Assembly (NCBI RefSeq): GCF_900230215.1
Contig: NZ_LT907982.1
Span: 1,116,001-1,180,000, forward strand
Direction: 5' to 3'
From: Jatrophihabitans sp. GAS493
GTDB lineage: Bacteria > Actinomycetota > Actinomycetes > Mycobacteriales > Jatrophihabitantaceae
Length of the DNA stretch: 64,000 nucleotides
Part shown: one piece after another, positions 1-64,000 of the stretch
Position numbering within the stretch: position 1 is the first letter of the stretch
How the letters are laid out: each line of letters opens with the position of its first letter
Program-made: the position numbers and the translations under genes
The notes under the pieces: generated by a model
What the model was told of the DNA's origin: nothing
What the model saw: the letters and a program-made list of their open reading frames with translations, nothing else
Database searches by the model: none

Positions 1-1862
1 GCGGCCGAGGCCCGCCCGTCCGCGAGGCCGAAGCCGCTGTAGGAGGCGATCGGCTCCAGCGTCATGGTGACGTCGTTGGCGACCTTCGCGTCGACCCCCT
101 GGGTGGTGCTGGCGGTGTGCTTGTAGAGGGTGTTGCCGGCCAGGTCGGTGACGCTGGTGACCAGGTAGGGCGAGTTGGCCTTGCCGGCGTTGGCCAGCGT
201 TGCGTAGCCGGCTGCCATGTCGATCGGACGAACTGGGTACCCGCCGATGCCGATGCCGAAGTTGGTGCTTCCGTCGGGCTCCTGCAGGGTGTTCTTGCCG
301 CCGAGGGTGCGGGCGACACCGAGGTTGTAGGCGGTCTCGGCCACCTTGTCCGGCCCGGCACTGTTGGCCATCAGGTCGAAGGTGGTGTTCAGCGAGTACT
401 TCATCGCGGTGGCCACCGGGATCAGCGCGCGGCTCTTGGTCTTGTCGCCCGGGTCGTTGTGAATGGTCACACCGGTGCCCGGAATCTCGGCCGCGAAGCT
501 GCCGTTGACCAGCGAGTTGATCGCGGTCGGCGGGTTGCCGGTGCCATTCAGCGTCTGGGACAGGGCGGTCGCGAGGACGAACGGCTTGAAGGTGGAGCCC
601 GGCGGGCGCACGCCGTCGCCGGCGTAGTCGAAGGTGTCGGGCTGGCCGGCGTAGTCAGTGCCGTTGGGGCCGCCGTAGTAGGCGATCACGCCGCCGTCAC
701 TGGGGTTGATCGCGACCAGTGCGTTCTTCATGTTCTTCTGCTTGGCCGTCAGCTTGCTGAACGTCGTCGTGATCGCGCGCTGGGCGGCGGCCTGGGCGTT
801 GCGGTCGATCGTGGTCTTGATGATCAAGCCGCCGGCCTGAACCTGTTCGGCGGAGAGGCCGTGCGCCTCCACCTCGGCCGTCACGGCGCGGGCGATGAGG
901 GCGTTCGGTCCGCTGAAGGTCATGTCCGAGGGCGGGATGGTGGCCGGGAACTTGGTCGCCGCCGCCGTCTCGGTGTCGAGGTGCTTCGTCTCGACCAGGC
1001 CCTCGATGACGTAGTCCCAGCGGGCCTTCGACTCGGTCGGGTTGTTGGCCGGGTCGTAGTACGTCGGTGAGCGCAGCACGGCGGCCAGCAACGCACTCTG
1101 GGCGACGTTCAGCTTGGCCGCGGTGGTGTTGAAGTACGCCTTCGCCGCGGCCTCTACCCCCCATGCCCCCCGACCGAAGTAGACGGTGTTCAGGTAGTAC
1201 TCGAGGATCTCGTCCTTGGTGTAGTTGCGGGCCAGTTTCACCGATATCGCGATCTCACGCAGTTTCCGGCTCAGTGTCCGGTCGCTGTTGAGGTACGCGT
1301 TCTTGACGTACTGCTGGGTGAGCCCCGATCCACCCTGGGTGTCTCCGCCCTTGATGTCATTGAGGACGGCCCGCCCGATGCCGCTGATCGAGACACCGGG
1401 CTCGCTGTAGAAGTTACGGTCCTCGGCGGCGATGACGGCCCACTGGACATTCTTGGAGACCTGGTCGAGGGTGACCAGGGTCCGGTTGGTACCCGATTGC
1501 GCGAGCACGGAACCGTCGGAGTACTCGATCGTCACCAGCTGGTTGTTGATGCTCTCCTGGCGGGGGACGTCGCTGAGGCGGTAGACGGCGAAGACCGAGA
1601 CGACCATGAGCAGCGCCAGCCCGGCCAGCAGCCAGGTGCCGATGACGCCGAAGCGGCGCCCCACCCGCTTGGGGCGGGACATGGCGGCGATCCGGCGGCG
1701 CTTGCGCAGCCGCCGGGCGGCCCAGGCGTCCGGCAGGTACTTGTCGAAGAAGCGTGGTTTCGGCGTCTTCGCGCTCGCGGTACGGGTCGTTGGACCGAAC
1801 TCAGAGCTCGCGCCCCCGCCGCTGCCGGCCGGTCGGTTGGACGGCCCCTCGTGATCAGTCAT
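1..1862 (-). CDS. Class A penicillin-binding protein (transglycosylase/transpeptidase), C-terminus cut by window edge
   Basis: Bifunctional peptidoglycan synthase: it polymerises lipid II and cross-links stem peptides outside the membrane. The ATG at 1862 gives MTDHEGPSNR, a basic cytoplasmic tail, one membrane segment near residues 75-95 (WLLAGLALLMVVSVFAVY), then a GT51 domain with the catalytic-Glu motif AAEDRNFY near residue 147 and GGSGLTQQYVKN. The transpeptidase domain shows PGSTFKPF (SxxK serine near residue 422) and SLNTTF (SxN near 488). The frame is open to base 1 and ends at GLADGRASAA, just where a KTG box is expected, so about 620 residues are visible and the third transpeptidase motif lies outside. 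The start is 73 bases downstream of the glycosidase stop. Family assignment is firm; the paralogue is not identified. Confidence 0.95.
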   Translation of the reverse strand, partial: MTDHEGPSNRPAGSGGGASSEFGPTTRTASAKTPKPRFFDKYLPDAWAARRLRKRRRIAAMSRPKRVGRRFGVIGTWLLAGLALLMVVSVFAVYRLSDVPRQESINNQLVTIEYSDGSVLAQSGTNRTLVTLDQVSKNVQWAVIAAEDRNFYSEPGVSISGIGRAVLNDIKGGDTQGGSGLTQQYVKNAYLNSDRTLSRKLREIAISVKLARNYTKDEILEYYLNTVYFGRGAWGVEAAAKAYFNTTAAKLNVAQSALLAAVLRSPTYYDPANNPTESKARWDYVIEGLVETKHLDTETAAATKFPATIPPSDMTFSGPNALIARAVTAEVEAHGLSAEQVQAGGLIIKTTIDRNAQAAAQRAITTTFSKLTAKQKNMKNALVAINPSDGGVIAYYGGPNGTDYAGQPDTFDYAGDGVRPPGSTFKPFVLATALSQTLNGTGNPPTAINSLVNGSFAAEIPGTGVTIHNDPGDKTKSRALIPVATAMKYSLNTTFDLMANSAGPDKVAETAYNLGVARTLGGKNTLQEPDGSTNFGIGIGGYPVRPIDMAAGYATLANAGKANSPYLVTSVTDLAGNTLYKHTASTTQGVDAKVANDVTMTLEPIASYSGFGLADGRASA

Positions 1863-1935
1863 CGCTGAACGACGCTACCGAGGACGCCCTGAGAATCGCC
1901 AATGCCTCTTGGCGCTCTCTTGGCCGGGGTCGGCG

Positions 1936-3246
1936 TCAGCCGCGCAGTCCGGCCAGCAGTGCCGGCAGCGTCACGCCGGCTCGGCCCTGCTCGACCATCG
2001 ACCCCGACATGTACATGACGCCGGTGAGTCCGTCCGCCTTCGCGCGCTTTACGGCGAGGGAGAGGGCGAGCGGACCGCCGCCGCCAGTATTCTCGCCGGC
2101 GACTGGGAGGGCGTACTGCTTGGCCAGTGAGGCCAGGTAGTCGATCGGGGGGACTTGCGCGGCGGTGCTGCCCTGGGCGGGAGCGTCTAGCCACGTGCAG
2201 TAGACCGTGCCGTTGATGTGTGCTGCGGAGATGGCCGCCACCTGCGCCGGCCAGTCGAGACCGGAGCTGATCATGCCGTTGATCTCGGCGTTAGTTGAAC
2301 CGCGATTGCCGGCGGTGATCGCGGCCTCAGTCATCCCCGGCCGCAGTCCCCACGATGGAAACAGGATCTCCTGGTTCAACGAGCCGAAGGCGGCCGCTAC
2401 TGTCTTCATCAACCAGGTTTCGTACCCGGTCAGGCTGTCGTAGTAGAACTTCAACGAGGCCCGCGCCTGGGTCGCCGACGTGACGCCGGTGCCGACCGTC
2501 GGCCGCCAATTGGGGTACGGCGACTGGGCTAGGGCGGTGGCGTCGTAGTCCCAGAGCAGATTCGAGTGTCCGTTGTAGGTGGCCGGCGGGTAGCGAAGCT
2601 CGCCCGACAGCAGCCCGCCCACTCGAACCGTCGCGAAGTTCTTCGGCCCCAGCGCGGCAGCCACGTGGGCGATGTACTGCTGCTGGGCTGATCGCACCTG
2701 CTGATTGAAGACGGCATTTGGCACGTCCTGTGAGAGTGGGCCGTGCCACGCGTCGCCGTACTGATCGACGAATCGGGTCGCGCCCGGCAAGTCGAAGACC
2801 CACGACGGAGGGTATTGCAGACCCAGATCGAGCACGATGTGATAGCCCGCGTTTCGCAGGACAGTCAGCCGGGCGACCACCAACCCGATCTCGTAGCTGC
2901 TGAAGACACCCGGCTTCGGTTCGATGCTGTCCCAGCCCAGCCCTAGGGTCATCCGGGTCACTTGGCCATGGGCGAGGGTTGCTATCTGGTCGGTGGTCGG
3001 AGCGATGAGTCCGAACCACGGCGCCGTGGGGGTGATCGCAGGTTTGGCCGCCGGCGTTGGGGTCGGCGACGAAGTAGCTGCGACAGCGATAGTGGCGACT
3101 GCTGGAGTGGCGACGGGAGAGACAGAAGCCGGGGAGGCGAGTGCTGAGGCGGCGCCGCGCTCGGATCCGACTCCGAGGGCCAGGATTCCGAGAACCAGCC
3201 CGGCACGACGAAGCAGGTCAGCACGTCCGCGCAACCGGGGATCCAT
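1936..3246 (-). CDS. Secreted TIM-barrel glycoside hydrolase (GH14/GH42-like)
   Basis: A 436-residue exported protein: an N-terminal hydrophobic segment (LLRRAGLVLGILALGVGS) followed by an Ala/Thr/Pro-rich linker to about residue 75. The body looks like a clan GH-A-type barrel: LGWDSIEPKPGVFSSYEI near the first strands is the usual 'W..iEp.pG.yd' pattern. VGGLLSGELRYPP resembles the beta-amylase (GH14) signature carrying the acid/base Glu, and PVAGENTGGG near the C-terminus could hold the second catalytic Glu. The gene is the last of the leftward polysaccharide operon, so trimming or degrading an exported alpha- or beta-glucan is plausible. Substrate and exact GH family are inference. Confidence 0.7.
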   Translation of the reverse strand: MDPRLRGRADLLRRAGLVLGILALGVGSERGAASALASPASVSPVATPAVATIAVAATSSPTPTPAAKPAITPTAPWFGLIAPTTDQIATLAHGQVTRMTLGLGWDSIEPKPGVFSSYEIGLVVARLTVLRNAGYHIVLDLGLQYPPSWVFDLPGATRFVDQYGDAWHGPLSQDVPNAVFNQQVRSAQQQYIAHVAAALGPKNFATVRVGGLLSGELRYPPATYNGHSNLLWDYDATALAQSPYPNWRPTVGTGVTSATQARASLKFYYDSLTGYETWLMKTVAAAFGSLNQEILFPSWGLRPGMTEAAITAGNRGSTNAEINGMISSGLDWPAQVAAISAAHINGTVYCTWLDAPAQGSTAAQVPPIDYLASLAKQYALPVAGENTGGGGPLALSLAVKRAKADGLTGVMYMSGSMVEQGRAGVTLPALLAGLRG

Positions 3247-3357
3247 GGGTGCCCTTCTGGTGCAGTTTCAACCCAGCGACATTCCCCAATCCAATGTATG
3301 ACCGCCGACTGACCGCTGCAACTCGAGCACGGTCGGCGACTGAATATTGCTGCGCGG

Positions 3358-5895
3358 CTACCGAGCGCCGCGTGATGCCTCCAGCGCATTGAAATATGCT
3401 CGTTCCTGGTCCAACGCGATCGAGTCCCAGTCAAACTGACGGGCAAAGATCCGACCCTGTTCACCCATCGCAGCAACCCGTTCGGTGTCCGAGTAGAGGG
3501 ACAGCAACTCGGCGGCGAAGCGGCTGACCTCGAAGGCGGGCACGAGAACGCCGCAGTCGTCAGGGATGACGGCGCGTAGACAGGGAATGTCAAAGGCGAT
3601 CACCGGTGTGCCGCTAGCCAGCGCCTCCACGGCGACGATCCCGAACGTTTCGAATCGCGACGGCATCGCCACTACCCGGGCCTCGCCCAGCAGTCGATGC
3701 TTGACCTCCCCGTCGACCCGACCGACGAAGACGACCCGATCCCTGATTTGCAGGGAATCGACCAACGTATGTAGGCGCTCCTGGTCTGGGCCGACCCCAG
3801 CGATCAGCAGTCGACCTCGAAGCTGCGGGGCCACCTGGGCGTAGGCCTGCAGAAGCAGATCGATGCCCTTCTGAGCGGTCTCCAGACGCCCCATGAACAG
3901 CACATCCTCGCCGGTCTGGAAGTCGTAATCGAAGATGTCGCGGTCGACACCATTCGCGATCACGTCGACGTGCGCCTTCGGTCGAGAGTCGAGAATCTTC
4001 GCTCGCATGTCCTCCGAAACCGTGACGAACCGGTTGTAACAGCGCAGCCCGAGCCACTCGAAGATGAAGAACGGTAACTTGTACTGCCTCGACTTCTCTT
4101 TGGCGTTTAGCCACTGCACCAAGGCGAGCGTCGGCCGCTGGGTCCAGAGCGGCATGAGGATGCTCGACAGCGGGGCAGCGAACTCTTCGACTACGAGATC
4201 GGCCTGGTATTTGCGGGCCGCGAACGGGAGCACGGCAAAGTAGCTCATCAGGCTGGGGAAGTATCCGATTGGAAGTCCGATCGGCACGTAGCGCACACCG
4301 TCTTCGACGCGCTCGGTCGCGCCGTTGTAGTTCGTCGTCAGCACCGTTATCGCGTGCCGGTCGGCCAGGCGTCGATTGACCTCTCGATTGCGCAGTGACC
4401 CGCCGCCACTGCCCTCTCGTCGATGATCCTCGAAGCCGAGGTGAAGAATCCGCATGGCGTTACCTTGGTCAGTCGGGCTTCCGTCGGGACGGGGCGAGCG
4501 AGCTGGCGCGTCCGGGGCGACAGCGATTGATTTCCTGAAGAACACGCGATAAGTCTGCACTGCGAGCAGCACCGTGCTCAGCCCCACCCATAGCAGCGGG
4601 CTCGTCCGGCTGATGCTTAGCGCAGCCACCACAGCAGCGCCGAAGATCCAGAAGGAACCGAGCGGGAGAAGCGAGACCCGCCACCGGCGCCGACAGTCGA
4701 TAAGCAGCAGCAGAACGCTGGATGCAGCGCCGATCATTGCGCCGCTGGCGATGCCGGTGAGTCCGGCCCAGTGCCAGCCGAGCGGCACCGCGACCAGCGA
4801 GACAACCAGTCCGAGCGACTGGCGCAGCAGCGCTGGCCGGTAGACGGCGCGAGCCTGGTAGAAAGTTGAGACCAACTCGATGAGTCCAATGAGGAAGCCG
4901 GATGCGGCCGTGTAGGGCAGCACATCCGCGACCCGGTCAAATCCCGCTGGGAAGAGAAGCGAGATTACGGACAGCGGCAAGGTGGCGACCACGCACGCGA
5001 AGGGCACTGCGATGCGAAGGTAGAGCTGCACCGAGACGTCCAGCAGGGCACCCTCGCGCAGTTGTCGCTTGGCGATCAGCGGGAACGCGACTATCGCGAT
5101 CGCACCGCCCAGAAATAAGGGGATCCGAGAGAGGATCATGCTGGCCTGGTAGCTGGCGGCTTCGGACGGAGAGGTCGCCAACACCGCGACCAGGACGACG
5201 TCGACCGAGGCCAACACCGATACGAGGCCCTGAATCGAGGCGACGCCGAAGATGTCACGCCAGACGGCGAGCCCGGTGACTGACCAGGATCGGAACAGCG
5301 GTCCGATGTCGGAGCGCATCAATACGAAGCCGGTGACGACGATCGCGGCCGACCCGAGTCCGAAGCCGCCGAGCGCGCCGGCCGCCCCAGCCCCGAGGCC
5401 GATGAGAGAGAGCCCTGAAGCTATCTTGACCGCGGGCTCGAGAACCTTGGTGGAGGCGAGCAATCCGAACCTCTGAGTGCCCTGAAGCCAGCCGCCGGCG
5501 GTGGAGGCGACGAAGATCGAAAAGGCGCTGATGGCCAGTACCAGCGAACTGGTCGAATCGGCGAACGATTGACCGATGACGTAGAGGATGAAGCCGGCCA
5601 CCGTGCCCTGGACGGTGTTGATCAGCAGTGCGAACTTGACGATTCGCTGACGTCCGGTCCGATCGAGCGTCGTCGATGCCAGCTGCTTAGCCAGAATCCA
5701 GGGGATGGAGGAGACGGCGACGGTTCCCGCCGTGAGTAGCAGGGCCTGGCCGGCGGCAAAGATCGCGTACTCCTCGGGTGCGAGAAGTCGGGTCAGGGCG
5801 AATGAGTACGCGTAGTTGATGACACCAACGACGAAGGTCGAAAGGGTGAGCCAGCGCGCGCCGACGGCCAGCGCTGAAGGTGCTTCAGATGCCAT
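3358..5895 (-). CDS. Wzx/MATE-type flippase fused to a GT4 glycosyltransferase
   Basis: An 845-residue single frame. Residues 1 to about 460 are a polytopic transporter of the polysaccharide flippase superfamily (ALAVGARWLTLSTFVVGVI; many hydrophobic helices), expected to flip undecaprenyl-linked glycans. From about residue 481 (MRILHLGFEDHRREGSGGGS) begins a complete GT-B glycosyltransferase of family 4, with VDVIANGVDRDIF, FMGRLETAQKGIDLLL and the donor-site region PSRFETFGIVAVEALASGTPVIAFD. No stop separates the halves, but an AAGG stands a few bases before the internal ATG at about 4455, so a separate GT could also be initiated there. It starts one base after the upstream gene's stop. The linkage of flipping and sugar addition in one chain is the oddity. 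Confidence 0.9.
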   Translation of the reverse strand: MASEAPSALAVGARWLTLSTFVVGVINYAYSFALTRLLAPEEYAIFAAGQALLLTAGTVAVSSIPWILAKQLASTTLDRTGRQRIVKFALLINTVQGTVAGFILYVIGQSFADSTSSLVLAISAFSIFVASTAGGWLQGTQRFGLLASTKVLEPAVKIASGLSLIGLGAGAAGALGGFGLGSAAIVVTGFVLMRSDIGPLFRSWSVTGLAVWRDIFGVASIQGLVSVLASVDVVLVAVLATSPSEAASYQASMILSRIPLFLGGAIAIVAFPLIAKRQLREGALLDVSVQLYLRIAVPFACVVATLPLSVISLLFPAGFDRVADVLPYTAASGFLIGLIELVSTFYQARAVYRPALLRQSLGLVVSLVAVPLGWHWAGLTGIASGAMIGAASSVLLLLIDCRRRWRVSLLPLGSFWIFGAAVVAALSISRTSPLLWVGLSTVLLAVQTYRVFFRKSIAVAPDAPARSPRPDGSPTDQGNAMRILHLGFEDHRREGSGGGSLRNREVNRRLADRHAITVLTTNYNGATERVEDGVRYVPIGLPIGYFPSLMSYFAVLPFAARKYQADLVVEEFAAPLSSILMPLWTQRPTLALVQWLNAKEKSRQYKLPFFIFEWLGLRCYNRFVTVSEDMRAKILDSRPKAHVDVIANGVDRDIFDYDFQTGEDVLFMGRLETAQKGIDLLLQAYAQVAPQLRGRLLIAGVGPDQERLHTLVDSLQIRDRVVFVGRVDGEVKHRLLGEARVVAMPSRFETFGIVAVEALASGTPVIAFDIPCLRAVIPDDCGVLVPAFEVSRFAAELLSLYSDTERVAAMGEQGRIFARQFDWDSIALDQERAYFNALEASRGAR

Positions 5896-5896
5896 C

Positions 5897-7489
5897 TCAG
5901 TGAGATCCGGCTGTCAAGGCTCGGACGTCGAAGAGGATGAGATCTCCATCGCTGCGCGAGTGGGCGACGAAGACCGGATCCGCGTTCGCCTGCAGATACC
6001 GGAGGAATTCCGGGCTCCCCTCTCCGTATCCCTGCCGGACGAGCTCGGTGTTGAGCAGGATGTAGTCGGCGTGATTCTGCTTCAACGCCTCGGCGGTCGA
6101 CCACCTACCGATGACTACGTCCTTGAGCAGGAATTGAGCCGAGAACTCGGTGACCGATACTCGACTCCCAGCGGCAACGTGCGTCGGCTCCCACCGGAAG
6201 AACTGCGCGTAGAGGTTGTTGTCGCTGCGGTGAATGCGAGACCAGGCGGCGGAGTCGAAGAGGAGCAGCACAAGCAGGATCGCGCTCCAGAGCGTCCGCG
6301 CAACCCTGTCCAGTCGGTCCTGCCGGAGGCGGTGAACAACCGCGGCGATCGCCAGCACGCAGGGAACCAGCGTTATGTAGTACATCTGTTCTTCGAGCGA
6401 CCCGATGGCCATCGCGTAGGTGAGGTATCCGCAGGCGGCCACGGTCCAGACACAGACCAGCGACCGCACTGCTTCGCGGGGCGTTGTCGGCTCGCTGCGC
6501 TCCCACAGACGCTGTCGCCGAATGAGCATCAGCGCGCTGACTCCGCCTGCGAAAAGCAGGAGATACGTGCCGGCCAGGTCGCCGAGATTGGCCAGTAGTC
6601 GATCAGCGAGGGAGACGTGCGTGGTCGCGGCGTTGAATCCGGTCGTCTGCTGAGTACCGACCAGGCGCGATATGCCGCTGGTGTGTGCCGTCCACCACGG
6701 GGCGAAACCCGTGGTGAGCCAGACCGTCAATGTCGACGTGGCGTAGATCGCCGACCCGATACCGAGAACGGTCAGCGGGTTGCGCCGCGGCCCGGCGGCT
6801 CGGCAGAGGGCAGCTAGGCCCAGGGTCGCCGCGAGGACCAGACCGAACGTCTCCTTACTGCAGAACGCGGCGCCGCAACTCACCCCGGTGAGCAGGGTGA
6901 GGATGGTGCGTAGACGGTTGGAGCCGTCGCGCGGCCGACCGAAGGTGGTGGCGAGAAGGGCGAGGAGAAGCACGGTGAGACAGACGAAGAACTGAGCCTC
7001 AGCCTCCAGCATTACTCGACTGTCAAAAGAGATCTGGAATGGGTCAAGGGCGATGACTGCCGCTACGCCCAGCGGGAGTGCCCGTGAATCAGTAAGGCGC
7101 CTGGCCAGCAGATAGCTGAGCACCACCGTCAATGATCCGAAGACGACAGGCACCGGGCGTAGCGCGAAGATGACGTCTTGGGGGTGGCCGTGAAGCCCGA
7201 AGAGACGCACAACAGCACCGAGCGTCAGGAAGACCATCGGAGGGTGCAGGTCGAAGGGGGCTCCGTATGATGTCAACCCATGGCCGGATGCAAGATTCGT
7301 CGCGATCTCGGAGTAAGTGACCTCGTCTATGAACATGTTGTAGGCGGATTTCAGGTGCAGCAGCCGGATCGTCAGGGCTAGTAGGAAGATCGGCACGCCC
7401 CAGACGATTGGCGCCGGTGAACGGCGTGGTGCTGGGGGCAGCGTGGCTGAGACGCTGTGCTTGCTGCGGGCTGGTCGGAGGTCAGTCAC
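5897..7489 (-). CDS. GT-C membrane glycosyltransferase (PMT/ArnT-like)
   Basis: A 530-residue polytopic membrane protein. After a Pro/Arg-rich start the first membrane helix (IVWGVPIFLLALTIRLL) leads to a short outer loop with MFIDEVTYSEIA. The acidic DE pair is typical of GT-C enzymes (GT39/GT83 families) that use polyprenyl-phosphate sugars on the outer face. FDLHPPMVFLTLGAVVRLFG matches the conserved 'hPPl' loop of the same superfamily. About ten further helices follow, then an extracellular C-terminal domain. Its start overlaps the end of the upstream GT4 gene by eight bases (7482-7489). The acceptor is unknown; a glycan repeat or a Thr/Ser-rich exported protein are both possible. Confidence 0.85.
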   Translation of the reverse strand: MTDLRPARSKHSVSATLPPAPRRSPAPIVWGVPIFLLALTIRLLHLKSAYNMFIDEVTYSEIATNLASGHGLTSYGAPFDLHPPMVFLTLGAVVRLFGLHGHPQDVIFALRPVPVVFGSLTVVLSYLLARRLTDSRALPLGVAAVIALDPFQISFDSRVMLEAEAQFFVCLTVLLLALLATTFGRPRDGSNRLRTILTLLTGVSCGAAFCSKETFGLVLAATLGLAALCRAAGPRRNPLTVLGIGSAIYATSTLTVWLTTGFAPWWTAHTSGISRLVGTQQTTGFNAATTHVSLADRLLANLGDLAGTYLLLFAGGVSALMLIRRQRLWERSEPTTPREAVRSLVCVWTVAACGYLTYAMAIGSLEEQMYYITLVPCVLAIAAVVHRLRQDRLDRVARTLWSAILLVLLLFDSAAWSRIHRSDNNLYAQFFRWEPTHVAAGSRVSVTEFSAQFLLKDVVIGRWSTAEALKQNHADYILLNTELVRQGYGEGSPEFLRYLQANADPVFVAHSRSDGDLILFDVRALTAGSH

Positions 7490-8948
7490 GGTCGGTGGAG
7501 GCTGCTTCCACTACGCCATTGATACCTGCCGTGCCGTTGCGTGTCTCCATGAAGTCTGGGCCTCGAGCAACTCGGATCGAGATCTCCGGTCGGTCGTCAC
7601 TGGAAGGGAGGCCGATCCGGGCGAGAATGGACGGGACGCTCAGCGTGTCGGCCCCGGCCAGGAAGAGCGAGATCCCTGACGCATCGTTGGCCACCCGGTC
7701 CTCGTGGCGCAGCGTCGGTGACCAATTGACCGGCACGTACTCCTGTGGAACGTGGACTACCACGCCGAGGTCACTCCAGGTTCGTCGATCTTGGCGGGCG
7801 AGTTCGAGCCGCGCGTCCTCGGCGAGCAACGCGTGATCGATTTTCTCACCCATCTGCGCCCAGGTGAAGTTGGCGGCCCATGCCCGGCACGAGACCTGCA
7901 TGTCTCGCTCCGTTGTCTCGTTCTGCAGTTCGTTCAGGGCGTTCTCCGCGGCTGCGGCCAACGGGCTTCCCTCCGGCGCCAGCCATCCGGTGACGCCGTC
8001 CCGGATCGAATCCCGCAGACCCGGGCGGTCAAAGGCCAGTACCGGTGTGCCGAAGGCGTTGGCCTCGATGACCGACAGTCCCCAGCCCTCGCCGGAGGAG
8101 GCGTTGATGCAGAGCCACGAAGCGGCCAGAAGCTCGTCTCGGGAACGGTTCGAACACTGCGAATGGAACGTGACCGAGCTCCCGACCCCGAGACGCTTGA
8201 CGATGTCCCGAAGCGCGTCCAGCTCCGGTCCGGAGCCGACGATGTTCAGCTTTAGCTGCGGGTATTGGCGCAGCAGCCCGGGCATTGCCTCAATGACGAG
8301 GTTAGTCCGCTTATGCGGAACGAGGCGCCCGACGGTGACGATCGACGGGTGCTCGGTCCGCTGCACCACGGCGGCGAGCGCCCCCGCTGGACGTGAGCCC
8401 GGCGGCACCACACGCATCTCACCCTTTAGTGCGAGCTGCTGACGAGCCAGGTGCCGGGTTGACGGCGATACCGTGATGATCGAACGCCGGCGGTACACCA
8501 GCCGAGATCCCGTCGACTCCAACCAACGGCCGAAGGTGGCCATCGGGGCTGGAAAATACTGCCCGAACTGCTCCTGGTGAACGTGATGCAGGAGCAGCAG
8601 GATCGGTGTGCGGCGGGGCAACGCAAGTGGAGTGAAGAATGGAATGCCGTTCTGTGAGTCGATCACGGCGGAGACCCGGCGACGATTTCGCACCAGCCAC
8701 AGCAGCGCGGCGGCATAGACGGTGAACTGCCCGCCTGACCGGCGGATGGTGTAGCCGTTGACTACTTCGGTCCTGCGCTGCCCGTCGACATGCGCGGCCA
8801 GAAGCAGCACGTCCTCGCCCTGCTCCGCGAAGTGCGCCGCCAACTCCTCGCACACCACCTCGGCGCCGCCGGCTTGTGGATGCTTCAAGTCGCGCCAGTT
8901 CGTGATGACCAGAACCCCGGGCCGGCGGCTGCGCAGGACCACCGGCAT
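7482..8948 (-). CDS. GT4 glycosyltransferase with degenerate GGDEF-like C-terminal tail
   Basis: A 488-residue protein. Residues 10 to about 385 are a GT-B family 4 transferase: VLVITNWRDLKHPQAGGAEVV (acceptor-side Gly loop), VGRLVPHKRTNLVIEAM, and SSGEGWGLSVIEANAFGTPVLAFD with the EX7E donor motif. The final ~90 residues are extra. LRHEDRVANDASGISLFLAG and ADTLSVPSILARIG align by eye with the 'D.vaR.GGDEF.vlLpg.d...a..la.Ri' core of a diguanylate cyclase domain, with the GGDEF residues lost. If correct, the tail would be catalytically dead and possibly a c-di-GMP or protein-interaction module. It is the second gene of the leftward operon, 15 bases after the GT2 gene. Confidence 0.88.
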   Translation of the reverse strand: MPVVLRSRRPGVLVITNWRDLKHPQAGGAEVVCEELAAHFAEQGEDVLLLAAHVDGQRRTEVVNGYTIRRSGGQFTVYAAALLWLVRNRRRVSAVIDSQNGIPFFTPLALPRRTPILLLLHHVHQEQFGQYFPAPMATFGRWLESTGSRLVYRRRSIITVSPSTRHLARQQLALKGEMRVVPPGSRPAGALAAVVQRTEHPSIVTVGRLVPHKRTNLVIEAMPGLLRQYPQLKLNIVGSGPELDALRDIVKRLGVGSSVTFHSQCSNRSRDELLAASWLCINASSGEGWGLSVIEANAFGTPVLAFDRPGLRDSIRDGVTGWLAPEGSPLAAAAENALNELQNETTERDMQVSCRAWAANFTWAQMGEKIDHALLAEDARLELARQDRRTWSDLGVVVHVPQEYVPVNWSPTLRHEDRVANDASGISLFLAGADTLSVPSILARIGLPSSDDRPEISIRVARGPDFMETRNGTAGINGVVEAASTDRD

Positions 8949-8963
8949 CAGGCGGCCTCGAGG

Positions 8964-9824
8964 TCAGGAGCGCGCATAGTCGCCTGATTTCTTGAGTAGC
9001 CGGCGGACCGAGAAGACGTCCTGAAAGGCGCGCACGCCGTCGGAGACCACGTTGAAGGTGGAACCTTCGTCATTCGACCAGTGAATCGGAAGCTCGTGAA
9101 CATCGGCATCGCGGCGGAGGAGGCGAGCGATCAGCTCGACATCGAAGGCGAAGCCGGCCATCTGCATCTCGGCAAAGACGGCGCGTGCAGTTTCTCCGCG
9201 CATGAGCTTGAAGCCGCACTGGGTGTCGGTGATGCCGCCGACGAGGGACGCTGAGGCTCGGTTGAAAGCACGGCTTCCCAGTCGGCGCATCAGAGGCTGG
9301 GAGACCTCATAGCTGGCCCCGGCGCAGCGCCGCGATCCGATCACCACCTCGACCCCGGCGTCGAGACGGGCCAGCGCATCGCTGATTGACGAGGGAGGGG
9401 TGGAGAGGTCGGCGTCGCAATACCCTACGAACCGTGCGGTGCTTTTGAGCACGCCAGCCCGGACGGCGGCGCCCTTGCCGCGCGTGCGGCAACTGATGAC
9501 GCGAACCGGTGTCGCAATCCGGAGCTGGTCGAGGGCAGCGGCGGTGGCGTCGACGCATCCGTTGTCGACGACGGTGATGCGCGCGGAGTAGCCGCATGTC
9601 TCCAATACGCGGGATATAGCGGAGACGGTTGCCCCAATTCTCTGGGCTTCGTTCAGAGCCGGAATGATGAGATCGAGATCATAGGTTCGGTGCATATGAA
9701 CCACGGAAGTCGATACGTTTGCTGCCGGTGGTCGCACCAGCGTCTCCGGCTTGAGCGGCAAGAGCGAGAGTTCAACGCCGTTCGTGTGAAGAAGTGATCT
9801 TTCGTCCAGAAGCACTTTGGGCAT
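8964..9824 (-). CDS. GT2 glycosyltransferase, dolichyl-phosphate mannosyltransferase-like
   Basis: A 286-residue GT-A fold enzyme. After a ~45-residue N-terminal extension comes DLDLIIPALNEAQRIG, then ITVVDNGCVDATAA, GKGAAVRAGV and the metal-binding YCDADLSTPP (DAD; DxD-like). TDTQCGFKLMRG and FAFDVELIARLLR are hallmark blocks of DPM1/polyprenyl-phosphate glycosyltransferases. No C-terminal membrane helices are present, so the product would be a soluble or peripheral enzyme making a polyprenyl-phosphate sugar, which would suit the GT-C enzyme two genes downstream. It is the first gene of the leftward operon; a GGGGGA Shine-Dalgarno lies ahead of the ATG at 9824. Confidence 0.9.
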   Translation of the reverse strand: MPKVLLDERSLLHTNGVELSLLPLKPETLVRPPAANVSTSVVHMHRTYDLDLIIPALNEAQRIGATVSAISRVLETCGYSARITVVDNGCVDATAAALDQLRIATPVRVISCRTRGKGAAVRAGVLKSTARFVGYCDADLSTPPSSISDALARLDAGVEVVIGSRRCAGASYEVSQPLMRRLGSRAFNRASASLVGGITDTQCGFKLMRGETARAVFAEMQMAGFAFDVELIARLLRRDADVHELPIHWSNDEGSTFNVVSDGVRAFQDVFSVRRLLKKSGDYARS

Positions 9825-10329
9825 AACGAAACAATCCCCCTAGCTAGTTCGCGCAATGCACTACCGCAATACCCCTGATTACTTCGAGTAGTGGTTACCC
9901 CGTCGCGATCCAGCCGAAGAATACACATATGCAATGACGTCAAATCCCTTCCGAATGTTTCTTCCGATGCACGCCTCCGAAATCCATTTTTGTCCAATTT
10001 GCGAGTATTTGAGCGGATCTGGCGCTCGCTTTTCATGAACATCGGATCGCTCGAAATGAAGAATGGGTTCACTAGTTGGAAACGGCATGTTTCACGGCAA
10101 TTTTCGGGTGGATCCAGGGTATCTGTTGGTTACCTACTGGACATATTGTGATGATGGGCTCATTTTCCCGACCGCGGTGCTTGGTGGTTTCCCTGGTCAC
10201 CACTTGTCCATTTCGACTGCTACGCTCGCCTCCGTATCCAGGCTTCGGAGGGTCGAGACCTATCGTGAATAGTTCGCATGTAAGGCGTTTGTCCTGCATC
10301 GCCTACGTGCTGGGACGTTCGGCACTGAG
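9825..10329. promoter_or_regulatory. AT-rich divergent intergenic region between two polysaccharide operons
   Basis: About 505 bases without a convincing gene, clearly poorer in G+C than its flanks. It must contain the promoters of the leftward GT2-GT4-GT-C operon and the rightward PIG-L-GT4-pyruvyl transferase operon. An inverted repeat GAAAC-N5-GTTTC lies at 10079-10093 and could be an operator. I could not settle on a -10/-35 pair. Short open frames here have no recognisable protein features. Confidence 0.5.
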
Positions 10330-11178
10330 TTGAGCACAAGAGGCAATGCGGGCGAGTTGCTCGACGTCATCAGTGCGTTCGGGGGGTGCGGTGACGGGCC
10401 TGTCACGACGCGAGGTCGGCTGCGGGGTGCGAAATTGATCGTCGCCTCTCCGCATCTAGATGATGCATTCCTTTCCTGCGCGGCGTTGCTGCAAGATATC
10501 CGTCGCATGGTTTCAGTATCCGTGGTCACATTGTTTACCGAGGGTGGCAATTTGGTGACCCTTTCTGGTCGGCAATTCGTCAGGCAGTGCGGATACTCCG
10601 ACGTGGACGGTCTCTACCGCGATAGGCGGGCTGAGGATCTCGTGGCGGCGGGGATGCTCGGCGTCGACGCTGAGCACTTGAGCTTCGTCGAGGCTCTCTA
10701 TCGACCGAAGCCCGAGGCCCGAGGCCGTGTGCTCCGACGTATGTCGGCCGCCTTTCCGGAGTCTGCCGCGATCTATCCGACTTATCGATGGCACGCCTCC
10801 AAGGGGACGATTGCCCAATCGGACCTGTCGACTCTGAAGTCGGCGTCAACGGCTCTCGGGCGGTACAACACCTCGGAGAACGTCGTGGCGCTCTGCCCGC
10901 TGGGCATTGGTGATCACGTAGATCATGTGCTGACCCGTACTGCGGTTGAGGCAGTGTTCCAACCCGAGCAGATCATCTACTACGCCGACCAGCCGTACGC
11001 CCTGCACTGGCCGACCTCAAGGTGGCGCTATCCGGATGGTTCACGGGAGCCTGTCGAATACCGGGGCGATCAGATACGGAAGGCGAGCATCCTGCGCACC
11101 TACGCCACGCAGGTCGACGCTCTCTTTCCGGAGGGCATGCCGGAACTGTCCGAGTTCTACTACGCCTACCGGCGATGA
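10330..11178 (+). CDS. PIG-L/LmbE family zinc deacetylase
   Basis: A 282-residue protein of the GlcNAc-PI de-N-acetylase superfamily, which removes acetyl groups from N-acetyl sugars with a zinc ion. LIVASPHLDDAFLSCAALL near residue 37 is the metal-binding SPHxDDAxLS motif, and LCPLGIGDHVDHVLTRTAVE supplies the distal HxxH ligand. Here it heads an operon with a GT4 (17-base gap) and a pyruvyl transferase, so deacetylation of a nascent exopolysaccharide or its lipid-linked precursor is likely. The TTG at 10330 is the only plausible start I found in frame; the first ~30 residues are poorly conserved by eye, so the start is uncertain. Confidence 0.85.
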   Translation: MSTRGNAGELLDVISAFGGCGDGPVTTRGRLRGAKLIVASPHLDDAFLSCAALLQDIRRMVSVSVVTLFTEGGNLVTLSGRQFVRQCGYSDVDGLYRDRRAEDLVAAGMLGVDAEHLSFVEALYRPKPEARGRVLRRMSAAFPESAAIYPTYRWHASKGTIAQSDLSTLKSASTALGRYNTSENVVALCPLGIGDHVDHVLTRTAVEAVFQPEQIIYYADQPYALHWPTSRWRYPDGSREPVEYRGDQIRKASILRTYATQVDALFPEGMPELSEFYYAYRR

Positions 11179-11194
11179 CGCTCCGGCGACGGAC

Positions 11195-12388
11195 ATGAGG
11201 ATCGGACCCCGGCGGGGGCCGCGAACCCGTCCTCGGATTATCCTCTCGATCTTCGATCACGAACAGAATCCGTACTACGCTGGCGGCGGCCCAGCCGTAG
11301 TCAAGCGGATAGCCGCTGAGCTTACGCCGCAATACGAGGTGATCGTGGTGACGGCGGGGAGCCGGCGCACCGAATTCCGAGAGGGCATCTGCTACCGATT
11401 TCTGCCCGTTCTCTGGGGTGGGCCGAGAGGCGGTCAGCTTCTTTGGGCCCTCGTGCTGCCACTGGTTGCGGTCTTCTGCGACTTCGATCTCTGGGTCGAG
11501 AGCTTCACGCCGCCCGTCTCCTCCAACTGCCTACCTCTGGTGACCCGCAAACCTGTCCTGGGTGTCGCGCAGGCGCTGTCAGCTCGAGCCATGGCTAAGC
11601 GCTACGGCACCAAGCTGCCCGTCCTGCTGGAGCGGCGCCTCTTGTCGACATATCGAGACATTGTGGTGCTGAACGAATTCGACCAAGCCGAAGTGCGTAC
11701 GTCGACGCCCAAGACCGCCGTTCATCTCATTCGCAACTCGGTCGCCGTTCCGGAATCGCTTCCTTCGCGCAACTCGGCAACGCAGCCGTATGGGCTCTTT
11801 CTTGGGCGTATCGAGATATATCAGAAGGGGATCGACCTGCTGCTCGCCGCGCATCGTGAAGCTGGCGCAGCAGCGCTGCCGTTGGTCATCGCTGGATCTG
11901 GCGCGTCTTCGGAGAACCGCACGCTAGAGCGACTCATCGCCCAGGCACCCACCGACGTCCGTTGGGTGGGTCGGGTCGCCGGCGCCGAGAAGGATTCTCT
12001 GGTTCGGGGTGCGGCCTACCTTGTCGTCACATCGCGTGAAGAGAGCTTCTGTCTGGCCGCACTGGAGGCGATGTCCTTCGCGGTCCCGGTCATCCACTTC
12101 GATCTTCCACAGCTCTCCTGGATTCCGGACGAGTGCGGTGTCCGTGTCCGCTGCTTCGACATACCGGCGCTGGCCGGGTCGCTCCGTGACCTGTCGGCGA
12201 ATACGGAGGCTCGTGAGCGGTTGGGAAGCAACGCTCGTGATTTTGCCGTCGAGACGAGTCGCACCAATCAGGGTGCGTATCGGCGGTTAGTGGAAGAACT
12301 ACTTGGCGCGGAGCGCGTCCGGGCAATCCGGCCTGGAGCAGACCCAATCCGTCCCAGAAAAATGACCGACCCGGAAAGGGAATTTTGA
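11195..12388 (+). CDS. GT4 glycosyltransferase
   Basis: A 397-residue GT-B family 4 enzyme. The frame is open further upstream inside the deacetylase gene, but the ATG at 11195 (MRIGPRRGPRTRP) follows the upstream stop by 16 bases and gives a normal N-terminus. IILSIFDHEQNPYYAGGGPAV carries the acceptor-side Gly-rich loop, LFLGRIEIYQKGIDLLLAAH the linker to the donor domain, and VTSREESFCLAALEAMSFAVPVIHFD the EX7E donor-binding motif. It overlaps the pyruvyl transferase start (TGATG), so the two are translationally coupled. Confidence 0.9.
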   Translation: MRIGPRRGPRTRPRIILSIFDHEQNPYYAGGGPAVVKRIAAELTPQYEVIVVTAGSRRTEFREGICYRFLPVLWGGPRGGQLLWALVLPLVAVFCDFDLWVESFTPPVSSNCLPLVTRKPVLGVAQALSARAMAKRYGTKLPVLLERRLLSTYRDIVVLNEFDQAEVRTSTPKTAVHLIRNSVAVPESLPSRNSATQPYGLFLGRIEIYQKGIDLLLAAHREAGAAALPLVIAGSGASSENRTLERLIAQAPTDVRWVGRVAGAEKDSLVRGAAYLVVTSREESFCLAALEAMSFAVPVIHFDLPQLSWIPDECGVRVRCFDIPALAGSLRDLSANTEARERLGSNARDFAVETSRTNQGAYRRLVEELLGAERVRAIRPGADPIRPRKMTDPEREF

Positions 12389-13593
12389 TGAGTGGCAATA
12401 GTCGATCGGTGAAGCAGGGCCTCTTGCGACGGCGTAAGCGGCCCGCGCCGGAGGTGGGCGGCTTTGCCGATCTGGGGTCGCAGCTGAACTACGTACTCGG
12501 TATTGACACCGGCCGACGCGCCAAGAGCCTCGCGATTGTCGGCAACTATGGCAATGGCAACACCGGCGATGAAGCGATTCTGGCCGGTATCGCCGAGCTG
12601 CTTCCGACCGGGACCCGCTTGCGGGTGCTGGCGAAGGATGCGAGCCTCGTCCCGCCGATCGAACTGGCGGATGGCGCCGTCGTGGTGAATCGTCAATCGA
12701 AGCAGGGCATCAAGGCCCTGCTCGGCTCTGACGTCGTCGCCATCGGCGGAGGTGGAATGTTCGGCTCCGGAATGCCTCGCCTCTTGCACGCATTGCCGGT
12801 GGTCGGTCTTCTGCTCAGCTACGCCGGGCGCGACGTGATCTTCGTCGTGATCGGAGCCTACCCCGACATGCCCGGGACCAGTGCGCGTCTCCTGCAGTCG
12901 CTGGTGTCACGCTCGCCCGCGGTGACCGTGCGGGACCCGATCACGGCTGAATTCCTGCAGCGTAGAGATGCTCGCCGTAGAAACGGGCTGAGCGTCGTGG
13001 CCGATCCAGCGGTCGCCCTCTCGCCGGCAACGCCTGAAGCTATCGCGCGCGAACTAGGCGACGACTGGCAGGTCGACCGCCTGCGGTTGGTGGTCTCCCT
13101 GAAGCCGTCGCCGCGGCCCAGTGACAATGAGGCTCAGGTCGTCTGGGCAGCGGAGGTGATCCGGGAGTGGACATCGCGGCCTGGTGCCACCGCCTGCCTT
13201 CTGTCACTCTCGTCCCAGGGGGATTTCGGCCTCGGGGATTCGGTCACCGACGCCACGCTGGCGGGGCAGGTGCGGCAGCTCTGCGGCCTCGACTCGGAGA
13301 TCCGCTTAGTCGGCCCGAACCTGTCACCTCGGGTCGCGAAGGGTGTCATCGCATCCTCCGGGGGCGTGGTCGGGGCGCGGCTCCACGCTCTGATCTTCGC
13401 CCATGCCGTGGACGTCCCAGCGTTTGGCATCATCTTCGAGGTCAAGACACGTCAGTACGCCTCCGAGATCGACGCCGAGTTCTGCGAACTGCCTCACCCT
13501 GACTTCGCTGGCATCAGCGAATGGCTCGACCAGGTGTATCGCGCCGGCTCATTGTCGTGGGAGGTACGCGCCGAGGAGATCGCCGGCGGCTAG
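12388..13593 (+). CDS. Polysaccharide pyruvyl transferase family protein (CsaB/WcaK-like)
   Basis: A 401-residue GT-B-like enzyme expected to ketal-link pyruvate from PEP to a sugar, adding negative charge to an exported polysaccharide. IVGNYGNGNTGDEAILAGI is the N-terminal family block, VVAIGGGGMFGSG the second, and VVGARLHALIFAHAVDVPAFGI the C-terminal 'R.H..i.a' block. I chose ATG 12388 over the adjoining TTG at 12385 because GGAAAGGG sits at the right distance. Its stop shares a CTAG with the stop of the opposing EtfD gene, so the two converge with no spacer. A second family member is at 58805. Confidence 0.88.
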   Translation: MSGNSRSVKQGLLRRRKRPAPEVGGFADLGSQLNYVLGIDTGRRAKSLAIVGNYGNGNTGDEAILAGIAELLPTGTRLRVLAKDASLVPPIELADGAVVVNRQSKQGIKALLGSDVVAIGGGGMFGSGMPRLLHALPVVGLLLSYAGRDVIFVVIGAYPDMPGTSARLLQSLVSRSPAVTVRDPITAEFLQRRDARRRNGLSVVADPAVALSPATPEAIARELGDDWQVDRLRLVVSLKPSPRPSDNEAQVVWAAEVIREWTSRPGATACLLSLSSQGDFGLGDSVTDATLAGQVRQLCGLDSEIRLVGPNLSPRVAKGVIASSGGVVGARLHALIFAHAVDVPAFGIIFEVKTRQYASEIDAEFCELPHPDFAGISEWLDQVYRAGSLSWEVRAEEIAGG

Positions 13594-15848
13594 CTCGTCA
13601 CAACTGGCTCCGGGGCCGGCTCCGGTTCGGGCTCCGGCTCCGGTGCGGCCGGAGGAGCCGGCGGCGCGGTGAGCGACTGCTGCAGGATCTGCGCGACATC
13701 CAGTACCTGCACGTCGTCGCGGGCATCGCCGTCGGCCTTCTTCGCCGTCACGGCGTCCGAGAGCATGACCATGCAGAACGGGCAGGCGGTCGAGATCAGG
13801 TCGGGGTCCAGGCCCAGCGCCTCTTCGGTGCGCTCGACGTTGACCCGCTTGCCGATCTTCTCCTCCATCCAGAAGCGAGCGCCGCCGGCGCCACAGCAGA
13901 AGCCTCGGTCCTTGCAGCGGTGCATCTCTTCGGACTTCAGCGACGGGATAGCGCCGAGGACGTCACGCGGCGGCGTGTAGACCTTGTTGTGCCGGCCCAG
14001 GTAGCACGGGTCGTGGTAGGTGACCTTCTTGTCGACCGGCTCGACCGGCGTGAGGCGCCCCTCGTCGACCAGCTTGGCCAGCAGCTGGGTGTGATGGACG
14101 ACCTCGTAGTTCCCGCCGATCTGCGGGTACTCGTTGGCGATCGTGTTGAAGCAGTGCGGGCAGGTGGCGACGATCTTCAACGGCTCGGCCCGGGTGATCG
14201 AGTTGAGCACCTCGACGTTCTGCTGCCCGAGCTGCTGGAAGAGGAACTCGTTGCCCAGACGGCGCGCCGAGTCGCCGGTGCAGGTCTCCTCCTTGCCCAG
14301 CACCGCGAATTCGACGCCGGCCACGTTCAGCAGCTCGGCGAAGGCCTTGGTGACCTTCTTGGAGCGGTCCTCCAAGGATCCGGCGCAGCCGACCCAGAAG
14401 AGGTACTCGATCTCCGGGCCGAGCTTCTCGCCCGGGTTCGCGCGCTTGACCTCGAAGTCGAGCTCCTTGATCCAGTCCTCACGCATCTTCGGGGCCAGGC
14501 CCCAGGGGTTGCCCTTGCTCTCCAGCTTGCGCAGCATGACGCCGGCCTCGGACGGGAACGCGGACTCGATCAGCACCTGGTAGCGGCGCATGTCGACGAT
14601 GTGGTCGATGTGCTCGATATCCACCGGGCACTGCTCGACGCAGGCGCCACAGGTGGTGCAGGACCAGAGCACATCCGGGTCGATGACCCCGAAGCTGGCG
14701 GCGTCACCGACGAGCGGGCGCATCAGCTGCTCGACGTTGGTGCCCTCGACGCGCGGGTACCCCGCCTCGGGGACGTGCGCTCCGTGGTCGCCCTCCAGGC
14801 TGAAGGCCGGCTCCACGCCCTCGCCTGCGGTCTTGCCGTCGATCAGGTACGGGGCCTTGGCGAAGAGGTGGTCGCGCAGGTCCATGATGAGCAGCTTCGG
14901 CGACAGCGGCTTGCCGGTGTTCCAGGCCGGACACTGCGACTGGCAGCGTCCACACTCGGTGCAGGTGGCGAAGTCGAGGTAGCCCTTCCAGGTGAAGTCC
15001 TCGATCTTGCCCTTGCCGAAGACGGTGTCCTCGTCGAGGGAGTCGGGGTCGGCGAAGTCGATCGGGTCGCCGTTGTTGTCGGTGACCGGCAGCAGCGGGC
15101 CGAGGCCCTTCGGCAGCCGCTTGAAGTACACGTTGATCGGTGCCGTGGCGATGTGCAGGTGCTTGGAGTAGGTGACGATCACCAGGAACACCATGACGAC
15201 GGCGACCTGGGCGATCAGGAAGAAGGTGGCCAGACCCTCGTTGTAGTCACCCTGCCCGAAGAGCTGGGCGGTGGCGTAGCTGGCGAAGGTCCACTTCGAC
15301 TCGCCGAAGGGGAACTGGCCGGCGTTCATCTGCGCGCCACGCAGCCCGAAGAGGGTGAGCACGACCAGCGTGATCATGATGAGGATGATCCAGGCCGGGC
15401 CGGTGTGCGAGCCGTAGAACCGGGACGCGCGCTGCTTTCGGGCCGGTGCGTTGCGAACTCGCAGGATGGCGAAGGTGGCCAGACCACAGAGCACCGCGAC
15501 CCCGAAGAAGTCTTCGAGGAACCCGAGCACCTGGGACTCACCGATGATCGGGATGTGGAAGTCCTTGCTGATGATCAGGGCGCCGTAGGCCTCGAGGATC
15601 GTCAGGTTGAGGATGAGGAAGCCCCAGAAGGTGAAGAAGTGCGCGAGGCCGGGGACAGACCACTTCAGCAGCTTCTTCTGGCCGAGCACCTCCTCGGCGT
15701 CGTTGACTACGCGCGGAGCGGCATCCTTGCCCCGGCCCTTGGCGGGTTTGCCGGAGCGAATCAGCTTCACCAGCCAGAGGATTCGGCGACCGGCGATTAT
15801 CGCGGTGACCAGAGTCAAGGCAACGGTGATGATGACGCGCAGTAACAC
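13590..15848 (-). CDS. etfD: Membrane Fe-S oxidoreductase, EtfD-like (ETF:menaquinone oxidoreductase)
   Basis: A 752-residue protein. N-terminal half: about five membrane helices (MLLRVIITVALTLVTAIIAG; LAHFFTFWGFLILNLTILEAYG). Middle: two [4Fe-4S] motifs, CTECGRCQSQCP near residue 296 and CTTCGACVEQCP near 396. C-terminal half: two CCG-type modules (CPHCFNTIANEYP; HDPCYLGRHNKVY ... FCCGAGGARFWMEE). This matches the mycobacterial Rv0338c/EtfD family, which passes electrons from acyl-CoA dehydrogenases via ETF to menaquinone. The tail is a low-complexity Pro-Glu stretch. The gene stands alone between convergent neighbours; no etfAB is visible here. EtfD assignment is from family resemblance. 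Confidence 0.9.
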   Translation of the reverse strand: MLLRVIITVALTLVTAIIAGRRILWLVKLIRSGKPAKGRGKDAAPRVVNDAEEVLGQKKLLKWSVPGLAHFFTFWGFLILNLTILEAYGALIISKDFHIPIIGESQVLGFLEDFFGVAVLCGLATFAILRVRNAPARKQRASRFYGSHTGPAWIILIMITLVVLTLFGLRGAQMNAGQFPFGESKWTFASYATAQLFGQGDYNEGLATFFLIAQVAVVMVFLVIVTYSKHLHIATAPINVYFKRLPKGLGPLLPVTDNNGDPIDFADPDSLDEDTVFGKGKIEDFTWKGYLDFATCTECGRCQSQCPAWNTGKPLSPKLLIMDLRDHLFAKAPYLIDGKTAGEGVEPAFSLEGDHGAHVPEAGYPRVEGTNVEQLMRPLVGDAASFGVIDPDVLWSCTTCGACVEQCPVDIEHIDHIVDMRRYQVLIESAFPSEAGVMLRKLESKGNPWGLAPKMREDWIKELDFEVKRANPGEKLGPEIEYLFWVGCAGSLEDRSKKVTKAFAELLNVAGVEFAVLGKEETCTGDSARRLGNEFLFQQLGQQNVEVLNSITRAEPLKIVATCPHCFNTIANEYPQIGGNYEVVHHTQLLAKLVDEGRLTPVEPVDKKVTYHDPCYLGRHNKVYTPPRDVLGAIPSLKSEEMHRCKDRGFCCGAGGARFWMEEKIGKRVNVERTEEALGLDPDLISTACPFCMVMLSDAVTAKKADGDARDDVQVLDVAQILQQSLTAPPAPPAAPEPEPEPEPAPEPVVTS

Positions 15849-15887
15849 TCGGTTCTCCTATTGCGGCAGTCTGCTGACCTGTCGTGT

Positions 15888-15947
15888 CAGCAGTCTTCTC
15901 AGCAGTTTTTCCGGCAGTCTTCCCAGCGGTCTTTGCCAGCAGTCTTG
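15888..15947. repeat. 12-bp tandem repeat, five imperfect copies
   Basis: Five adjoining units of consensus CAGCAGTCTTCY start at 15888, 15900, 15912, 15924 and 15936, with a partial sixth. They begin 40 bases upstream of the etfD start, in its presumed promoter or leader. The 12-base period is in phase with codons, but the frame that reads it (KTAGKTAGKTAE) soon runs out of phase with the real gene. Confidence 0.8.
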
Positions 15948-16062
15948 CCAGCACAGCAAATACATGACAACTAGATCATGTACGACGCTAGAACCTAGAG
16001 AGCCTATAGAAACTACTGGCCGGTAACTAGCAGACGTTGCGCGCATCACCCCCCGGACCGCC

Positions 16063-16111
16063 CGATCGGGGAGTTCGATGCCCGGAATCCGGACCGAAAA
16101 CTCCCCGATCG
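16063..16111 (-). terminator. Hairpin downstream of lipase gene
   Basis: A perfect 13-base inverted repeat, CGATCGGGGAGTT at 16063-16075 and its complement at 16099-16111, with a 23-base loop that itself contains CCGGAATCCGG. It begins 20 bases past the lipase stop, so it is probably its terminator. No T-run follows, so an operator for the downstream etfD cannot be excluded. Confidence 0.65.
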
Positions 16112-16131
16112 AGGGGTAGGGCAGACGTGCG

Positions 16132-17388
16132 TTAGTTGCAGGCGCCCCAGAGCCACTTGCCGCTGAACCGGTCGTCCAGGAAGTTGAGGACGTCCGGCGT
16201 CTTGGTGACGGCCAGCGTGACGTGCTCGGAGAGCAGGACGGGCTGGGCCACCACCTTCACGCCCTGGCTGCAGTACTTCTTGACCAGCGCCTCGGAGTCG
16301 GCCGTCGGGATCGCCTCGTCCAGCTGGGAGTAGTAGTCATAGATAACCGACACGGGCTTGTTCTGGCCGAGACTGTCGGCGGCCAGGATGGCCTGGTTCT
16401 GCGGCTCGCTGAACGCATTCGGGTTGGTCGTGAAGTCACTGATCTTCTTCAGGGCCAGTCCGGGTGCGAAGTCGGCGATGCAGGAGTTGTCGGCCGCCTT
16501 GAAGGCCGCGACGCCAGCCGGATTCAACTGCCCCCACATGTTCCACTCCGGGTACTCGTGGCTGAGCCCGAGCATGGCCCCGGCGATGAAGCCGAAGAAG
16601 AGGCCCCCGTCCAGTGACTTGACCGTGTTGGCCAGGTTCGGCGGCGCGCCGCCGAAGGCGATCCCGGCGATCTTGAGGTCCGGCGCGTAGCTGTGCTGCA
16701 ACTCTGCCGTCCAGGCCGTCGCGTGGCCTCCGCCTGAGTAGCCCCAGGCACCGACCGGCGTCTTGGAGGAGAGGCCGGCGGTGGAGAAGCTCTGCGCGGC
16801 GCGGATGCCGTCAAGGGCGATGTGGGCCTCCTGTGGCCCGACCAGGAAACCGGAGTCCGGGCCCTCGTAGTCGGGTATGGACAGCGCGAAGCCCTTCATC
16901 AGGGCCAGGGCCATCAGCGACTGCTCCTGACCGGTGAGGATGTTGCTGCCGGTCTCCAGGGTGTAGGACGGGGCGCACTGCGATCCGGTGCTGTCCTCGG
17001 CCGCCTGGTAGGAGACCAGTGGGCGCGATGGCGCGCCACCGGTGTACTTGGCCGTCGGCACCAGGATGGTCGTCACCGCGGTGATCGGCTGGTTGTGGGC
17101 GTTGTTGGAGCGGTAGGCCAGCTGCCAGGACTTGGCTGACTGGGTGATCCCGACGAAGGCCACCGACGCGTTCACCACCCGGGATCGGATGATGGCACCG
17201 TTGGAGTAGCTCGCGAGATTGGCCGGCGATTGGTAGAACGGATCGTCCTTGGGCAGCGGATAGGTCGCTGCGGTGTCGGCCCCGGCGCCGCTGCTGGCGG
17301 TGCCGACCAGACCGGCCGCGGCCGCCGCAGTCACCGCGAGCAGGCCGGCGGTGAGGGCGGCGAGGCGCCGTCCAGATCGTTTTCTCAT
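16132..17388 (-). CDS. Secreted lipase (LIP family alpha/beta hydrolase)
   Basis: A 418-residue exported esterase. The signal peptide is classic (MRKRSGRRLAALTAGLLAVTAAAAAGLVG, cleavage probably near GAGA). PFYQSPANLASYSNGAIIRSR is the typical start of secretory triacylglycerol lipases. The nucleophile elbow is GAWGYSGGGHA (Ser near 218); DYYSQLDEAIPTADSE offers the acid and LLSEHVTLAVTKTPDVLNFLDDRF the His. Cys residues in SQCAPSY, DNSCI, KKYCSQG and GACN suggest disulfides, consistent with secretion. It likely frees fatty acids outside the cell. It is monocistronic, with a hairpin after the stop and a CRP-like site well upstream. Confidence 0.92.
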   Translation of the reverse strand: MRKRSGRRLAALTAGLLAVTAAAAAGLVGTASSGAGADTAATYPLPKDDPFYQSPANLASYSNGAIIRSRVVNASVAFVGITQSAKSWQLAYRSNNAHNQPITAVTTILVPTAKYTGGAPSRPLVSYQAAEDSTGSQCAPSYTLETGSNILTGQEQSLMALALMKGFALSIPDYEGPDSGFLVGPQEAHIALDGIRAAQSFSTAGLSSKTPVGAWGYSGGGHATAWTAELQHSYAPDLKIAGIAFGGAPPNLANTVKSLDGGLFFGFIAGAMLGLSHEYPEWNMWGQLNPAGVAAFKAADNSCIADFAPGLALKKISDFTTNPNAFSEPQNQAILAADSLGQNKPVSVIYDYYSQLDEAIPTADSEALVKKYCSQGVKVVAQPVLLSEHVTLAVTKTPDVLNFLDDRFSGKWLWGACN

Positions 17389-17488
17389 GTTTCCCCCGTG
17401 CTTGTGCTGGTTTTCGGTAGGCAGCCGCAGCGCCGACCGTCGCGCTTCGCGGTCCGGCCGGCGCCGCAGCTGCCTCTCTTGCCAGGTC

Positions 17489-17519
17489 GTGGTGCTGCTT
17501 ATTCCCAGAGCAGCACCAC
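17489..17519. other. Perfect 11-bp stem-loop in the lipase leader / downstream of lacI gene
   Basis: GTGGTGCTGCT at 17489-17499 pairs exactly with 17509-17519 around a 9-base loop. It lies 100 bases before the lipase start and 300 bases past the LacI-gene stop, both read leftward. It could end the regulator transcript or act as a leader hairpin on the lipase mRNA. Confidence 0.5.
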
Positions 17520-17658
17520 CACCAGTCCTCGCTAGTGCCTCAGCGCTCGTAGGGGGAGGATGGCCGAAGCCTCGTTTATTACTCCCCGGTAGATGCGATG
17601 TAGGTCTCGAAGCTATGGGCAGACCGGGATTGTGACAAGGCCACTTTTCATATGCGAA

Positions 17659-17674
17659 TGTGATCTAAATCACG
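17659..17674. promoter_or_regulatory. CRP/GlxR-like binding site
   Basis: TGTGATCTAAATCACG matches the TGTGA-N6-TCACA pattern of CRP-family regulators with one mismatch, and contains the exact palindrome GTGAT-CTAA-ATCAC. It lies about 270 bases upstream of the lipase start in an otherwise empty 430-base gap (17389-17819), suggesting cAMP-dependent control of the lipase. A promoter between the site and the gene was not pinned down. Confidence 0.55.
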
Positions 17675-17819
17675 TGGTACCCGACGTTCACGATACCGTT
17701 CGTAGAACCCAAAACCGGGCGGGGCGATTGTTACTTAGCGCCGGGTTAGCGAGGGTTTACTCAGTGTGGGTAACTCTGGCGCTGATGTCCGTCTCGTGCG
17801 GGTGCTTCGGAGGGGGTGA

Positions 17820-18836
17820 CTAGCTGGGCGTGATGGACGGCGGGGCGATCGAATCGCGGAGTTGAACCGCCGGCGAGAGCACCTTGCGGCGGCTGCGCTT
17901 GCCGCCGTCGACGGCCAGTATCGTCCGCGCGACGACCGACTCGGTGAGCTCGTCCACCGGCCAGTGATACGTCGACAGCGGTGGGGTGAGGACCCGGGAG
18001 ACCGGCTCGTCGTCGTAGCCCATCACCGACAGATCCGTCGGGATATCCAGGTTGAGCCCGCGCGCGGCCAGGTAGACGCCATAGGCGATCGAATCGGCCA
18101 GGCAGAGGATCGCCGTCGGCCGGGGGATGCCGGTGAGCACCGAGGTGGCCACTGCGGTGGCGCCGTCCAGGTCATGGGGCGCGGTACGTAGTACCGCTCG
18201 CAGCCCCAGTGTCGGCGCCACCTGGTGGACAACCGCCTCAGCGGAGCGGTCCGGGGTCCCGGTGCTCACTGCGGTCAGTACGGTGACGTCCCGATGCCCG
18301 GCGTCGGCCAGCCGGGTCAGCGCGTCGGTGACCGCCATCGCGTTGTCGAAGACGACCTCGGCCGCGGTCGATGCACCCGGAAGCCCGTCGCCGATGCTGA
18401 CCAGCACCGTCTCGGCGGCGATGGTCGACCAGTGGGCCGCGCGCGGGTCGACCGGCAGGCTGATCAGGCCGTCGACGCGCTGGTCCACGAGTTGGCGGGC
18501 CAGCGACGCTTCGCGCTGTGGATCGTTGGCGGCGTCGACGATGAGGGCCTGCCGTCCGGCCTCCAGGAGCCCGCGTCCGAGTGCGGCGGCGACGCGCTGC
18601 TGCCAGGCATCTTCGAGGGCGCCGCAGAGGACGCCGATGTTGTTCGTCCGACCGGAGGAGAGGGCCCGCGCGATCGGATCGACCTGGTATCCGAGTCGCT
18701 CGGCCGAGGCGCGCACCCGCGCCTGGGTCTGCTCCGGGACTTGCAGTCCGCGCAATGCATAGGAGACTGCAGCAGTAGAGAGACCGGTGTCTGAGGCGAT
18801 GTCGCGTAGCGTCGGCCGGCGCCGGTGCTCGGTCAT
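17820..18836 (-). CDS. LacI-family transcriptional regulator
   Basis: A 338-residue repressor. The N-terminal helix-turn-helix reads PTLRDIASDTGLSTAAVSYALRG, followed by the hinge ERLGYQVDPIARALSSGRTN. The rest is a periplasmic-binding-protein-like effector domain with VDGLISLPVD, RPTAILCLADSIAYGVYLAARGL and LSVMGYDDEPVSRVLTPPLSTYHWP, typical of the family. It is divergent from the amidohydrolase-cupin pair; two CG-centred half-palindromes in the 105-base gap (18882 and 18908) are likely its operators. The inducer is unknown. Confidence 0.93.
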   Translation of the reverse strand: MTEHRRRPTLRDIASDTGLSTAAVSYALRGLQVPEQTQARVRASAERLGYQVDPIARALSSGRTNNIGVLCGALEDAWQQRVAAALGRGLLEAGRQALIVDAANDPQREASLARQLVDQRVDGLISLPVDPRAAHWSTIAAETVLVSIGDGLPGASTAAEVVFDNAMAVTDALTRLADAGHRDVTVLTAVSTGTPDRSAEAVVHQVAPTLGLRAVLRTAPHDLDGATAVATSVLTGIPRPTAILCLADSIAYGVYLAARGLNLDIPTDLSVMGYDDEPVSRVLTPPLSTYHWPVDELTESVVARTILAVDGGKRSRRKVLSPAVQLRDSIAPPSITPS

Positions 18837-18881
18837 GGCGCCAGCCTACGGCGTGCCGGCCCACGGCGGGCTATAGCGCAC

Positions 18882-18919
18882 TGAACCGATTCACTGTAGC
18901 GTGTCACTTAACCGTTTCA
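18882..18919. promoter_or_regulatory. Paired LacI-type operators
   Basis: TGAACCGATTCA (18882-18893) and TTAACCGTTTCA (18908-18919) both have the central CG and AAnCGnTT core usual for LacI-family operators. Their centres are 26 bases apart, in the gap between the LacI gene and the amidohydrolase. A related sequence, GGAACGGTTTCA, occurs at 22032 ahead of the IclR gene, hinting at wider control. Confidence 0.55.
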
Positions 18920-18941
18920 CCGGAATGGAGGCGACCAGCTA

Positions 18942-19859
18942 GTGAGTCTGCTGCCGGGGCGTGTCGACGTGCACCAGCATCTCTGGCCGGCCGCCCTCAT
19001 CGACGCCTTACGCACGCGCAGTGAGCCGCCTTTTCTTGACGGTTGGACGCTGCATCTGGCCGGCGAGGCGCCCTACCCGGTCAACCCGGCGCATCATGAC
19101 GTCGCGACGCGGGCGGCCGCCGAATCCGGGGCCGACCAGGTGCTCCTCTCCCTCTCGGCCGGCCTGGGAATCCATGACCTGAAGCCGGAGGATGCCGCGC
19201 CGCTACTGACCGCCTGGCACGACGGCGTCGCTGAACTGCCGGCGCCGTTCGGGGCCTGGGCCGCCACCACCTACGCCGACCCTGATCTGGGGCTGCTCGC
19301 GCGGCGACTGGCCGGCGGAGCCTTCGTCGGGTTGGAGGTCTCGGCCAACTGGTTGGCGACGCCGACGCTGCTGCAGCGTCTGCTCCCGACGCTCGAGGTC
19401 TGCCAGGCGGCCGACCGGCCGGTGCTGGTTCACCCGGGGCCGGTCACCGGTGAGCACGGCGGCACCGAGCAGGCTTGGTGGGCGCCGGTGGTGAACTACA
19501 CCGCGCAGTTGCAATCGGCCTGGTGGGCCTGGGCCGCGGTCGGACGCCGCCTGCTGCCCGAACTGAGGATCTGCTTCGTCGCCTGTGCCGGCTTGGCGCC
19601 GGCCCACCAGGAGCGGTACCTGGCCCGCGGCGGCGTCCCCCTGGCCGTGGATCCGGATGCATTCGTCGACAGCTCCTCCTACGGTCCGCAGGGACTCGAC
19701 GCGGTGATCCGCGCCCTCGGTGTGGACGTGATCGTCTATGGAAGTGATCGCCCCTACGCCGAGCCGGTGGAGCTCGCCGGCTCCTACGCCGGTGCATCCG
19801 TGCGGCACGCGATCAACATCGCCAATCCCCGACGGCTGCTTGTCGGTGGCTCGCCGTGA
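18942..19859 (+). CDS. Amidohydrolase (metal-dependent TIM-barrel hydrolase, amidohydrolase-2 type)
   Basis: A 305-residue enzyme starting at GTG 18942. The HxH metal motif is RVDVHQHLWP (His11, His13); VLVHPGPVTG supplies a later His and VIVYGSDRPYAEP the C-terminal catalytic Asp (SDRP is a frequent form in this family). These enzymes hydrolyse amide or lactone bonds, or decarboxylate aromatic or imide substrates. The stop overlaps the start of the cupin gene (GTGA), so the pair is one operon, probably repressed by the divergent LacI regulator. The substrate is not readable from sequence; a ring-opening hydrolysis step in a catabolic route fits the neighbourhood. Confidence 0.8.
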   Translation: MSLLPGRVDVHQHLWPAALIDALRTRSEPPFLDGWTLHLAGEAPYPVNPAHHDVATRAAAESGADQVLLSLSAGLGIHDLKPEDAAPLLTAWHDGVAELPAPFGAWAATTYADPDLGLLARRLAGGAFVGLEVSANWLATPTLLQRLLPTLEVCQAADRPVLVHPGPVTGEHGGTEQAWWAPVVNYTAQLQSAWWAWAAVGRRLLPELRICFVACAGLAPAHQERYLARGGVPLAVDPDAFVDSSSYGPQGLDAVIRALGVDVIVYGSDRPYAEPVELAGSYAGASVRHAINIANPRRLLVGGSP

Positions 19860-20419
19860 CCGATGTGGATTGGGTGCCGGCGCAGGAGGCGCTGCGCCTG
19901 AACGTCACCGGGCACGAGGTGTCGCTGGCGACGCTGCCCGGGCGTGACCTGGATCGGTGGGAACTGCTGGAGCTGGCTGGGTCGGTGGCGGCTACACCGC
20001 ACCTGTGGCGCGAACACGTCGCCTACTCCGACTCCGAACGCCACTATGTGTCGCTGTACCGCGACGCCCATGTGGATGTCTGGGTGCTCTGCTGGACTCC
20101 GAGCAACGACACCGGCTGGCACGACCACGACATCTCGTCGGGGGCGGTGGCCGTGGTCGAGGGGTGCCTAGTCGAGCACAACCTGGCCGTCGGCGTGCCG
20201 AGCCTGGTCACCGACGTGCCGGCCGGCCAGATCTTCTGCTTCGGTCCGGAGCATATTCATCGGCTGGTCGGACGTGATGCCGGCAGTGTCTCCGTCCACG
20301 CGTATTCACCACCGTTGTGGCGGCTCGGCCAGTACACGGTGAGCCGCACCGGCGTGCTGCGACGCAGATCGGTCTCCTACGCCGACGAGCTGCGCCCGCT
20401 GGACGACATGATCGTCTGA
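19856..20419 (+). CDS. Cysteine-dioxygenase-like cupin
   Basis: A 187-residue single-domain cupin. VWVLCWTPSNDTGWHDHDIS places the iron-binding HxH at about His89 and His91; FGPEHIHRLVG gives the third His near 135, and there is no Glu in the first motif, as in thiol dioxygenases. YSPPLWRLGQYTV resembles the C-terminal block of CDO-related proteins. It would oxidise a thiol or a related small molecule with O2. GTG 19856 overlaps the amidohydrolase stop. The natural substrate is unknown; a sulfur-bearing intermediate would fit an ergothioneine-type pathway, but that is inference. Confidence 0.75.
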   Translation: MTDVDWVPAQEALRLNVTGHEVSLATLPGRDLDRWELLELAGSVAATPHLWREHVAYSDSERHYVSLYRDAHVDVWVLCWTPSNDTGWHDHDISSGAVAVVEGCLVEHNLAVGVPSLVTDVPAGQIFCFGPEHIHRLVGRDAGSVSVHAYSPPLWRLGQYTVSRTGVLRRRSVSYADELRPLDDMIV

Positions 20420-20482
20420 GCGCCGGGGTGCGCGCCTTGTAGGTGGAGCTGCCGGTCGCGGCGCGATAAACGGAACTTCGGC

Positions 20483-21913
20483 CTACAAAGCGGTGGGTTG
20501 GGCGAGGGTTGGCAGCAAATCCTGCGCGATGGAGATGTCGTCGGTGAGGGATCGATCGTTGAGCCGGCCGGGCAGCGACGCGGCGGTGCGCAGGGCTGCC
20601 GCGAGGCCGGGAGTGAGCTGTGCGGTCTCGACGTCGGCCAGTCGCAGCGCGCGAACGGCGGCCACCAGTTCGCAACCCAGCACCGCCGAGTAGGAGTCCA
20701 CCGCGCGCAACGCATTGCGAGCGGCCAGTGACGCGAAGCTGGCATCGTCCTCGACGCCCTGCGATAGTGCCACACCCTGCAGCCCGACCGGTATGCCGTA
20801 GCCGCGGAGCTCGGCCAGCGCCGACGCGGCGACGTACTCGAGGATCATCGCGCCGGAGGCTCCTGGCTCAGGCCCGGCGAGAAAGGACGCCAGCCCGGTG
20901 AGCGACGGATCGTTCAGGTACGTGAGGCGGGCGAGGCTCAACTGCGTGGTCTGGGCCAGGGCTGAGGTGAGACCGTCCAGAGCCTGGGCCAGGTAGACCG
21001 CGTGGAAGCCACCGTGATGGGCCACCCCGGAGTCAGCGAGGAAGAGCGGGTTCTCGCTCGGGGCGTTGGCCATCGTCTCGACGACGCCGGCGGCGCGAGC
21101 CAGGGCATCGACGAAGGCGCCGTGGACCTGGGGCAGGGCTCGGAGTCCGAATGGGTCCTGGATGCGAGCGGGCGGCCGGTCGCCGACCAGTGCGCCCATC
21201 GTCGTAGCAACGTGCGAAACCCCCGGAAAGGGCGACCCGACGACAGCTGACGGGCTGAGCGCCTCGCGGTTGCCGTCGAGAGCGACAAAGCTGAGCGCAC
21301 CCACGACCAGGCTCGCCGATGAGAGCATCCGGAGGTCGGAGCAGGCCAGTGCCGCGTCGGCGATGGTGGCCGCGTTGCTGCTCATGAACGGCAACGCGTC
21401 GCCGGCGGTGAAGCGGATCGGGGTCGCGAACCGCGGCTCACAGACCGCCTCCCCGGCCAGGGCCAGCGCCGCGGTGGCCAGCGCCGAGAGGTCGCCGGTG
21501 CCGATGCTGCCGAGTTCGAGGATGGTGGGTTGGGCGTCGGTCGCGAGTTGGGCGGTCAGTGCGTCGAGCAGCCGAGGGCTGACGCCGCTGCCACCGGCGG
21601 CCAGTTGGTTGAGCCGGATGACCAGCATCGCCCGCACCCGCCGACGCGAGCGTGGCCCGCCGGCTGCCGTCGAGTGAGAGCGCAGCAGGCGCAGTGCGTG
21701 CGCGTCCGAGGTCGCCACCTCGGTGCCGCGGTTGGCCCCGACCCCGGTGGAGCGACCGTAGAGGGGACGGAACCCGGCGACGTGCTCGGCGTAGTCGTGC
21801 GACGCGGCGGCCCGGGAGCGGGCGGCGTCGGTGACGCGGACCGCGGCGGTGCTGTCGGTCGCCGCGCGCGCGATCTGATCGACCCTCAGTGAAGCACCGT
21901 CCAGCTCCAGCAC
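20483..21913 (-). CDS. Ammonia-lyase-superfamily protein lacking the MIO tripeptide (ergothionase-like candidate)
   Basis: A 476-residue HAL/PAL-fold protein starting at GTG 21913 with AGGA ahead. Conserved blocks: LYGRSTGVGANRG (Tyr52, matching the catalytic Tyr of 'YGVNTGFG'), QDPFGLRALPQVHG and PSENPLFLADSG. The stretch that should read GSVGASGDLAPLA is GSIGTGDLSALA (residues 135-146): one residue is deleted and Ala-Ser is replaced by Thr, so the methylidene-imidazolone cofactor cannot form. NGTQ is also absent (MSSNAA instead). Ergothionases are relatives that eliminate trimethylamine without MIO, as I recall. It diverges from an IclR regulator and a betaine-type ABC importer, which supports a quaternary-ammonium amino acid as substrate. 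No hut genes are nearby, so it is not a simple histidase. Confidence 0.8.
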   Translation of the reverse strand: MLELDGASLRVDQIARAATDSTAAVRVTDAARSRAAASHDYAEHVAGFRPLYGRSTGVGANRGTEVATSDAHALRLLRSHSTAAGGPRSRRRVRAMLVIRLNQLAAGGSGVSPRLLDALTAQLATDAQPTILELGSIGTGDLSALATAALALAGEAVCEPRFATPIRFTAGDALPFMSSNAATIADAALACSDLRMLSSASLVVGALSFVALDGNREALSPSAVVGSPFPGVSHVATTMGALVGDRPPARIQDPFGLRALPQVHGAFVDALARAAGVVETMANAPSENPLFLADSGVAHHGGFHAVYLAQALDGLTSALAQTTQLSLARLTYLNDPSLTGLASFLAGPEPGASGAMILEYVAASALAELRGYGIPVGLQGVALSQGVEDDASFASLAARNALRAVDSYSAVLGCELVAAVRALRLADVETAQLTPGLAAALRTAASLPGRLNDRSLTDDISIAQDLLPTLAQPTAL

Positions 21914-21974
21914 TCTAGTATTCCTATCGCAGCTATGTGGAACGCGAAGAATTCGACGCGATACTCGGTAACGA

Positions 21975-21991
21975 TTGGATCACGCATCCAA
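21975..21991. promoter_or_regulatory. Palindromic operator candidate between lyase and iclR genes
   Basis: TTGGAT-CACGC-ATCCAA is a perfect 6-base inverted repeat about 60 bases from the lyase start. Length and position suit an IclR-type operator. A second, wider pair, GTGGAA at 22030 and TTCCAC at 22060, lies closer to the iclR start. Confidence 0.5.
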
Positions 21992-22139
21992 CCCTTAATC
22001 CGTTCAGTGCTTTCCTGAGCCTCCACGCTGTGGAACGGTTTCACTGGTTGGTAGCAACATTCCACCAGACGGCATCAACGCAGTCGATGATGCTCCCGTT
22101 CGGACCCCTGTCAGCTGGCGTCTTGGAGTCGCACGAAGT

Positions 22140-22856
22140 ATGACCACTGATTCTGTGGCCAAATCCTCGACGCGCGCCGTCGAGCGGGCGCTCGGCCTGC
22201 TGGCTGAAGTCTGCGATCAGGGCGCTCTCACCCTCGCCGAATGTGCCCGCCGCTCCGGACTCCCGTCGAGCACCGCGCTGCGGCTGCTGCGCACGCTGGA
22301 GAGTTCCGACTTCGTCAGCCGCGATCATGACGGCACCTTCCGGGCCGGCACGCGCCTCATCCAGATCGGCGCGTCGGCACTGGGACGGCAGTCGCTGGTC
22401 CGGCTCTGTCAACCGGCGCTGGGGCGAATCGCCGAGGCCAGTGGCGAGTCGACCTACCTCAGCATCCTGGGTCCGGGAGAGACGGCGGTGTACATCGGCA
22501 TGGTGGAGGGGACGCACGCCGTTCGGCACACCAGTTGGGTCGGGCGCACCATCCCGCTCGACGCGACGGCGGCCGGGCAGGTGCTGCGCGGCGAACTCCC
22601 CCCGTCGGGTTACGTGGCCTACCGCTCGTCAGTCGAGCCGGATGTGACCGCCCTCGCCGCGCCGATTCGTCGATCTGGCGGAATAGCCGGAGTCATCTCG
22701 GTGGTTGGACCTACTTATCGACTGGACGAGCCACAGGTCGAGTTCATCGGCCGGCTCGTCAACCGCGAAGCCGCGTCTCTCAGCCGGCAATTCGCCGCCG
22801 CCCAACTGGCAACGCCAGAGCTCTCCGATTCACGAAGTGAGGTGGTAGCCGGATGA
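22140..22856 (+). CDS. IclR-family transcriptional regulator
   Basis: A 238-residue regulator. The N-terminal winged helix-turn-helix is RAVERALGLLAEVCDQGALTLAECARRSGLPSSTALRLLRTLE, followed by the effector domain with LAPIRRSGGIAGVISVVGP-like blocks (AAPIRRSGGIAGVISVVG) and ETAVYIGMVEGTHAVR. It heads an operon: its stop overlaps the ATG of the ABC ATPase (ATGA). IclR regulators commonly control the adjacent catabolic genes, here the divergent lyase and its own transporter operon. The effector would be the imported substrate or a product; that is inference. Confidence 0.93.
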   Translation: MTTDSVAKSSTRAVERALGLLAEVCDQGALTLAECARRSGLPSSTALRLLRTLESSDFVSRDHDGTFRAGTRLIQIGASALGRQSLVRLCQPALGRIAEASGESTYLSILGPGETAVYIGMVEGTHAVRHTSWVGRTIPLDATAAGQVLRGELPPSGYVAYRSSVEPDVTALAAPIRRSGGIAGVISVVGPTYRLDEPQVEFIGRLVNREAASLSRQFAAAQLATPELSDSRSEVVAG

Positions 22857-24019
22857 TCCGCTTCGAGTCGGTGACCAAGCGATACCCCGACGGGACCGTC
22901 GCCGTCGATTCCCTGGATTTCACTGCGCCTTCCGGGCAGATCACGGTGCTCGTGGGGCCTTCGGGGTGTGGCAAGACCACCAGCCTGCGCATGATCAACC
23001 GAATGATCGAGCGCACCAGCGGCACCATCTGGCTCGACGATCGCGACGTGTCGAAGGTCGCTCCGGCCCAACTGCGCCGGGGCATCGGCTACGTCATCCA
23101 GAACGCCGGGCTCTTCCCCCATCGCACGATCGTCGACAACATCGCGACGGTCCCGCTGCTGCTCGGCGAGAACAAGAGAGAGGCCCGTCGTAAGGCCCTG
23201 GAGTTACTGGAGCGGGTCGGACTCGACCCGAAGTTCGCCAAGCGCTATCCGGCCCAGCTCTCCGGCGGCCAGCAGCAGCGCGTGGGCGTCGCCCGGGCGC
23301 TGGCCGCCGACCCGCCGGTGATGTTGATGGATGAGCCGTTCAGTGCCGTCGACCCGGTGGTCCGCGAGCAGTTGCAGAACGAGTTCCTCCGACTGCAGAG
23401 CGAACTGGGCAAGACCATCGTCTTCGTCACCCACGACATCGACGAGGCGATCAAGCTCGGCGATCAGGTGGCGGTGCTGAGAGTGGGTGGCCACCTGGCG
23501 CAGCTCGCGACACCGGCCGAACTCCTCTCCCACCCGGCCGACCCGTTCGTCGCCGGCTTCGTCGGCCGGGATCGGGGCTACCGGGCGCTCGGCTTCACCT
23601 CGGCCGGCCCCCTCCCACTGGCAGAGGAGCCCGTGGTGAGCATCGGCGCGCCGCTGGCCACCGCCAGGGACCGGGCCCAGGACGGGTGGATCATCGTCGT
23701 CGACGACCACAACGCGCCGCTGGGGTGGCTGTCGGTCAAGGGCGTCTCGGACGAGGCGCTGCGGGGCGATGTGACCCCCGACCTGCTCAATCTCGGGGGA
23801 ACGCTGGCCCGCGAAGGTACGAGTTCGCTTCGCGAGACGCTCGACGCGGCGCTCTCCTCGCCCAGCGGGCGCGGCGCAGTGGTCGACGAGAACGGCTACC
23901 TACTCGGCACGGTCACGGCGAACGTGGTTCTCGAACGCATCCAACGCTCCTCGGCCGAGTCGTTTCTCTCCCGAACGCCGGCTCAACTGTCGCCGTCCTC
24001 GGAGCCGACGGCGACATGA
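22853..24019 (+). CDS. Betaine/osmoprotectant-type ABC transporter ATPase (OpuCA/ProV-like, CBS domains)
   Basis: A 388-residue ATPase. Walker A GPSGCGKTTSLRMINRM, Q-loop VIQNAGLFPHRTI, signature LSGGQQQRVGVARAL, Walker B PVMLMDEPFSAVDP and H-loop VFVTHDIDEAI are all intact. SLRMINRMIERTSG is characteristic of the quaternary-amine-uptake subfamily. Residues ~250-370 form a C-terminal CBS region (GWIIVVDDHNAPLGWLSV; RGAVVDENGYLLGTVTANVVL), which regulates related importers. The same subfamily includes EgtV, the ergothioneine-importer ATPase. It is coupled upstream to iclR and downstream to the first permease by ATGA overlaps. Confidence 0.95.
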   Translation: MIRFESVTKRYPDGTVAVDSLDFTAPSGQITVLVGPSGCGKTTSLRMINRMIERTSGTIWLDDRDVSKVAPAQLRRGIGYVIQNAGLFPHRTIVDNIATVPLLLGENKREARRKALELLERVGLDPKFAKRYPAQLSGGQQQRVGVARALAADPPVMLMDEPFSAVDPVVREQLQNEFLRLQSELGKTIVFVTHDIDEAIKLGDQVAVLRVGGHLAQLATPAELLSHPADPFVAGFVGRDRGYRALGFTSAGPLPLAEEPVVSIGAPLATARDRAQDGWIIVVDDHNAPLGWLSVKGVSDEALRGDVTPDLLNLGGTLAREGTSSLRETLDAALSSPSGRGAVVDENGYLLGTVTANVVLERIQRSSAESFLSRTPAQLSPSSEPTAT

Positions 24020-24669
24020 AGATCTGGGACTACTTCCGCCACGACCAGTCCGAGATCATCGGCTGGATCTGGACCACGGTCTGGCTGGCGCTGGTGCCGC
24101 TGGTCATCGGGCTGGTCATCGCCCTTCCGATCGGGTGGGTGGCCAGTCGATTTCGATGGACCTACCCGCCGCTCTCCACCGCAGCCGGGATCCTCTACAC
24201 GATTCCGTCGCTGGTCCTCTTCGTGGTTCTCCCTGGGATTCTCGGCACGAAGGTCCTCTCGCCGATCAACATCGCGGTCGCCCTGACCGTCTATACCGTG
24301 GCGCTGCTGGTGCGGGTGGTGGCCGACGGGCTGAACTCGGTGTCGGCCGACACTCTGGCCGCCGCCTCGGCGATGGGGTACACCGGGGTGCAGCGACTCT
24401 TTGCGGTGCAGTTTCCGATCGCGGTGCCGGTGATCGGCGCCGGCCTGCGGGTCGCGGCGGTCTCCAACGTCAGCCTGGTCTCGGTGGCCTCGGTGGTCGG
24501 CATATCGCAGCTCGGCTCGCTCTTCACCCTCGGTTACCAGACCGGTGACCTCACCCCGATCCTGCTGGGCATCATCCTCATCATGCTGCTGGCCCTGATC
24601 TTCGACTCGCTCATCCTGATCTCGCTGCGGGTCATGACCCCGTGGAAGCGGGCGGTGGCCGGTCGATGA
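24016..24669 (+). CDS. Betaine-type ABC transporter permease (first)
   Basis: A 217-residue inner-membrane permease of the OpuCB/ProW type. The frame is open far upstream inside the ATPase gene, but the ATG at 24016 overlaps that gene's TGA and gives the normal start MKIWDYFRHDQSEIIGWIWTT. About five to six helices are seen. The cytoplasmic coupling segment is LAAASAMGYTGVQRLFAVQFPIAVPVIGAGLR (EAA-like loop), typical of the family. Its TGA overlaps the ATG of the second permease. Confidence 0.93.
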   Translation: MKIWDYFRHDQSEIIGWIWTTVWLALVPLVIGLVIALPIGWVASRFRWTYPPLSTAAGILYTIPSLVLFVVLPGILGTKVLSPINIAVALTVYTVALLVRVVADGLNSVSADTLAAASAMGYTGVQRLFAVQFPIAVPVIGAGLRVAAVSNVSLVSVASVVGISQLGSLFTLGYQTGDLTPILLGIILIMLLALIFDSLILISLRVMTPWKRAVAGR

Positions 24670-25508
24670 GTTCGGCAACGATACTGGCCGACGGGTCGAC
24701 CAGCCTCTCCTTCGACACCGTCCGCGTCTGGTTCAACGACCCGAGCAACTGGTGGGGTCCGCAGGGCCTGCTGGCGCTGCTGCGCGAACACATCGTCTAC
24801 ACCGTCATCGCCGTCGTCGTGGCGACGGCGATCGCCCTGCCGCTCGGGCTACTGATCGGCCACACCGGCCGCGGGGTCGCGCTGGTAGGTGGCCTCACCA
24901 ATGGAATGCGGGCCATTCCCACACTCGGGTTCGTGGTGCTGCTCGTGGTGTGGATCTCGCCGCAGATCCACATCAAGGCGGCGGTGCCCGGACTGATCCC
25001 GCGGGGGGGATTGCCGTTCGTGATCCCGATCGAGATCGTCCTTATCGTCTTGGCGATTCCGGCCATCCTGACCAACACCTACGCCGGGGTGCAGAACGTC
25101 GACCCGGTTATTCGCGACGCCGCGACGGGGATGGGTATGACCGGCGGGCAGGTCGTCCGGCAGGTGGAGGTCCCGATAGCGCTTCCCCTGATTATCTCGG
25201 GCATTCGTAGCGCCACCCTGCAGGTGATTGCCACGGCGACGGTGGCGGCCTACGTGCCTTTCCTGGGCGGCCTGGGGCAGCTCATCATCAATGGCGCGCA
25301 GCAGTTCAACGACCCTCAGCACGGCTATCCGGCCATGGTCTGTGCCGGAATTACGGTTGCCGTGCTGGCCATGTTGGCTGACTTCCTGCTGGCCCTGCTG
25401 CAGCGGGTGCTCGTCTCGCCTGGTGTCTCCGGGCGATTCGGCCGAGCGTCGCGCCGTTCAGACGGTATCGCCATTCAGATCCCGGAGGTGCTACCCACAA
25501 ACGGCTGA
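24666..25508 (+). CDS. Betaine-type ABC transporter permease (second)
   Basis: A 280-residue permease, companion of the first. ATG 24666 overlaps the upstream stop; an in-frame ATG 24 bases earlier would intrude further into the first permease. After a ~30-residue lead, helices run from HIVYTVIAVVVATAIALPLGLLIG. The coupling loop is VIRDAATGMGMTGGQVVRQVEVPIALPLIISGIR. Two separate permeases plus a separate lipoprotein give the four-gene OpuC-like layout rather than the fused permease-receptor form of some EgtU proteins. Confidence 0.93.
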   Translation: MSSATILADGSTSLSFDTVRVWFNDPSNWWGPQGLLALLREHIVYTVIAVVVATAIALPLGLLIGHTGRGVALVGGLTNGMRAIPTLGFVVLLVVWISPQIHIKAAVPGLIPRGGLPFVIPIEIVLIVLAIPAILTNTYAGVQNVDPVIRDAATGMGMTGGQVVRQVEVPIALPLIISGIRSATLQVIATATVAAYVPFLGGLGQLIINGAQQFNDPQHGYPAMVCAGITVAVLAMLADFLLALLQRVLVSPGVSGRFGRASRRSDGIAIQIPEVLPTNG

Positions 25509-25548
25509 TCGGTATTTCAACATTTTCAGTTAGAAATCAAGGAGAATC

Positions 25549-26493
25549 ATGAAGCGTATTTCCCTAGTTGCGGCTGCCAGCGTGGCCGCCGCCCTGGCCC
25601 TCACGGCCTGCGGCAGTAGCGGCAGTTCCAGCAAGACCAGCACCGAGGCGACGACCGCCGGTGGCACTGCCGCATCGGCGGCCTCCGGACCGGGATCGCT
25701 GATCGTCGGATCGGCCGACTTCGGTGAGAACGTACTGCTGGCCAACATCTACGCCGACGCGATGGCGGCCAAGGGTGTGAAGATCACCAAGAAGCTCAAC
25801 ATCGGCGAGCGCGCAGCGTACATTCCAGCCCTCAAGGACGGATCGATCGACTTCATCCCTGAGTACAGCGGATCGATCCTGTACTACCTCGACCCGAAGG
25901 CAACCGCCAAGAGTCCGGACGATGTCTACGCGGCGCTGCCGACCGCGGCCGGCAGCGACCTGTCGGTGCTGAAGTACGCCGCCGCGCAGGACAGTGACAC
26001 GATCACCGTCACCAAGAGCACGGCGTCGAAGTACAACCTGAAGTCGATCGCGGACCTGTCCTCGGTCGCCAGCAAGCTGACGCTGGGTGCCCCGGCCGCG
26101 TTCCAGACCCGCCCGGATGGGGTACCGGCCCTGAAGTCCGTCTACGGAGTCACCTTCGGCACATTCACGCCGATCTCGGCCTCCGGTTCGATCACGGTCG
26201 ACTCGCTCAAGGGCGGAAACATCGATGCGGCGGACATCTTCTCCACCGACCCGTCGATCGCGGCCAACGACTTCGTGTCGCTGTCTGACCCGAAGAGCAT
26301 GTTCGCGGCCCAGAACATCATCCCGCTGCTCAGCGCCTCCAAGGTGACCTCGACGATCACCGACGCGGCGAATGCGGTCTCGGCCAAGCTCGACACGGCG
26401 ACCCTGGCCAGCCTGGTCACCAAGGTCCAGGTGGATAAGCAGGATTCGGACACCGTCGCCAAGGCGTGGCTGACCAGCGTCGGCCTCGCCTGA
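25549..26493 (+). CDS. Substrate-binding lipoprotein of betaine-type ABC importer (OpuCC/ProX/EgtU-like)
   Basis: A 314-residue lipoprotein: the signal peptide MKRISLVAAASVAAALALTAC ends in a good lipobox (LTAC), then a Ser/Thr-rich spacer and an OpuAC-type receptor domain starting GSLIVGSADFGENVLLANIYADAM. IGERAAYIPALKDGSIDFIPEYSGSILYYL is the family's first ligand-side block and LKGGNIDAADIFSTDPSI the second. It binds a small quaternary-amine ligand and delivers it to the two permeases. An AAGGAGAAT Shine-Dalgarno precedes the ATG, and a perfect hairpin 28 bases after the stop closes the operon. Ligand identity is not readable from sequence. Confidence 0.92.
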   Translation: MKRISLVAAASVAAALALTACGSSGSSSKTSTEATTAGGTAASAASGPGSLIVGSADFGENVLLANIYADAMAAKGVKITKKLNIGERAAYIPALKDGSIDFIPEYSGSILYYLDPKATAKSPDDVYAALPTAAGSDLSVLKYAAAQDSDTITVTKSTASKYNLKSIADLSSVASKLTLGAPAAFQTRPDGVPALKSVYGVTFGTFTPISASGSITVDSLKGGNIDAADIFSTDPSIAANDFVSLSDPKSMFAAQNIIPLLSASKVTSTITDAANAVSAKLDTATLASLVTKVQVDKQDSDTVAKAWLTSVGLA

Positions 26494-26520
26494 CCGATAG
26501 AAGGTTCTCAGCGGCTCGGA

Positions 26521-26555
26521 CGGTGCCGGGTGTTCTCCACGAACACCCGGCACCG
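26521..26555. terminator. Perfect 15-bp hairpin after importer operon
   Basis: CGGTGCCGGGTGTTC at 26521-26535 pairs exactly with 26541-26555 around a 5-base loop. It lies between the convergent receptor and AIM24 genes and may serve both directions. No T-run is present. Confidence 0.8.
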
Positions 26556-26588
26556 GTCGTCTGCGCTGCTTTGGCGGCGAGCGTCCGG

Positions 26589-27323
26589 CTACCGACCGAG
26601 CAGGCCGCCGAGACCGCCGAGGCCGCCGATACCTTCGCGCGGTGACTCGCTCGGCACCACCGCCGAGACCCAGGCCGCGAAGGCATCGGGGTTACGGGAC
26701 TGCAGCAGCACCCGTCCCGGGCCGGTGAAGTCGAAGACCCATCCCTCGCCGGATTTCAACGACTGGATCGATCGCCCCTGTGAGGCCCGACGCATCTGGA
26801 AGTTGATGGAGAGGTGATAGGCCACCACGTGGCCGGTGTCGATGGTGACGGTCTCACCCGGCTCCAGGTCGATGATGTCGACCGCGCCGTAGACGCTCAC
26901 CAGCGCCTGGCCCTGACCGGCGGCACGGTAGCCGAAGCCGCCCTCGCCGCCGAAGAGGTTCTGCATGCCGCCCCACTGGGTGTCGATCTCCACACCGTGC
27001 GAATTCGCGATCCAACTGCCGCGGCGCAGGAAGAACGGCTGATCCGGGGTGACGTCGATGGAGATCGTGTCGCCGGGTAGCACCCCGGCCACGTCCACCC
27101 AACCACCCTGCGGGGGCGCGGTGTAGGTCGTGACGTAGTACGAGCCGCCGCCCAGCATGCTCCGTTTCAGCCCGGCCACCATGCCGCCCTGAGACTTCGC
27201 CTCGAGGGTGACGCCTGAGCTGTGCGCGATCATCGCGCCCCCCTCGACCCGCAGCGGCTCGCCGGGCGCGAGGAGGCAGCGCGCGACGGTGAAGGACGGG
27301 TTGTGACGCATCTGGACCTGCAT
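26589..27323 (-). CDS. AIM24 family protein
   Basis: A 244-residue all-beta protein of the AIM24/TIGR00266 family. Typical features are VEGGAMIAHSSGVTLEAKSQGG, GGWVDVAGVLPGDTISIDV, PFFLRRGSWIANSHGVEIDTQWGGMQ and GQALVSVYGAVDIIDLEPGETVTIDTGHVVAY. The fold is TRAP-like, the biochemical role is not established, and yeast AIM24 is mitochondrial. The protein ends in a Gly-Leu-rich tail (GGLGGLGGLLGR). It lies 45 bases downstream of the CtaG-like gene and may be its co-transcribed neighbour. Confidence 0.9.
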   Translation of the reverse strand: MQVQMRHNPSFTVARCLLAPGEPLRVEGGAMIAHSSGVTLEAKSQGGMVAGLKRSMLGGGSYYVTTYTAPPQGGWVDVAGVLPGDTISIDVTPDQPFFLRRGSWIANSHGVEIDTQWGGMQNLFGGEGGFGYRAAGQGQALVSVYGAVDIIDLEPGETVTIDTGHVVAYHLSINFQMRRASQGRSIQSLKSGEGWVFDFTGPGRVLLQSRNPDAFAAWVSAVVPSESPREGIGGLGGLGGLLGR

Positions 27324-27368
27324 GCTGCCTCGGCTATCTACCGCTTCTGCGGATAAGTCGCTACTCGG

Positions 27369-28559
27369 TTAAGAACGCTTGGCCATGTCGGCCAACCACT
27401 GGTTGTAGGCGTCGCGATCGGCGTCGCTGTCGTCGATGTCGGCCGTCTGCGTGGTGATGGCGTCCCGCTCGGGAGAGGAGGCGATGGAGGCGCGCTCGGC
27501 CAGCGTCTGGGCTCTGGCCTGCTCCAGCCAGCTGGCTCGGTCGCGACCGGAGCGCCCGCTCTGACCAAGCCAACTGATGGCCAGCGCCACCATGATCGCG
27601 GCCATGATCGCATCGCCGCCGAACCACATGATGGAGCCGCCGGTCTTGGTGTCACTCAGGGCGCCGACACCGGTCGGAGCCTGCATCGAGATCGGCTCGG
27701 TGCTCATCATCAGAACCACCCCGGTGAAGGTGTCGACGGCCATCGACACCGCCAGCAGCACCCAGCGGATCGGGGTGGAGAGCTGCCAGCGCAGCGGCTC
27801 GTCTCCGAGGATCAGGGCGAAGAACTGGCAGCCGACCAGCAGGTAGACCAGATGCTCGACCTGCGCGGCCCAGGTGTGCTCCATGATCACGTTCATCACC
27901 CCGGTGAGGTGCGAACCGACGATGACCGCGGTGTAGCTGGCCAGCGCGACCGGCGGCGAGGTGAGCAGCGAGACGACTGATCCGCCGACGACCGCGCGGA
28001 TTCTGCTGGCCGTCGGCTCCGCCGCCGCCTGGCTGGCCAGCTTGAGCGGGTGGCCGAGGACGAGCAGCGCCGGGGCCAGCATGACCAGGCTGAGGTGGCC
28101 GAGCATGTGTGCTGAGAAGAGCGCGGCGTCGTAGACAGCGATGCTGCCGCAGGTGGCGAAGATGACCACCGCCAGCCCGCAGTAGAACGCGACGATGCTG
28201 CGGATTGGCCAACGAATATCAGGGTGTCTGCGTCGGTGGTGCAGCAATGCAGTGAGGTACGCGGTGGCCAGGATGGCGACGACACCCACTGCGACGCTGT
28301 TGAGCTGCCAGCTGGTGATCAGCCGGGTGCCGAGCAGCGTTGCCCCGGTGGGGGAGGCGCCGCCACGGAAGAGGCTGTCGCTCATCGAGTCGTGCGCGCC
28401 ATGGCCGCCGGCGCTGCGGCTCATGTGGCGCAGGACATAGACGCAGAGCGTGACCAGGATCCCGGCGGCGAGGATCCAGGCCAGGAGGGCGATGTCGGGC
28501 AGCCCGGTGCGGCGCGCTGCCGGCTCGGGCCGCTGGCCGGTCTTGGTCGGAGCACCCAT
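27369..28559 (-). CDS. CtaG-like (caa3_CtaG) integral membrane protein
   Basis: A 396-residue polytopic membrane protein. The frame continues upstream, but the ATG at 28559 shares a base with the TGA of the preceding gene and gives MGAPTKTGQRPEPAARR followed by the first helix (IALLAWILAAGILVTLCVYVL). IRSIVAFYCGLAVVIFATCGSIAVYDAALFSAHMLGHLSLVMLAPALLVLGHPLKL is the caa3_CtaG family core with conserved His residues, and VMNVIMEHTWAAQVEHLVYLLVGCQFF follows. Family members are linked to cytochrome oxidase copper assembly. The last ~70 residues are a charged cytoplasmic tail. It is third in an operon with a COG4315 lipoprotein and a hemerythrin-like protein. Confidence 0.88.
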   Translation of the reverse strand: MGAPTKTGQRPEPAARRTGLPDIALLAWILAAGILVTLCVYVLRHMSRSAGGHGAHDSMSDSLFRGGASPTGATLLGTRLITSWQLNSVAVGVVAILATAYLTALLHHRRRHPDIRWPIRSIVAFYCGLAVVIFATCGSIAVYDAALFSAHMLGHLSLVMLAPALLVLGHPLKLASQAAAEPTASRIRAVVGGSVVSLLTSPPVALASYTAVIVGSHLTGVMNVIMEHTWAAQVEHLVYLLVGCQFFALILGDEPLRWQLSTPIRWVLLAVSMAVDTFTGVVLMMSTEPISMQAPTGVGALSDTKTGGSIMWFGGDAIMAAIMVALAISWLGQSGRSGRDRASWLEQARAQTLAERASIASSPERDAITTQTADIDDSDADRDAYNQWLADMAKRS

Positions 28560-29335
28560 CAGGGTGTCCCGGTGGGGGTGAAGGCGGCGAGGTCGTGGAT
28601 CCCGAGCGTGGACTCGATCGCCGATACCCGCTCCACCATCTGAGTCAGCGTGTTCGGTCCGAAGAGGCGATCCTGCTCGGAGGCGAACCGCTCGGCCAGC
28701 AGGCGCCAGGTCGCGTCCGGCGTGATCTCGCGGAAAGACGGAAAGATCACCGTGTCCTCCCATGCCTCGTGTGGTTCGTACATCCTGACGAACGCGTCCA
28801 GATCGGTCCGCAGAGCCGAGCGGGCGGCGGCCGTGCCGAGCCCGTCGGCGGTGACATCGAGGATAGTCGCGGTGAGGTGGCGGCCGCGGTCGTGCTGGGC
28901 CTGAAGCGTGGTGACGATGTCGATGGACCGCCCGGCGGCGACCAATCGGGGAAACACGTAGGCCTCCTCCATGCCTTCGTGGTAGCCCTCGATGAAATCG
29001 CGAATCAGTTCAGCGGCGTCGGAGACCGCCGTGGCCAGCAGCGCCGCTGCGACCGCGGCAACGGGCGCGTCGGGCCCGAGCCGACGGCTGGACTCCCGGT
29101 AGCAGAGCAGGATCCGCTTGAGGAGGCCGTGGTCGTACATCAGCTCCTCGTTGGCGCTCACCGGCGGGATTGGCTCGGGGTCCGGCTGGACGGCGGCGGT
29201 GATCGCGGCCCCGGCGCCGGCGCCGACCACCACCCCGATCCCGGCGCCCGCCACCACGCCGATCCCAGCGCTGAGCAGGCCGCGCCGCGACACACCGGCG
29301 TCGCCGGCGGGGGTCGTCATGGTCGGCTCACTCAT
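28559..29335 (-). CDS. Tat-exported hemerythrin-like (HHE) protein
   Basis: A 258-residue protein with a Tat-type leader (VSRRGLLSAGIGVVAGAGIGVVVGAG). The mature part is an alpha-helical HHE domain with ligand-type residues in order: LMYDHGLLKRIL, EGYHEGMEEAYVFPRL, LQAQHDRGRHLT and YEPHEAWEDTVIFPSF. This is the H...HxxxE...H...HxxxD/E pattern of hemerythrin folds that bind a di-iron centre and sense or hold O2 or NO. The start overlaps the lipoprotein stop (ATGA) and the stop overlaps the CtaG-like start, so the three genes are translationally coupled. Export next to a CtaG-like protein suggests an oxidase- or redox-linked envelope function. Confidence 0.88.
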   Translation of the reverse strand: MSEPTMTTPAGDAGVSRRGLLSAGIGVVAGAGIGVVVGAGAGAAITAAVQPDPEPIPPVSANEELMYDHGLLKRILLCYRESSRRLGPDAPVAAVAAALLATAVSDAAELIRDFIEGYHEGMEEAYVFPRLVAAGRSIDIVTTLQAQHDRGRHLTATILDVTADGLGTAAARSALRTDLDAFVRMYEPHEAWEDTVIFPSFREITPDATWRLLAERFASEQDRLFGPNTLTQMVERVSAIESTLGIHDLAAFTPTGTP

Positions 29336-29850
29336 GAGCGGTCCGAACCGGTGGTGACGATCTCACCGTCGGCCCGGATCGTGTACCAGGGGCCGCCATT
29401 GAGGAAGAGCGCCTGCCCGCGGGCGTGCGTGCGGTCGGCGTCACCGGTGTAGAGGTAGAGCGGCCAGCCACGGAAGGTGACCACGTTGAAGCCCTCCGAG
29501 CCGACCACCCCGAGATCGGACGCGGCCACGCCGCCGGCCGCGATTGCGGCGCCGTCGCTGCGCAGCGGGGGCCAGATGCCGGTGCAGGCGCCGGTGCAGG
29601 TGACGACCGCGTGGTGGTCCGGGGAGAAGACGTAGAGCGCCCGGCCGCCGCTGCTCAGCACCGCGCCCAGGCCTGGGATCTGCTGGGTGGTGATGACGGG
29701 GTGGGGGGCCGGGGTGGCGACGACCAGCGGGTCGGCGGCGGTCTTATCGCTGCCGCAGCCGGTGAGCAGTCCGATGAGCCCGACGAGAACCACCGCGAGC
29801 AGGGCGGCGAGGACTCTCCCGGAGGCTCGGCGCACCCCGGGTCTCGTCAC
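29332..29850 (-). CDS. COG4315-type secreted-repeat lipoprotein
   Basis: A 172-residue lipoprotein. The signal peptide VLAALLAVVLVGLIGLLTGC ends in a lipobox (LTGC). The mature part has two repeats typical of COG4315/Lipoprotein_15 proteins: LGAVLSSGGRALYVFSPDHHAVVTCTGACTGIWPPL and LGVVGSEGFNVVTFRGWPLYLYTGD. The Cys pair in CTGAC and the W-P-P-L motif are hallmark residues. The function of the family is unknown, though a redox or metal role is often suggested. It is the first gene of the leftward three-gene operon. Confidence 0.9.
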   Translation of the reverse strand: MTRPGVRRASGRVLAALLAVVLVGLIGLLTGCGSDKTAADPLVVATPAPHPVITTQQIPGLGAVLSSGGRALYVFSPDHHAVVTCTGACTGIWPPLRSDGAAIAAGGVAASDLGVVGSEGFNVVTFRGWPLYLYTGDADRTHARGQALFLNGGPWYTIRADGEIVTTGSDRS

Positions 29851-29933
29851 GTTCTCGATTCTCCCACCGTCGCCGGCGGCGGTTTTCGGCGAGCCAACCC
29901 GGCATGAGAGTGGTACGCGTCACATGCGGCTGA

Positions 29934-29959
29934 GGAACATGAGCGGACCCCGCTCAGTT
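29934..29959 (+). promoter_or_regulatory. SigH-like dnaK promoter with overlapping HspR-type inverted repeat
   Basis: GGAACA (29934-29939), 17 bases, then GTT (29957-29959) fits the SigH-type GGAAYA-N17-GTT consensus. The spacer holds TGAG-N9-CTCA (29940-29956), the core spacing of the HAIR operator (CTTGAGT-N7-ACTCAAG), extended here to TGAGCGG-ACC-CCGCTCA. It lies 114 bases before dnaK. Dual SigH activation and HspR repression is known for the mycobacterial dnaK operon. Confidence 0.6.
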
Positions 29960-30072
29960 CTTTTGACATGGGCCAACGCTGAGCGGCACGATAGCAAGGC
30001 GCTCGACGTTATCTCCCTGAGACACGTTCCAACAGACAGCAGCAGACGATCACATATAGAAGGAGCTTCACA

Positions 30073-31931
<1,859 letters not shown>

Positions 31932-31935
<4 letters not shown>

Positions 31936-32618
31936 CCGAGCCGTTCTCTGGGTCCTCGGCGCGGGCTGACTCAGCCCGCGCCGGGGAGTCCCGGCCAGAG
32001 CAGGACGAGCCGGTGGTGATTCGTGACAAGCGGCGCATCGACCCCAACGGCGAGACCCCGCTGCACACCGAGGACCCGCTGCAGGCGGCCGAGGAGGCGT
32101 TGGTCTCCGACGAGATCGTCGAGGCCGAGCGCCAGCTGGCCGAACGGACGGCTGACCTGCAGCGATTGCAGGCCGAATTCGCCAACTACCGTAAGCGGGT
32201 CGACCGCGACCGGGTCATCATCGGCGAGCAGGCGGCCGGCAAGGTCGTGGCGGCGCTGCTGCCGGTACTGGACGACATCGACCGCGCGCGTCAGCACGGT
32301 GATCTCGACGGTGCCTTCAAGGCCGTGGCCGATCAACTCGACGGCATTCTGGCCAAGTTCGGGCTTGCCTCATTCGGTGAGGTGGGCGATCCGTTCAGCC
32401 CGGAACTGCACGAGGCGGTCATGCACTCGGAGAGCGAGGACGTCCAGGTGCCGACCTGCACGACGGTGATGCGCCGGGGCTACCGCCAGGGCGAGCGACT
32501 GCTGCGCCCGGCGATGGTCGGCGTGAGCGATCCGGTTGATCCGGTCGTCGCGGGCCCGTTCGAGCCCGACTCCGATGAGTCCGCCGCGCCTGACCCGGTC
32601 GAGGAGTCCGGAAGTTAG
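31932..32618 (+). CDS. grpE: Nucleotide exchange factor GrpE
   Basis: A 228-residue cofactor that releases ADP from DnaK. GTG 31932 overlaps the dnaK stop. It has a ~45-residue variable acidic lead, a long coiled helix ([31 protein letters not shown]), the [20 protein letters not shown] block and the C-terminal beta domain with [18 protein letters not shown] and [20 protein letters not shown]. The C-terminal extension is acidic and Pro-rich. Length and order are normal for actinobacteria. Confidence 0.98.
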
Positions 32619-32677
32619 AACAGGCGGTAAAAGTAAGGGTGAATTACCCGATAGAGCATTCGAGGAGGTGACGTCTG

Positions 32678-33946
32678 GTGAGTACCAAGGATTGGCTCGA
32701 GAAGGATTACTACAAGGCGCTGGGCGTCGACAAGAAGACGCCGACGGCCGACATCAAGAAGGCGTATCGCAAGCTCGCGCGTGAGCTGCATCCGGATAAG
32801 AACCCGGACAACGCCAAGGCCGAGGCGCGTTTCAAAGAGGTCTCAGAGGCCTATGACGTCCTCTCCGACGATGCCAAGCGGCGCGAGTACGACGAGCAGC
32901 GTGAGCTCTTCGCCGGCGGCGCCTACCGCGGTGGGTTCCCCGGTGCGGGCGGGTCGGCCGGTCCCGGCGGCGGCTCCTTCGATGTCTCCGATCTCTTCGG
33001 GAACAACGGTGGTGGTGCCGGGAATCTCGGTGATCTCTTCGGTGGCCTCTTCGGGGGAGCCGGCGCGACGGGTGGGGGTGCCGGGCGTCAGCGCCCGGCG
33101 ACCCCGGCCCGTGGCCAGGACGTCAATGCGCAGCTCTCACTCGGTTTCGAGGAGGCGGTCAGGGGAGCCACGCTGCCGCTTCAGTTGAGCGGGCCCGGCG
33201 CCTGCCAGACCTGCCACGGAAGTGGCGCCAAGCCTGGAACCGCACCCAGCCAGTGCCCGCAGTGTGGCGGCTCGGGGTATGTGAGTCGCAACCAGGGTGC
33301 CTTCGGTTTCAGCGAGCCCTGCCGCGACTGCCAGGGAACCGGACGGGTCATCGACTCGCCCTGCCCGGACTGCCGCGGCACCGGAGCCACCAACCAGACG
33401 CGCACCATCACGGTGCGGGTGCCGGCCGGCATCCGGGACGGCTCCAAGCTGCGGGTGGCCGGGAAGGGGATGCCGGGCTCGCGGGGCGGGCCGGCGGGTG
33501 ACCTCTTCGTCACGGTCAACGTCGGGCCGCACCCGATCTTTGGTCGCAAGGGGGACGACCTCACTCTCACCGTGCCGGTCTCCTTCGCGGAGGCCACGCT
33601 CGGAGCCACCCTTCGGGTCCCGACGCTGGATTCGACGGTGGCGCTGAAGTTGGCGCCCGGTACCGCCTCCGGACGGACGCTGCGGGTGCGCGGCCGTGGG
33701 GTGAGCACCAAGTCCGGCTCGGGTGATCTGCTGGTGACGGTCGAGGTTGCCGTGCCGACCTCGCTGACCGATGCCGAGCGGGCCGCCCTGACCGCCTACG
33801 CCGAGCTGGCCACCGAGGATCCCCGGCCGCAGATCAGCGCGGTGCTCGCTGCGCGGGCAACTCCGGCCGCCGCGAATTCCGCCGCGAATTCCGGTGCCAA
33901 TTCTTCAGCCAATTCAGCCGATGGATTCACCGGGGCGGAGAGTTAG
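32678..33946 (+). CDS. dnaJ: Hsp40 co-chaperone DnaJ
   Basis: A 422-residue type I J-protein. GTG 32678 follows the strong GAGGAGGTGA. The J-domain ([34 protein letters not shown]) has the HPD motif; a long Gly/Phe region (residues ~85-140) follows. Four zinc-binding CxxCxGxG repeats are seen: [24 protein letters not shown] and CPDCRGTG. The C-terminal substrate domain ends in an Asn/Ala/Ser-rich tail ([18 protein letters not shown]). It stimulates DnaK ATPase. It lies 59 bases after grpE and two bases before hspR. Confidence 0.98.
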
Positions 33947-33948
33947 AA

Positions 33949-34326
33949 ATGTCGCACTCTATGCCGGTTCCGGAGGATGCGCCGGTCTTCGTAATTTCGG
34001 TTGCTGCTGAGTTGGCCGGAATGCACGCCCAGACGCTGCGCCAGTACGACCGACTCGGTCTGGTGACGCCGGGTCGCACCGGTGGTGGCGGTCGTCGCTA
34101 CTCGGCGCGCGATGTGGCGCTGCTGCGTGAGGTGCAGCGCCTCTCACAGGACGAGGGCGTCAATTTAGCCGGGATAAAACGGATCATTGAGCTCGAATCG
34201 CACGTCGAGGCGCTGCAGCGGCGGGTGACCGAACTGGCCGACGATCTGCGCCGGATTTACGCGGAACTAGATGCCCGACGCGCTCCATCTACGGCCCTGA
34301 TGGTCTGGAAACCTACCCGGCGATGA
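33949..34326 (+). CDS. hspR: MerR-family heat-shock repressor HspR
   Basis: A 125-residue repressor. VFVISVAAELAGMHAQTLRQYDRLGLVTPGRTGGGGRRYSARDVALLREVQRL is the MerR winged-helix DNA-binding domain in its HspR form (family lengths are 125-150 aa). The C-terminal coiled coil (IIELESHVEALQRRVTELADDLRRIYAEL) mediates dimerisation. HspR with DnaK as co-repressor binds HAIR elements; candidates lie upstream of dnaK (29940) and clpB (43411). It is the last gene of the operon. Confidence 0.97.
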   Translation: MSHSMPVPEDAPVFVISVAAELAGMHAQTLRQYDRLGLVTPGRTGGGGRRYSARDVALLREVQRLSQDEGVNLAGIKRIIELESHVEALQRRVTELADDLRRIYAELDARRAPSTALMVWKPTRR

Positions 34327-34397
34327 CTTTTAGTCCGCCATTGTTAACGTCGTGTGACGTCGGGTAAAAATTAGTGGAGGAAAAGAGGCCTGACCAC

Positions 34398-34450
34398 TTG
34401 TGAGCTGGCTTACTCGGCAGTAGCTTCGGTCAGTAGCCGCACGGGGCGGT
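34398..34450 (+). promoter_or_regulatory. Promoter and 5' hairpin of Pro-Thr-linker protein 1
   Basis: TTGTGA (34398-34403), 17-base spacer, TAGCTT (34421-34426). Ten bases on, CCGC-ACGGG-GCGG (34437-34449) forms a small hairpin at the expected 5' end of the mRNA. The spacer ends CTTACTCGGCAG, nearly identical to that of paralogue 5. An AAGGAG lies ahead of the ATG at 34507. Confidence 0.75.
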
Positions 34451-34506
34451 GAAGCATCGAGACGGTTTGTCCGATTTGGTGCTTAGTATCACCGAAGGAG
34501 TAGTAA

Positions 34507-35895
34507 ATGGAGCGCACGCTTATGCGTCGAAGAGCCATTAAGTCAGTTGCGGGGGTGACTGTCGTCGGGCTTGCCGCAGGCGTCACGGCCGCACTCATGG
34601 GCGGTGGATCGGCCGCTTCGGCCGCCACCATCAACGCCACCATCAACACCACCTGCACGATTCCGGTCGCTGGGGCCGAGGAGTATGCAGCCAACATCAG
34701 CGCCACGATCCCTGACACCGCCAAGGTTGGTGACTCGGTAACGCTGCAGAACTTCAAGATCAGCATCCTGCTGAACGTCGCCACCACCGACGCCCTCCAG
34801 ATCCTGGGTGCTACCACCCTCGAGGGCTCGATCACCGCCGGCGCCACGCTGACCAACGCGTCCCCGTCGAACCTCTCCATCACGGCCACCGTTCCGGTCA
34901 CGGCCGTTCCGCAGGACCAGGACGCGAACGGTGACGGCCCGGCCTTCACCATCACGGCCACCGGCCCGTCGCCGACAGCCACGCTGACGTCCGCCGGCAC
35001 CGCCACCCTGACGGCCACCACGGTCGCCGCGGTCTTCAACCCGAAGAACGCCGCTGGTACGAGCGTCCTGCCGGTTGCCAAGCAGAACATCCCTTGCACC
35101 TTCGACAGCGGACAGAGCCTCGTCCTCGGCTCGATCCCGGTCGCGGCTGCCGCCACGCCGACCCCGGTCCCGGTGACGCCGAAGCCGACTCCGGTCGTCA
35201 CCCCGGCTCCGACGCCGGTCGCCACCCCGGTTCCGACTCCGGTCGTCACACCGAAGCCGACTCCGGTCGTCACCCCGGCTCCGACGCCGGTTCCGACTCC
35301 GGTCGTCACGCCGAAGCCGACCCCGGTCGTCACTCCGGCTCCGACTCCGGCTCCGACGCCGGGTGGCGGCACGCTGACCCACATCAACTTCACCGCGAAC
35401 GGCACGATCGGTCTTCCGACGATCAGCGGTTCCGGCAAGGTTGGACCGGGTCTCGTCTCGACGGACGTCAACCTCAAGGGTGGCACCTTCACCGGTACCA
35501 CGACCCTGCCTGACATCACCATCAACGGCAGCCTCGCCGGCTTCATCCCGCTGACGATCGTCTCGTCCTTCACCCAGCTCGGCCCGCTGACCGGCCAGCT
35601 CGCACCTGGTGCGACTGACCTGACGGCCGACCTGAAGGCGAACCTCGGCGTCAAGTCCGTCAAGGCCCTCGGCATCCTGCCGCTGACCTCGGGCAACTGC
35701 ACCACCGCGTCGCCGGTGAGCATCCACCTCGCGTCCAACGGCAAGGGCCAGTTCAGCCCCTTCACCGGTGGCACCGTGAGCAGCACCTTCGCGATCGGCA
35801 AGCTGGCCAACTGTGGTCTGCTCACCGACATCCTGAACGGGATCTTCCCGGGTAACGCCAACACCCTCACGCTGAACCTGGTCACCCAGGACTGA
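34507..35895 (+). CDS. Secreted two-domain protein with Pro-Thr linker, paralogue 1
   Basis: A 462-residue exported protein, first of six paralogues. Residues 1-39 form a signal peptide with RRRAIKSV, a possible twin-Arg motif, and a cleavage-like SAASA. The N-terminal domain (about 40-215) begins [19 protein letters not shown] and ends near [12 protein letters not shown]; Cys50 and Cys197 may pair. It resembles, by my recollection, the DUF6801 family. A ~70-residue PT/PV/PK linker (35149-35361) follows. The C-terminal domain ([19 protein letters not shown] to the end) has Cys398 and Cys436 and blocks [18 protein letters not shown] and [18 protein letters not shown]. There is no LPXTG or membrane anchor. 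The function is unknown; a surface or matrix protein is likely. Confidence 0.93.
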
Positions 35896-35953
35896 GTGGG
35901 TCCCCGCAAGACACCAGCAAGGCAGTAACAAGTAGTTCGTAACACAGCTAGGC

Positions 35954-35999
35954 CAACGTGGCCGGCACCAGGACCAGGTCCTCGGTGTCGGCCACGTTG
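35954..35999 (+). terminator. Terminator of paralogue 1
   Basis: CAACGTGGCCG (35954-35964) pairs exactly with 35989-35999, with an inner GCACC/GGTGT extension. It starts 58 bases after the stop. The same arm sequence ends paralogue 2 and, in variant form, paralogue 5. Confidence 0.8.
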
Positions 36000-36057
36000 C
36001 GTTGTGGGGCCTGCTCGTGTGACCTTCCTCGTGTGACCTTCCTCGCGTGACGCTGCG

Positions 36058-36193
36058 TACCGACAAAAATAACCTTGTGCAGGCAAAGGTTTACTGGTTG
36101 TTCGCTGCTGGAAAAAGAATTAAGAAATACTTCATTTCAATTTGTGAGGGTGGGCACACGGCCGTAGCTTCTCCCTAGGCCGCATGGAGCGGC
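36058..36193 (+). promoter_or_regulatory. Promoter, upstream conserved block and 5' hairpin of paralogue 2
   Basis: A block at about 36058-36100 (AACCTTGTGCAGGCAAAGGT within it, an inverted AACCTT/AAGGTT) is nearly identical to one upstream of paralogue 3. An A/T-rich tract leads to TTGTGA (36142-36147), a 17-base spacer and TAGCTT (36165-36170). The hairpin GCCGC-ATGGA-GCGGC spans 36179-36193. RBS AAAGGAGAG precedes ATG 36249. Confidence 0.75.
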
Positions 36194-36248
36194 AGAGCAG
36201 CGGGTCAGCCCCAGCATCCCGACTGCTCGGCATTCAAAGGAGAGAACC

Positions 36249-37625
36249 ATGGAACGTCCGCTACTGCGGCGAAGGTTGATCAAGTCGGTATCCGGTGTTG
36301 CCGCCGTGGCTGTCGTGGGCGGCCTGGCAACAGCGCTGCTCGGCGGTGGCTCGGCGATGGCGTCATCGATCAGCGCCACTCTGAACACCACCTGCACGAT
36401 TCCGGTCGCCGGCGCCGAGAAGTACTCAGCCGTCGTCAAGGCGACCGTCCCGGACAGTGCCAAGGTCGGTGACACCGTGCAGCTGCAGAACTTCTCGATC
36501 AGCATCCTGCTGAACGTCGCGACCACCGACGCGCTGCAGATCCTCGGTGCGAAGACGCTCGAGGGCTCGATCACCGCCGGTGCCTCGCTCACCAACGCCT
36601 CGCCCTCGACGCTCTCCATCACCGCCGCCGTCCCGGTCACCGCCGTCCCGCAGACGACGGACGCCAATGGCGACGGGCCGGCCTTCACCATCACCGCCAC
36701 CGGTGTCTCGCCGACCGCCACCATGACGTCGGCCGGCACGGCCAAGCTGTCTGCCACCACCGTGAACGCCGTCTTCAACCCGAAGAACGCGGCCGGCACG
36801 AGCGTCCTGCCGGCAGCCAAGCAGACCATCCCGTGCTCCTTCGACGCCGGGGACAACCTGCTCCTCGGCTCGATTCCGGTCACCGCCGGTACCGCTGCCA
36901 CGCCGGTTCCGACTCCGGTTCCGACGGCCACGCCGAAGCCGGTTGCTACTCCGGTTCCGACCGCGACGCCGAAGCCGGTTGCTACTCCGGTTCCGACGGC
37001 CACGCCGAAGCCGGTTGCTACTCCGGTTCCGACGGCCACGCCGAAGCCGGTTGCCACTCCGGTTCCGACGGCCGTTCCGACTCCCGCCCCGGTCTCGACG
37101 ATCACGCACATCAACTTCGCCGCGAACGGCACGATCGGCCTGCCGACGGTCAAGGGCTCGGGCAAGGTCGGTCCGGGTCTCGTCTCGACTGACGTCAACC
37201 TCAAGGGTGGAACCTTCACCGGCACCACGACCCTGCCGAACATGAACATCAGCGGAACCGTCTTCGGCTTCGTCCCGCTGACCATGGTGGCCTCGTTCAA
37301 CCAGGTCGGTACCCTCACCGGCAAGCTCGCCGCCGGTGCGACTGACCTCACCGCGGACCTCAAGGCCAACATCGGAGTCCTCTCCGTCAAGGCCGCCGGC
37401 ATCCTGCCGCTGACCGTCAGCAGCTGCCACACCGCGGCGCCGGTGAGCATTCACCTCGCCTCCAACGGCAAGGGCCAGTTCAGCCCCTTCACCGGTGGAA
37501 CCGTGAGCAGCACCTTCGCCATCGGCAACCTCGCCGACTGCGGTGCCCTGACCGGCCTCCTGAACGGGATCTTCCCGGGCAACGCCAACACCCTGTCGCT
37601 GAACCTGGTCGCCCAGGACAGTTAA
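36249..37625 (+). CDS. Secreted two-domain protein with Pro-Thr linker, paralogue 2
   Basis: A 458-residue paralogue. The leader [17 protein letters not shown] carries RRRLIK, which fits the Tat pattern RRx(F/L)(L/I)K, followed by a short hydrophobic stretch ending near AMASS. The N-terminal domain holds [16 protein letters not shown] and KQTIPCSFDAGD (the Cys pair). The linker (36898-37095) is four tandem copies of a 36-base unit encoding PVPTATPKPVAT. The C-terminal domain ([19 protein letters not shown]) has the second Cys pair (SSCHTAAPVS, LADCGALT). It is closest to paralogue 3 in coding, promoter and leader sequence, so these two are probably the most recent duplicates. The function is unknown. 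Confidence 0.93.
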   Translation: MERPLLRRRLIKSVSGVAAVAVVGGLATALLGGGSAMASSISATLNTTCTIPVAGAEKYSAVVKATVPDSAKVGDTVQLQNFSISILLNVATTDALQILGAKTLEGSITAGASLTNASPSTLSITAAVPVTAVPQTTDANGDGPAFTITATGVSPTATMTSAGTAKLSATTVNAVFNPKNAAGTSVLPAAKQTIPCSFDAGDNLLLGSIPVTAGTAATPVPTPVPTATPKPVATPVPTATPKPVATPVPTATPKPVATPVPTATPKPVATPVPTAVPTPAPVSTITHINFAANGTIGLPTVKGSGKVGPGLVSTDVNLKGGTFTGTTTLPNMNISGTVFGFVPLTMVASFNQVGTLTGKLAAGATDLTADLKANIGVLSVKAAGILPLTVSSCHTAAPVSIHLASNGKGQFSPFTGGTVSSTFAIGNLADCGALTGLLNGIFPGNANTLSLNLVAQDS

Positions 37626-37656
37626 TACATAGCAAGACCAATAGTTCGCTAGCCAA

Positions 37657-37697
37657 CGTGGCCGGCGTCGGGACTCAGGTCCTCGGCGCCGGCCACG
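37657..37697 (+). terminator. Terminator of paralogue 2
   Basis: CGTGGCCGGCG (37657-37667) pairs exactly with 37687-37697 around a 19-base loop, 31 bases after the stop. Confidence 0.8.
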
Positions 37698-37776
37698 CTG
37701 CGTTGCGGCCGTTGGGAGGGCAGGCGGCGGCCAGTGGATCGAGCCGGTGCGGCGAGGTCGAGGACTGTGACGAGAC

Positions 37777-37912
37777 GTACCGATAAAAATAACCTTGTGC
37801 AGGCAACGGTTTACTGGTTGTGGGCGCTATTCGTGGAAAAAAGAAATACTGCATTTCAATTTGTGGGGTCCTTCACCCGGCAGTAAATTCTGTGTAGGCC
37901 GCATGGAGCGGC
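37777..37912 (+). promoter_or_regulatory. Promoter, upstream conserved block and 5' hairpin of paralogue 3
   Basis: The block at 37777-37820 repeats that of paralogue 2, with AAAGG changed to AACGG. The promoter is TTGTGG (37861-37866), 17 bases, TAAATT (37884-37889). Hairpin GCCGC-ATGGA-GCGGC spans 37898-37912. GGAGGAGA precedes ATG 37970. Confidence 0.75.
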
Positions 37913-37969
37913 AGAGCGATCGACGACCCCCAGCGTCCGGTCAGCTCTAACACTCGGAGGAGATCCCCC

Positions 37970-39586
37970 ATGGAACGACCGCTACTTCGGCGAAGGTTGA
38001 TCAAGTCAGTGTCCGGCGTTGCCGCCGTCGGACTGGTAGGCGGCTTGGCGACGGCTCTCATGGGTGGCGGCTCGGCGTCGGCCACGACGATCAGCGCCAC
38101 GCTCAACACGACTTGCACGATTCCGGTTGCCGGCGCCGAGGAGTACTCAGCCGTCGTCAAGGCGACCGTCCCGGACAGCGCCAAGGTCGGTGACAAGGTG
38201 CAGCTGCAGAACTTCTCGATCAGCATCCTGCTGAACGTCGCGACCACCGACGCGCTGCAGATTCTCGGGGCCACGACCCTCGAGGGTTCGATCACCGCGG
38301 GTGCGTCGCTCACCAATGCATCGCCCTCGGCGCTCTCCATCACCGCCGCCGTCCCGGTCACCGCTGTCCCACAGACGGTGGACAAGAACGGTGACGGGCC
38401 GGCGTTCACCATCACCGCCACCGGTGTCTCGCCGACCGCCACCATGACGTCGGTCGGCACGGCGAAGCTGACGGCGACCACGGTGAACGCGGTCTTCAAC
38501 CCGAAGAACGCAGCCGGGACGAGCGTGCTCCCAGCGGCCAAGCAGACCATCCCGTGCTCCTTCGACGCCGGGGACAACCTGGTGCTCGGATCGATCCCAG
38601 TGAGTGCAGCGGCCACCCCGGTCCCGACTCCGGTTCCGACCGCTGTTCCGACGCCGAAGCCGACGGCTGTGCCGACTCCGGTTCCGACGGCTGTGCCGAC
38701 TCCGGTTCCGACGGCCGTGCCGACGCCGGTTCCGACGCCGAAGCCGACGCCGGTTCCGACGCCGGTCCCGACCGCCGTCCCGACCCCGGTCCCGACCGCC
38801 GTCCCGACCCCGGTCCCGACCGCCGTCCCGACCCCGGTCCCGACCCCGGTCCCGACCGCCGTGCCGACTCCGGTCCCGACCGCCGTCCCGACCCCGGTTC
38901 CGACCGCTGTTCCGACGCCGAAGCCGACCGCTGTTCCGACGCCGGTCCCGACGGCAGTACCGACGCCGAAGCCGACGGCTGTGCCGACGCCGGTTCCGAC
39001 CGCCGTTCCGACGCCGGCTGCTACTCCGGCCCCGACCCCGGCGCCGACCCCGGCCAGCACCGTGACGCACATCAACTTCGCGGCGAACGGGACGATCAGC
39101 CTTCCGACCGTCAATGGTTCGGCCAAGGTCGGCCCCGGGCTCGTCTCGACTGATGTGAACCTGAAGGGCGGCACCTTCACCGGCACCACGACGCTGCCGA
39201 ACATGAATGTCAGTGGGAGCCTCTTCGGATTCATCCCGCTCAGCATGGTCGCGTCCTTCAACCAGGTCGGTCCGCTCTCCGGCCAGCTGGCCAAGGGAGC
39301 AACCGACCTGACCGCCGACCTCCAGGCCAACATCGGCGTCGTTTCGGTCAAGGCTCTGGGGATCCTCCCGCTCACCTCTTCGGGCTGCCGCACGGCATCG
39401 CCGGTGAGCATCCACCTCGCCTCCAACGGCAAGGGCCAGTTCAGCCCCTTCACCGGAGGCAACGTCTCCGCGAAGTTCGCGATCGGCAACCTCACCGACT
39501 GCGGTGCCCTCACCGCGATCCTCAACGCGATCTTCCCGGGCAGCAACAACACCATCTCGCTGACCCTGGTCACCAAGGACAGCTAA
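37970..39586 (+). CDS. Secreted two-domain protein with long Pro-Thr linker, paralogue 3
   Basis: A 538-residue paralogue with the [11 protein letters not shown] leader, the N-terminal domain ([17 protein letters not shown] ... [18 protein letters not shown]) and the C-terminal domain (VTHINFAANGTISLPTVNGSAK; SSGCRTASPVS; LTDCGALTAIL). Its linker (38611-39057, about 150 residues) is much longer than in paralogues 1 and 2, built from 24-base units coding PTPVPTAV with PTPKPTAV variants. The N-terminal ~200 residues are nearly the same as in paralogue 2, so length variation is concentrated in the linker, as expected for slippage or unequal exchange in a minisatellite. A stalk that sets the distance between two folded domains is the simplest reading. 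Confidence 0.93.
   Translation: MERPLLRRRLIKSVSGVAAVGLVGGLATALMGGGSASATTISATLNTTCTIPVAGAEEYSAVVKATVPDSAKVGDKVQLQNFSISILLNVATTDALQILGATTLEGSITAGASLTNASPSALSITAAVPVTAVPQTVDKNGDGPAFTITATGVSPTATMTSVGTAKLTATTVNAVFNPKNAAGTSVLPAAKQTIPCSFDAGDNLVLGSIPVSAAATPVPTPVPTAVPTPKPTAVPTPVPTAVPTPVPTAVPTPVPTPKPTPVPTPVPTAVPTPVPTAVPTPVPTAVPTPVPTPVPTAVPTPVPTAVPTPVPTAVPTPKPTAVPTPVPTAVPTPKPTAVPTPVPTAVPTPAATPAPTPAPTPASTVTHINFAANGTISLPTVNGSAKVGPGLVSTDVNLKGGTFTGTTTLPNMNVSGSLFGFIPLSMVASFNQVGPLSGQLAKGATDLTADLQANIGVVSVKALGILPLTSSGCRTASPVSIHLASNGKGQFSPFTGGNVSAKFAIGNLTDCGALTAILNAIFPGSNNTISLTLVTKDS
38611..39057 (+). repeat. Minisatellite encoding the paralogue 3 linker
   Basis: Tandem 24-base units (CCGACGCCGGTYCCGACCGC-type) coding eight residues PTPVPTAV or PTPKPTAV, with occasional shortened 12-base PTPV steps. 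Synonymous changes differ between units, so the array is not freshly expanded throughout; 38762-38846 is the most uniform part. Confidence 0.9.
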
Positions 39587-39612
39587 TCGGGTAACAAGTA
39601 CAGCTAGCGCCT

Positions 39613-39654
39613 AGCGGCCGGCATCTCGGAGGAATCCGGATGCCGGCCGCTTTG
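39613..39654 (+). terminator. Terminator of paralogue 3
   Basis: AGCGGCCGGCATC (39613-39625) pairs exactly with 39639-39651, with TT next to the stem. It is a standard intrinsic terminator 26 bases after the stop. Confidence 0.85.
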
Positions 39655-39794
39655 CTATATCCCGACCCGAAATCCCCCGCGCGAAAACTAGTACCTGGTA
39701 CTGAAGTGGGCGTCTTGTCACTGCATAGCCGAGTTGTGCGACCTGTGCGAGTTGTACAGTCTCGGTGAAGTTTTACGATTTACCGCGAAATGTC

Positions 39795-39847
39795 TTGTGA
39801 CGAGCATTACTACGGAGTAACTTTCGGCCCGTGCCGCAACGGGCGGC
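39795..39847 (+). promoter_or_regulatory. Promoter and 5' hairpin of paralogue 4
   Basis: TTGTGA (39795-39800), 17-base spacer, TAACTT (39818-39823). Hairpin GCCGC-AACGG-GCGGC spans 39833-39847. AGGGGAG lies upstream of ATG 39902. Confidence 0.75.
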
Positions 39848-39901
39848 CCGGTGAGCAGCCACCTTGGCCGGCTCATTGCGTCATAGGGGAGTCCAGCCAA
39901 G

Positions 39902-41347
39902 ATGGAAACTAAAAAGAGAAGACGACTGATCCAGTCGGTGTCAGGCGTCGCAGCCGTAGGGCTTGTCGCCGGATTGGCGACCACGCTCGTCGGGGGCACA
40001 GCCGCCTCCGCGCAGTCATTCAACGTGCAGCTGGCCGCAAACTGCACCATCCCGGTGGCCGGGGCCGAGGTGTACCAGGCCACCCTGAGCGCGACCCTTC
40101 CTGATCAGATCCACGTCGGGGACACCCTTGGCCTCGGAGACCCGAAGATCAGCATCCTGCTGAACACCGCCACCACTGACGCCTTGCAGATCCTCGGTGC
40201 GACCACCCTGCAGGGAACGATCACCGCGTCGGCGCACGTGACCAACGTCGACAAGCCCGACCAGTCGATCACCGCCGAGGTTGCTCCGACTGCCGTGCCG
40301 CAGGAAGTGGACGCAAACGGTGACGGGCCGCCCTTCACGATCAGCGCCTCGGCCGTCTCGCCGACCGCGACGGTGACATCGCCGGGCGTCGCCACCCTGA
40401 CGGCGACCACCGTCAGCGCAGTCTTCGACCCGAAGAACGCCGCCGGCACCAGCGTGCTCCCGGTCGCCAAGCGGAACATTCCGTGCACCTTCGTCGCGGG
40501 TCAGGACCTGACCCTCGGATCGGTCACGATCCTGCCGGCCGACACCCCGGCCCCGACTCCGGCCCCGACTCCGGTGGCAACTCCGGTTCCGACCCCGGTT
40601 CCGACTCCGGTGGCAACTCCGGTTCCGACCCCGGTTCCGACTCCGGTCGCAACGCCTGTCCCGACTCCGGTGGCGACGCCGAAGCCGACCCCGGTTCCCA
40701 CCCCGGTGGCAACCCCGGTTCCCACCCCGGTCGCGACACCCGTCCCCACCCCGGTGGCGACTCCGGTTCCGACACCCGTGGTTACCCCCGCGCCGACTCC
40801 GGTCGTCACGCCCGCTCCGAGCCTGACGCACCTCGACTTCGACGCCAACGGGACGATCACCCTGCCGACGATCAACGGCAAGGGCAAGGTTGGACCGGGT
40901 CTGGTCTCGACCGACGTCAACCTCAAGAACGGGACGTTCACCGGCACCACGACGCTGCCCGACATCACGGTCAACGGCAGCCTCTTCGGGTTCATCCCGC
41001 TGACCACGGTCGCCTCGTTCACCGAGATCGGCCCGCTGAGCGGCCAGCTCGCCAAGGGAGCAACCGATCTGGTGGCGGATCTCAAGGCGAACATCGGAGT
41101 CAAGTCCGTGAAGGCTCTGGGCATCCTGCCGCTGACTTCAGGTAGCTGCCACACCGCCTCGCCGGTGAGCATTCACCTGGCCTCCAATGGCAAGGGTGAG
41201 TTCAGTCCGTTCGAAGGGGGCACCGTCACCTCCACCTTCGCGATCGGAAGCCTGACCGACTGTGGCCTTCTCACCGGGATCCTGAACGTGATCTTCCCGG
41301 GACCGAACAACAGCCTCTCGCTGAACCTGGTCACCAAGGACAGCTAG
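39902..41347 (+). CDS. Secreted two-domain protein with Pro-Thr linker, paralogue 4
   Basis: A 481-residue paralogue, the most diverged of the first five in its N-terminal domain: leader [32 protein letters not shown], then [35 protein letters not shown] and [18 protein letters not shown]. The linker (40545-40818) uses PVATPVPT and PTPVATP units. The C-terminal domain is close to the others ([44 protein letters not shown]). The domain Cys pattern is kept. The function is unknown; it shares the family promoter, so it is probably co-expressed with the others. Confidence 0.93.
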
Positions 41348-41378
41348 TGCGATTAGCGGCAAAACCCACCAGTTAGGC

Positions 41379-41416
41379 CTCGGCGCCCGCGGAGAACCCG
41401 CGGGCGCCGAGTGTTT
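41379..41416 (+). terminator. Terminator of paralogue 4
   Basis: CTCGGCGCCCGCGG (41379-41392) pairs exactly over 14 bases with 41398-41411 around a 5-base loop, followed by TGTTT. Confidence 0.88.
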
Positions 41417-41533
41417 ACGTACCGATGGGTACGTTTTTCGCCCGGATCCACCGCCAAATGTGACCGTCTGAGAGGGCGTGATCGCTCGGGGTGATGAATC
41501 GCTCAATTACCCGTCGTAATCGTCTTCGGAACC

Positions 41534-41587
41534 TTGTGATCTGCCTTACCCGGCAGTAGCTTTCGAGGGGGACCGCACGGGGCGGTC
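41534..41587 (+). promoter_or_regulatory. Promoter and 5' hairpin of paralogue 5
   Basis: TTGTGA (41534-41539), 17-base spacer ending CCTTACCCGGCAG, TAGCTT (41557-41562). Hairpin GACCGC-ACGGG-GCGGTC spans 41571-41587, a 6-base perfect stem. AAAGGAG precedes ATG 41639. Confidence 0.78.
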
Positions 41588-41638
41588 TGGGTTTGGGTGG
41601 AGCAGCGCCCGCCTGCTGGTGGAATAAAGGAGCTAAAC

Positions 41639-43270
41639 ATGCAACAACCGCTTATGCGGCGAAGATTGATCAAGTCTGTAGCGGGGGTAACCGCACTCGG
41701 TCTGGTGTCCGGCGTGACGATCGCACTGGTCGGTGGCGGTTCGGCCGCCTCGGCACTTGCCATTAACGCCGTCGTCCCGACCACCTGCACCATTCCGGTC
41801 GCAGGTGCTGAGGACTACGCAGCCAAGATCACCGCCACGGTGCCGGACGGCGCCAAGGTCGGCGACACCGTGCAGCTGCAGAACTTCGCGATCACCATCA
41901 CGCTGAACGTAGCCACGACTGACGCGCTGCAGATCCTGGGCGCGACCACTCTCGAGGGCTCCATCACCGCTGGTGCGACCCTCTCCAACGCATCACCGTC
42001 TGACCTGGGGATAACTGCGACCGTTCCGGTCACTCAGGTTCCGCAGACGCAGGACGCGAACGGCGATGGTCCGGAGTTCGACATCGTCGCCACCGGTCCG
42101 TCGCCTTCGGCGACTCTGACCACGGCCGGGACCGCGGTGCTTACCGCGACGACGGTCGCTGCGGTCTTCAACCCGAAGAACGCAGCGGGCACCAGCGTTC
42201 TGCCGGTTGCCAAGCAGAACATCCCTTGCAAGTTCGACGCCGGTGACAACCTGGTGCTGGCCTCGATTCCCGTGAGCCCGGCTGACACGCCGACCCCGGT
42301 GCCGACTCCGGTTCCGACCGCCGTTCCGACTCCGGTTCCGACCGCTGTTCCGACTCCGGTTCCGACCGCCGTTCCGACTCCGGTTCCGACCGCTGTCCCG
42401 ACTCCGGTTCCGACCGCTGTCCCGACTCCGGTTCCGACCGCTGTCCCGACTCCGGTTCCGACCGCTGTCCCGACTCCGGTCCCGACCGCTGTCCCGACTC
42501 CGGTCCCGACCGCCGTTCCGACTCCGGTCCCGACCGCCGTTCCGACTCCGGTTCCGACCGCTGTCCCGACTCCGAAGCCGACCACGGCTCCGACTCCGGT
42601 CCCGACTCCGGTTCCGACCGCTGTCCCGACTCCGAAGCCGACCACGGCTCCGACTCCGGTCCCGACTCCGGTTCCGACCGCTGTCCCGACTCCGAAGCCG
42701 ACCACGGCTCCGACCCCGGCTCCGACCGCCACTCCGGCTCCGAACCTGACGCACATCGATTTCAGTGCCACGGGCACGATCGGTCTGCCGACGGTGAATG
42801 GGACGGGCAAGGTTGGTCCGGGGACGATCTCGACGGATGTCAACCTCAAGGGTGGTTCGTTCACCGGTACGTCCTCGATTCCGGACATCACGGTGAATGC
42901 GTCGCTGTTCGGGTTCATCCCGACGACGATCGTGTCGTCGTTCACGCAGGTGGGTCTGCTCACGGGGCAGCTGGCTGCGGGTGCGACGGATGTGACGGCG
43001 GATCTGAAGGCCAACCTCGGCGTCAAGTCGGTCAAGGCCCTCGGTGTGCTGCCGCTGACCTCAGGTAACTGCACGACCGCGTCGCCGGTCAGCATTCACC
43101 TGGCCTCCAACGGAAAGGGCGAGTTCAGCCCGTTCACCGGTGGCACCCTCAGCAGCAAGTTCGCCATCGGCAAGCTCGCCAACTGCGGCGCGCTGACCGA
43201 TCTGCTCAACGCGATCTTCCCGGGCAACGCCAACACCCTCACGCTGAACTTGGTCACCAAGGACAGCTGA
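41639..43270 (+). CDS. Secreted two-domain protein with long Pro-Thr linker, paralogue 5
   Basis: A 543-residue paralogue. ATG 41639 ([17 protein letters not shown]) was chosen over an upstream in-frame ATG at 41597, which lies inside the leader and lacks a Shine-Dalgarno. The N-terminal domain reads [17 protein letters not shown] ... [18 protein letters not shown]. The linker (42288-42744) is eleven 24-base PTPVPTAV units followed by two full and one partial 60-base units that start PTPKPTTA. The C-terminal domain has the usual Cys pair ([22 protein letters not shown]). Bases ~42765-43015 use ACG and TCG far more than the matching parts of its paralogues, a possible mosaic segment. Confidence 0.93.
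42288..42744 (+). repeat. Two-tier minisatellite encoding the paralogue 5 linker
   Basis: Eleven 24-base units (PTPVPTAV) are followed by a higher-order 60-base unit (20 residues starting [11 protein letters not shown]) in two full copies and one partial. The 60-base copies appear identical at the DNA level over their shared length, indicating recent duplication. Confidence 0.92.
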
Positions 43271-43333
43271 GTACCGCCGGCTAGATCAGTGCGGTTGCAC
43301 TAAGAGCTGCACGAAACGCACGAACCGCTAGGC

Positions 43334-43380
43334 CAACACGGCCGGCACCCGATTGACTGGGTGTCGGCCGTGTTGCGTTT
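43334..43380 (+). terminator. Terminator of paralogue 5
   Basis: CAACACGGCCG (43334-43344) pairs exactly with 43365-43375, with an inner CACCC/GGGTG stem, followed by CGTTTT. Confidence 0.88.
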
Positions 43381-43410
43381 TCCCGGACACACACGTCCTT
43401 CAAATTCAAA

Positions 43411-43431
43411 CTTGAGTGGAATAGGCTCAAC
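43411..43431 (+). promoter_or_regulatory. HAIR element (HspR operator) upstream of clpB
   Basis: CTTGAGT-N7-GCTCAAC matches the CTTGAGT-N7-ACTCAAG consensus in 12 of 14 positions and keeps the TGAG-N9-CTCA core. It overlaps a possible -35 (TTGAGT, 43412) and ends 73 bases before the clpB ATG. HspR repression of clpB is known in Streptomyces and mycobacteria. Confidence 0.8.
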
Positions 43432-43504
43432 TTGGAGTAGGTTTCATTTACCGTGGCGCTCCCGCGCTGCACCCCCGAAATCGTCATTCAGGAGACACCT
43501 CAGA

Positions 43505-46084
<2,580 letters not shown>

Positions 46085-46162
46085 AACACGCTCGTTGGCT
46101 AAAGCGATTACTGACCGTACCTTTACGGAGCGAATTTGTTGGTAAAACTTGCGGATGGGTTC

Positions 46163-46191
46163 TTGCTGTCTGAGTTACCGCAAAGTAGCTT
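46163..46191 (+). promoter_or_regulatory. Promoter of paralogue 6
   Basis: TTGCTG (46163-46168), 17-base spacer ending GTTACCGCAAAG, TAGCTT (46186-46191). The -10 and spacing match the other five copies while the -35 is weaker and the GCCGC-type hairpin is missing. The leader is longer, about 165 bases, and includes a GAGTGAG/CTCAC inverted pair near 46194-46228. Confidence 0.65.
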
Positions 46192-46362
46192 CGAGTGAGG
46201 AACGCCAATGTCGTGACGCCACTCACTAAATCGGTTCGGCCTCTGCAGTAAGGCAGGGGCCGTAGCCGAGTTGGTGTGCCGGCCACGACCAGGGCGTTGC
46301 ACAGAGACGCTGGCGTCGGGGCACATCGTCTGGGCGCATAGCTCAATCGAGGGGAGAACGAG

Positions 46363-47943
46363 ATGCATCAACCGCTTATGCGGCGAAAAAGCGTCCGAGC
46401 AGTGGCTGGGGCCACCGCCTTCGGGCTAGCGGCCGGATTCACGGCCATCCTGTCTGGCGGAGGGGGCGCCGCGTCAGCGGCCACGCTGACCAAGACGATC
46501 AACACCACCTGCACGATTCCGGTCGCCGGGGCTGAGGAGTACTCAGCCAACATCAGCGCGACGATCCCGGACAGTGCGGTCGTAGGTGACTCGGTCACGC
46601 TGCAGAACTTCAAAATCAGCATCCTGCTGAACGTCGCGACGACGGACGCGCTGCAGATCCTGGGGGCCACCACGCTGCAGGGCACCATTACGGCCGGCGC
46701 AACCCTCACCAACGCGACGCCGAGTGACCTTGGCATCACCGCCACCGTGCCGACGACCGCCGTTCCGCAGACGCAGGACGCCAACGGAGACGGCCCGCCG
46801 TTCAGCATCACCGCCACCGGTCCTTCGCCGACGGCGGTTCTCACGTCGCCCGGTACGGCGACTCTCACCGCCACCACCGTTGCCGCGTTCTTCGACCCGA
46901 AGAACGCAGCTGGCACGAGCGTCCTGCCGGCGGCCAAGCGCAACATTCCCTGCACCTTCGACGCTGGGCAGAGCCTAGTGCTCGGCTCCATCCCGGTGAC
47001 GGCTCCGACTCCGGTTCCGACTCCGGTCCCGACGGCTGTTCCGACTCCGGTTCCGACTCCGGTTCCGACGGCTGTTCCGACTCCGGTTCCGACTCCGGTT
47101 CCGACGGCTGTCCCGACGCCGGTCCCGACGGCTGTTCCGACGCCGGTCCCGACCGCTGTTCCGACCCCGGTTCCGACCGCTGTTCCGACGCCGGTCCCGA
47201 CCGCTGTCCCGACGCCGGTCCCGACCGCTGTCCCGACGCCGGTCCCGACCGCTGTCCCGACGCCGGTCCCGACGGCTGTTCCGACGCCGGTCCCGACCGC
47301 TGTTCCGACGCCGGTCCCGACCGCTGTTCCGACGCCGGTCCCGACCGCTGTCCCGACGCCGGTCCCGACCGCTGTCCCGACGCCGGTCCCGACCGCTGTC
47401 CCGACGCCGGTCCCGACGGCTGTTCCGACGCCGGTCCCGACGGCTGTTCCGACGCCTGCACCGGCTGGTCACCATGACTTCACCTTCACTGGCTCGGCCA
47501 GTGCGGCTGGTCTGACCATCGGGTTCGGTCCGGGCAAGGCCAGCGTTGACGTCTCCGGCACCGGAGCCGTCACCGGTACCGCTTCGATTCCAACGAAGAC
47601 GGTGACGGTCTACCTCTACGGCTGGGTCCCGGTCACGATCAAGGTCGCGATCACGCCTGGCCCGGTCAGTGGAACCTTCACTGGCGGAAAGTGGGCCTTC
47701 TCGGTACCGGTGAGCGTGTCGATCCCATCGGCGAGTCTCTTCGGAGTCATCCCGCTCATCCCGGCCGGTACGGCCGTCTCCACTGTCTCGCCGTCGACAC
47801 TGGCGCTGACTCAGGGGTCCGGTCTGAACTTCACTGGCAGCCTCAAGCTGTCGAAGTTCAAGAACGCCGGGGCGGCAGCGCCGATCTTCGACCTGATCAG
47901 CGGAACTCCGATCAAGGTCTCCGTCGCACTGAGCCCGAAATAG
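46363..47943 (+). CDS. Secreted Pro-Thr-linker protein with a different C-terminal domain, paralogue 6
   Basis: A 526-residue paralogue downstream of clpB. Its leader ([26 protein letters not shown]) and N-terminal domain ([19 protein letters not shown] ... [18 protein letters not shown]) match paralogue 1 closely. The linker (47005-47466) is the longest: three 36-base units then fourteen 24-base PTPVPTAV units. The C-terminal ~160 residues are unlike those of the other five: [26 protein letters not shown] onward, no Cys, all-beta-looking, ending [15 protein letters not shown] Gly-Thr-rich motif ([28 protein letters not shown]) still echoes [22 protein letters not shown] of the others, so it may be a remote version rather than a new domain. 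Confidence 0.92.
47005..47466 (+). repeat. Minisatellite encoding the paralogue 6 linker
   Basis: Seventeen units ending in TAV: the first three are 36 bases ([12 protein letters not shown]), the next fourteen 24 bases (PTPVPTAV). Third-base differences (GTT/GTC, ACC/ACG) fall into short runs, suggesting stepwise duplication of one to three units. Confidence 0.92.
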
Positions 47944-47978
47944 CGGTAACAAAGGCAATAAATAGCTAGTTATCACCG

Positions 47979-48032
47979 GCCGCAGCCGGCGGAGTTGGAG
48001 AGCGATCTCCGACTCCGTCGGCTGCGGCTTTT
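47979..48032 (+). terminator. Terminator of paralogue 6
   Basis: GCCGCAGCCG (47979-47988) pairs exactly with 48019-48028, with an inner GGAG/CTCC stem, followed by TTTT: a strong intrinsic terminator. Confidence 0.9.
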
Positions 48033-48152
48033 ACATGGAGTTCTCACGAACAACACCGGATGCCCTTGGTTTCTGGACCTGCTAACGGCAGAATCCGGGA
48101 CGAAACGCGACCGGCACCAGCTGCTCAATTCATCAATGAGGGGATAGAAGTT

Positions 48153-49142
48153 ATGACGAACTGGAACCCGGGTCCGCCCGAAGAGGATCCCCAGAGCCAG
48201 CCGCCGGCCGGGGGTCCCGCTGACCCCAACTACGATCAGCCGGCCCAGGATCCTTACGGGGCGCCGCCCACACCGCCAGCGGCGCCGCCCGCACCGCCGG
48301 TTCAGCCGCCGAACCCGTACGGGGAGCCGCCGCAGCAGCCATATGCGCCGCCACCGCCAGTGCAGCCGCCGAATCCCTATGGTCAGCCGCCGCAGCAGCC
48401 GTATGGTCAGCCGCCGCAGAACCCGTATGGTCAGCCGGCCCAGCAGCCGAATCCTTATGGTCAGCCGCCGCAGCAGCCGTATGGTCAGCCGCCGCAGAAC
48501 CCGTATGGCCAGCCGGCCCAGCAGCCGTACGGTCAGCAGCCCTACGGTCAGCAGCCCTACGGCCAGGCGCCGGCTTACGGTGCGCCGTCGCCCGGGTACA
48601 GCGGCTACGCGCCGGTCGTTCAGGCCGGCGCCGCGATGGTCGACCTCCCCAACGTCGGTCCGGTTAAGGTAGCCACGGTCGGGCAGCGCTTTCTGGCCCG
48701 GTTGATCGACGGCGTCATCTATCTGGTCGTCTTCTTCATCCTCTTCGCCCTCGGCATTGGAAGCGTCAGCAGCTCGACGCACCAGGTCTGTGACACCAAT
48801 GGGTTCTGCTACGACAAGACCACGACCGCCGGACTGGGTGGGTTCTTCGTCTCGATGGCGATCTTCTTCGTCTTCGCCTTCCTCTACGAATGGCTCTTCA
48901 TCGGGCTCAAAGGGCAGACCCTGGGGAAGATGGCGATGGGCGTGAAGGTGCTGCGTCAGGACAACGGCGATATTCCCGGCCTCGGGAAGGCCTTCCTACG
49001 CCAGCTGATCCCAGGCGTCTCCAGTGCCGTCTGCACACTGCTGGGGATCCTGATGTACGTCTCGGTCTTCTTTGACAACACCGGTCGCAACCAGACCTGG
49101 TATGACAAGGCGGCGACGACTCAGGTCATCTATCTGAAGTAG
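48153..49142 (+). CDS. RDD-family membrane protein with Pro-Gln-Tyr-rich N-terminus
   Basis: A 329-residue protein. ATG 48153 (MTNWNPGPPEEDPQSQPP) follows GAGGGGATAGAAG; the frame is open 31 codons further upstream without a good start. Residues 1-165 are low complexity, with repeated PYGQPPQ/QQPYGQ units encoded by near-identical 30-60-base DNA repeats (48361-48560). Then comes an RDD domain: VGQRFLARLIDGVIYLVVFFILFALG, YEWLFIGLKGQTLGKMAMGVKVLRQDNG and LRQLIPGVSSAVCTLLGILMYVSVFF, with about four helices. RDD proteins are of uncertain function (some are linked to Na+/H+ exchange). The Pro-rich cytoplasmic part resembles actinobacterial proteins that bind wall-growth or division partners. Confidence 0.88.
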   Translation: MTNWNPGPPEEDPQSQPPAGGPADPNYDQPAQDPYGAPPTPPAAPPAPPVQPPNPYGEPPQQPYAPPPPVQPPNPYGQPPQQPYGQPPQNPYGQPAQQPNPYGQPPQQPYGQPPQNPYGQPAQQPYGQQPYGQQPYGQAPAYGAPSPGYSGYAPVVQAGAAMVDLPNVGPVKVATVGQRFLARLIDGVIYLVVFFILFALGIGSVSSSTHQVCDTNGFCYDKTTTAGLGGFFVSMAIFFVFAFLYEWLFIGLKGQTLGKMAMGVKVLRQDNGDIPGLGKAFLRQLIPGVSSAVCTLLGILMYVSVFFDNTGRNQTWYDKAATTQVIYLK

Positions 49143-49146
49143 CCGG

Positions 49147-49176
49147 ATGGGCGCACTCCGACTGGGGTGCGCCCAT
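49147..49176. terminator. Convergent terminator between RDD and DUF4190-like genes
   Basis: ATGGGCGCAC (49147-49156) pairs exactly with 49167-49176. It lies between two convergent stops and probably serves both. Confidence 0.8.
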
Positions 49177-49198
49177 GCAGCCGTACAAGCCAGGGGCG

Positions 49199-49723
49199 CT
49201 AGTTGTCGACGCAGTTGTAGTAGCTGTCAGAGCCGCGACCGAAATCGCTAGCGCACCGGTGCTGGTCGGAGATGACGACAACCGCGGCCACCGTCACCGC
49301 CGCCATGGCCAGCGTGCCCAGGATCGCCGTCACGATGCCGCCGATGGCCAGCCCACGCCCGGTGCCGTTCTGCTTCGAACGGCGCAGGCCGATGATGGAG
49401 AAGACGAACGCCGGGACGAGCGCGAACAGGTCGAAGACGCTGAAGATCGCCCCTGGAATTGAGACGATCCCGAACACCAGGCCGACGATGGCCATGCCGT
49501 TGCTCTGCGGGACCGGGCGCGGGTAGGCGCCATACGGCGGTGGCGGGTAGGCCGCTCCCGGGGGGTACCGCACCCCCGGCGGATATGGCGGCGGCGGACC
49601 GTAGGCCGGCACCGTGGAACCTGGCGTTACCGGGCCGTGCGCTACCGGGCCGGGCGTCACCGGGCCGGACGCAGGCGGCCCGTAGTTCGGGTCGAACGGG
49701 TCGACATTGCCTGGGGTGCTCAT
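49199..49723 (-). CDS. DUF4190-like membrane protein with Pro-rich N-terminus
   Basis: A 174-residue protein. Residues 1-72 are Pro/Gly/Tyr-rich (PYPPGVRYPPGAAYPPPPYGAYP). Two membrane helices follow (SNGMAIVGLVFGIVSIPGAIFSVFDLFALVPAFVFSIIGL and GLAIGGIVTAILGTLAMAAVTVAAVVVI) in the arrangement of DUF4190 proteins. A short outer tail has two Cys (HRCASDFG, YYNCVDN). The role is unknown. It shares the Pro-rich-plus-helices layout with the convergent RDD gene. Confidence 0.8.
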   Translation of the reverse strand: MSTPGNVDPFDPNYGPPASGPVTPGPVAHGPVTPGSTVPAYGPPPPYPPGVRYPPGAAYPPPPYGAYPRPVPQSNGMAIVGLVFGIVSIPGAIFSVFDLFALVPAFVFSIIGLRRSKQNGTGRGLAIGGIVTAILGTLAMAAVTVAAVVVISDQHRCASDFGRGSDSYYNCVDN

Positions 49724-49938
49724 GGTGCTCCGTTGCGGGCGAAGGACAACGCGGCCAAATGCTGGCCGGCGGTGACGAGCTGATGGATGAGAAAGGCGAC
49801 TGTATCGCCTGGGGTGCGAATTCAGTCCGGGGCTGCTTCGACCCGGGTCCGCCCCGAGTGGGCTAGGCGGAATCGGCGAAGCGATTCGGTCGCCTCAGAC
49901 GGGTCCTCGACCACGGTCAGCCAACGTAGACTTGCCCG

Positions 49939-50739
49939 GTGACTCAGACAAGAAGCAAAGTGCCCGGCCCAGCCACACCGGACCCGAAGGCTGCTCCGGA
50001 CACGATCAAGTACGCCTTCTGGTCCCTCGTCGCCAGCGGGATCTTCCTCGTCATCGGCGCCCTGCTTCGGTTCGGATTCACTGCCGAGATCACCAAGCAG
50101 CTGATCGACGCGAACAACCGCGCGAAGACGCCCAAGTCACCTTACGGGCCGGCCGAGATCGCCCATGACCTGCACACGGTTCGGGTCACCGGCATCATCC
50201 AGCAGACGATGTTCGCGGTGCTCTTCGTCGTCCTCGGCCTGCAGCTGATGAAGGGGAAGGGCTGGGCCCGCTGGATCATCATCGTGCTCGCCGTGCTCAC
50301 TCAGATCCCGCTCTACGTCGTCTCGATCGCCGGTCACGGCAGCGTGCTGATCCGGGCCGCCTCCTTCATCACCGGCGCCACCTTCATCGTCGCCCTCGCG
50401 CTCATCTTCATCCCGATACCGAGCCGCCGTTTCTTCGCGGCCAACCGCCCGGTACGTGACCCGAACCAGGCGCCGGCCGTCGGCCTGAGCAGCCTCTTCG
50501 CCCCGCGCCGACCGCGTTCACCGGCTCCGGCGGCCGTCACCACGTCCGGCGAGAACGGCGGCAAGGTCACGCTCACCAAGAAGGGCACTTCCACCGCGGC
50601 AACGGCGTCAGCGGAATCGGTATCAGCGTCGGTTGAGACCAACGTCTCCAAGGCGCGTCCGAAGTCGAAGTCGCGGGTTGCCGAGAAGCCTGTCCAGTCC
50701 TCGGCCACCGTCAATCGCGGCAAGACCAAGGGCAGGTAG
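49939..50739 (+). CDS. Four-helix membrane protein of unknown function
   Basis: A 266-residue protein starting at GTG 49939. Four hydrophobic helices (YAFWSLVASGIFLVIGALLRFGF; GIIQQTMFAVLFVVLGLQLM; WIIIVLAVLTQIPLYVVSI; ASFITGATFIVALALIFIPI) are followed by a ~90-residue basic, Ser/Ala/Lys-rich cytoplasmic tail. I do not recognise a named family. Position between clpB and pyrE is like the mycobacterial Rv0383c neighbourhood as I recall it, but homology is unproven. It ends three bases before the SDR start and is likely co-transcribed with it. Confidence 0.8.
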   Translation: MTQTRSKVPGPATPDPKAAPDTIKYAFWSLVASGIFLVIGALLRFGFTAEITKQLIDANNRAKTPKSPYGPAEIAHDLHTVRVTGIIQQTMFAVLFVVLGLQLMKGKGWARWIIIVLAVLTQIPLYVVSIAGHGSVLIRAASFITGATFIVALALIFIPIPSRRFFAANRPVRDPNQAPAVGLSSLFAPRRPRSPAPAAVTTSGENGGKVTLTKKGTSTAATASAESVSASVETNVSKARPKSKSRVAEKPVQSSATVNRGKTKGR

Positions 50740-50742
50740 CGG

Positions 50743-51510
50743 GTGCCCACCGCGCTCGTCACCGGAGCGTCGGCCGGCCTCGGCGCCTGCTTCGCGCGAG
50801 CGCTGGCCGCCGAGGGCAGCGACGTGGTGCTGGTCGCTCGCGACACGGCCCGCCTGCTCACCACCAAGGTCGCTCTCGAGGAGCGCTTCGGGATCCAGGC
50901 CGAGGTGCTCTCCGCCGATCTCGGAACCGACGCCGGCGGTGCCGCGGTGGCCGCCCGGCTGGCCAGTGCCGACGCTCCCATCGACACCTTGATCAACAAT
51001 GCGGGCATCGGGCTATATCAGCAGTTTCTCGAGGCTCCGCTGGCCGACGAGGAGCGGATGCTCGACCTGAACGTCCGCGCGGTCTTGCGCCTGAGCCACG
51101 CCGCGGCCGAGGCGATGCTGGCCCGCGGTGGCGGCCTGATCGTGAACGTCTCCTCCGTTGCCGGCTTCCTGCCCCGCGGCGCGGTCGCCACCTATTCGGC
51201 GAGCAAGGCGTGGGTGACGATGTTCAGCGAGGCACTGGCCGTCCAATACGCGGGCACCGACCTGCACGTCACCTCGATCTGCCCCGGCTTCACGCACACC
51301 GAGTTCCACCAGCGGGCCGACGCCGACATGTCGGGGGTGCCGAAGTGGATGTGGCTGGAGGCGGACGAGGTGGTGCGCGACGGTCTGGCCGATGCCCGAA
51401 AAGGTAAGGCGATCAGCGTGCCGAACGCCAAGTACAAGGTGCTGGTCGGCGCCTCGCGGGCGATTCCCCGACCACTGCTTCGCAAGGTGATGGGACGAGG
51501 CGGCCTGTGA
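50743..51510 (+). CDS. Short-chain dehydrogenase/reductase
   Basis: A 255-residue NAD(P)-dependent oxidoreductase with a Rossmann fold, starting at GTG 50743. TALVTGASAGLGACFARAL is the TGxxxGxG cofactor loop; TLINNAGIG is the NNAG motif; VNVSSVAGF carries the catalytic Ser and TYSASKAW the YxxxK. HVTSICPGFTHTEFH follows. VVLVARD after strand 2 suggests NADP(H) preference. The substrate is unknown. Its stop directly precedes the pyrE region, in a compact operon. Confidence 0.93.
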   Translation: MPTALVTGASAGLGACFARALAAEGSDVVLVARDTARLLTTKVALEERFGIQAEVLSADLGTDAGGAAVAARLASADAPIDTLINNAGIGLYQQFLEAPLADEERMLDLNVRAVLRLSHAAAEAMLARGGGLIVNVSSVAGFLPRGAVATYSASKAWVTMFSEALAVQYAGTDLHVTSICPGFTHTEFHQRADADMSGVPKWMWLEADEVVRDGLADARKGKAISVPNAKYKVLVGASRAIPRPLLRKVMGRGGL

Positions 51511-51540
51511 GTGCAGCGCCGCGAGAGGGAGATCGAGTCT

Positions 51541-52068
51541 GTGAGTGACCGCGACGAGTTGTTGGCGCTGATCAAGGAGTTGGCCGTGGTCCACGGACGG
51601 GTCACTCTCTCCTCCGGGCTGGAGGCCGACTACTACATCGACCTGCGCCGGATCACCCTGCACGCCAAGGCGGCGCCGCTGGTCGGACGCGTGATGCGCG
51701 AGCTCACGTCTGACTGGAGCTACGACGTCGTCGGCGGCCTGACCCTGGGCGCCGACCCGGTGGCGACCGCGATCATGCACGCCAGCAACGGCACCGTCGA
51801 CGCCTGCGTGGTGCGCAAGGCGGAGAAGAAGCACGGCATGCAGCGACGGGTGGAGGGGCCCGAGGTGGCCGGCCGCCGCGTCCTGGTGGTTGAGGACGTC
51901 TCGACGACCGGCGGCAGCCCGCTGACCGCCGTCGAGGCGCTGCGCGAGGCCGAGGCGGCCGTCGTCGGAGTCGCGCTGATCGTGGACCGGGGCGCCAGCG
52001 GCGCCATCGCCGAAGCCGGGCTGGAGTGCCGCGCGGCCTACTCGCTCGCCGATCTTGGACTGGCTTGA
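51541..52068 (+). CDS. pyrE: Orotate phosphoribosyltransferase
   Basis: A 175-residue enzyme that joins orotate and PRPP to make OMP in pyrimidine synthesis. HGRVTLSSGLEADYYIDLRRITLH and VVGGLTLGADPVATAIMHAS are PyrE blocks; RRVLVVEDVSTTGGSPLTAVEAL is the PRPP-binding motif. I chose GTG 51541 (MSDRDELLALIKELAVVHG), which follows GAGAGGGAG and matches the usual PyrE length. A GTG at 51511, abutting the SDR stop, would add ten charged residues. It overlaps the SpoU methyltransferase gene at TTGA. Confidence 0.95.
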   Translation: MSDRDELLALIKELAVVHGRVTLSSGLEADYYIDLRRITLHAKAAPLVGRVMRELTSDWSYDVVGGLTLGADPVATAIMHASNGTVDACVVRKAEKKHGMQRRVEGPEVAGRRVLVVEDVSTTGGSPLTAVEALREAEAAVVGVALIVDRGASGAIAEAGLECRAAYSLADLGLA

Positions 52069-52694
52069 CCGAGCCCGAGCGCAACGCCACACCGGATCTC
52101 GAGGTCGGAGTCGGGGCGCACCCGTGGCCGTGGCCCGAGGACGAGCGTCTGGACCCGGAGCTGCTGGCCGGCGGTGATCGCCGCAACGTCGTCGACGCCT
52201 ACCGGTACTGGAGGTTGGAGGCGATAGTCGCCGACCTCGACACCCGGCGGCACAGCTTTGCCGTCGCCATCGAGAACTGGCAGCACGACCTGAACATCGG
52301 CACCGTCGTACGTACCGCCAACGCGTTCCTCGCATCCGAGGTGATCATCGTCGGGCGCAAGCGCTGGAACCGCCGGGGGGCGATGGTGACCGATCGGTAT
52401 CAACACATCCGCCACGTCGCCTCGGCTGAGGAACTACGCGACTACGCCGCCGGGAAGTACAGCATCGTGGCCGTGGACAACGTGCCCGGGGCGACCCCGA
52501 TCGAGACCACGGTGCTGCCCCGAGAATCCCTTTTGTTTTTCGGCCAGGAGGGCCCAGGCCTGACCGGCGATGCGAAGCTGGTGGCCGACCGGATCTGCTC
52601 TATCGCCCAGTTCGGATCGACCCGCTCCATCAATGCCGGAGTGGCGGCCGGGATCGCCATGCACACCTGGATCCGTCAGCACGCGGTCGGGTAA
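52065..52694 (+). CDS. SpoU/TrmH-family RNA 2'-O-methyltransferase
   Basis: A 209-residue SPOUT methyltransferase. TTG 52065 overlaps the pyrE stop and gives MTEPERNATPDLEVG. Motif 1 is WQHDLNIGTVVRTANAFLASEVIIVG, motif 2 LLFFGQEGPGLTGDAKLVAD and motif 3 IAQFGSTRSINAGVAAGIAMH, which form the SAM-binding knot. It methylates a ribose in tRNA or rRNA; the target is not predictable. The pyrE-SpoU pairing is conserved in several actinobacteria. Confidence 0.92.
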   Translation: MTEPERNATPDLEVGVGAHPWPWPEDERLDPELLAGGDRRNVVDAYRYWRLEAIVADLDTRRHSFAVAIENWQHDLNIGTVVRTANAFLASEVIIVGRKRWNRRGAMVTDRYQHIRHVASAEELRDYAAGKYSIVAVDNVPGATPIETTVLPRESLLFFGQEGPGLTGDAKLVADRICSIAQFGSTRSINAGVAAGIAMHTWIRQHAVG

Positions 52695-52713
52695 TTGCGT
52701 TAAAGTGGCTGGT

Positions 52714-53289
52714 GTGACCGACGTGGTTCTGTATCACCACATTCAGGGACTCACCGACGGTGTCCTCGACTTCGCCGACCAGCTGCGCGATGCCGGGCAC
52801 ACGGTGGTTACCCCTGATTTATATGACGGTGCCACCTTCGACGTCTTCGACGATGGCGTAGCGCACGCCCAGCACCTGGGCTTCGACACCATCCGCGAAC
52901 GGGGCGTTGCGGCCGCGGCCGCGCTGCCTGAGGCGGTGGTCTACGCCGGGTTCTCCATGGGCGCAATGCCGGCCCAGCAGTTGGCCCAGACGCGCCGCGG
53001 CGCGAAGGGGGCGCTGCTGTTCCACTCCTGTATCCCGACCGAGGAGTTCGGCGCCGGTTGGCCGGCCGGTGTACCGGTGCAGATCCACGGCATGGACGCG
53101 GACCCGATCTTCATGGACGAGGGCGACGTCGATGCCGCGCGCAGCCTCATCGCCTCGACCAAGGAGGCCGAACTCTTCCTCTACCCGGGCGAGCAGCATC
53201 TCTTCGCCGACAGCAGCCTCGCCAGCTACGACGAAGGGGCGGCCGAGCTGCTCCTGCAGCGAACCCTGGATTTCCTGGATTCGGTTTAA
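52714..53289 (+). CDS. Dienelactone-hydrolase-like alpha/beta hydrolase (Ser nucleophile)
   Basis: A 191-residue single-domain hydrolase. GTG 52714 (MTDVVLYHHIQGLTDGV) starts 19 bases after the methyltransferase stop; the frame is open earlier, inside that gene. The nucleophile elbow is VVYAGFSMGAMPAQQLA with Ser, where classic dienelactone hydrolases have Cys. IHGMDADPIFMDEGD offers the Asp and FLYPGEQHLFADSS the His. DYLYDG-type context (TPDLYDGATFDVFDDG) matches the DLH family. The substrate is unknown; simple ester hydrolysis is likely. Confidence 0.88.
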   Translation: MTDVVLYHHIQGLTDGVLDFADQLRDAGHTVVTPDLYDGATFDVFDDGVAHAQHLGFDTIRERGVAAAAALPEAVVYAGFSMGAMPAQQLAQTRRGAKGALLFHSCIPTEEFGAGWPAGVPVQIHGMDADPIFMDEGDVDAARSLIASTKEAELFLYPGEQHLFADSSLASYDEGAAELLLQRTLDFLDSV

Positions 53290-53300
53290 GTCCGGCCGGG

Positions 53301-54527
53301 CTACTCCTGCGTGCGTAGGTAGCGTCCGAAATGCGGCACCGTGAAGGCGATCCGGCCGCGTTGCGCCGAGTAGACCAGCCCCTTCTTCAGCAGCGCGTCG
53401 CGCGCCGGCGACAGCGACTGCGCCGGCCGCCCCAGGAGTTCGGCCACCACAGACGTCGAGACGCTGTCGGAGTCGTTCGGGCCGGAGGCTGAGTCGGCGG
53501 CGTCGGCCATCGCGCGCAGGTACTCCCGCTCGGCCGGGGTGGCCCGTTCGTAACGGGAGCCGAAGAATCCCACGGCGAGTTCAGCGTCGGCGCTGGGCAC
53601 CGCGACCGCTACGTCGGCCTCGGTGATCGGCGAGCGGGGCGCGACGTCCCAGACCGCCTTTCCGTAGGCCTGCACGAAGTAGGGGTAGCCGCCGGTTGCC
53701 TGATACATCGCCTCGAGCGCCTCGTCGGTGAAGTCACCGTCCTCCTCCTTCGCCGGGTTGCGGAGGGCGGCGTCGGCGTCGGCTCGGGTCAGGCGATCGA
53801 TGCGGGTGTAGCGGAAGAGGCGTTCGGAGTAGGACTTGTTGGCCGACAGCACCGCCGGCAGGTGGGGTAGTCCGGCCCCGACGACGATCAGCGGCAGTCC
53901 CTGTTGGGACACCTCGTGGCAGGCCGCGCAGAGGGCGGAGACATCGTCGGCCTCCAGATCCTGCATCTCGTCGATGAAGATCGCGATGCCGTGTCCGGTG
54001 TCTCCGGCCAGGTTGGCTACGTCGGTGAGGAGTTCGACAAGGTCGATCTCGATGTCACCGGAGTCGGCTCGCCCGGCGACGGCGGGTACATCGATGCCCG
54101 GCTGCCACCGGGGCGCGGCCTTGCCACCCCGACCGGCCGCCTTAGCCGTGCGGCCTTCGCGGACCTCGCGCTGGGCGAAGCCCTTGAGGACGCCGAGCGT
54201 GTGCCGGGTCCCGTCCGGGTCGGCTCCGGCCAGTTCCCGGATCGCCAGGTGCAGCGCAGCGGCCAGCGGTTGACGCATCGGCTGATCCGGCCGGGCCTCG
54301 AACTTGGCGGTGCCCCACCCCCGCCGGACGGCAGCGCTGCGCAGCGCGTTGAGCAGCACCGTCTTGCCGACGCCGCGCAGCCCGGTGAGCACGACCGACC
54401 GCTCCGGACGCCCGCGGGTGATCCGCTCCAGCACCACATCGAAGAGATCGAGCTCGGCGTCACGACCGGCGAGCTCCGGCGGTCGCTGGCCGGCGCCGGG
54501 CGCGTACGGGTTGCGAATCGGGTCCAC
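53301..54527 (-). CDS. AAA ATPase with C-terminal winged helix
   Basis: A 408-residue ATPase of the ORC1/Cdc6-like, archaeal-type AAA group. Walker A is VVLTGLRGVGKTVLLNAL, Walker B AIFIDEMQDLEADDV, sensor 1 LIVVGAGLPHLP, and ERLFRYTRIDRLTRADADAAL follows. The C-terminal ~80 residues (ERATPAEREYLRAMAD ... SLSPARDALLKKGLVYSAQRGRIAFTVPHF) look like a winged-helix DNA- or protein-binding domain. Such standalone ATPases are common in actinobacteria and mostly uncharacterised. It is convergent with the hydrolase gene with an 11-base gap. Confidence 0.88.
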   Translation of the reverse strand: MDPIRNPYAPGAGQRPPELAGRDAELDLFDVVLERITRGRPERSVVLTGLRGVGKTVLLNALRSAAVRRGWGTAKFEARPDQPMRQPLAAALHLAIRELAGADPDGTRHTLGVLKGFAQREVREGRTAKAAGRGGKAAPRWQPGIDVPAVAGRADSGDIEIDLVELLTDVANLAGDTGHGIAIFIDEMQDLEADDVSALCAACHEVSQQGLPLIVVGAGLPHLPAVLSANKSYSERLFRYTRIDRLTRADADAALRNPAKEEDGDFTDEALEAMYQATGGYPYFVQAYGKAVWDVAPRSPITEADVAVAVPSADAELAVGFFGSRYERATPAEREYLRAMADAADSASGPNDSDSVSTSVVAELLGRPAQSLSPARDALLKKGLVYSAQRGRIAFTVPHFGRYLRTQE

Positions 54528-54624
54528 GATCGCACTTTATCGACGTATCTAGGTCAGACAGAATATTGAGCAAGATTCGGCAATCGTGTCGGCCTGCCGG
54601 TTGGTGCCCTAACGAGTTGGCGCC

Positions 54625-55470
54625 CTACCAGTTCGAGTAGTACCGGACGTAGTCGACCAGCATCGTGGAGGTGGCCGGCGTGGTCGAGTTCGGCGGTCCG
54701 GGCCAGTCGCCACCCACGGCCAGGTTGAGCTGGACCACGTGCGGCTTGTCGAACTCCCACTGGTCGGTCGCCGGCAGGCTGGCCTTGGTGATCCGGCCGT
54801 AGCGATGCCCGTCGAGGTACCAGTTGATACCGAGCGGGCTCCAGTTGATCCCGTAGGTGTGCCACTCACCTCCTACACCGTCGGCCGGCGAGGTCTTCTT
54901 CCCAACGCCGTAGGCGTTGCCGGTGGTGGTCGGGCCGTGCAGGGTGCCGAAGACGGTAGGCATCTTGTTCAGCGCCTCCATGATGTCGATCTCCCCGCTA
55001 CGCGGCCACCCCTTGGTCAGGATGTCGGTGCCGACGGTCCAGAAGGCCGGCCAGAGGCCCTGACCCTCCGGAAGCTTGATACGCGCGACGACGGCGCCGT
55101 ACTTGATCGGCTCCAGGCTGGTGATTCGTCCGGACGTGTAGTTGCGGGTGATTCCGTCGGTGCCGGTGTAAGTCTCTCGCCGCGCCGTGATGGCAAGTTG
55201 GCCTTTGCCGTTGAGGCTGATGTTGCTGGGGCGGTCGGTGTAGGTCTCGACCTCGTTGTTTCCCCAGCCAGAACCGCCGGTCTGGATCATCCAGAGCTTT
55301 GGATCGGGCTGGGATCCGGCCGGCCCGTTGAACTCCTCGCTGTGGTCGAACTTCCACGGCGCTGCGTCCACCCCGCCGGCGGTGGCGCTGATGAAGATTA
55401 GCGGCGCAATGGCCAGTGGCAGGAAGAGCCACCTGCGCTTGAATGTCTTTTTGGGCGAAAGGAATTTCAT
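54625..55470 (-). CDS. Secreted GH16 glucanase-like protein A
   Basis: A 281-residue exported glycosidase. I chose ATG 55470 (MKFLSPKKTFKRRWLFLPLAIAPLIFIS), which has GGAAG ahead of it; an in-frame ATG 13 codons earlier lacks a site. After signal cleavage near VDAAP comes a complete GH16 jellyroll: FDHSEEFNGPAG, SGWGNNEVETYTDRPSN, LWPAFWTVGTDI, the catalytic SGEIDIMEAL (E-I-D-I-x-E) and WHTYGINWSPLGINWYLDG. Expected activity is endo-cleavage of beta-1,3(-1,4)-glucan or a related polymer. It sits beside flippase and glycosyltransferase genes, so it may process the cell's own polysaccharide. Two related genes are at 60903 and 62064. Confidence 0.93.
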   Translation of the reverse strand: MKFLSPKKTFKRRWLFLPLAIAPLIFISATAGGVDAAPWKFDHSEEFNGPAGSQPDPKLWMIQTGGSGWGNNEVETYTDRPSNISLNGKGQLAITARRETYTGTDGITRNYTSGRITSLEPIKYGAVVARIKLPEGQGLWPAFWTVGTDILTKGWPRSGEIDIMEALNKMPTVFGTLHGPTTTGNAYGVGKKTSPADGVGGEWHTYGINWSPLGINWYLDGHRYGRITKASLPATDQWEFDKPHVVQLNLAVGGDWPGPPNSTTPATSTMLVDYVRYYSNW

Positions 55471-55600
55471 CGGATGTAACTTCCGGATTGTGGTCGGACT
55501 CGTCGCCATTCGGCGGTCACGATGACTGTAGTGGCCAGGCTACATGCTGTGAGAGTCCGCGACGAAGGTCACAAGAATTTGGGCGGAGAAGTCGCGGCAG

Positions 55601-55669
55601 GTGAAATTCAGATCAAGTCGGAGTTGTCATCAGGGGAGACTCCGTGCAATGTGAAATTCAGATCAAGTC
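55601..55669. repeat. 19-bp direct repeat, two copies 50 bp apart
   Basis: GTGAAATTCAGATCAAGTC occurs at 55601-55619 and again at 55651-55669, exactly 50 bases apart, about five helical turns. It lies upstream of the GH16 gene A, downstream of the flippase stop. Contained palindromic parts (TGAAATTCA) suggest a regulator site. Confidence 0.8.
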
Positions 55670-55689
55670 TGGCGTCACGCCCGCCGTGG

Positions 55690-57060
55690 TCACGCCCTAT
55701 GTTTTGCCGGCGCCGTGGGGACGCCGATCCGGAAGTAGGCCAGCACCAGACGCACCGGCCAGAAGATCGCCAGCGTCATCTTGATGCCTTCGCCCCGCGA
55801 CTGACGGCCAACGAAACAAGCCAGATAGTTCGCCATGGCGTAGGAGAAGACGGTGGCTACCGCGGCGCCCTCGATGCCGTAGTGCGGAATGAGGATGAAG
55901 TTGAGGGCCACATTCACGACCCCGCCGAGAACGTGGCGAATGAGCGAGGACCAGAGAAATCCCTCGACGATGATCCACTTTGAATAGACCGTGCCCATGA
56001 ATACGAATGGGCAGGCCCAGATATGGATCAGCAGCACGCTGGACGCCGCCGCGAATTCGTGACCGAAAACAATCGGGATCAACGGCGGTCCGATAAGGCT
56101 GATGACGACCGCCACGCCCACGCCACACCAGAATGATGTGTCGTAGGAGCGCTGCAGCATATTGTGATACGCCTTGCTCGTCCCGCCCGATTTCTTGCGG
56201 ACCTCGAGGAGAACCGGCAGTGTCGAATTCATAATCACGACGGGCAGGAAGTAGGCGAGCTCGCTGACGCGCGAAGCGACCGAGTAGACGCCGACGGCGA
56301 CGGATCCCATCAAAGCCTGGATGATTACCACGTCGGCCCGAAGGTTGACCTGATTCGCCACTCCGGAGAGGGCCAGCAACCAGGACTGGCGAAAGAGTTC
56401 GATGAGCGTCTTCACGTGCGGTCGGTGGAGACCGGCGCTATTCGGGTCGCGGAAGTATCTGCGCAGGATCAGCAGGCTCATGACGAGCGCTTCGACGATA
56501 TTCAATATGACGAATACCCAGAGGTTGTTCCACCACGCGACCGCCATCACCCGGACCACCAGCATGGCCGCCGACGCACCGATGCGAATCACCGCGGTGG
56601 CCCGGCTCTCCAGCCTGGCTAGGAACCATAGCTCGGGGGCGTCCAGGGCGCGGGCGAAGAGCATGGTCAGCGACACCAGCGTCACCGCGATCGTCAGCCG
56701 ATCGCCGCTGGTGAAGCTGATCGCGCCAAGGAAGATGAACGCAACGGCAGCGAAGACTTCGCGGATGAGCAGGATGGCCGACATGGTGGCCGCCGTCCGC
56801 TGCTTGTCGTTGACGAACGCCTTCACCGCCAGCCCGCTCAGTCCGGCGGTCATGATGGCGACGCCGATCATGCTCAGCGACACGGCGTAGGAGTAGATGC
56901 CGTACTCCCGAACCGGCAGCACCAGCACGAGGAGGAAGCTGACCGCGGAGGTGGCGGCGAGGGACGCGGTCTGCTGAACGGCGTTCCATAGCGAGTTGGT
57001 TCTGATCCTGGACGCAGCGCTGGGTTGAGGCCGTTGGCGCGTCGCCGTCAACTGACTCAC
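55690..57060 (-). CDS. Polysaccharide flippase (Wzx/MOP superfamily)
   Basis: A 456-residue polytopic protein with about 12-14 hydrophobic helices. The start SRIRTNSLWNAVQQTASLAATSAVSFLLVLVLPVREYGIYSYAVSL is the typical Wzx opening ('G.ysy'), and ADVVIIQALMGSVAVGVYSVASRVSELAYFLPVVI is the second conserved half. It would move an undecaprenyl-linked oligosaccharide across the membrane for polymerisation. It is the second flippase in the window; unlike the one at 3358 it carries no glycosyltransferase domain. Confidence 0.9.
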   Translation of the reverse strand: MSQLTATRQRPQPSAASRIRTNSLWNAVQQTASLAATSAVSFLLVLVLPVREYGIYSYAVSLSMIGVAIMTAGLSGLAVKAFVNDKQRTAATMSAILLIREVFAAVAFIFLGAISFTSGDRLTIAVTLVSLTMLFARALDAPELWFLARLESRATAVIRIGASAAMLVVRVMAVAWWNNLWVFVILNIVEALVMSLLILRRYFRDPNSAGLHRPHVKTLIELFRQSWLLALSGVANQVNLRADVVIIQALMGSVAVGVYSVASRVSELAYFLPVVIMNSTLPVLLEVRKKSGGTSKAYHNMLQRSYDTSFWCGVGVAVVISLIGPPLIPIVFGHEFAAASSVLLIHIWACPFVFMGTVYSKWIIVEGFLWSSLIRHVLGGVVNVALNFILIPHYGIEGAAVATVFSYAMANYLACFVGRQSRGEGIKMTLAIFWPVRLVLAYFRIGVPTAPAKHRA

Positions 57061-57755
57061 TTACCCATCGATTCCTTACGCTGAGGGCTGTCGCCAGCCG
57101 CCTTCCGTACCGCCGCCTACAGTCCGAGGCATCTTGAGTATGACGCCTCGGCCACTCTTCGGCAGCGCGCGTTTGAGTCGCACCAATGATGCTGCCCGCC
57201 CAATCGTGGCGCTGCACGAATGGGTCAGTGCGATTCGTCACTTACCGGCTTTGGCTCATAGCCACGTTTGTCCGACCGTTCACATATTCTTCGATACAGA
57301 GGTGCATGTATTTCTAATTGAGATGTGAGTTCACACGCATCGATGTTGGCGCTGCGCCTGCGGCGTAGATCACTATTTCGCCTCGCCGACTGGGTGGAGC
57401 CGCGATTAATCGGCATTCCGGCATGAGGTCTGCGTTGGGTATGGTGCGCCCTCTCAGCGCGATTCTCGTTACCGGTAGATAACGGCGTTGTATCCGATGT
57501 TCACGCGGTGCTCAGCCGTCGGCCATCCGATCGCGCACGGCGCTGGCCGACCGGTTTCGGAGGGTAGACTCTGCGCTGAATCCGCAAATTACCAGGCGCG
57601 CCAAGGGTGTCGCGGCGGTTGACGGGGTTGGGCCGCGAAGGCCAGAGACGGTTGAGTTCAACCGATTTTGGTCGAGAGGCTTTACCGGCGATCGGCGCAC
57701 AGAACTGGCAACTCGACTGGCACGTCGGAAGGGCTAATCGGAACATGCAGGAATC
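57061..57755. promoter_or_regulatory. Gene-free divergent intergenic region
   Basis: About 695 bases between the flippase (leftward) and nitroreductase (rightward) genes. Short open frames here show no protein features. Two inverted repeats stand out: a perfect GGTTGA-GT-TCAACC at 57650-57663, 92 bases before the nitroreductase start, and CGTTA-N8-TAACG at 57467-57484. Both are operator candidates. No RNA gene was recognised. Confidence 0.5.
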
Positions 57756-58808
57756 ATGTCTAAGTTAGCGACCCCGCGGCGAGCGCTGCTCGCCGTCTCG
57801 GAGCGGTTCAAAATGCGACTGCACCGCTGGTCGACTTCAGGTGGACCGGTTCGGCGCGGGCTCTACTACAGCTTCGGCAGCCGGGCCTTCGCCCGTGAGA
57901 CTTCGGCCGTCACCGCCGGCATTCGTACCTACAACGACCGGGTCGACGACGGTTTCGAGCTCTACCAGCTGCGTCGTCATATCCACATGCTGGAGAAGGG
58001 CCTCACGATGCAGCCCCGACGCGATTCGTTCGCGCTGGACTACATCGAGTCGACGGTCTCGACCTTCCGCAACTTCCCGTACGTCCCGGGCGGAGCCGGC
58101 GCGGAGGAGCACGACTGGGCGGCATCCGTTCTGGACGCCTACTTCGAGGCCACCGCCACCGCCCAGGCCCCAGAGATTGCTCGGGCCCGCGAGAACTACC
58201 TCTCCAGCCGCGTCGGCCGCGAGGTCGTCGAGCAAGGCCCCCATGAGATGGGTGACGCCATCTCGCCGCTGGCCTACGACCAGCTGGCGCAGCTGGCCCA
58301 TGCCCGCCGTTCGGTGCGCTGGTACCTGCCCAAGGAGGTCGACTCCGGGATCATCGACCGGGCCGTCGAGGTTGCCCTGGAGTCTCCGACCGCGTGCAAC
58401 CGGCAGCCCTATGTCTTCTACATCCTCAATGACAAAGAGACGGTGGCGAAGGCCGTCGACATTCCGATGGGCACCCGTGGCTACGGCCACCAGATCCCAG
58501 CGCTCGCCGTCATCGTCGGAGATCTCTCCGCGTTCTTCGATGAGCGCGACCGGCATCTGATCTACGTCGACGGCTGCCTGGCCGCGATGAGCTTCGTTCT
58601 GGGGCTGGAGGCGCAGGGCGTCAGCACCTGCTGCGTCAACTGGCCCGATATTCCCGAGAAGGAACAGGCAATGGCAAAGCTGCTGGGTCTCGAACCGTTC
58701 CAGCGAGTGGTGATGCTCGTCGCGTTCGGGTACGCCGACCCGCAGGGGATGGTCCCCCGTTCGATCAAGGGCCCCCTGGGCGACGCCCGTAAGTACGTCA
58801 CGCTGTGA
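57756..58808 (+). CDS. Nitroreductase-family protein with N-terminal extension
   Basis: A 350-residue protein. The C-terminal ~190 residues are a nitroreductase fold: LAHARRSVRWYLPKEVDSGIIDRAVEVALESPTACNRQPY (the 'R.S.R.f.....' and 'aPSa.n.QPw' FMN blocks), GHQIPALAVIVGD and the hydrophobic YVDGCLAAMSFVLGLEAQGVSTCCVNW. The first ~165 residues are helical and specific to this subgroup. GTG overlap joins it to the pyruvyl transferase gene. Such proteins occur in polysaccharide loci beside pyruvyl transferases, but the reaction is unknown; an FMN-dependent sugar or cofactor redox step is possible. Confidence 0.85.
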   Translation: MSKLATPRRALLAVSERFKMRLHRWSTSGGPVRRGLYYSFGSRAFARETSAVTAGIRTYNDRVDDGFELYQLRRHIHMLEKGLTMQPRRDSFALDYIESTVSTFRNFPYVPGGAGAEEHDWAASVLDAYFEATATAQAPEIARARENYLSSRVGREVVEQGPHEMGDAISPLAYDQLAQLAHARRSVRWYLPKEVDSGIIDRAVEVALESPTACNRQPYVFYILNDKETVAKAVDIPMGTRGYGHQIPALAVIVGDLSAFFDERDRHLIYVDGCLAAMSFVLGLEAQGVSTCCVNWPDIPEKEQAMAKLLGLEPFQRVVMLVAFGYADPQGMVPRSIKGPLGDARKYVTL

Positions 58809-59926
58809 CCGTCGACATTCGCGGCACCAATGAGAAGAACAAGGGCGCGCTCCTCATGGTCGAGGCCGTCTGCGAACGGCTCGGTCCGCACGCCGAGCTG
58901 AGCGCGAATCCGTTCGCCGCCTCGTGGGAGACCCGGGCTCGGCTCGGCCTGCGGCAGACGCTGCATGACTTCAACGCGATCCGGGCGGCGAACGTCGTCG
59001 GGGATCTCGTCCCCGGTCGGCTGAAGGAGCGCTATGGGCTGGTCGCGGACAACGACCTCACCGGCATCGTGGACGCATCCGGATTTGCCTATAGCGACTC
59101 CTTCGCCCTCGGGCGGCATCGTCGCGAGGCCGTCTACGGGCGGCGCTGGGCCAAGCGCGGCGTGCCGAAGATCCTGCTGCCGCAGGCCTTCGGCCCGTTC
59201 AACGACCCGGAGAAGCGCAAGTGGTGTGCCGAAGTCGTCAACCAGGCGACGGTGACCTTCGCTCGTGACGAGAAGAGCCTGGAATACGTGCGAGCCCTCG
59301 CCCCGGGGGCCCGCGTCGAGCTCAGTCCCGACTTCACCATCGGCCTCTCGCCGCAGTCCGGCCCGAACGTGCTAAATGGGGCGGTCGCGCTGGTACCCAA
59401 CCAGAAGATGGTCTCCGAGGGGATCCTCGAGCGGCAGGCCTACCTCGACACGATGGTCGAGCTGGCCCAGGCCGCCCGGGCGCACGGCCTCACCGAGTTG
59501 GTGGTTGTGCTGCACGAGGATGACGACGTGAAGCTCGGTACCGACCTCGCCCGTCTGCTCGACTGCCCGCTGCGCCTGCCTGAGCCGCCGCGTGCCCTCA
59601 AGCACACCCTGGGGACCGCCTCGCTGGTGATCTCCTCGCGTTTCCATGCGATCGTCGGCGCGTTGTCGCAGCGGGTGCCGACCGTCGCAGTTGGCTGGTC
59701 ACACAAGTACGCCGAACTGCTGCGTGACTTCGACGTGCCCAACTGGCTCTGGACACCGGGAAGCGCCGCCGGTGACGTGCTCGATGCGGTGCTCAGTGAC
59801 GGTGAGGCGCTCAACCGTCTCGAGGTTGCGCACAAGACGTTGACCGACCGCAACGACCAGATGTGGGAGACCGTCATCTCCGCGCTCGGGCTGCCGCCCC
59901 GTAAGGAATCCACAGGAGTGATCTGA
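58805..59926 (+). CDS. Polysaccharide pyruvyl transferase family protein (second copy)
   Basis: A 373-residue GT-B-like enzyme. GTG 58805 overlaps the upstream stop. MTVDIRGTNEKNKGALLMVEAV replaces the usual 'GNxGNxGDEAIL' with GTNEKNKGALLM, a variant found in the same superfamily; KILLPQAFGPFNDPEKRKW and VISSRFHAIVGALSQRVPTVAVGWSHKYAELL are the central and C-terminal blocks. It presumably adds a pyruvyl ketal to a glycan. It forms an operon with the nitroreductase and GT2 genes. Confidence 0.88.
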   Translation: MTVDIRGTNEKNKGALLMVEAVCERLGPHAELSANPFAASWETRARLGLRQTLHDFNAIRAANVVGDLVPGRLKERYGLVADNDLTGIVDASGFAYSDSFALGRHRREAVYGRRWAKRGVPKILLPQAFGPFNDPEKRKWCAEVVNQATVTFARDEKSLEYVRALAPGARVELSPDFTIGLSPQSGPNVLNGAVALVPNQKMVSEGILERQAYLDTMVELAQAARAHGLTELVVVLHEDDDVKLGTDLARLLDCPLRLPEPPRALKHTLGTASLVISSRFHAIVGALSQRVPTVAVGWSHKYAELLRDFDVPNWLWTPGSAAGDVLDAVLSDGEALNRLEVAHKTLTDRNDQMWETVISALGLPPRKESTGVI

Positions 59927-60816
59927 TGGCCGGCCCGTCGGTGCTCGTAGCGGTCTGTACCTACCAGCGGGCGCAGCAGTTGGAGGATCTGCTCGACAGC
60001 CTGATCCCGGCGATCGCCGGGCACCAGGCCCGGGTGCTGGTGATCGACAACGATTCGAAGCCCAGCTCCGAGGATCTGGTGGCCGCGCACGCGATTCGGG
60101 CCGACTACGTCCATGAGCCGAATCCGGGAATTGCCCAGGCTCGCAATGCGGCGATGAGCCGGATGAATGAGGCGGAGTTCATTGCCTTTCTCGATGACGA
60201 CGAGACGGTCAGCCCGGACTGGTTGGCCCGTCTGCTCGATTGTGTCGAGCAGTTCGGCACCGATGTGGCCACCGGCCCGGTGATCTCGCTCTTCCCGGAC
60301 GGCGCCCCCTCCTGGATCGTCGACGGCGGTTTCATCCAGCGCTCCCGGATGCCCAGCGGAACCCGGCTTGAACTCGCCGCAACGAACAATGTGCTGATGA
60401 ACGTGGCGACCCTGAATCGGACTGGAGTCACCCGTTTCGACGTCGACTTCTCCCGCTCCGGGGGCAGTGACAGCGAGTTCTTCTGGCGGCTGCGGCGTAA
60501 GGGCGGCACGATCGGCTGGGCCGATGACGCGGTGGTCAGCGAGGAGGTACCGCTGGAACGTCTCACATTTCGTTGGGTGTTCAAGCGAGGCGTCCGCGGC
60601 GGGAACGTCTTCGGCCGGCTGATGCGCCGTGAACACGGGCGAATCTACGTCTTCCTGCACGGTGCGGCGCTCGCCGGTTTCGGGGCGCTGCGGGTCTTGC
60701 TCGCTGTCGTCACCGGAAAGGGGCGGCGGAGCAAGGACTTTCAGTGGCTCACGCATGGGCTCGGGGTGGCGCAGGCCGCGCTCGGCTCGGTCGTCTACGA
60801 ATACGACCGAGGCTGA
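59926..60816 (+). CDS. GT2 glycosyltransferase
   Basis: A 296-residue GT-A family 2 enzyme. VLVAVCTYQRAQQLEDLLDSL is the nucleotide-sugar N-terminus, FIAFLDDDETVSPDWLARLL carries the metal-binding DDD, and SGGSDSEFFWRLRRKGG the ED-type acceptor block. A C-terminal hydrophobic stretch (FLHGAALAGFGALRVLLAVVTG) could hold it on the membrane. ATG 59926 shares its A with the upstream TGA. Confidence 0.92.
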   Translation: MAGPSVLVAVCTYQRAQQLEDLLDSLIPAIAGHQARVLVIDNDSKPSSEDLVAAHAIRADYVHEPNPGIAQARNAAMSRMNEAEFIAFLDDDETVSPDWLARLLDCVEQFGTDVATGPVISLFPDGAPSWIVDGGFIQRSRMPSGTRLELAATNNVLMNVATLNRTGVTRFDVDFSRSGGSDSEFFWRLRRKGGTIGWADDAVVSEEVPLERLTFRWVFKRGVRGGNVFGRLMRREHGRIYVFLHGAALAGFGALRVLLAVVTGKGRRSKDFQWLTHGLGVAQAALGSVVYEYDRG

Positions 60817-60837
60817 GCCGCCGCCCGCCGAGCACAG

Positions 60838-60885
60838 CAGTGGCCCAGGCGGACACCTCGATGAGACGTCACACCTGAGCCACTG
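60838..60885. terminator. Convergent terminator
   Basis: CAGTGGCCCAGG (60838-60849) pairs with 60874-60885 with one mismatch, between the convergent GT2 and GH16 genes. Confidence 0.7.
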
Positions 60886-60902
60886 GTTCGATAGCGCTAC
60901 CG

Positions 60903-61874
60903 CTAGCCGAGGTTGATCTTCGTGTAGCCGATGGCCGGGGTGACCCCGCTCGTGGTGCTGGAGTAGACCCGGACGTAGTCGACCAGCATGGTGGAGACGG
61001 CCGGCGTCGTGGCGTCCGGTGAACCGGGCCAGTTACCCCCGACCGCGAGGTTCAGCTGCATCAGGTGCGGCTTGTCGAACTCCCAGACCGCGCCGGCCGG
61101 CATTGTTGCCTTGGTGATCGAACCGTAGCTCTTGCCGTCGATGAACCAGGTGATGGCGGTCGAGGTCCAGTCGATGCCGTAGGTGTGCCAGGCACCGGCC
61201 AGGCCGCCGGCCGGCGACGTCTTCGGTCCGACGCCGTAGACGCTCTGGTGGACGCTATCGGGGCCGTGCAGGGTTCCGAAGACGGTCGGCATCTTGTTCA
61301 GCGCCTCCATGATGTCGATCTCGCCGCTGTACGGGTAGCCCTTCGGGTAGATGTCGGAGCCGAGGGTCCAGAAGGCCGGCCAGAGACCCTGACCCTGCGG
61401 AACGAACATCCGCGCCTCGATGTAGCCGTATTTCACGGAGACATTGCTGAGCAGGCGAGCTGAGGTGTAGTTGCGGGTGATGCCGTCCTTGCCGGTGTAG
61501 GTCTCCTTGCGGGCGGTGATGGCCACGTCGCCCTTCCCGTCGAGGCTGACGTTGCTGGCCCGGTTGGTGTAGGTCTCGAGCTCGTTGTTGCCCCAGCCGC
61601 CACCGCCCTGGATGGCCTGCCAGATGTAGGAGCTGGGTGCGGTTCCGGCTGTGCCGGAGAACTCATCACTGACCACGAGCTTGCGCCCGGCGACGTTCGA
61701 TGAGATCGACGGGACGGGGGTCGGGGTGGGGGTCGCGGTCGCTGTCGTGGTGACCGTCGCAGCACTGGCGGCATTGGACGCCAGCGGGACGAGGGCGAGG
61801 AGGGAGATCGGGATTGCGGCCAGAAGTAAAGTCTTGCGGGCGCGCGTCGATGGGTACTTCGAAGAGATGGACAT
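60903..61874 (-). CDS. Secreted GH16 glucanase-like protein B
   Basis: A 323-residue exported glycosidase with a clear signal peptide (KTLLLAAIPISLLALVPLASNAASA), a Thr/Pro linker (TATATPTPTPVPS) and a GH16 domain: VSDEFSGTAGTAPSS, GGWGNNELETYTNRASN, LWPAFWTLGSDI, catalytic SGEIDIMEALNKMPTVFGTLHGP, and WHTYGIDWTSTAITWFIDG. It is very like protein A through the catalytic core (both have EALNKMPTVFGTLHGP), so the two are recent paralogues. An extra C-terminal strand (SGVTPAIGYTKINLG) is unique to it. Confidence 0.94.
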   Translation of the reverse strand: MSISSKYPSTRARKTLLLAAIPISLLALVPLASNAASAATVTTTATATPTPTPVPSISSNVAGRKLVVSDEFSGTAGTAPSSYIWQAIQGGGGWGNNELETYTNRASNVSLDGKGDVAITARKETYTGKDGITRNYTSARLLSNVSVKYGYIEARMFVPQGQGLWPAFWTLGSDIYPKGYPYSGEIDIMEALNKMPTVFGTLHGPDSVHQSVYGVGPKTSPAGGLAGAWHTYGIDWTSTAITWFIDGKSYGSITKATMPAGAVWEFDKPHLMQLNLAVGGNWPGSPDATTPAVSTMLVDYVRVYSSTTSGVTPAIGYTKINLG

Positions 61875-62063
61875 GAGCTGGACTCTCGGGGTTAGGGGGC
61901 TGGAGTTCCGCGCTCCCCCGAAGAGCGGCTCCTTAAACGGTAAGCGATTTTTCGCGACCGTGCACGCTGAGTTCGTACCCTTGAACTACCTGTGAGGCTT
62001 AGCTAACCCCTTACCAGCAAAGGGCAAACGTGTCATCTCGGCGTGAATTGCGGTCGTCGCCGG

Positions 62064-63035
62064 TTAGGGCCGGAAGGAGATCCAGTCGACCAGCATCGAT
62101 GCCTCGTCCGGTGTCTTCGCAGTGGGTGAGCCGGGTAGATCGCCGCCGACCGCTACGTTCAGCAGAAAGCACATAGGCTTCTCGAATACCCATCTTTCAT
62201 TGGGTTTTAGCTGCGCCGGGACGACGTGTGCGACGGCGACCCCGTCGATCCGGAAGGTGATTTGATCCTTCCGCCGCTCTACGGAGTAGACGTGAAAGGT
62301 GTCGGCGTACGACCTCGCCGACGGTTGCTGGTGACTGATCTGCCAAGCTCGGCCGGCCGAAGTCGGGCCATGGACGGTGCTGCCGACCGACATCGCCGCA
62401 TTGACCGTCTCCATGATGTCGATCTCACCGGACTTGGGCCAGCCGACCTCGGTGATGTCCCGACCGACCAACCAGAAGGCGGGCCAGATACCGGGGCCAC
62501 TGGGCACCTTGATGCGCGCCGAGAGGATGCCGTAGGTGAATGCGAACGAGTCGTAGCTGTGTAGCCGAGCCGAGGTCCAGTCGCGTTCGGTGCCGTCGGT
62601 ACCGGTGTAGGTCTCCCGGCGCGCGGTGATGGCGAGATTCCCCTGCCCGTCCAGGGCCGCGTTCTCGGCCCGCGACGTGTAGGTCTGGAGCTCATGGTTA
62701 CCCCAGCCGGTGCCGCCGAGCTGGTAGCTGAAGAGGCTGGGGTCAGGGAGGGTGCCGGCGGCGCCGCTGAACTTCTCCGTCCACGCCCGGGTGGCCGTCC
62801 ACTGTGGCGTCGGCGTCGGCGTTGCCGTCGGTGTTGAAGGGCCGCCAGGCGTGCCGTAGGAGGTGGAACTGGTGCCGGTCGCCCGAGAAGTGGGCCCCGG
62901 AGCGCCGGACGGCGATTCGGGCACTCCGGGATCGCAGGCGCCGGCCAGGACAGCCGCGAGCAGCGTGCCGCAGATCGTGACGATCGCCCGTCCCGCCCGG
63001 CTTGGCCGGCGCTGGGGTCGGGTCACCCTATTCAC
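62064..63035 (-). CDS. GH16 glucanase-like lipoprotein C
   Basis: A 323-residue GH16 protein. The leader TICGTLLAAVLAGACDPG ends in a lipobox-like LAGAC, so this copy is probably lipid-anchored while A and B are released. A Ser/Thr/Pro-rich spacer (residues ~35-80) precedes the jellyroll: WTEKFSGAAGTLPDP, TGWGNHELQTYTSRAEN, IWPAFWLVGRDI, catalytic SGEIDIMETVNAAMS, and FHVYSVERRKDQITFRIDG. It starts at GTG 63035 right after the GT4 stop; a second GTG nine bases on is possible. It is more diverged than A and B. Confidence 0.9.
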   Translation of the reverse strand: MNRVTRPQRRPSRAGRAIVTICGTLLAAVLAGACDPGVPESPSGAPGPTSRATGTSSTSYGTPGGPSTPTATPTPTPQWTATRAWTEKFSGAAGTLPDPSLFSYQLGGTGWGNHELQTYTSRAENAALDGQGNLAITARRETYTGTDGTERDWTSARLHSYDSFAFTYGILSARIKVPSGPGIWPAFWLVGRDITEVGWPKSGEIDIMETVNAAMSVGSTVHGPTSAGRAWQISHQQPSARSYADTFHVYSVERRKDQITFRIDGVAVAHVVPAQLKPNERWVFEKPMCFLLNVAVGGDLPGSPTAKTPDEASMLVDWISFRP

Positions 63036-64000
63036 TCAGCGGGGCTGGGTAGCCGCTGGCAGCTCGTCGAAGAGTTGGTCGAAGATCTTCGTCGTCTCGC
63101 CCCAGGAGCGAGGGTCCTGGAAGCGCTGCCCCTTAGCCGCCGGGGCCGCGAGGATCGCTTCCTTCAAGCTGGCCTCACTGCTCGGAGCGACCCAGATGAC
63201 TCCGTCGTACCCCTCGGCCCCGTCACGCAGGCCGCCGACGTCGGAGAGGATCGTCGGCAGGCCGTAAGCCATCGCGACGTGCAGCGGGCCGCTGGCCGAG
63301 GAGCGGGTGTAGGGAAGCACCGCCACATCGGCCAGGGTGAAGAAGTCGGCGACCTCTTCGTCGCTGACGTACCGATTGACCACGGTGATCTTGTCCGCGT
63401 TGCGACCCTCCCGGGCCTCGATGATCGGCTGCGACCAGCCCTCCCAGGTCTCGCCCACGATCACCAGGCGCAGCTTGGCGGCCTCGGACGCCTCGAGGGA
63501 GTTGAAGGCCGAGACGAGGAACTCCAGTCCCTTGTACGGACGCACTGTGCCGAAGAAGAGCAGCACCGTGGCGTCATCGTCGGTTCCGACGACGTCGCTG
63601 CGGGTCGTCTGTGCCTCATGTGCGGAGTCGGCGTAGTGGTCGTAGGGTCCGTGTGGCGCGACGTAGATCGGGCGATCGCCGATCGGGAAGCGCTTGCTCA
63701 CTGCAGCGAGGTCGTAGTCGGAATGCACGACGAACGAGCTGGCGAGCTGAATTAGCTTCGCGCCGACGAAGTTGAGATAGGCGGCGGCCCCGTTGAATCG
63801 GGCTTCGCCGGTGTCCTGAGTTTCGTGGAACTCGATGACGATCCGGGCCCCCATCCGGCGAGCGGCCAGAGCGAGCAGCAGCTGGGAGTGCAGTACCGCG
63901 CCGGTCCACCACTGGAAGACCACCACAGTTGGTCGTTCGCGACGCAGGAACCGCAGGGCGCCGATGACGGTGGTGCCCCAGAACCAATCAATGCCGTCAT
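63036..64000 (-). CDS. GT4 glycosyltransferase, N-terminus beyond window edge
   Basis: About 321 residues of a family 4 glycosyltransferase are visible; the frame remains open to base 64000 (DGIDWFWGTTVIGALRF precedes VVVFQWWTG), so the start lies outside. VIEFHETQDTGEARFN, LLFFGTVRPYKGLEFLVSAF (donor-domain start), VIVGETWEGW and VLPYTRSSASGPLHVAMAYGLPTILSDVGG are typical; the latter holds SGPLHVAMA in place of the common EgfGl.llEAma. It probably shares an operon with GH16 lipoprotein C, which begins at the next base. Confidence 0.9.
   Translation of the reverse strand, partial: DGIDWFWGTTVIGALRFLRRERPTVVVFQWWTGAVLHSQLLLALAARRMGARIVIEFHETQDTGEARFNGAAAYLNFVGAKLIQLASSFVVHSDYDLAAVSKRFPIGDRPIYVAPHGPYDHYADSAHEAQTTRSDVVGTDDDATVLLFFGTVRPYKGLEFLVSAFNSLEASEAAKLRLVIVGETWEGWSQPIIEAREGRNADKITVVNRYVSDEEVADFFTLADVAVLPYTRSSASGPLHVAMAYGLPTILSDVGGLRDGAEGYDGVIWVAPSSEASLKEAILAAPAAKGQRFQDPRSWGETTKIFDQLFDELPAATQPR

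Follow-up and report, generated by a model that had tools for sequence, protein, structure and literature searches.

The GT4 glycosyltransferase encoded at positions 7482..8948 (minus strand) of the window, the whole stretch of 64,000 nucleotides analysed here, carries a C-terminal tail that is very probably, on profile evidence, a minimal degenerate GGDEF domain. As read from the sequence, its most telling feature, which the earlier note had passed over, is an RxxD motif placed before the former GGDEF position. By analogy with known systems, the protein most likely combines a GT4 transferase and a c-di-GMP receptor in one chain, as a one-protein counterpart of the PelD-PelF pair. The favored mechanism, in which the degenerate domain would bind c-di-GMP at its I-site and activate the transferase through assembly or membrane recruitment, is considered rather probable in view of the aligned residues, the predicted models and the analogous systems.

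The tailed GT4 and its gene cluster

The tail is in frame at the C-terminal end of a protein of 488 residues (P0001), as the earlier note had placed it, and recurs in 41 proteins, that of the window included, belonging to at least five named actinobacterial families. In the GT4 tree it is confined to one side of one branch. The catalytic part (residues 13-360; 7869..8912, minus strand) is delimited by Pfam, and tail-less homologues terminate shortly beyond it. Membership in GT4 is indicated by the Glycos_transf_1 and Glyco_transf_4 domains (PF00534, residues 198-343, and PF13439, residues 27-184) together with an intact E287...E295 pair, read from the sequence (8064..8090, minus strand), which we take to be the EX7E motif. 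The enzyme is presumably soluble.

Within the 64-kb window, the gene is set among flippase, GT2, GT4, PIG-L and PMT genes. On the same strand are found a flippase fused to a second GT4 (3358..5895; PF01943 and PF00534), a PMT-like membrane glycosyltransferase (5897..7489; PF02366 and PF13231) whose listed start overlaps the stop of the tailed GT4, and a GT2 glycosyltransferase (8964..9824; PF00535) directly upstream of the latter, an arrangement encountered again in the relatives L010 and L025. The plus strand encodes a PIG-L deacetylase (10330..11178; PF02585), a third GT4 (PF00534; listed open reading frame 10946..12388, scanned from 11054) and a polysaccharide pyruvyl transferase (12385..13593; PF04230). 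With flippase, GT2 and PMT-type genes as its neighbours, the tailed GT4 would belong to a surface or secreted polysaccharide pathway.

Probable GGDEF descent and predicted fold of the tail

Three alignments of tails (A1, 19 tails; A3, 15; A4, 31) were compared by hhalign, with pairwise statistics, to a reference of 20 GGDEF domains from the same genome. A4 aligned with a probability of 90.6 % and a score of 42.2, and A1 with 80.5 and 36.3, against a best score of 17.7 among 200 column shuffles of A4; a reversed control likewise remained far below the GGDEF score. The tail therefore belongs to the GGDEF superfamily by profile similarity, though this descent is invisible to single-sequence Pfam: the GGDEF, BcsE and PelD families gave no match in the 31 single tails at an E cut-off of 10, and scans of single tail sequences against Pfam and NCBIfam returned nothing relevant. 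Database searches point in the same direction with less force. Among the matches listed when A1 was run on 396 genomes of the phylum, with at most 11 candidates scored per genome and further matches possible, seven of the ten weak non-glycosyltransferase matches (E 2.6e-4 to 9e-3) were GGDEF proteins by eye and one more was GGDEF-like. The sole hmmsearch match of A1 at E<=10 among 177,635 PDB sequences was the GGDEF protein 5euh; its whole-sequence E value of 0.0013 sums two stretches, the best single i-Evalue being 1.9, and rises to 0.071 with a wider profile. In eight genomes picked by hand, some of them GGDEF-rich, 4 of the 15 non-self matches of A4 at E<=1 were GGDEF proteins (5 with GGDEF_2 included), the best non-self match being SecA, in two congeneric genomes.

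The earlier note had described the tail as a dead cyclase with its elements in the order of a GGDEF core, and both descent and loss of the catalytic signature are upheld by the above scores and by the 31 tails of A4, in which GG(D/E)EF is absent from its position, as opposed to what an active diguanylate cyclase would display. The order of the elements stands, and the spacings have to be corrected: D-R-VA-NDA-SG-I-SLFLAGAD-TLSVPS-ILARI contains intervals of three and six residues instead of five and eight. GGDEF itself is indeed replaced; the replacement given as DASGI is shifted by one residue, as the hhalign register assigns the former site to A423-S-G-I-S427 (7668..7682, minus strand). The L091 protein does contain GGDEL close to its end, away from the GGDEF position.

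In the AlphaFold2 model of the window tail, a long helix (residues 363-387, helix 3-27 of the tail construct; 7788..7862, minus strand) links the transferase to the degenerate domain. The latter is delimited by profile comparison, models and structure matches to residues ~393-470 (7539..7772, minus strand), with a b1-b2-b3-a-b4-a layout devoid of alpha-1 and P-loop. The later SIRVARG strand that had been announced is recovered: the motif spans residues 457-463 and strand b4 residues 457-462 (E97-102 of the model; 7563..7580, minus strand). The C-terminal end (residues 471-488; 7485..7538, minus strand) is poorly predicted, with pLDDT values of 59 and 38 in the last two blocks. The models of the window tail and of the L014 tail share a b-(short)-b-b-a-b-a topology, and the P-loop/alpha-1 segment is absent from both. 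When the window tail was submitted to VIA, the best rows corresponded to BcsE GGDEF* (Z 5.2-5.7; 6tj0 at Z 5.7, rmsd 3.5, 86 aligned residues) and PelD appeared at ranks 12 and 13 (Z 5.0), with YebC-type, PII and other folds also within 1 Z of BcsE. With the L014 tail, Foldseek placed BcsE chains at ranks 2, 7, 9, 10, 13, 14 and 16 (E>=0.025, probability 0.93-0.98), the first rank going to a phosphoglycerate dehydrogenase, an enzyme with an ACT domain. AsnC-type, PII-like and other folds headed the 50 best VIA rows, in which DosC (rank 19) was the one GGDEF entry and BcsE did not figure. These matches all remain weak, with Foldseek E>=0.022 and Z<8, and are tied with unrelated ferredoxin-like folds. 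A cyclase core without P-loop and alpha-1, such as those of BcsE and PelD, would fit the predicted fold, and no unrelated fold, the outcome against which the earlier note had staked its proposal, was predicted. The ferredoxin-like fold being common, structure comparison was rejected as a sole proof of GGDEF identity.

The putative I-site and known c-di-GMP receptors

The RxxD motif R414-H-E-D417 (7698..7709, minus strand) is invariant in A1 (19/19) and A3 (15/15) and present in 27 of the 31 tails of A4. Taken over all tails, it is found in register in 37/41, versus 10/20 of the GGDEF domains of the same genome. RxxD is frequent as a bare string in tailed proteins, so that weight is given exclusively to column and register. 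In the profile register, R414-D417 stands five residues ahead of the GGDEF position, the canonical I-site spacing, published as RxxD five residues before GG(D/E)EF in the relevant passage of PMC5567048. R444 (7617..7619, minus strand) aligns, in a register set against GGDEF domains and not PelD itself, with the arginine of the GGDEF helix 'aeR'. It would be the third I-site arginine, a residue whose role in PleD (R390) and PelD (R402) is described in the portions consulted of PMC7288161, PMC7112168 and PMC8461298. Within A4 this position is R or K in 24/27 tails with RxxD and in 1/4 without. Both sequence hallmarks of RxxD-type degenerate GGDEF receptors of the PelD, BcsE and PopA kind, the RxxD spacing and the third arginine, are found in the tail. 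The four tails lacking RxxD (L088-L091) come from a single genus whose genomes encode 13-17 GGDEF proteins; the tail can consequently persist without an I-site. Because the predicted domain retains the R-D-R triad but has neither the P-loop/alpha-1 segment nor the GGDEF signature, c-di-GMP appears likelier as a ligand than GTP, the earlier note having suggested either. GGDEF proteins occur in the same genome (20) and in all 18 other genomes examined with an RxxD tail. The overall co-occurrence (23/23 tail-bearing genomes, four of them RxxD-less, versus 12/16 with untailed relatives; Fisher p 0.022) carries little weight, as the genomes are related and part of the tail-bearing ones were examined.

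The closest parallel is PelD of Pseudomonas aeruginosa and Bacillus cereus, described as a degenerate GGDEF protein with RxxD and a further arginine (R367/D370/R402 and R363/D366/R395, respectively; excerpts of PMC8461298 and PMC7112168) in a polysaccharide pathway with a soluble GT4, PelF, which PelD recruits together with PelE and PelG (PMC8461298, same excerpt). Unlike the tail, which is fused to its GT4, PelD is portrayed there as a protein of its own, which carries a GAF domain and is predicted to span the membrane with four helices. For B. cereus PelD, a Kd of 103 nM for c-di-GMP is reported (PMC7112168). No Pfam GAF match was obtained in the tailed GT4, nor any Pfam PelD match in the whole protein (E<=5) or in the 31 tails. 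The GGDEF* (GIL) domain of Escherichia coli BcsE is similarly reported to lack P-loop and alpha-1 and to possess a diverged signature with a preserved I-site (R415-TG-D418), and both BcsE and PelD are stated to bind c-di-GMP at the I-site despite these losses. By the same account, BcsE differs from the tail in being a regulator in its own right, which has NTD and REC* domains and interacts with BcsQ. Membership of the tail in the GIL/BcsE family was considered and rejected: hhalign to BcsE 349-523 gave a probability of 1.3, with a correct register (R415-D418 over RxxD) and a similarity that is not significant, and Pfam gave no match in 31 tails.

More distant likenesses concern other c-di-GMP-controlled transferases, as far as the sources consulted describe them. 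In BcsA and Alg44 a receptor domain is located in or beside a glycosyltransferase, in their case PilZ, carried by a GT2 membrane synthase or by the partner of such a synthase, whereas the tail is GGDEF-derived and borne by a GT4. The C-terminal domain of BgsA (Sinorhizobium) binds c-di-GMP without a predictable c-di-GMP domain, BgsA being, unlike the present protein, a cellulose-synthase-like transferase; its hypothetical RXXD tolerates substitution of the Asp and is seemingly conserved in sinorhizobia only (excerpt of PMC5567048). Streptomyces CslA-GlxA is presented as a cellulose synthase and not a GT4 (PMC11022532, in part).

Analogy with PelD and BcsE leads us to infer c-di-GMP binding, the direction of activation and the recruitment or dimerization mechanism. 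The tail would hold c-di-GMP at R414, D417 and R444, the ligand probably taking its common form of an intercalated dimer and connecting either two tails or one tail and an additional arginine. High c-di-GMP would then change the assembly of the GT4 or its recruitment to the membrane and turn glycan synthesis on.

Alternative readings and significance

The origin of the tail could be sought elsewhere. A ferredoxin-like domain unrelated to GGDEF, of ACT or PII-like type, binding a metabolite for feedback control, would agree with the common fold class and with the phosphoglycerate dehydrogenase, AsnC-type and PII-like rows heading the L014 comparisons; it is regarded as improbable, given that A4 reached 0.3 % (score 10.9) with ACT (14 of 26 matches used) against 90.6 % with GGDEF and that the weak sequence matches of A1 are mostly GGDEF. 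Far less credible still is a derivation from GGDEF_2, a domain of PucR/CdaR-type regulators, with an RxxD arisen independently in register. GGDEF_2 is itself GGDEF-related, was found in both genomes searched, and is linked to the tail by a weak match to the GGDEF_2 protein L112 and by an hhalign probability of 21.7 % (18 of 23 matches used, the remainder being below the cut-off or on canonical GGDEF domains). RxxD strings occur in 8 of these 18 domains, counted regardless of I-site register. Canonical GGDEF is nevertheless far ahead in A4 (42.2 versus 24.8) and in the narrower A3 (75.6 % versus 0.4 %).

If GGDEF descent is granted, the remnant might serve solely as a structural or docking module, for dimerization or contact with the flippase, PMT or GT2, its I-site residues being kept for folding or contact. 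We hold this to be unlikely, if the most serious of the competing explanations. The domain is maintained without RxxD in the four tails of one genus, the D393, G432, D434, A461 and M467 (mostly L) columns show roughly the same conservation as those of R414 and D417, and BcsE GGDEF* is reported to bind BcsQ via a surface other than the I-site; conversely, the three residues have for the most part disappeared together in one clade and are retained together in the others, with the spacing and register of a functional I-site. A weakly constrained and essentially functionless extension, as might be suggested by the truncated L020 tail and by tail ends differing widely among relatives, is very hard to reconcile with the recurrence of the domain in 41 proteins, which come from at least five named families, and with the near invariance of D393, R414, D417 and D434.

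Under the preferred reading of a c-di-GMP-binding degenerate GGDEF domain, there would be a soluble actinobacterial GT4 subfamily with its own c-di-GMP receptor, derived from one ancient GGDEF fusion stripped to its I-site and acting as a single-polypeptide PelD-PelF with a direct post-translational input to flippase-type polysaccharide assembly, a wider proposal to which we give even chances. Full-text searches of the open-licence literature showed no paper on a GT4 that ends in a degenerate GGDEF domain; in the portions consulted of two reviews (PMC8461298 and another), c-di-GMP control of polysaccharide synthesis is attributed to PilZ domains, synthase subunits and separate degenerate GGDEF proteins. 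The genus devoid of I-site (L088-L091) constitutes a natural negative control. Stripped GGDEF domains may also go unnoticed in other enzymes, as remarked for B. cereus PelD (PMC7112168, in part). If the tail does bind c-di-GMP, a receptor located within the GT4 of a flippase-linked cluster would carry the principle over to a further assembly route and would provide a short link from c-di-GMP to surface polysaccharide in actinobacteria such as Arthrobacter/Paenarthrobacter.

The tail of the GT4 transferase and its distribution

The GT4 gene (window 7482-8948, minus strand) encodes 488 residues, of which ~13-360 are assigned by Pfam to a GT4 glycosyltransferase. The EX7E motif of the transferase reads as intact in the sequence (E287, E295). 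The last 104 residues returned no match in Pfam at E<=5, and a chance match (E 0.15) was all that NCBIfam produced. A degenerate GGDEF-like domain had been proposed for this tail in the earlier note on the basis of a string of residues; its elements are all present and its spacing needs slight correction (D-R-VA-x3-SG-I-SLFLAGAD-x6-ILARI).

The tail forms a conserved domain. A scan across named genomes retrieved 27 relatives, 19 tailed, including the truncated L020, and 8 untailed, the latter all from Nocardioidaceae. Searches of 61 near genomes (E<=1e-60) and of 298 genomes of the order (E<=1e-70) added 3 tailed and 8 untailed proteins and 18 tailed proteins, respectively. The totals, window included, are 41 tailed and 16 untailed proteins, a ratio devoid of meaning because the E cut-offs favour tailed proteins. 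The named families carrying the tail are Microbacteriaceae, Micrococcaceae, Pseudonocardiaceae, Streptomycetaceae and Treboniaceae, and a congener of the window organism (L036) displays 74 % identity across the whole GT4 protein. In a midpoint-rooted tree of the transferase part alone, tailed and untailed proteins lie on opposite sides of one branch (support 98/93), so that one gain or one loss suffices. Two genomes of one family (G592 with L079 and L094; G484 with L080 and L095) each encode a pair of tailed GT4s whose genes lie on separate contigs; in either pair, one tail is of the RxGD type and the other of the RxTD type. In Paenarthrobacter nicotinovorans SSBW5 (L020, 7036-7245), the tail ends soon past the RPTDEV motif and the domain is incomplete.

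Relation of the tail to GGDEF domains

Profile comparisons indicate that the tail is related to GGDEF. In 396 genomes of the phylum, a profile built from 19 tails matched its own gene and at least 10 other places (E 2.6e-4 to 9e-3), the listed rows having no more than 11 candidates scored per genome. Among the 10 non-self matches listed, frames read by eye gave 7 GGDEF-domain proteins, one of them with a decayed signature (L049), one short GGDEF-like protein (L048) and two that are not GGDEF (L051, L056). The L048 protein, from an actinobacterial genome (1093-1758, 222 aa; tail-profile E 2.6e-4), has a further decayed GGDEF-like domain that retains an RxxD (RERD) in the same position. Among 177,635 PDB sequences, the sole match at E<=10 was the GGDEF entry 5euh, whose whole-sequence E of 0.0013 is a sum over two stretches (best single i-Evalue 1.9) and becomes 0.071 with the wider profile.

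Aligned with hhalign to the 20 GGDEF domains that the window's own genome encodes, the 19-tail profile reached a probability of 80.5 and the wider profile of 31 tails 90.6. The latter scored 42.2, whereas 200 column shuffles gave 17.7 at most and reversal gave 11.5. The wider profile scored 10.9 with 14 ACT domains and 24.8 with 18 GGDEF_2 domains, GGDEF_2 itself scoring merely 23.6 with GGDEF. A search of 8 chosen genomes with this profile (E<=1) is less favourable to the relation: of 15 non-self matches, 4 fell on GGDEF, 1 on GGDEF_2 and 10 elsewhere, among them SecA at E 0.001 in two genomes; nine of these 10 were read, all but L114. The sequence-aligned part extends over 39-41 columns from RxxD through the beta hairpin to the next helix, and the correspondence of strands 1 and 4 comes from models only.

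AlphaFold2 models of the window tail and of the L014 tail, from another genome (pLDDT 79.8 and 81.5), both display a helix, b1, a b2-b3 hairpin, a helix, b4 and a helix, a predicted topology equal to the GGDEF core without alpha-1 and P-loop. The degenerate GGDEF domains of BcsE and PelD are described likewise in excerpts of PMC7439463: they lack P-loop and alpha-1, their GGDEF is diverged, and their intact I-site binds c-di-GMP. For the window tail, BcsE chains occupy 7 of the 9 top VIA rows (Z 5.2-5.7, rmsd 3.4-3.6, 84-88 aligned), followed by PelD (Z 5.0). The 50 Foldseek rows include 17 of GGDEF type, one BcsE row among them, but none of the 50 attains E 0.001. The matches of the L014 tail are blurred by ACT/AsnC, PII and YebC-type folds, and the fold is thus taken merely as compatible evidence.

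A putative c-di-GMP site and its rival

In GGDEF receptors, the RxxD that holds c-di-GMP sits five residues before GG(D/E)EF, as stated in a portion of PMC5567048; further c-di-GMP arginines are given as R390 in PleD (extract of PMC7288161) and R402/R395 in PelD (extracts of PMC7112168 and PMC8461298). The tail presents R414-H-E-D417 at the published spacing from the GGDEF position, and R444 in register with the further arginine. An in-register RxxD occurs in 27 of the 31 aligned tails and, by eye, in all 10 tails outside this alignment (L012, L016, L018, L020, L021, L023, L024, L027, L082, L085), 37 of 41 altogether. The bare string turns up often in these proteins, and what counts is therefore its column and register. 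At the third position, 24 of the 27 RxxD tails carry R or K (exceptions L009, L017, L087), as does 1 of the 4 others; in the genome's own GGDEF domains, 10 of 20 with RxxD, the third arginine is present in 9 of these 10 and in 2 of the 10 without RxxD. The putative binding triad is thus kept as a unit in most tails outside one clade. The catalytic signature is missing from its position in all 31 aligned tails, and the window protein is not a cyclase.

The main rival is a purely structural role. The four tails without RxxD (L088-L091), which form one clade of a single genus (support 100/100) and have P..R in its place, favour it, as the tail persists there without the site. The columns of D393, D434, G432, A461 and M467 are also conserved to a similar degree as the I-site, which does not explain them. 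GGDEF proteins are found in the window's genome (20), in all 18 other RxxD-tail genomes examined (a count that leaves aside the L020 genome and the remaining tail-bearing genomes of the order search), in 4 of 4 genomes with RxxD-less tails and in 12 of 16 with untailed relatives.

Gene neighbourhood and proposed function

The GT4 gene is surrounded by a GT2, a flippase-GT4 fusion, a PIG-L deacetylase, a third GT4, a pyruvyl transferase and a PMT-type transferase. The last of these has a listed start that overlaps with the stop of the GT4. The fusion (3358-5895, minus strand) holds a flippase (PF01943) and a GT4 in one frame. At the cluster end, a 436-aa protein (1936-3246, minus strand) has no Pfam match at E<=0.001 and by eye looks like an exported glycosidase-type barrel. 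The tailed GT4 of Paenarthrobacter L010 has GT2, flippase, GT4, PIG-L and PMT neighbours; its flippase, slightly below the Pfam cut-off, and its GT4 are separate genes, in contrast to the fusion in the window. The other scanned loci contribute GT2 and PMT (L025), a flippase (L014) and a GT4 within a similarly long ORF (L011, 7365-9887), of which the GT4 half alone reaches E<=1e-3; the single protein scanned at L035 gave no match. From these flippase, glycosyltransferase and PMT genes, the product is probably a polysaccharide, located at the surface or secreted, that is assembled by the flippase route.

According to a section of PMC8461298, PelD, a degenerate GGDEF protein, acts together with PelE and PelG to recruit PelF, a soluble GT4, to the membrane. 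Receptor and GT4 are separate in that system, whereas the receptor-like tail and the GT4 share one polypeptide in the window protein, which by its sequence belongs to neither the BcsE nor the PelD family. The simplest reading is that a c-di-GMP receptor and a GT4 have been merged. Binding of c-di-GMP at the tails would alter dimerisation or recruitment and thereby switch the transferase on; that the effect is activating and not inhibitory is a guess by analogy with PelD and BcsE. If this holds, the window protein would work like the RxxD receptors.
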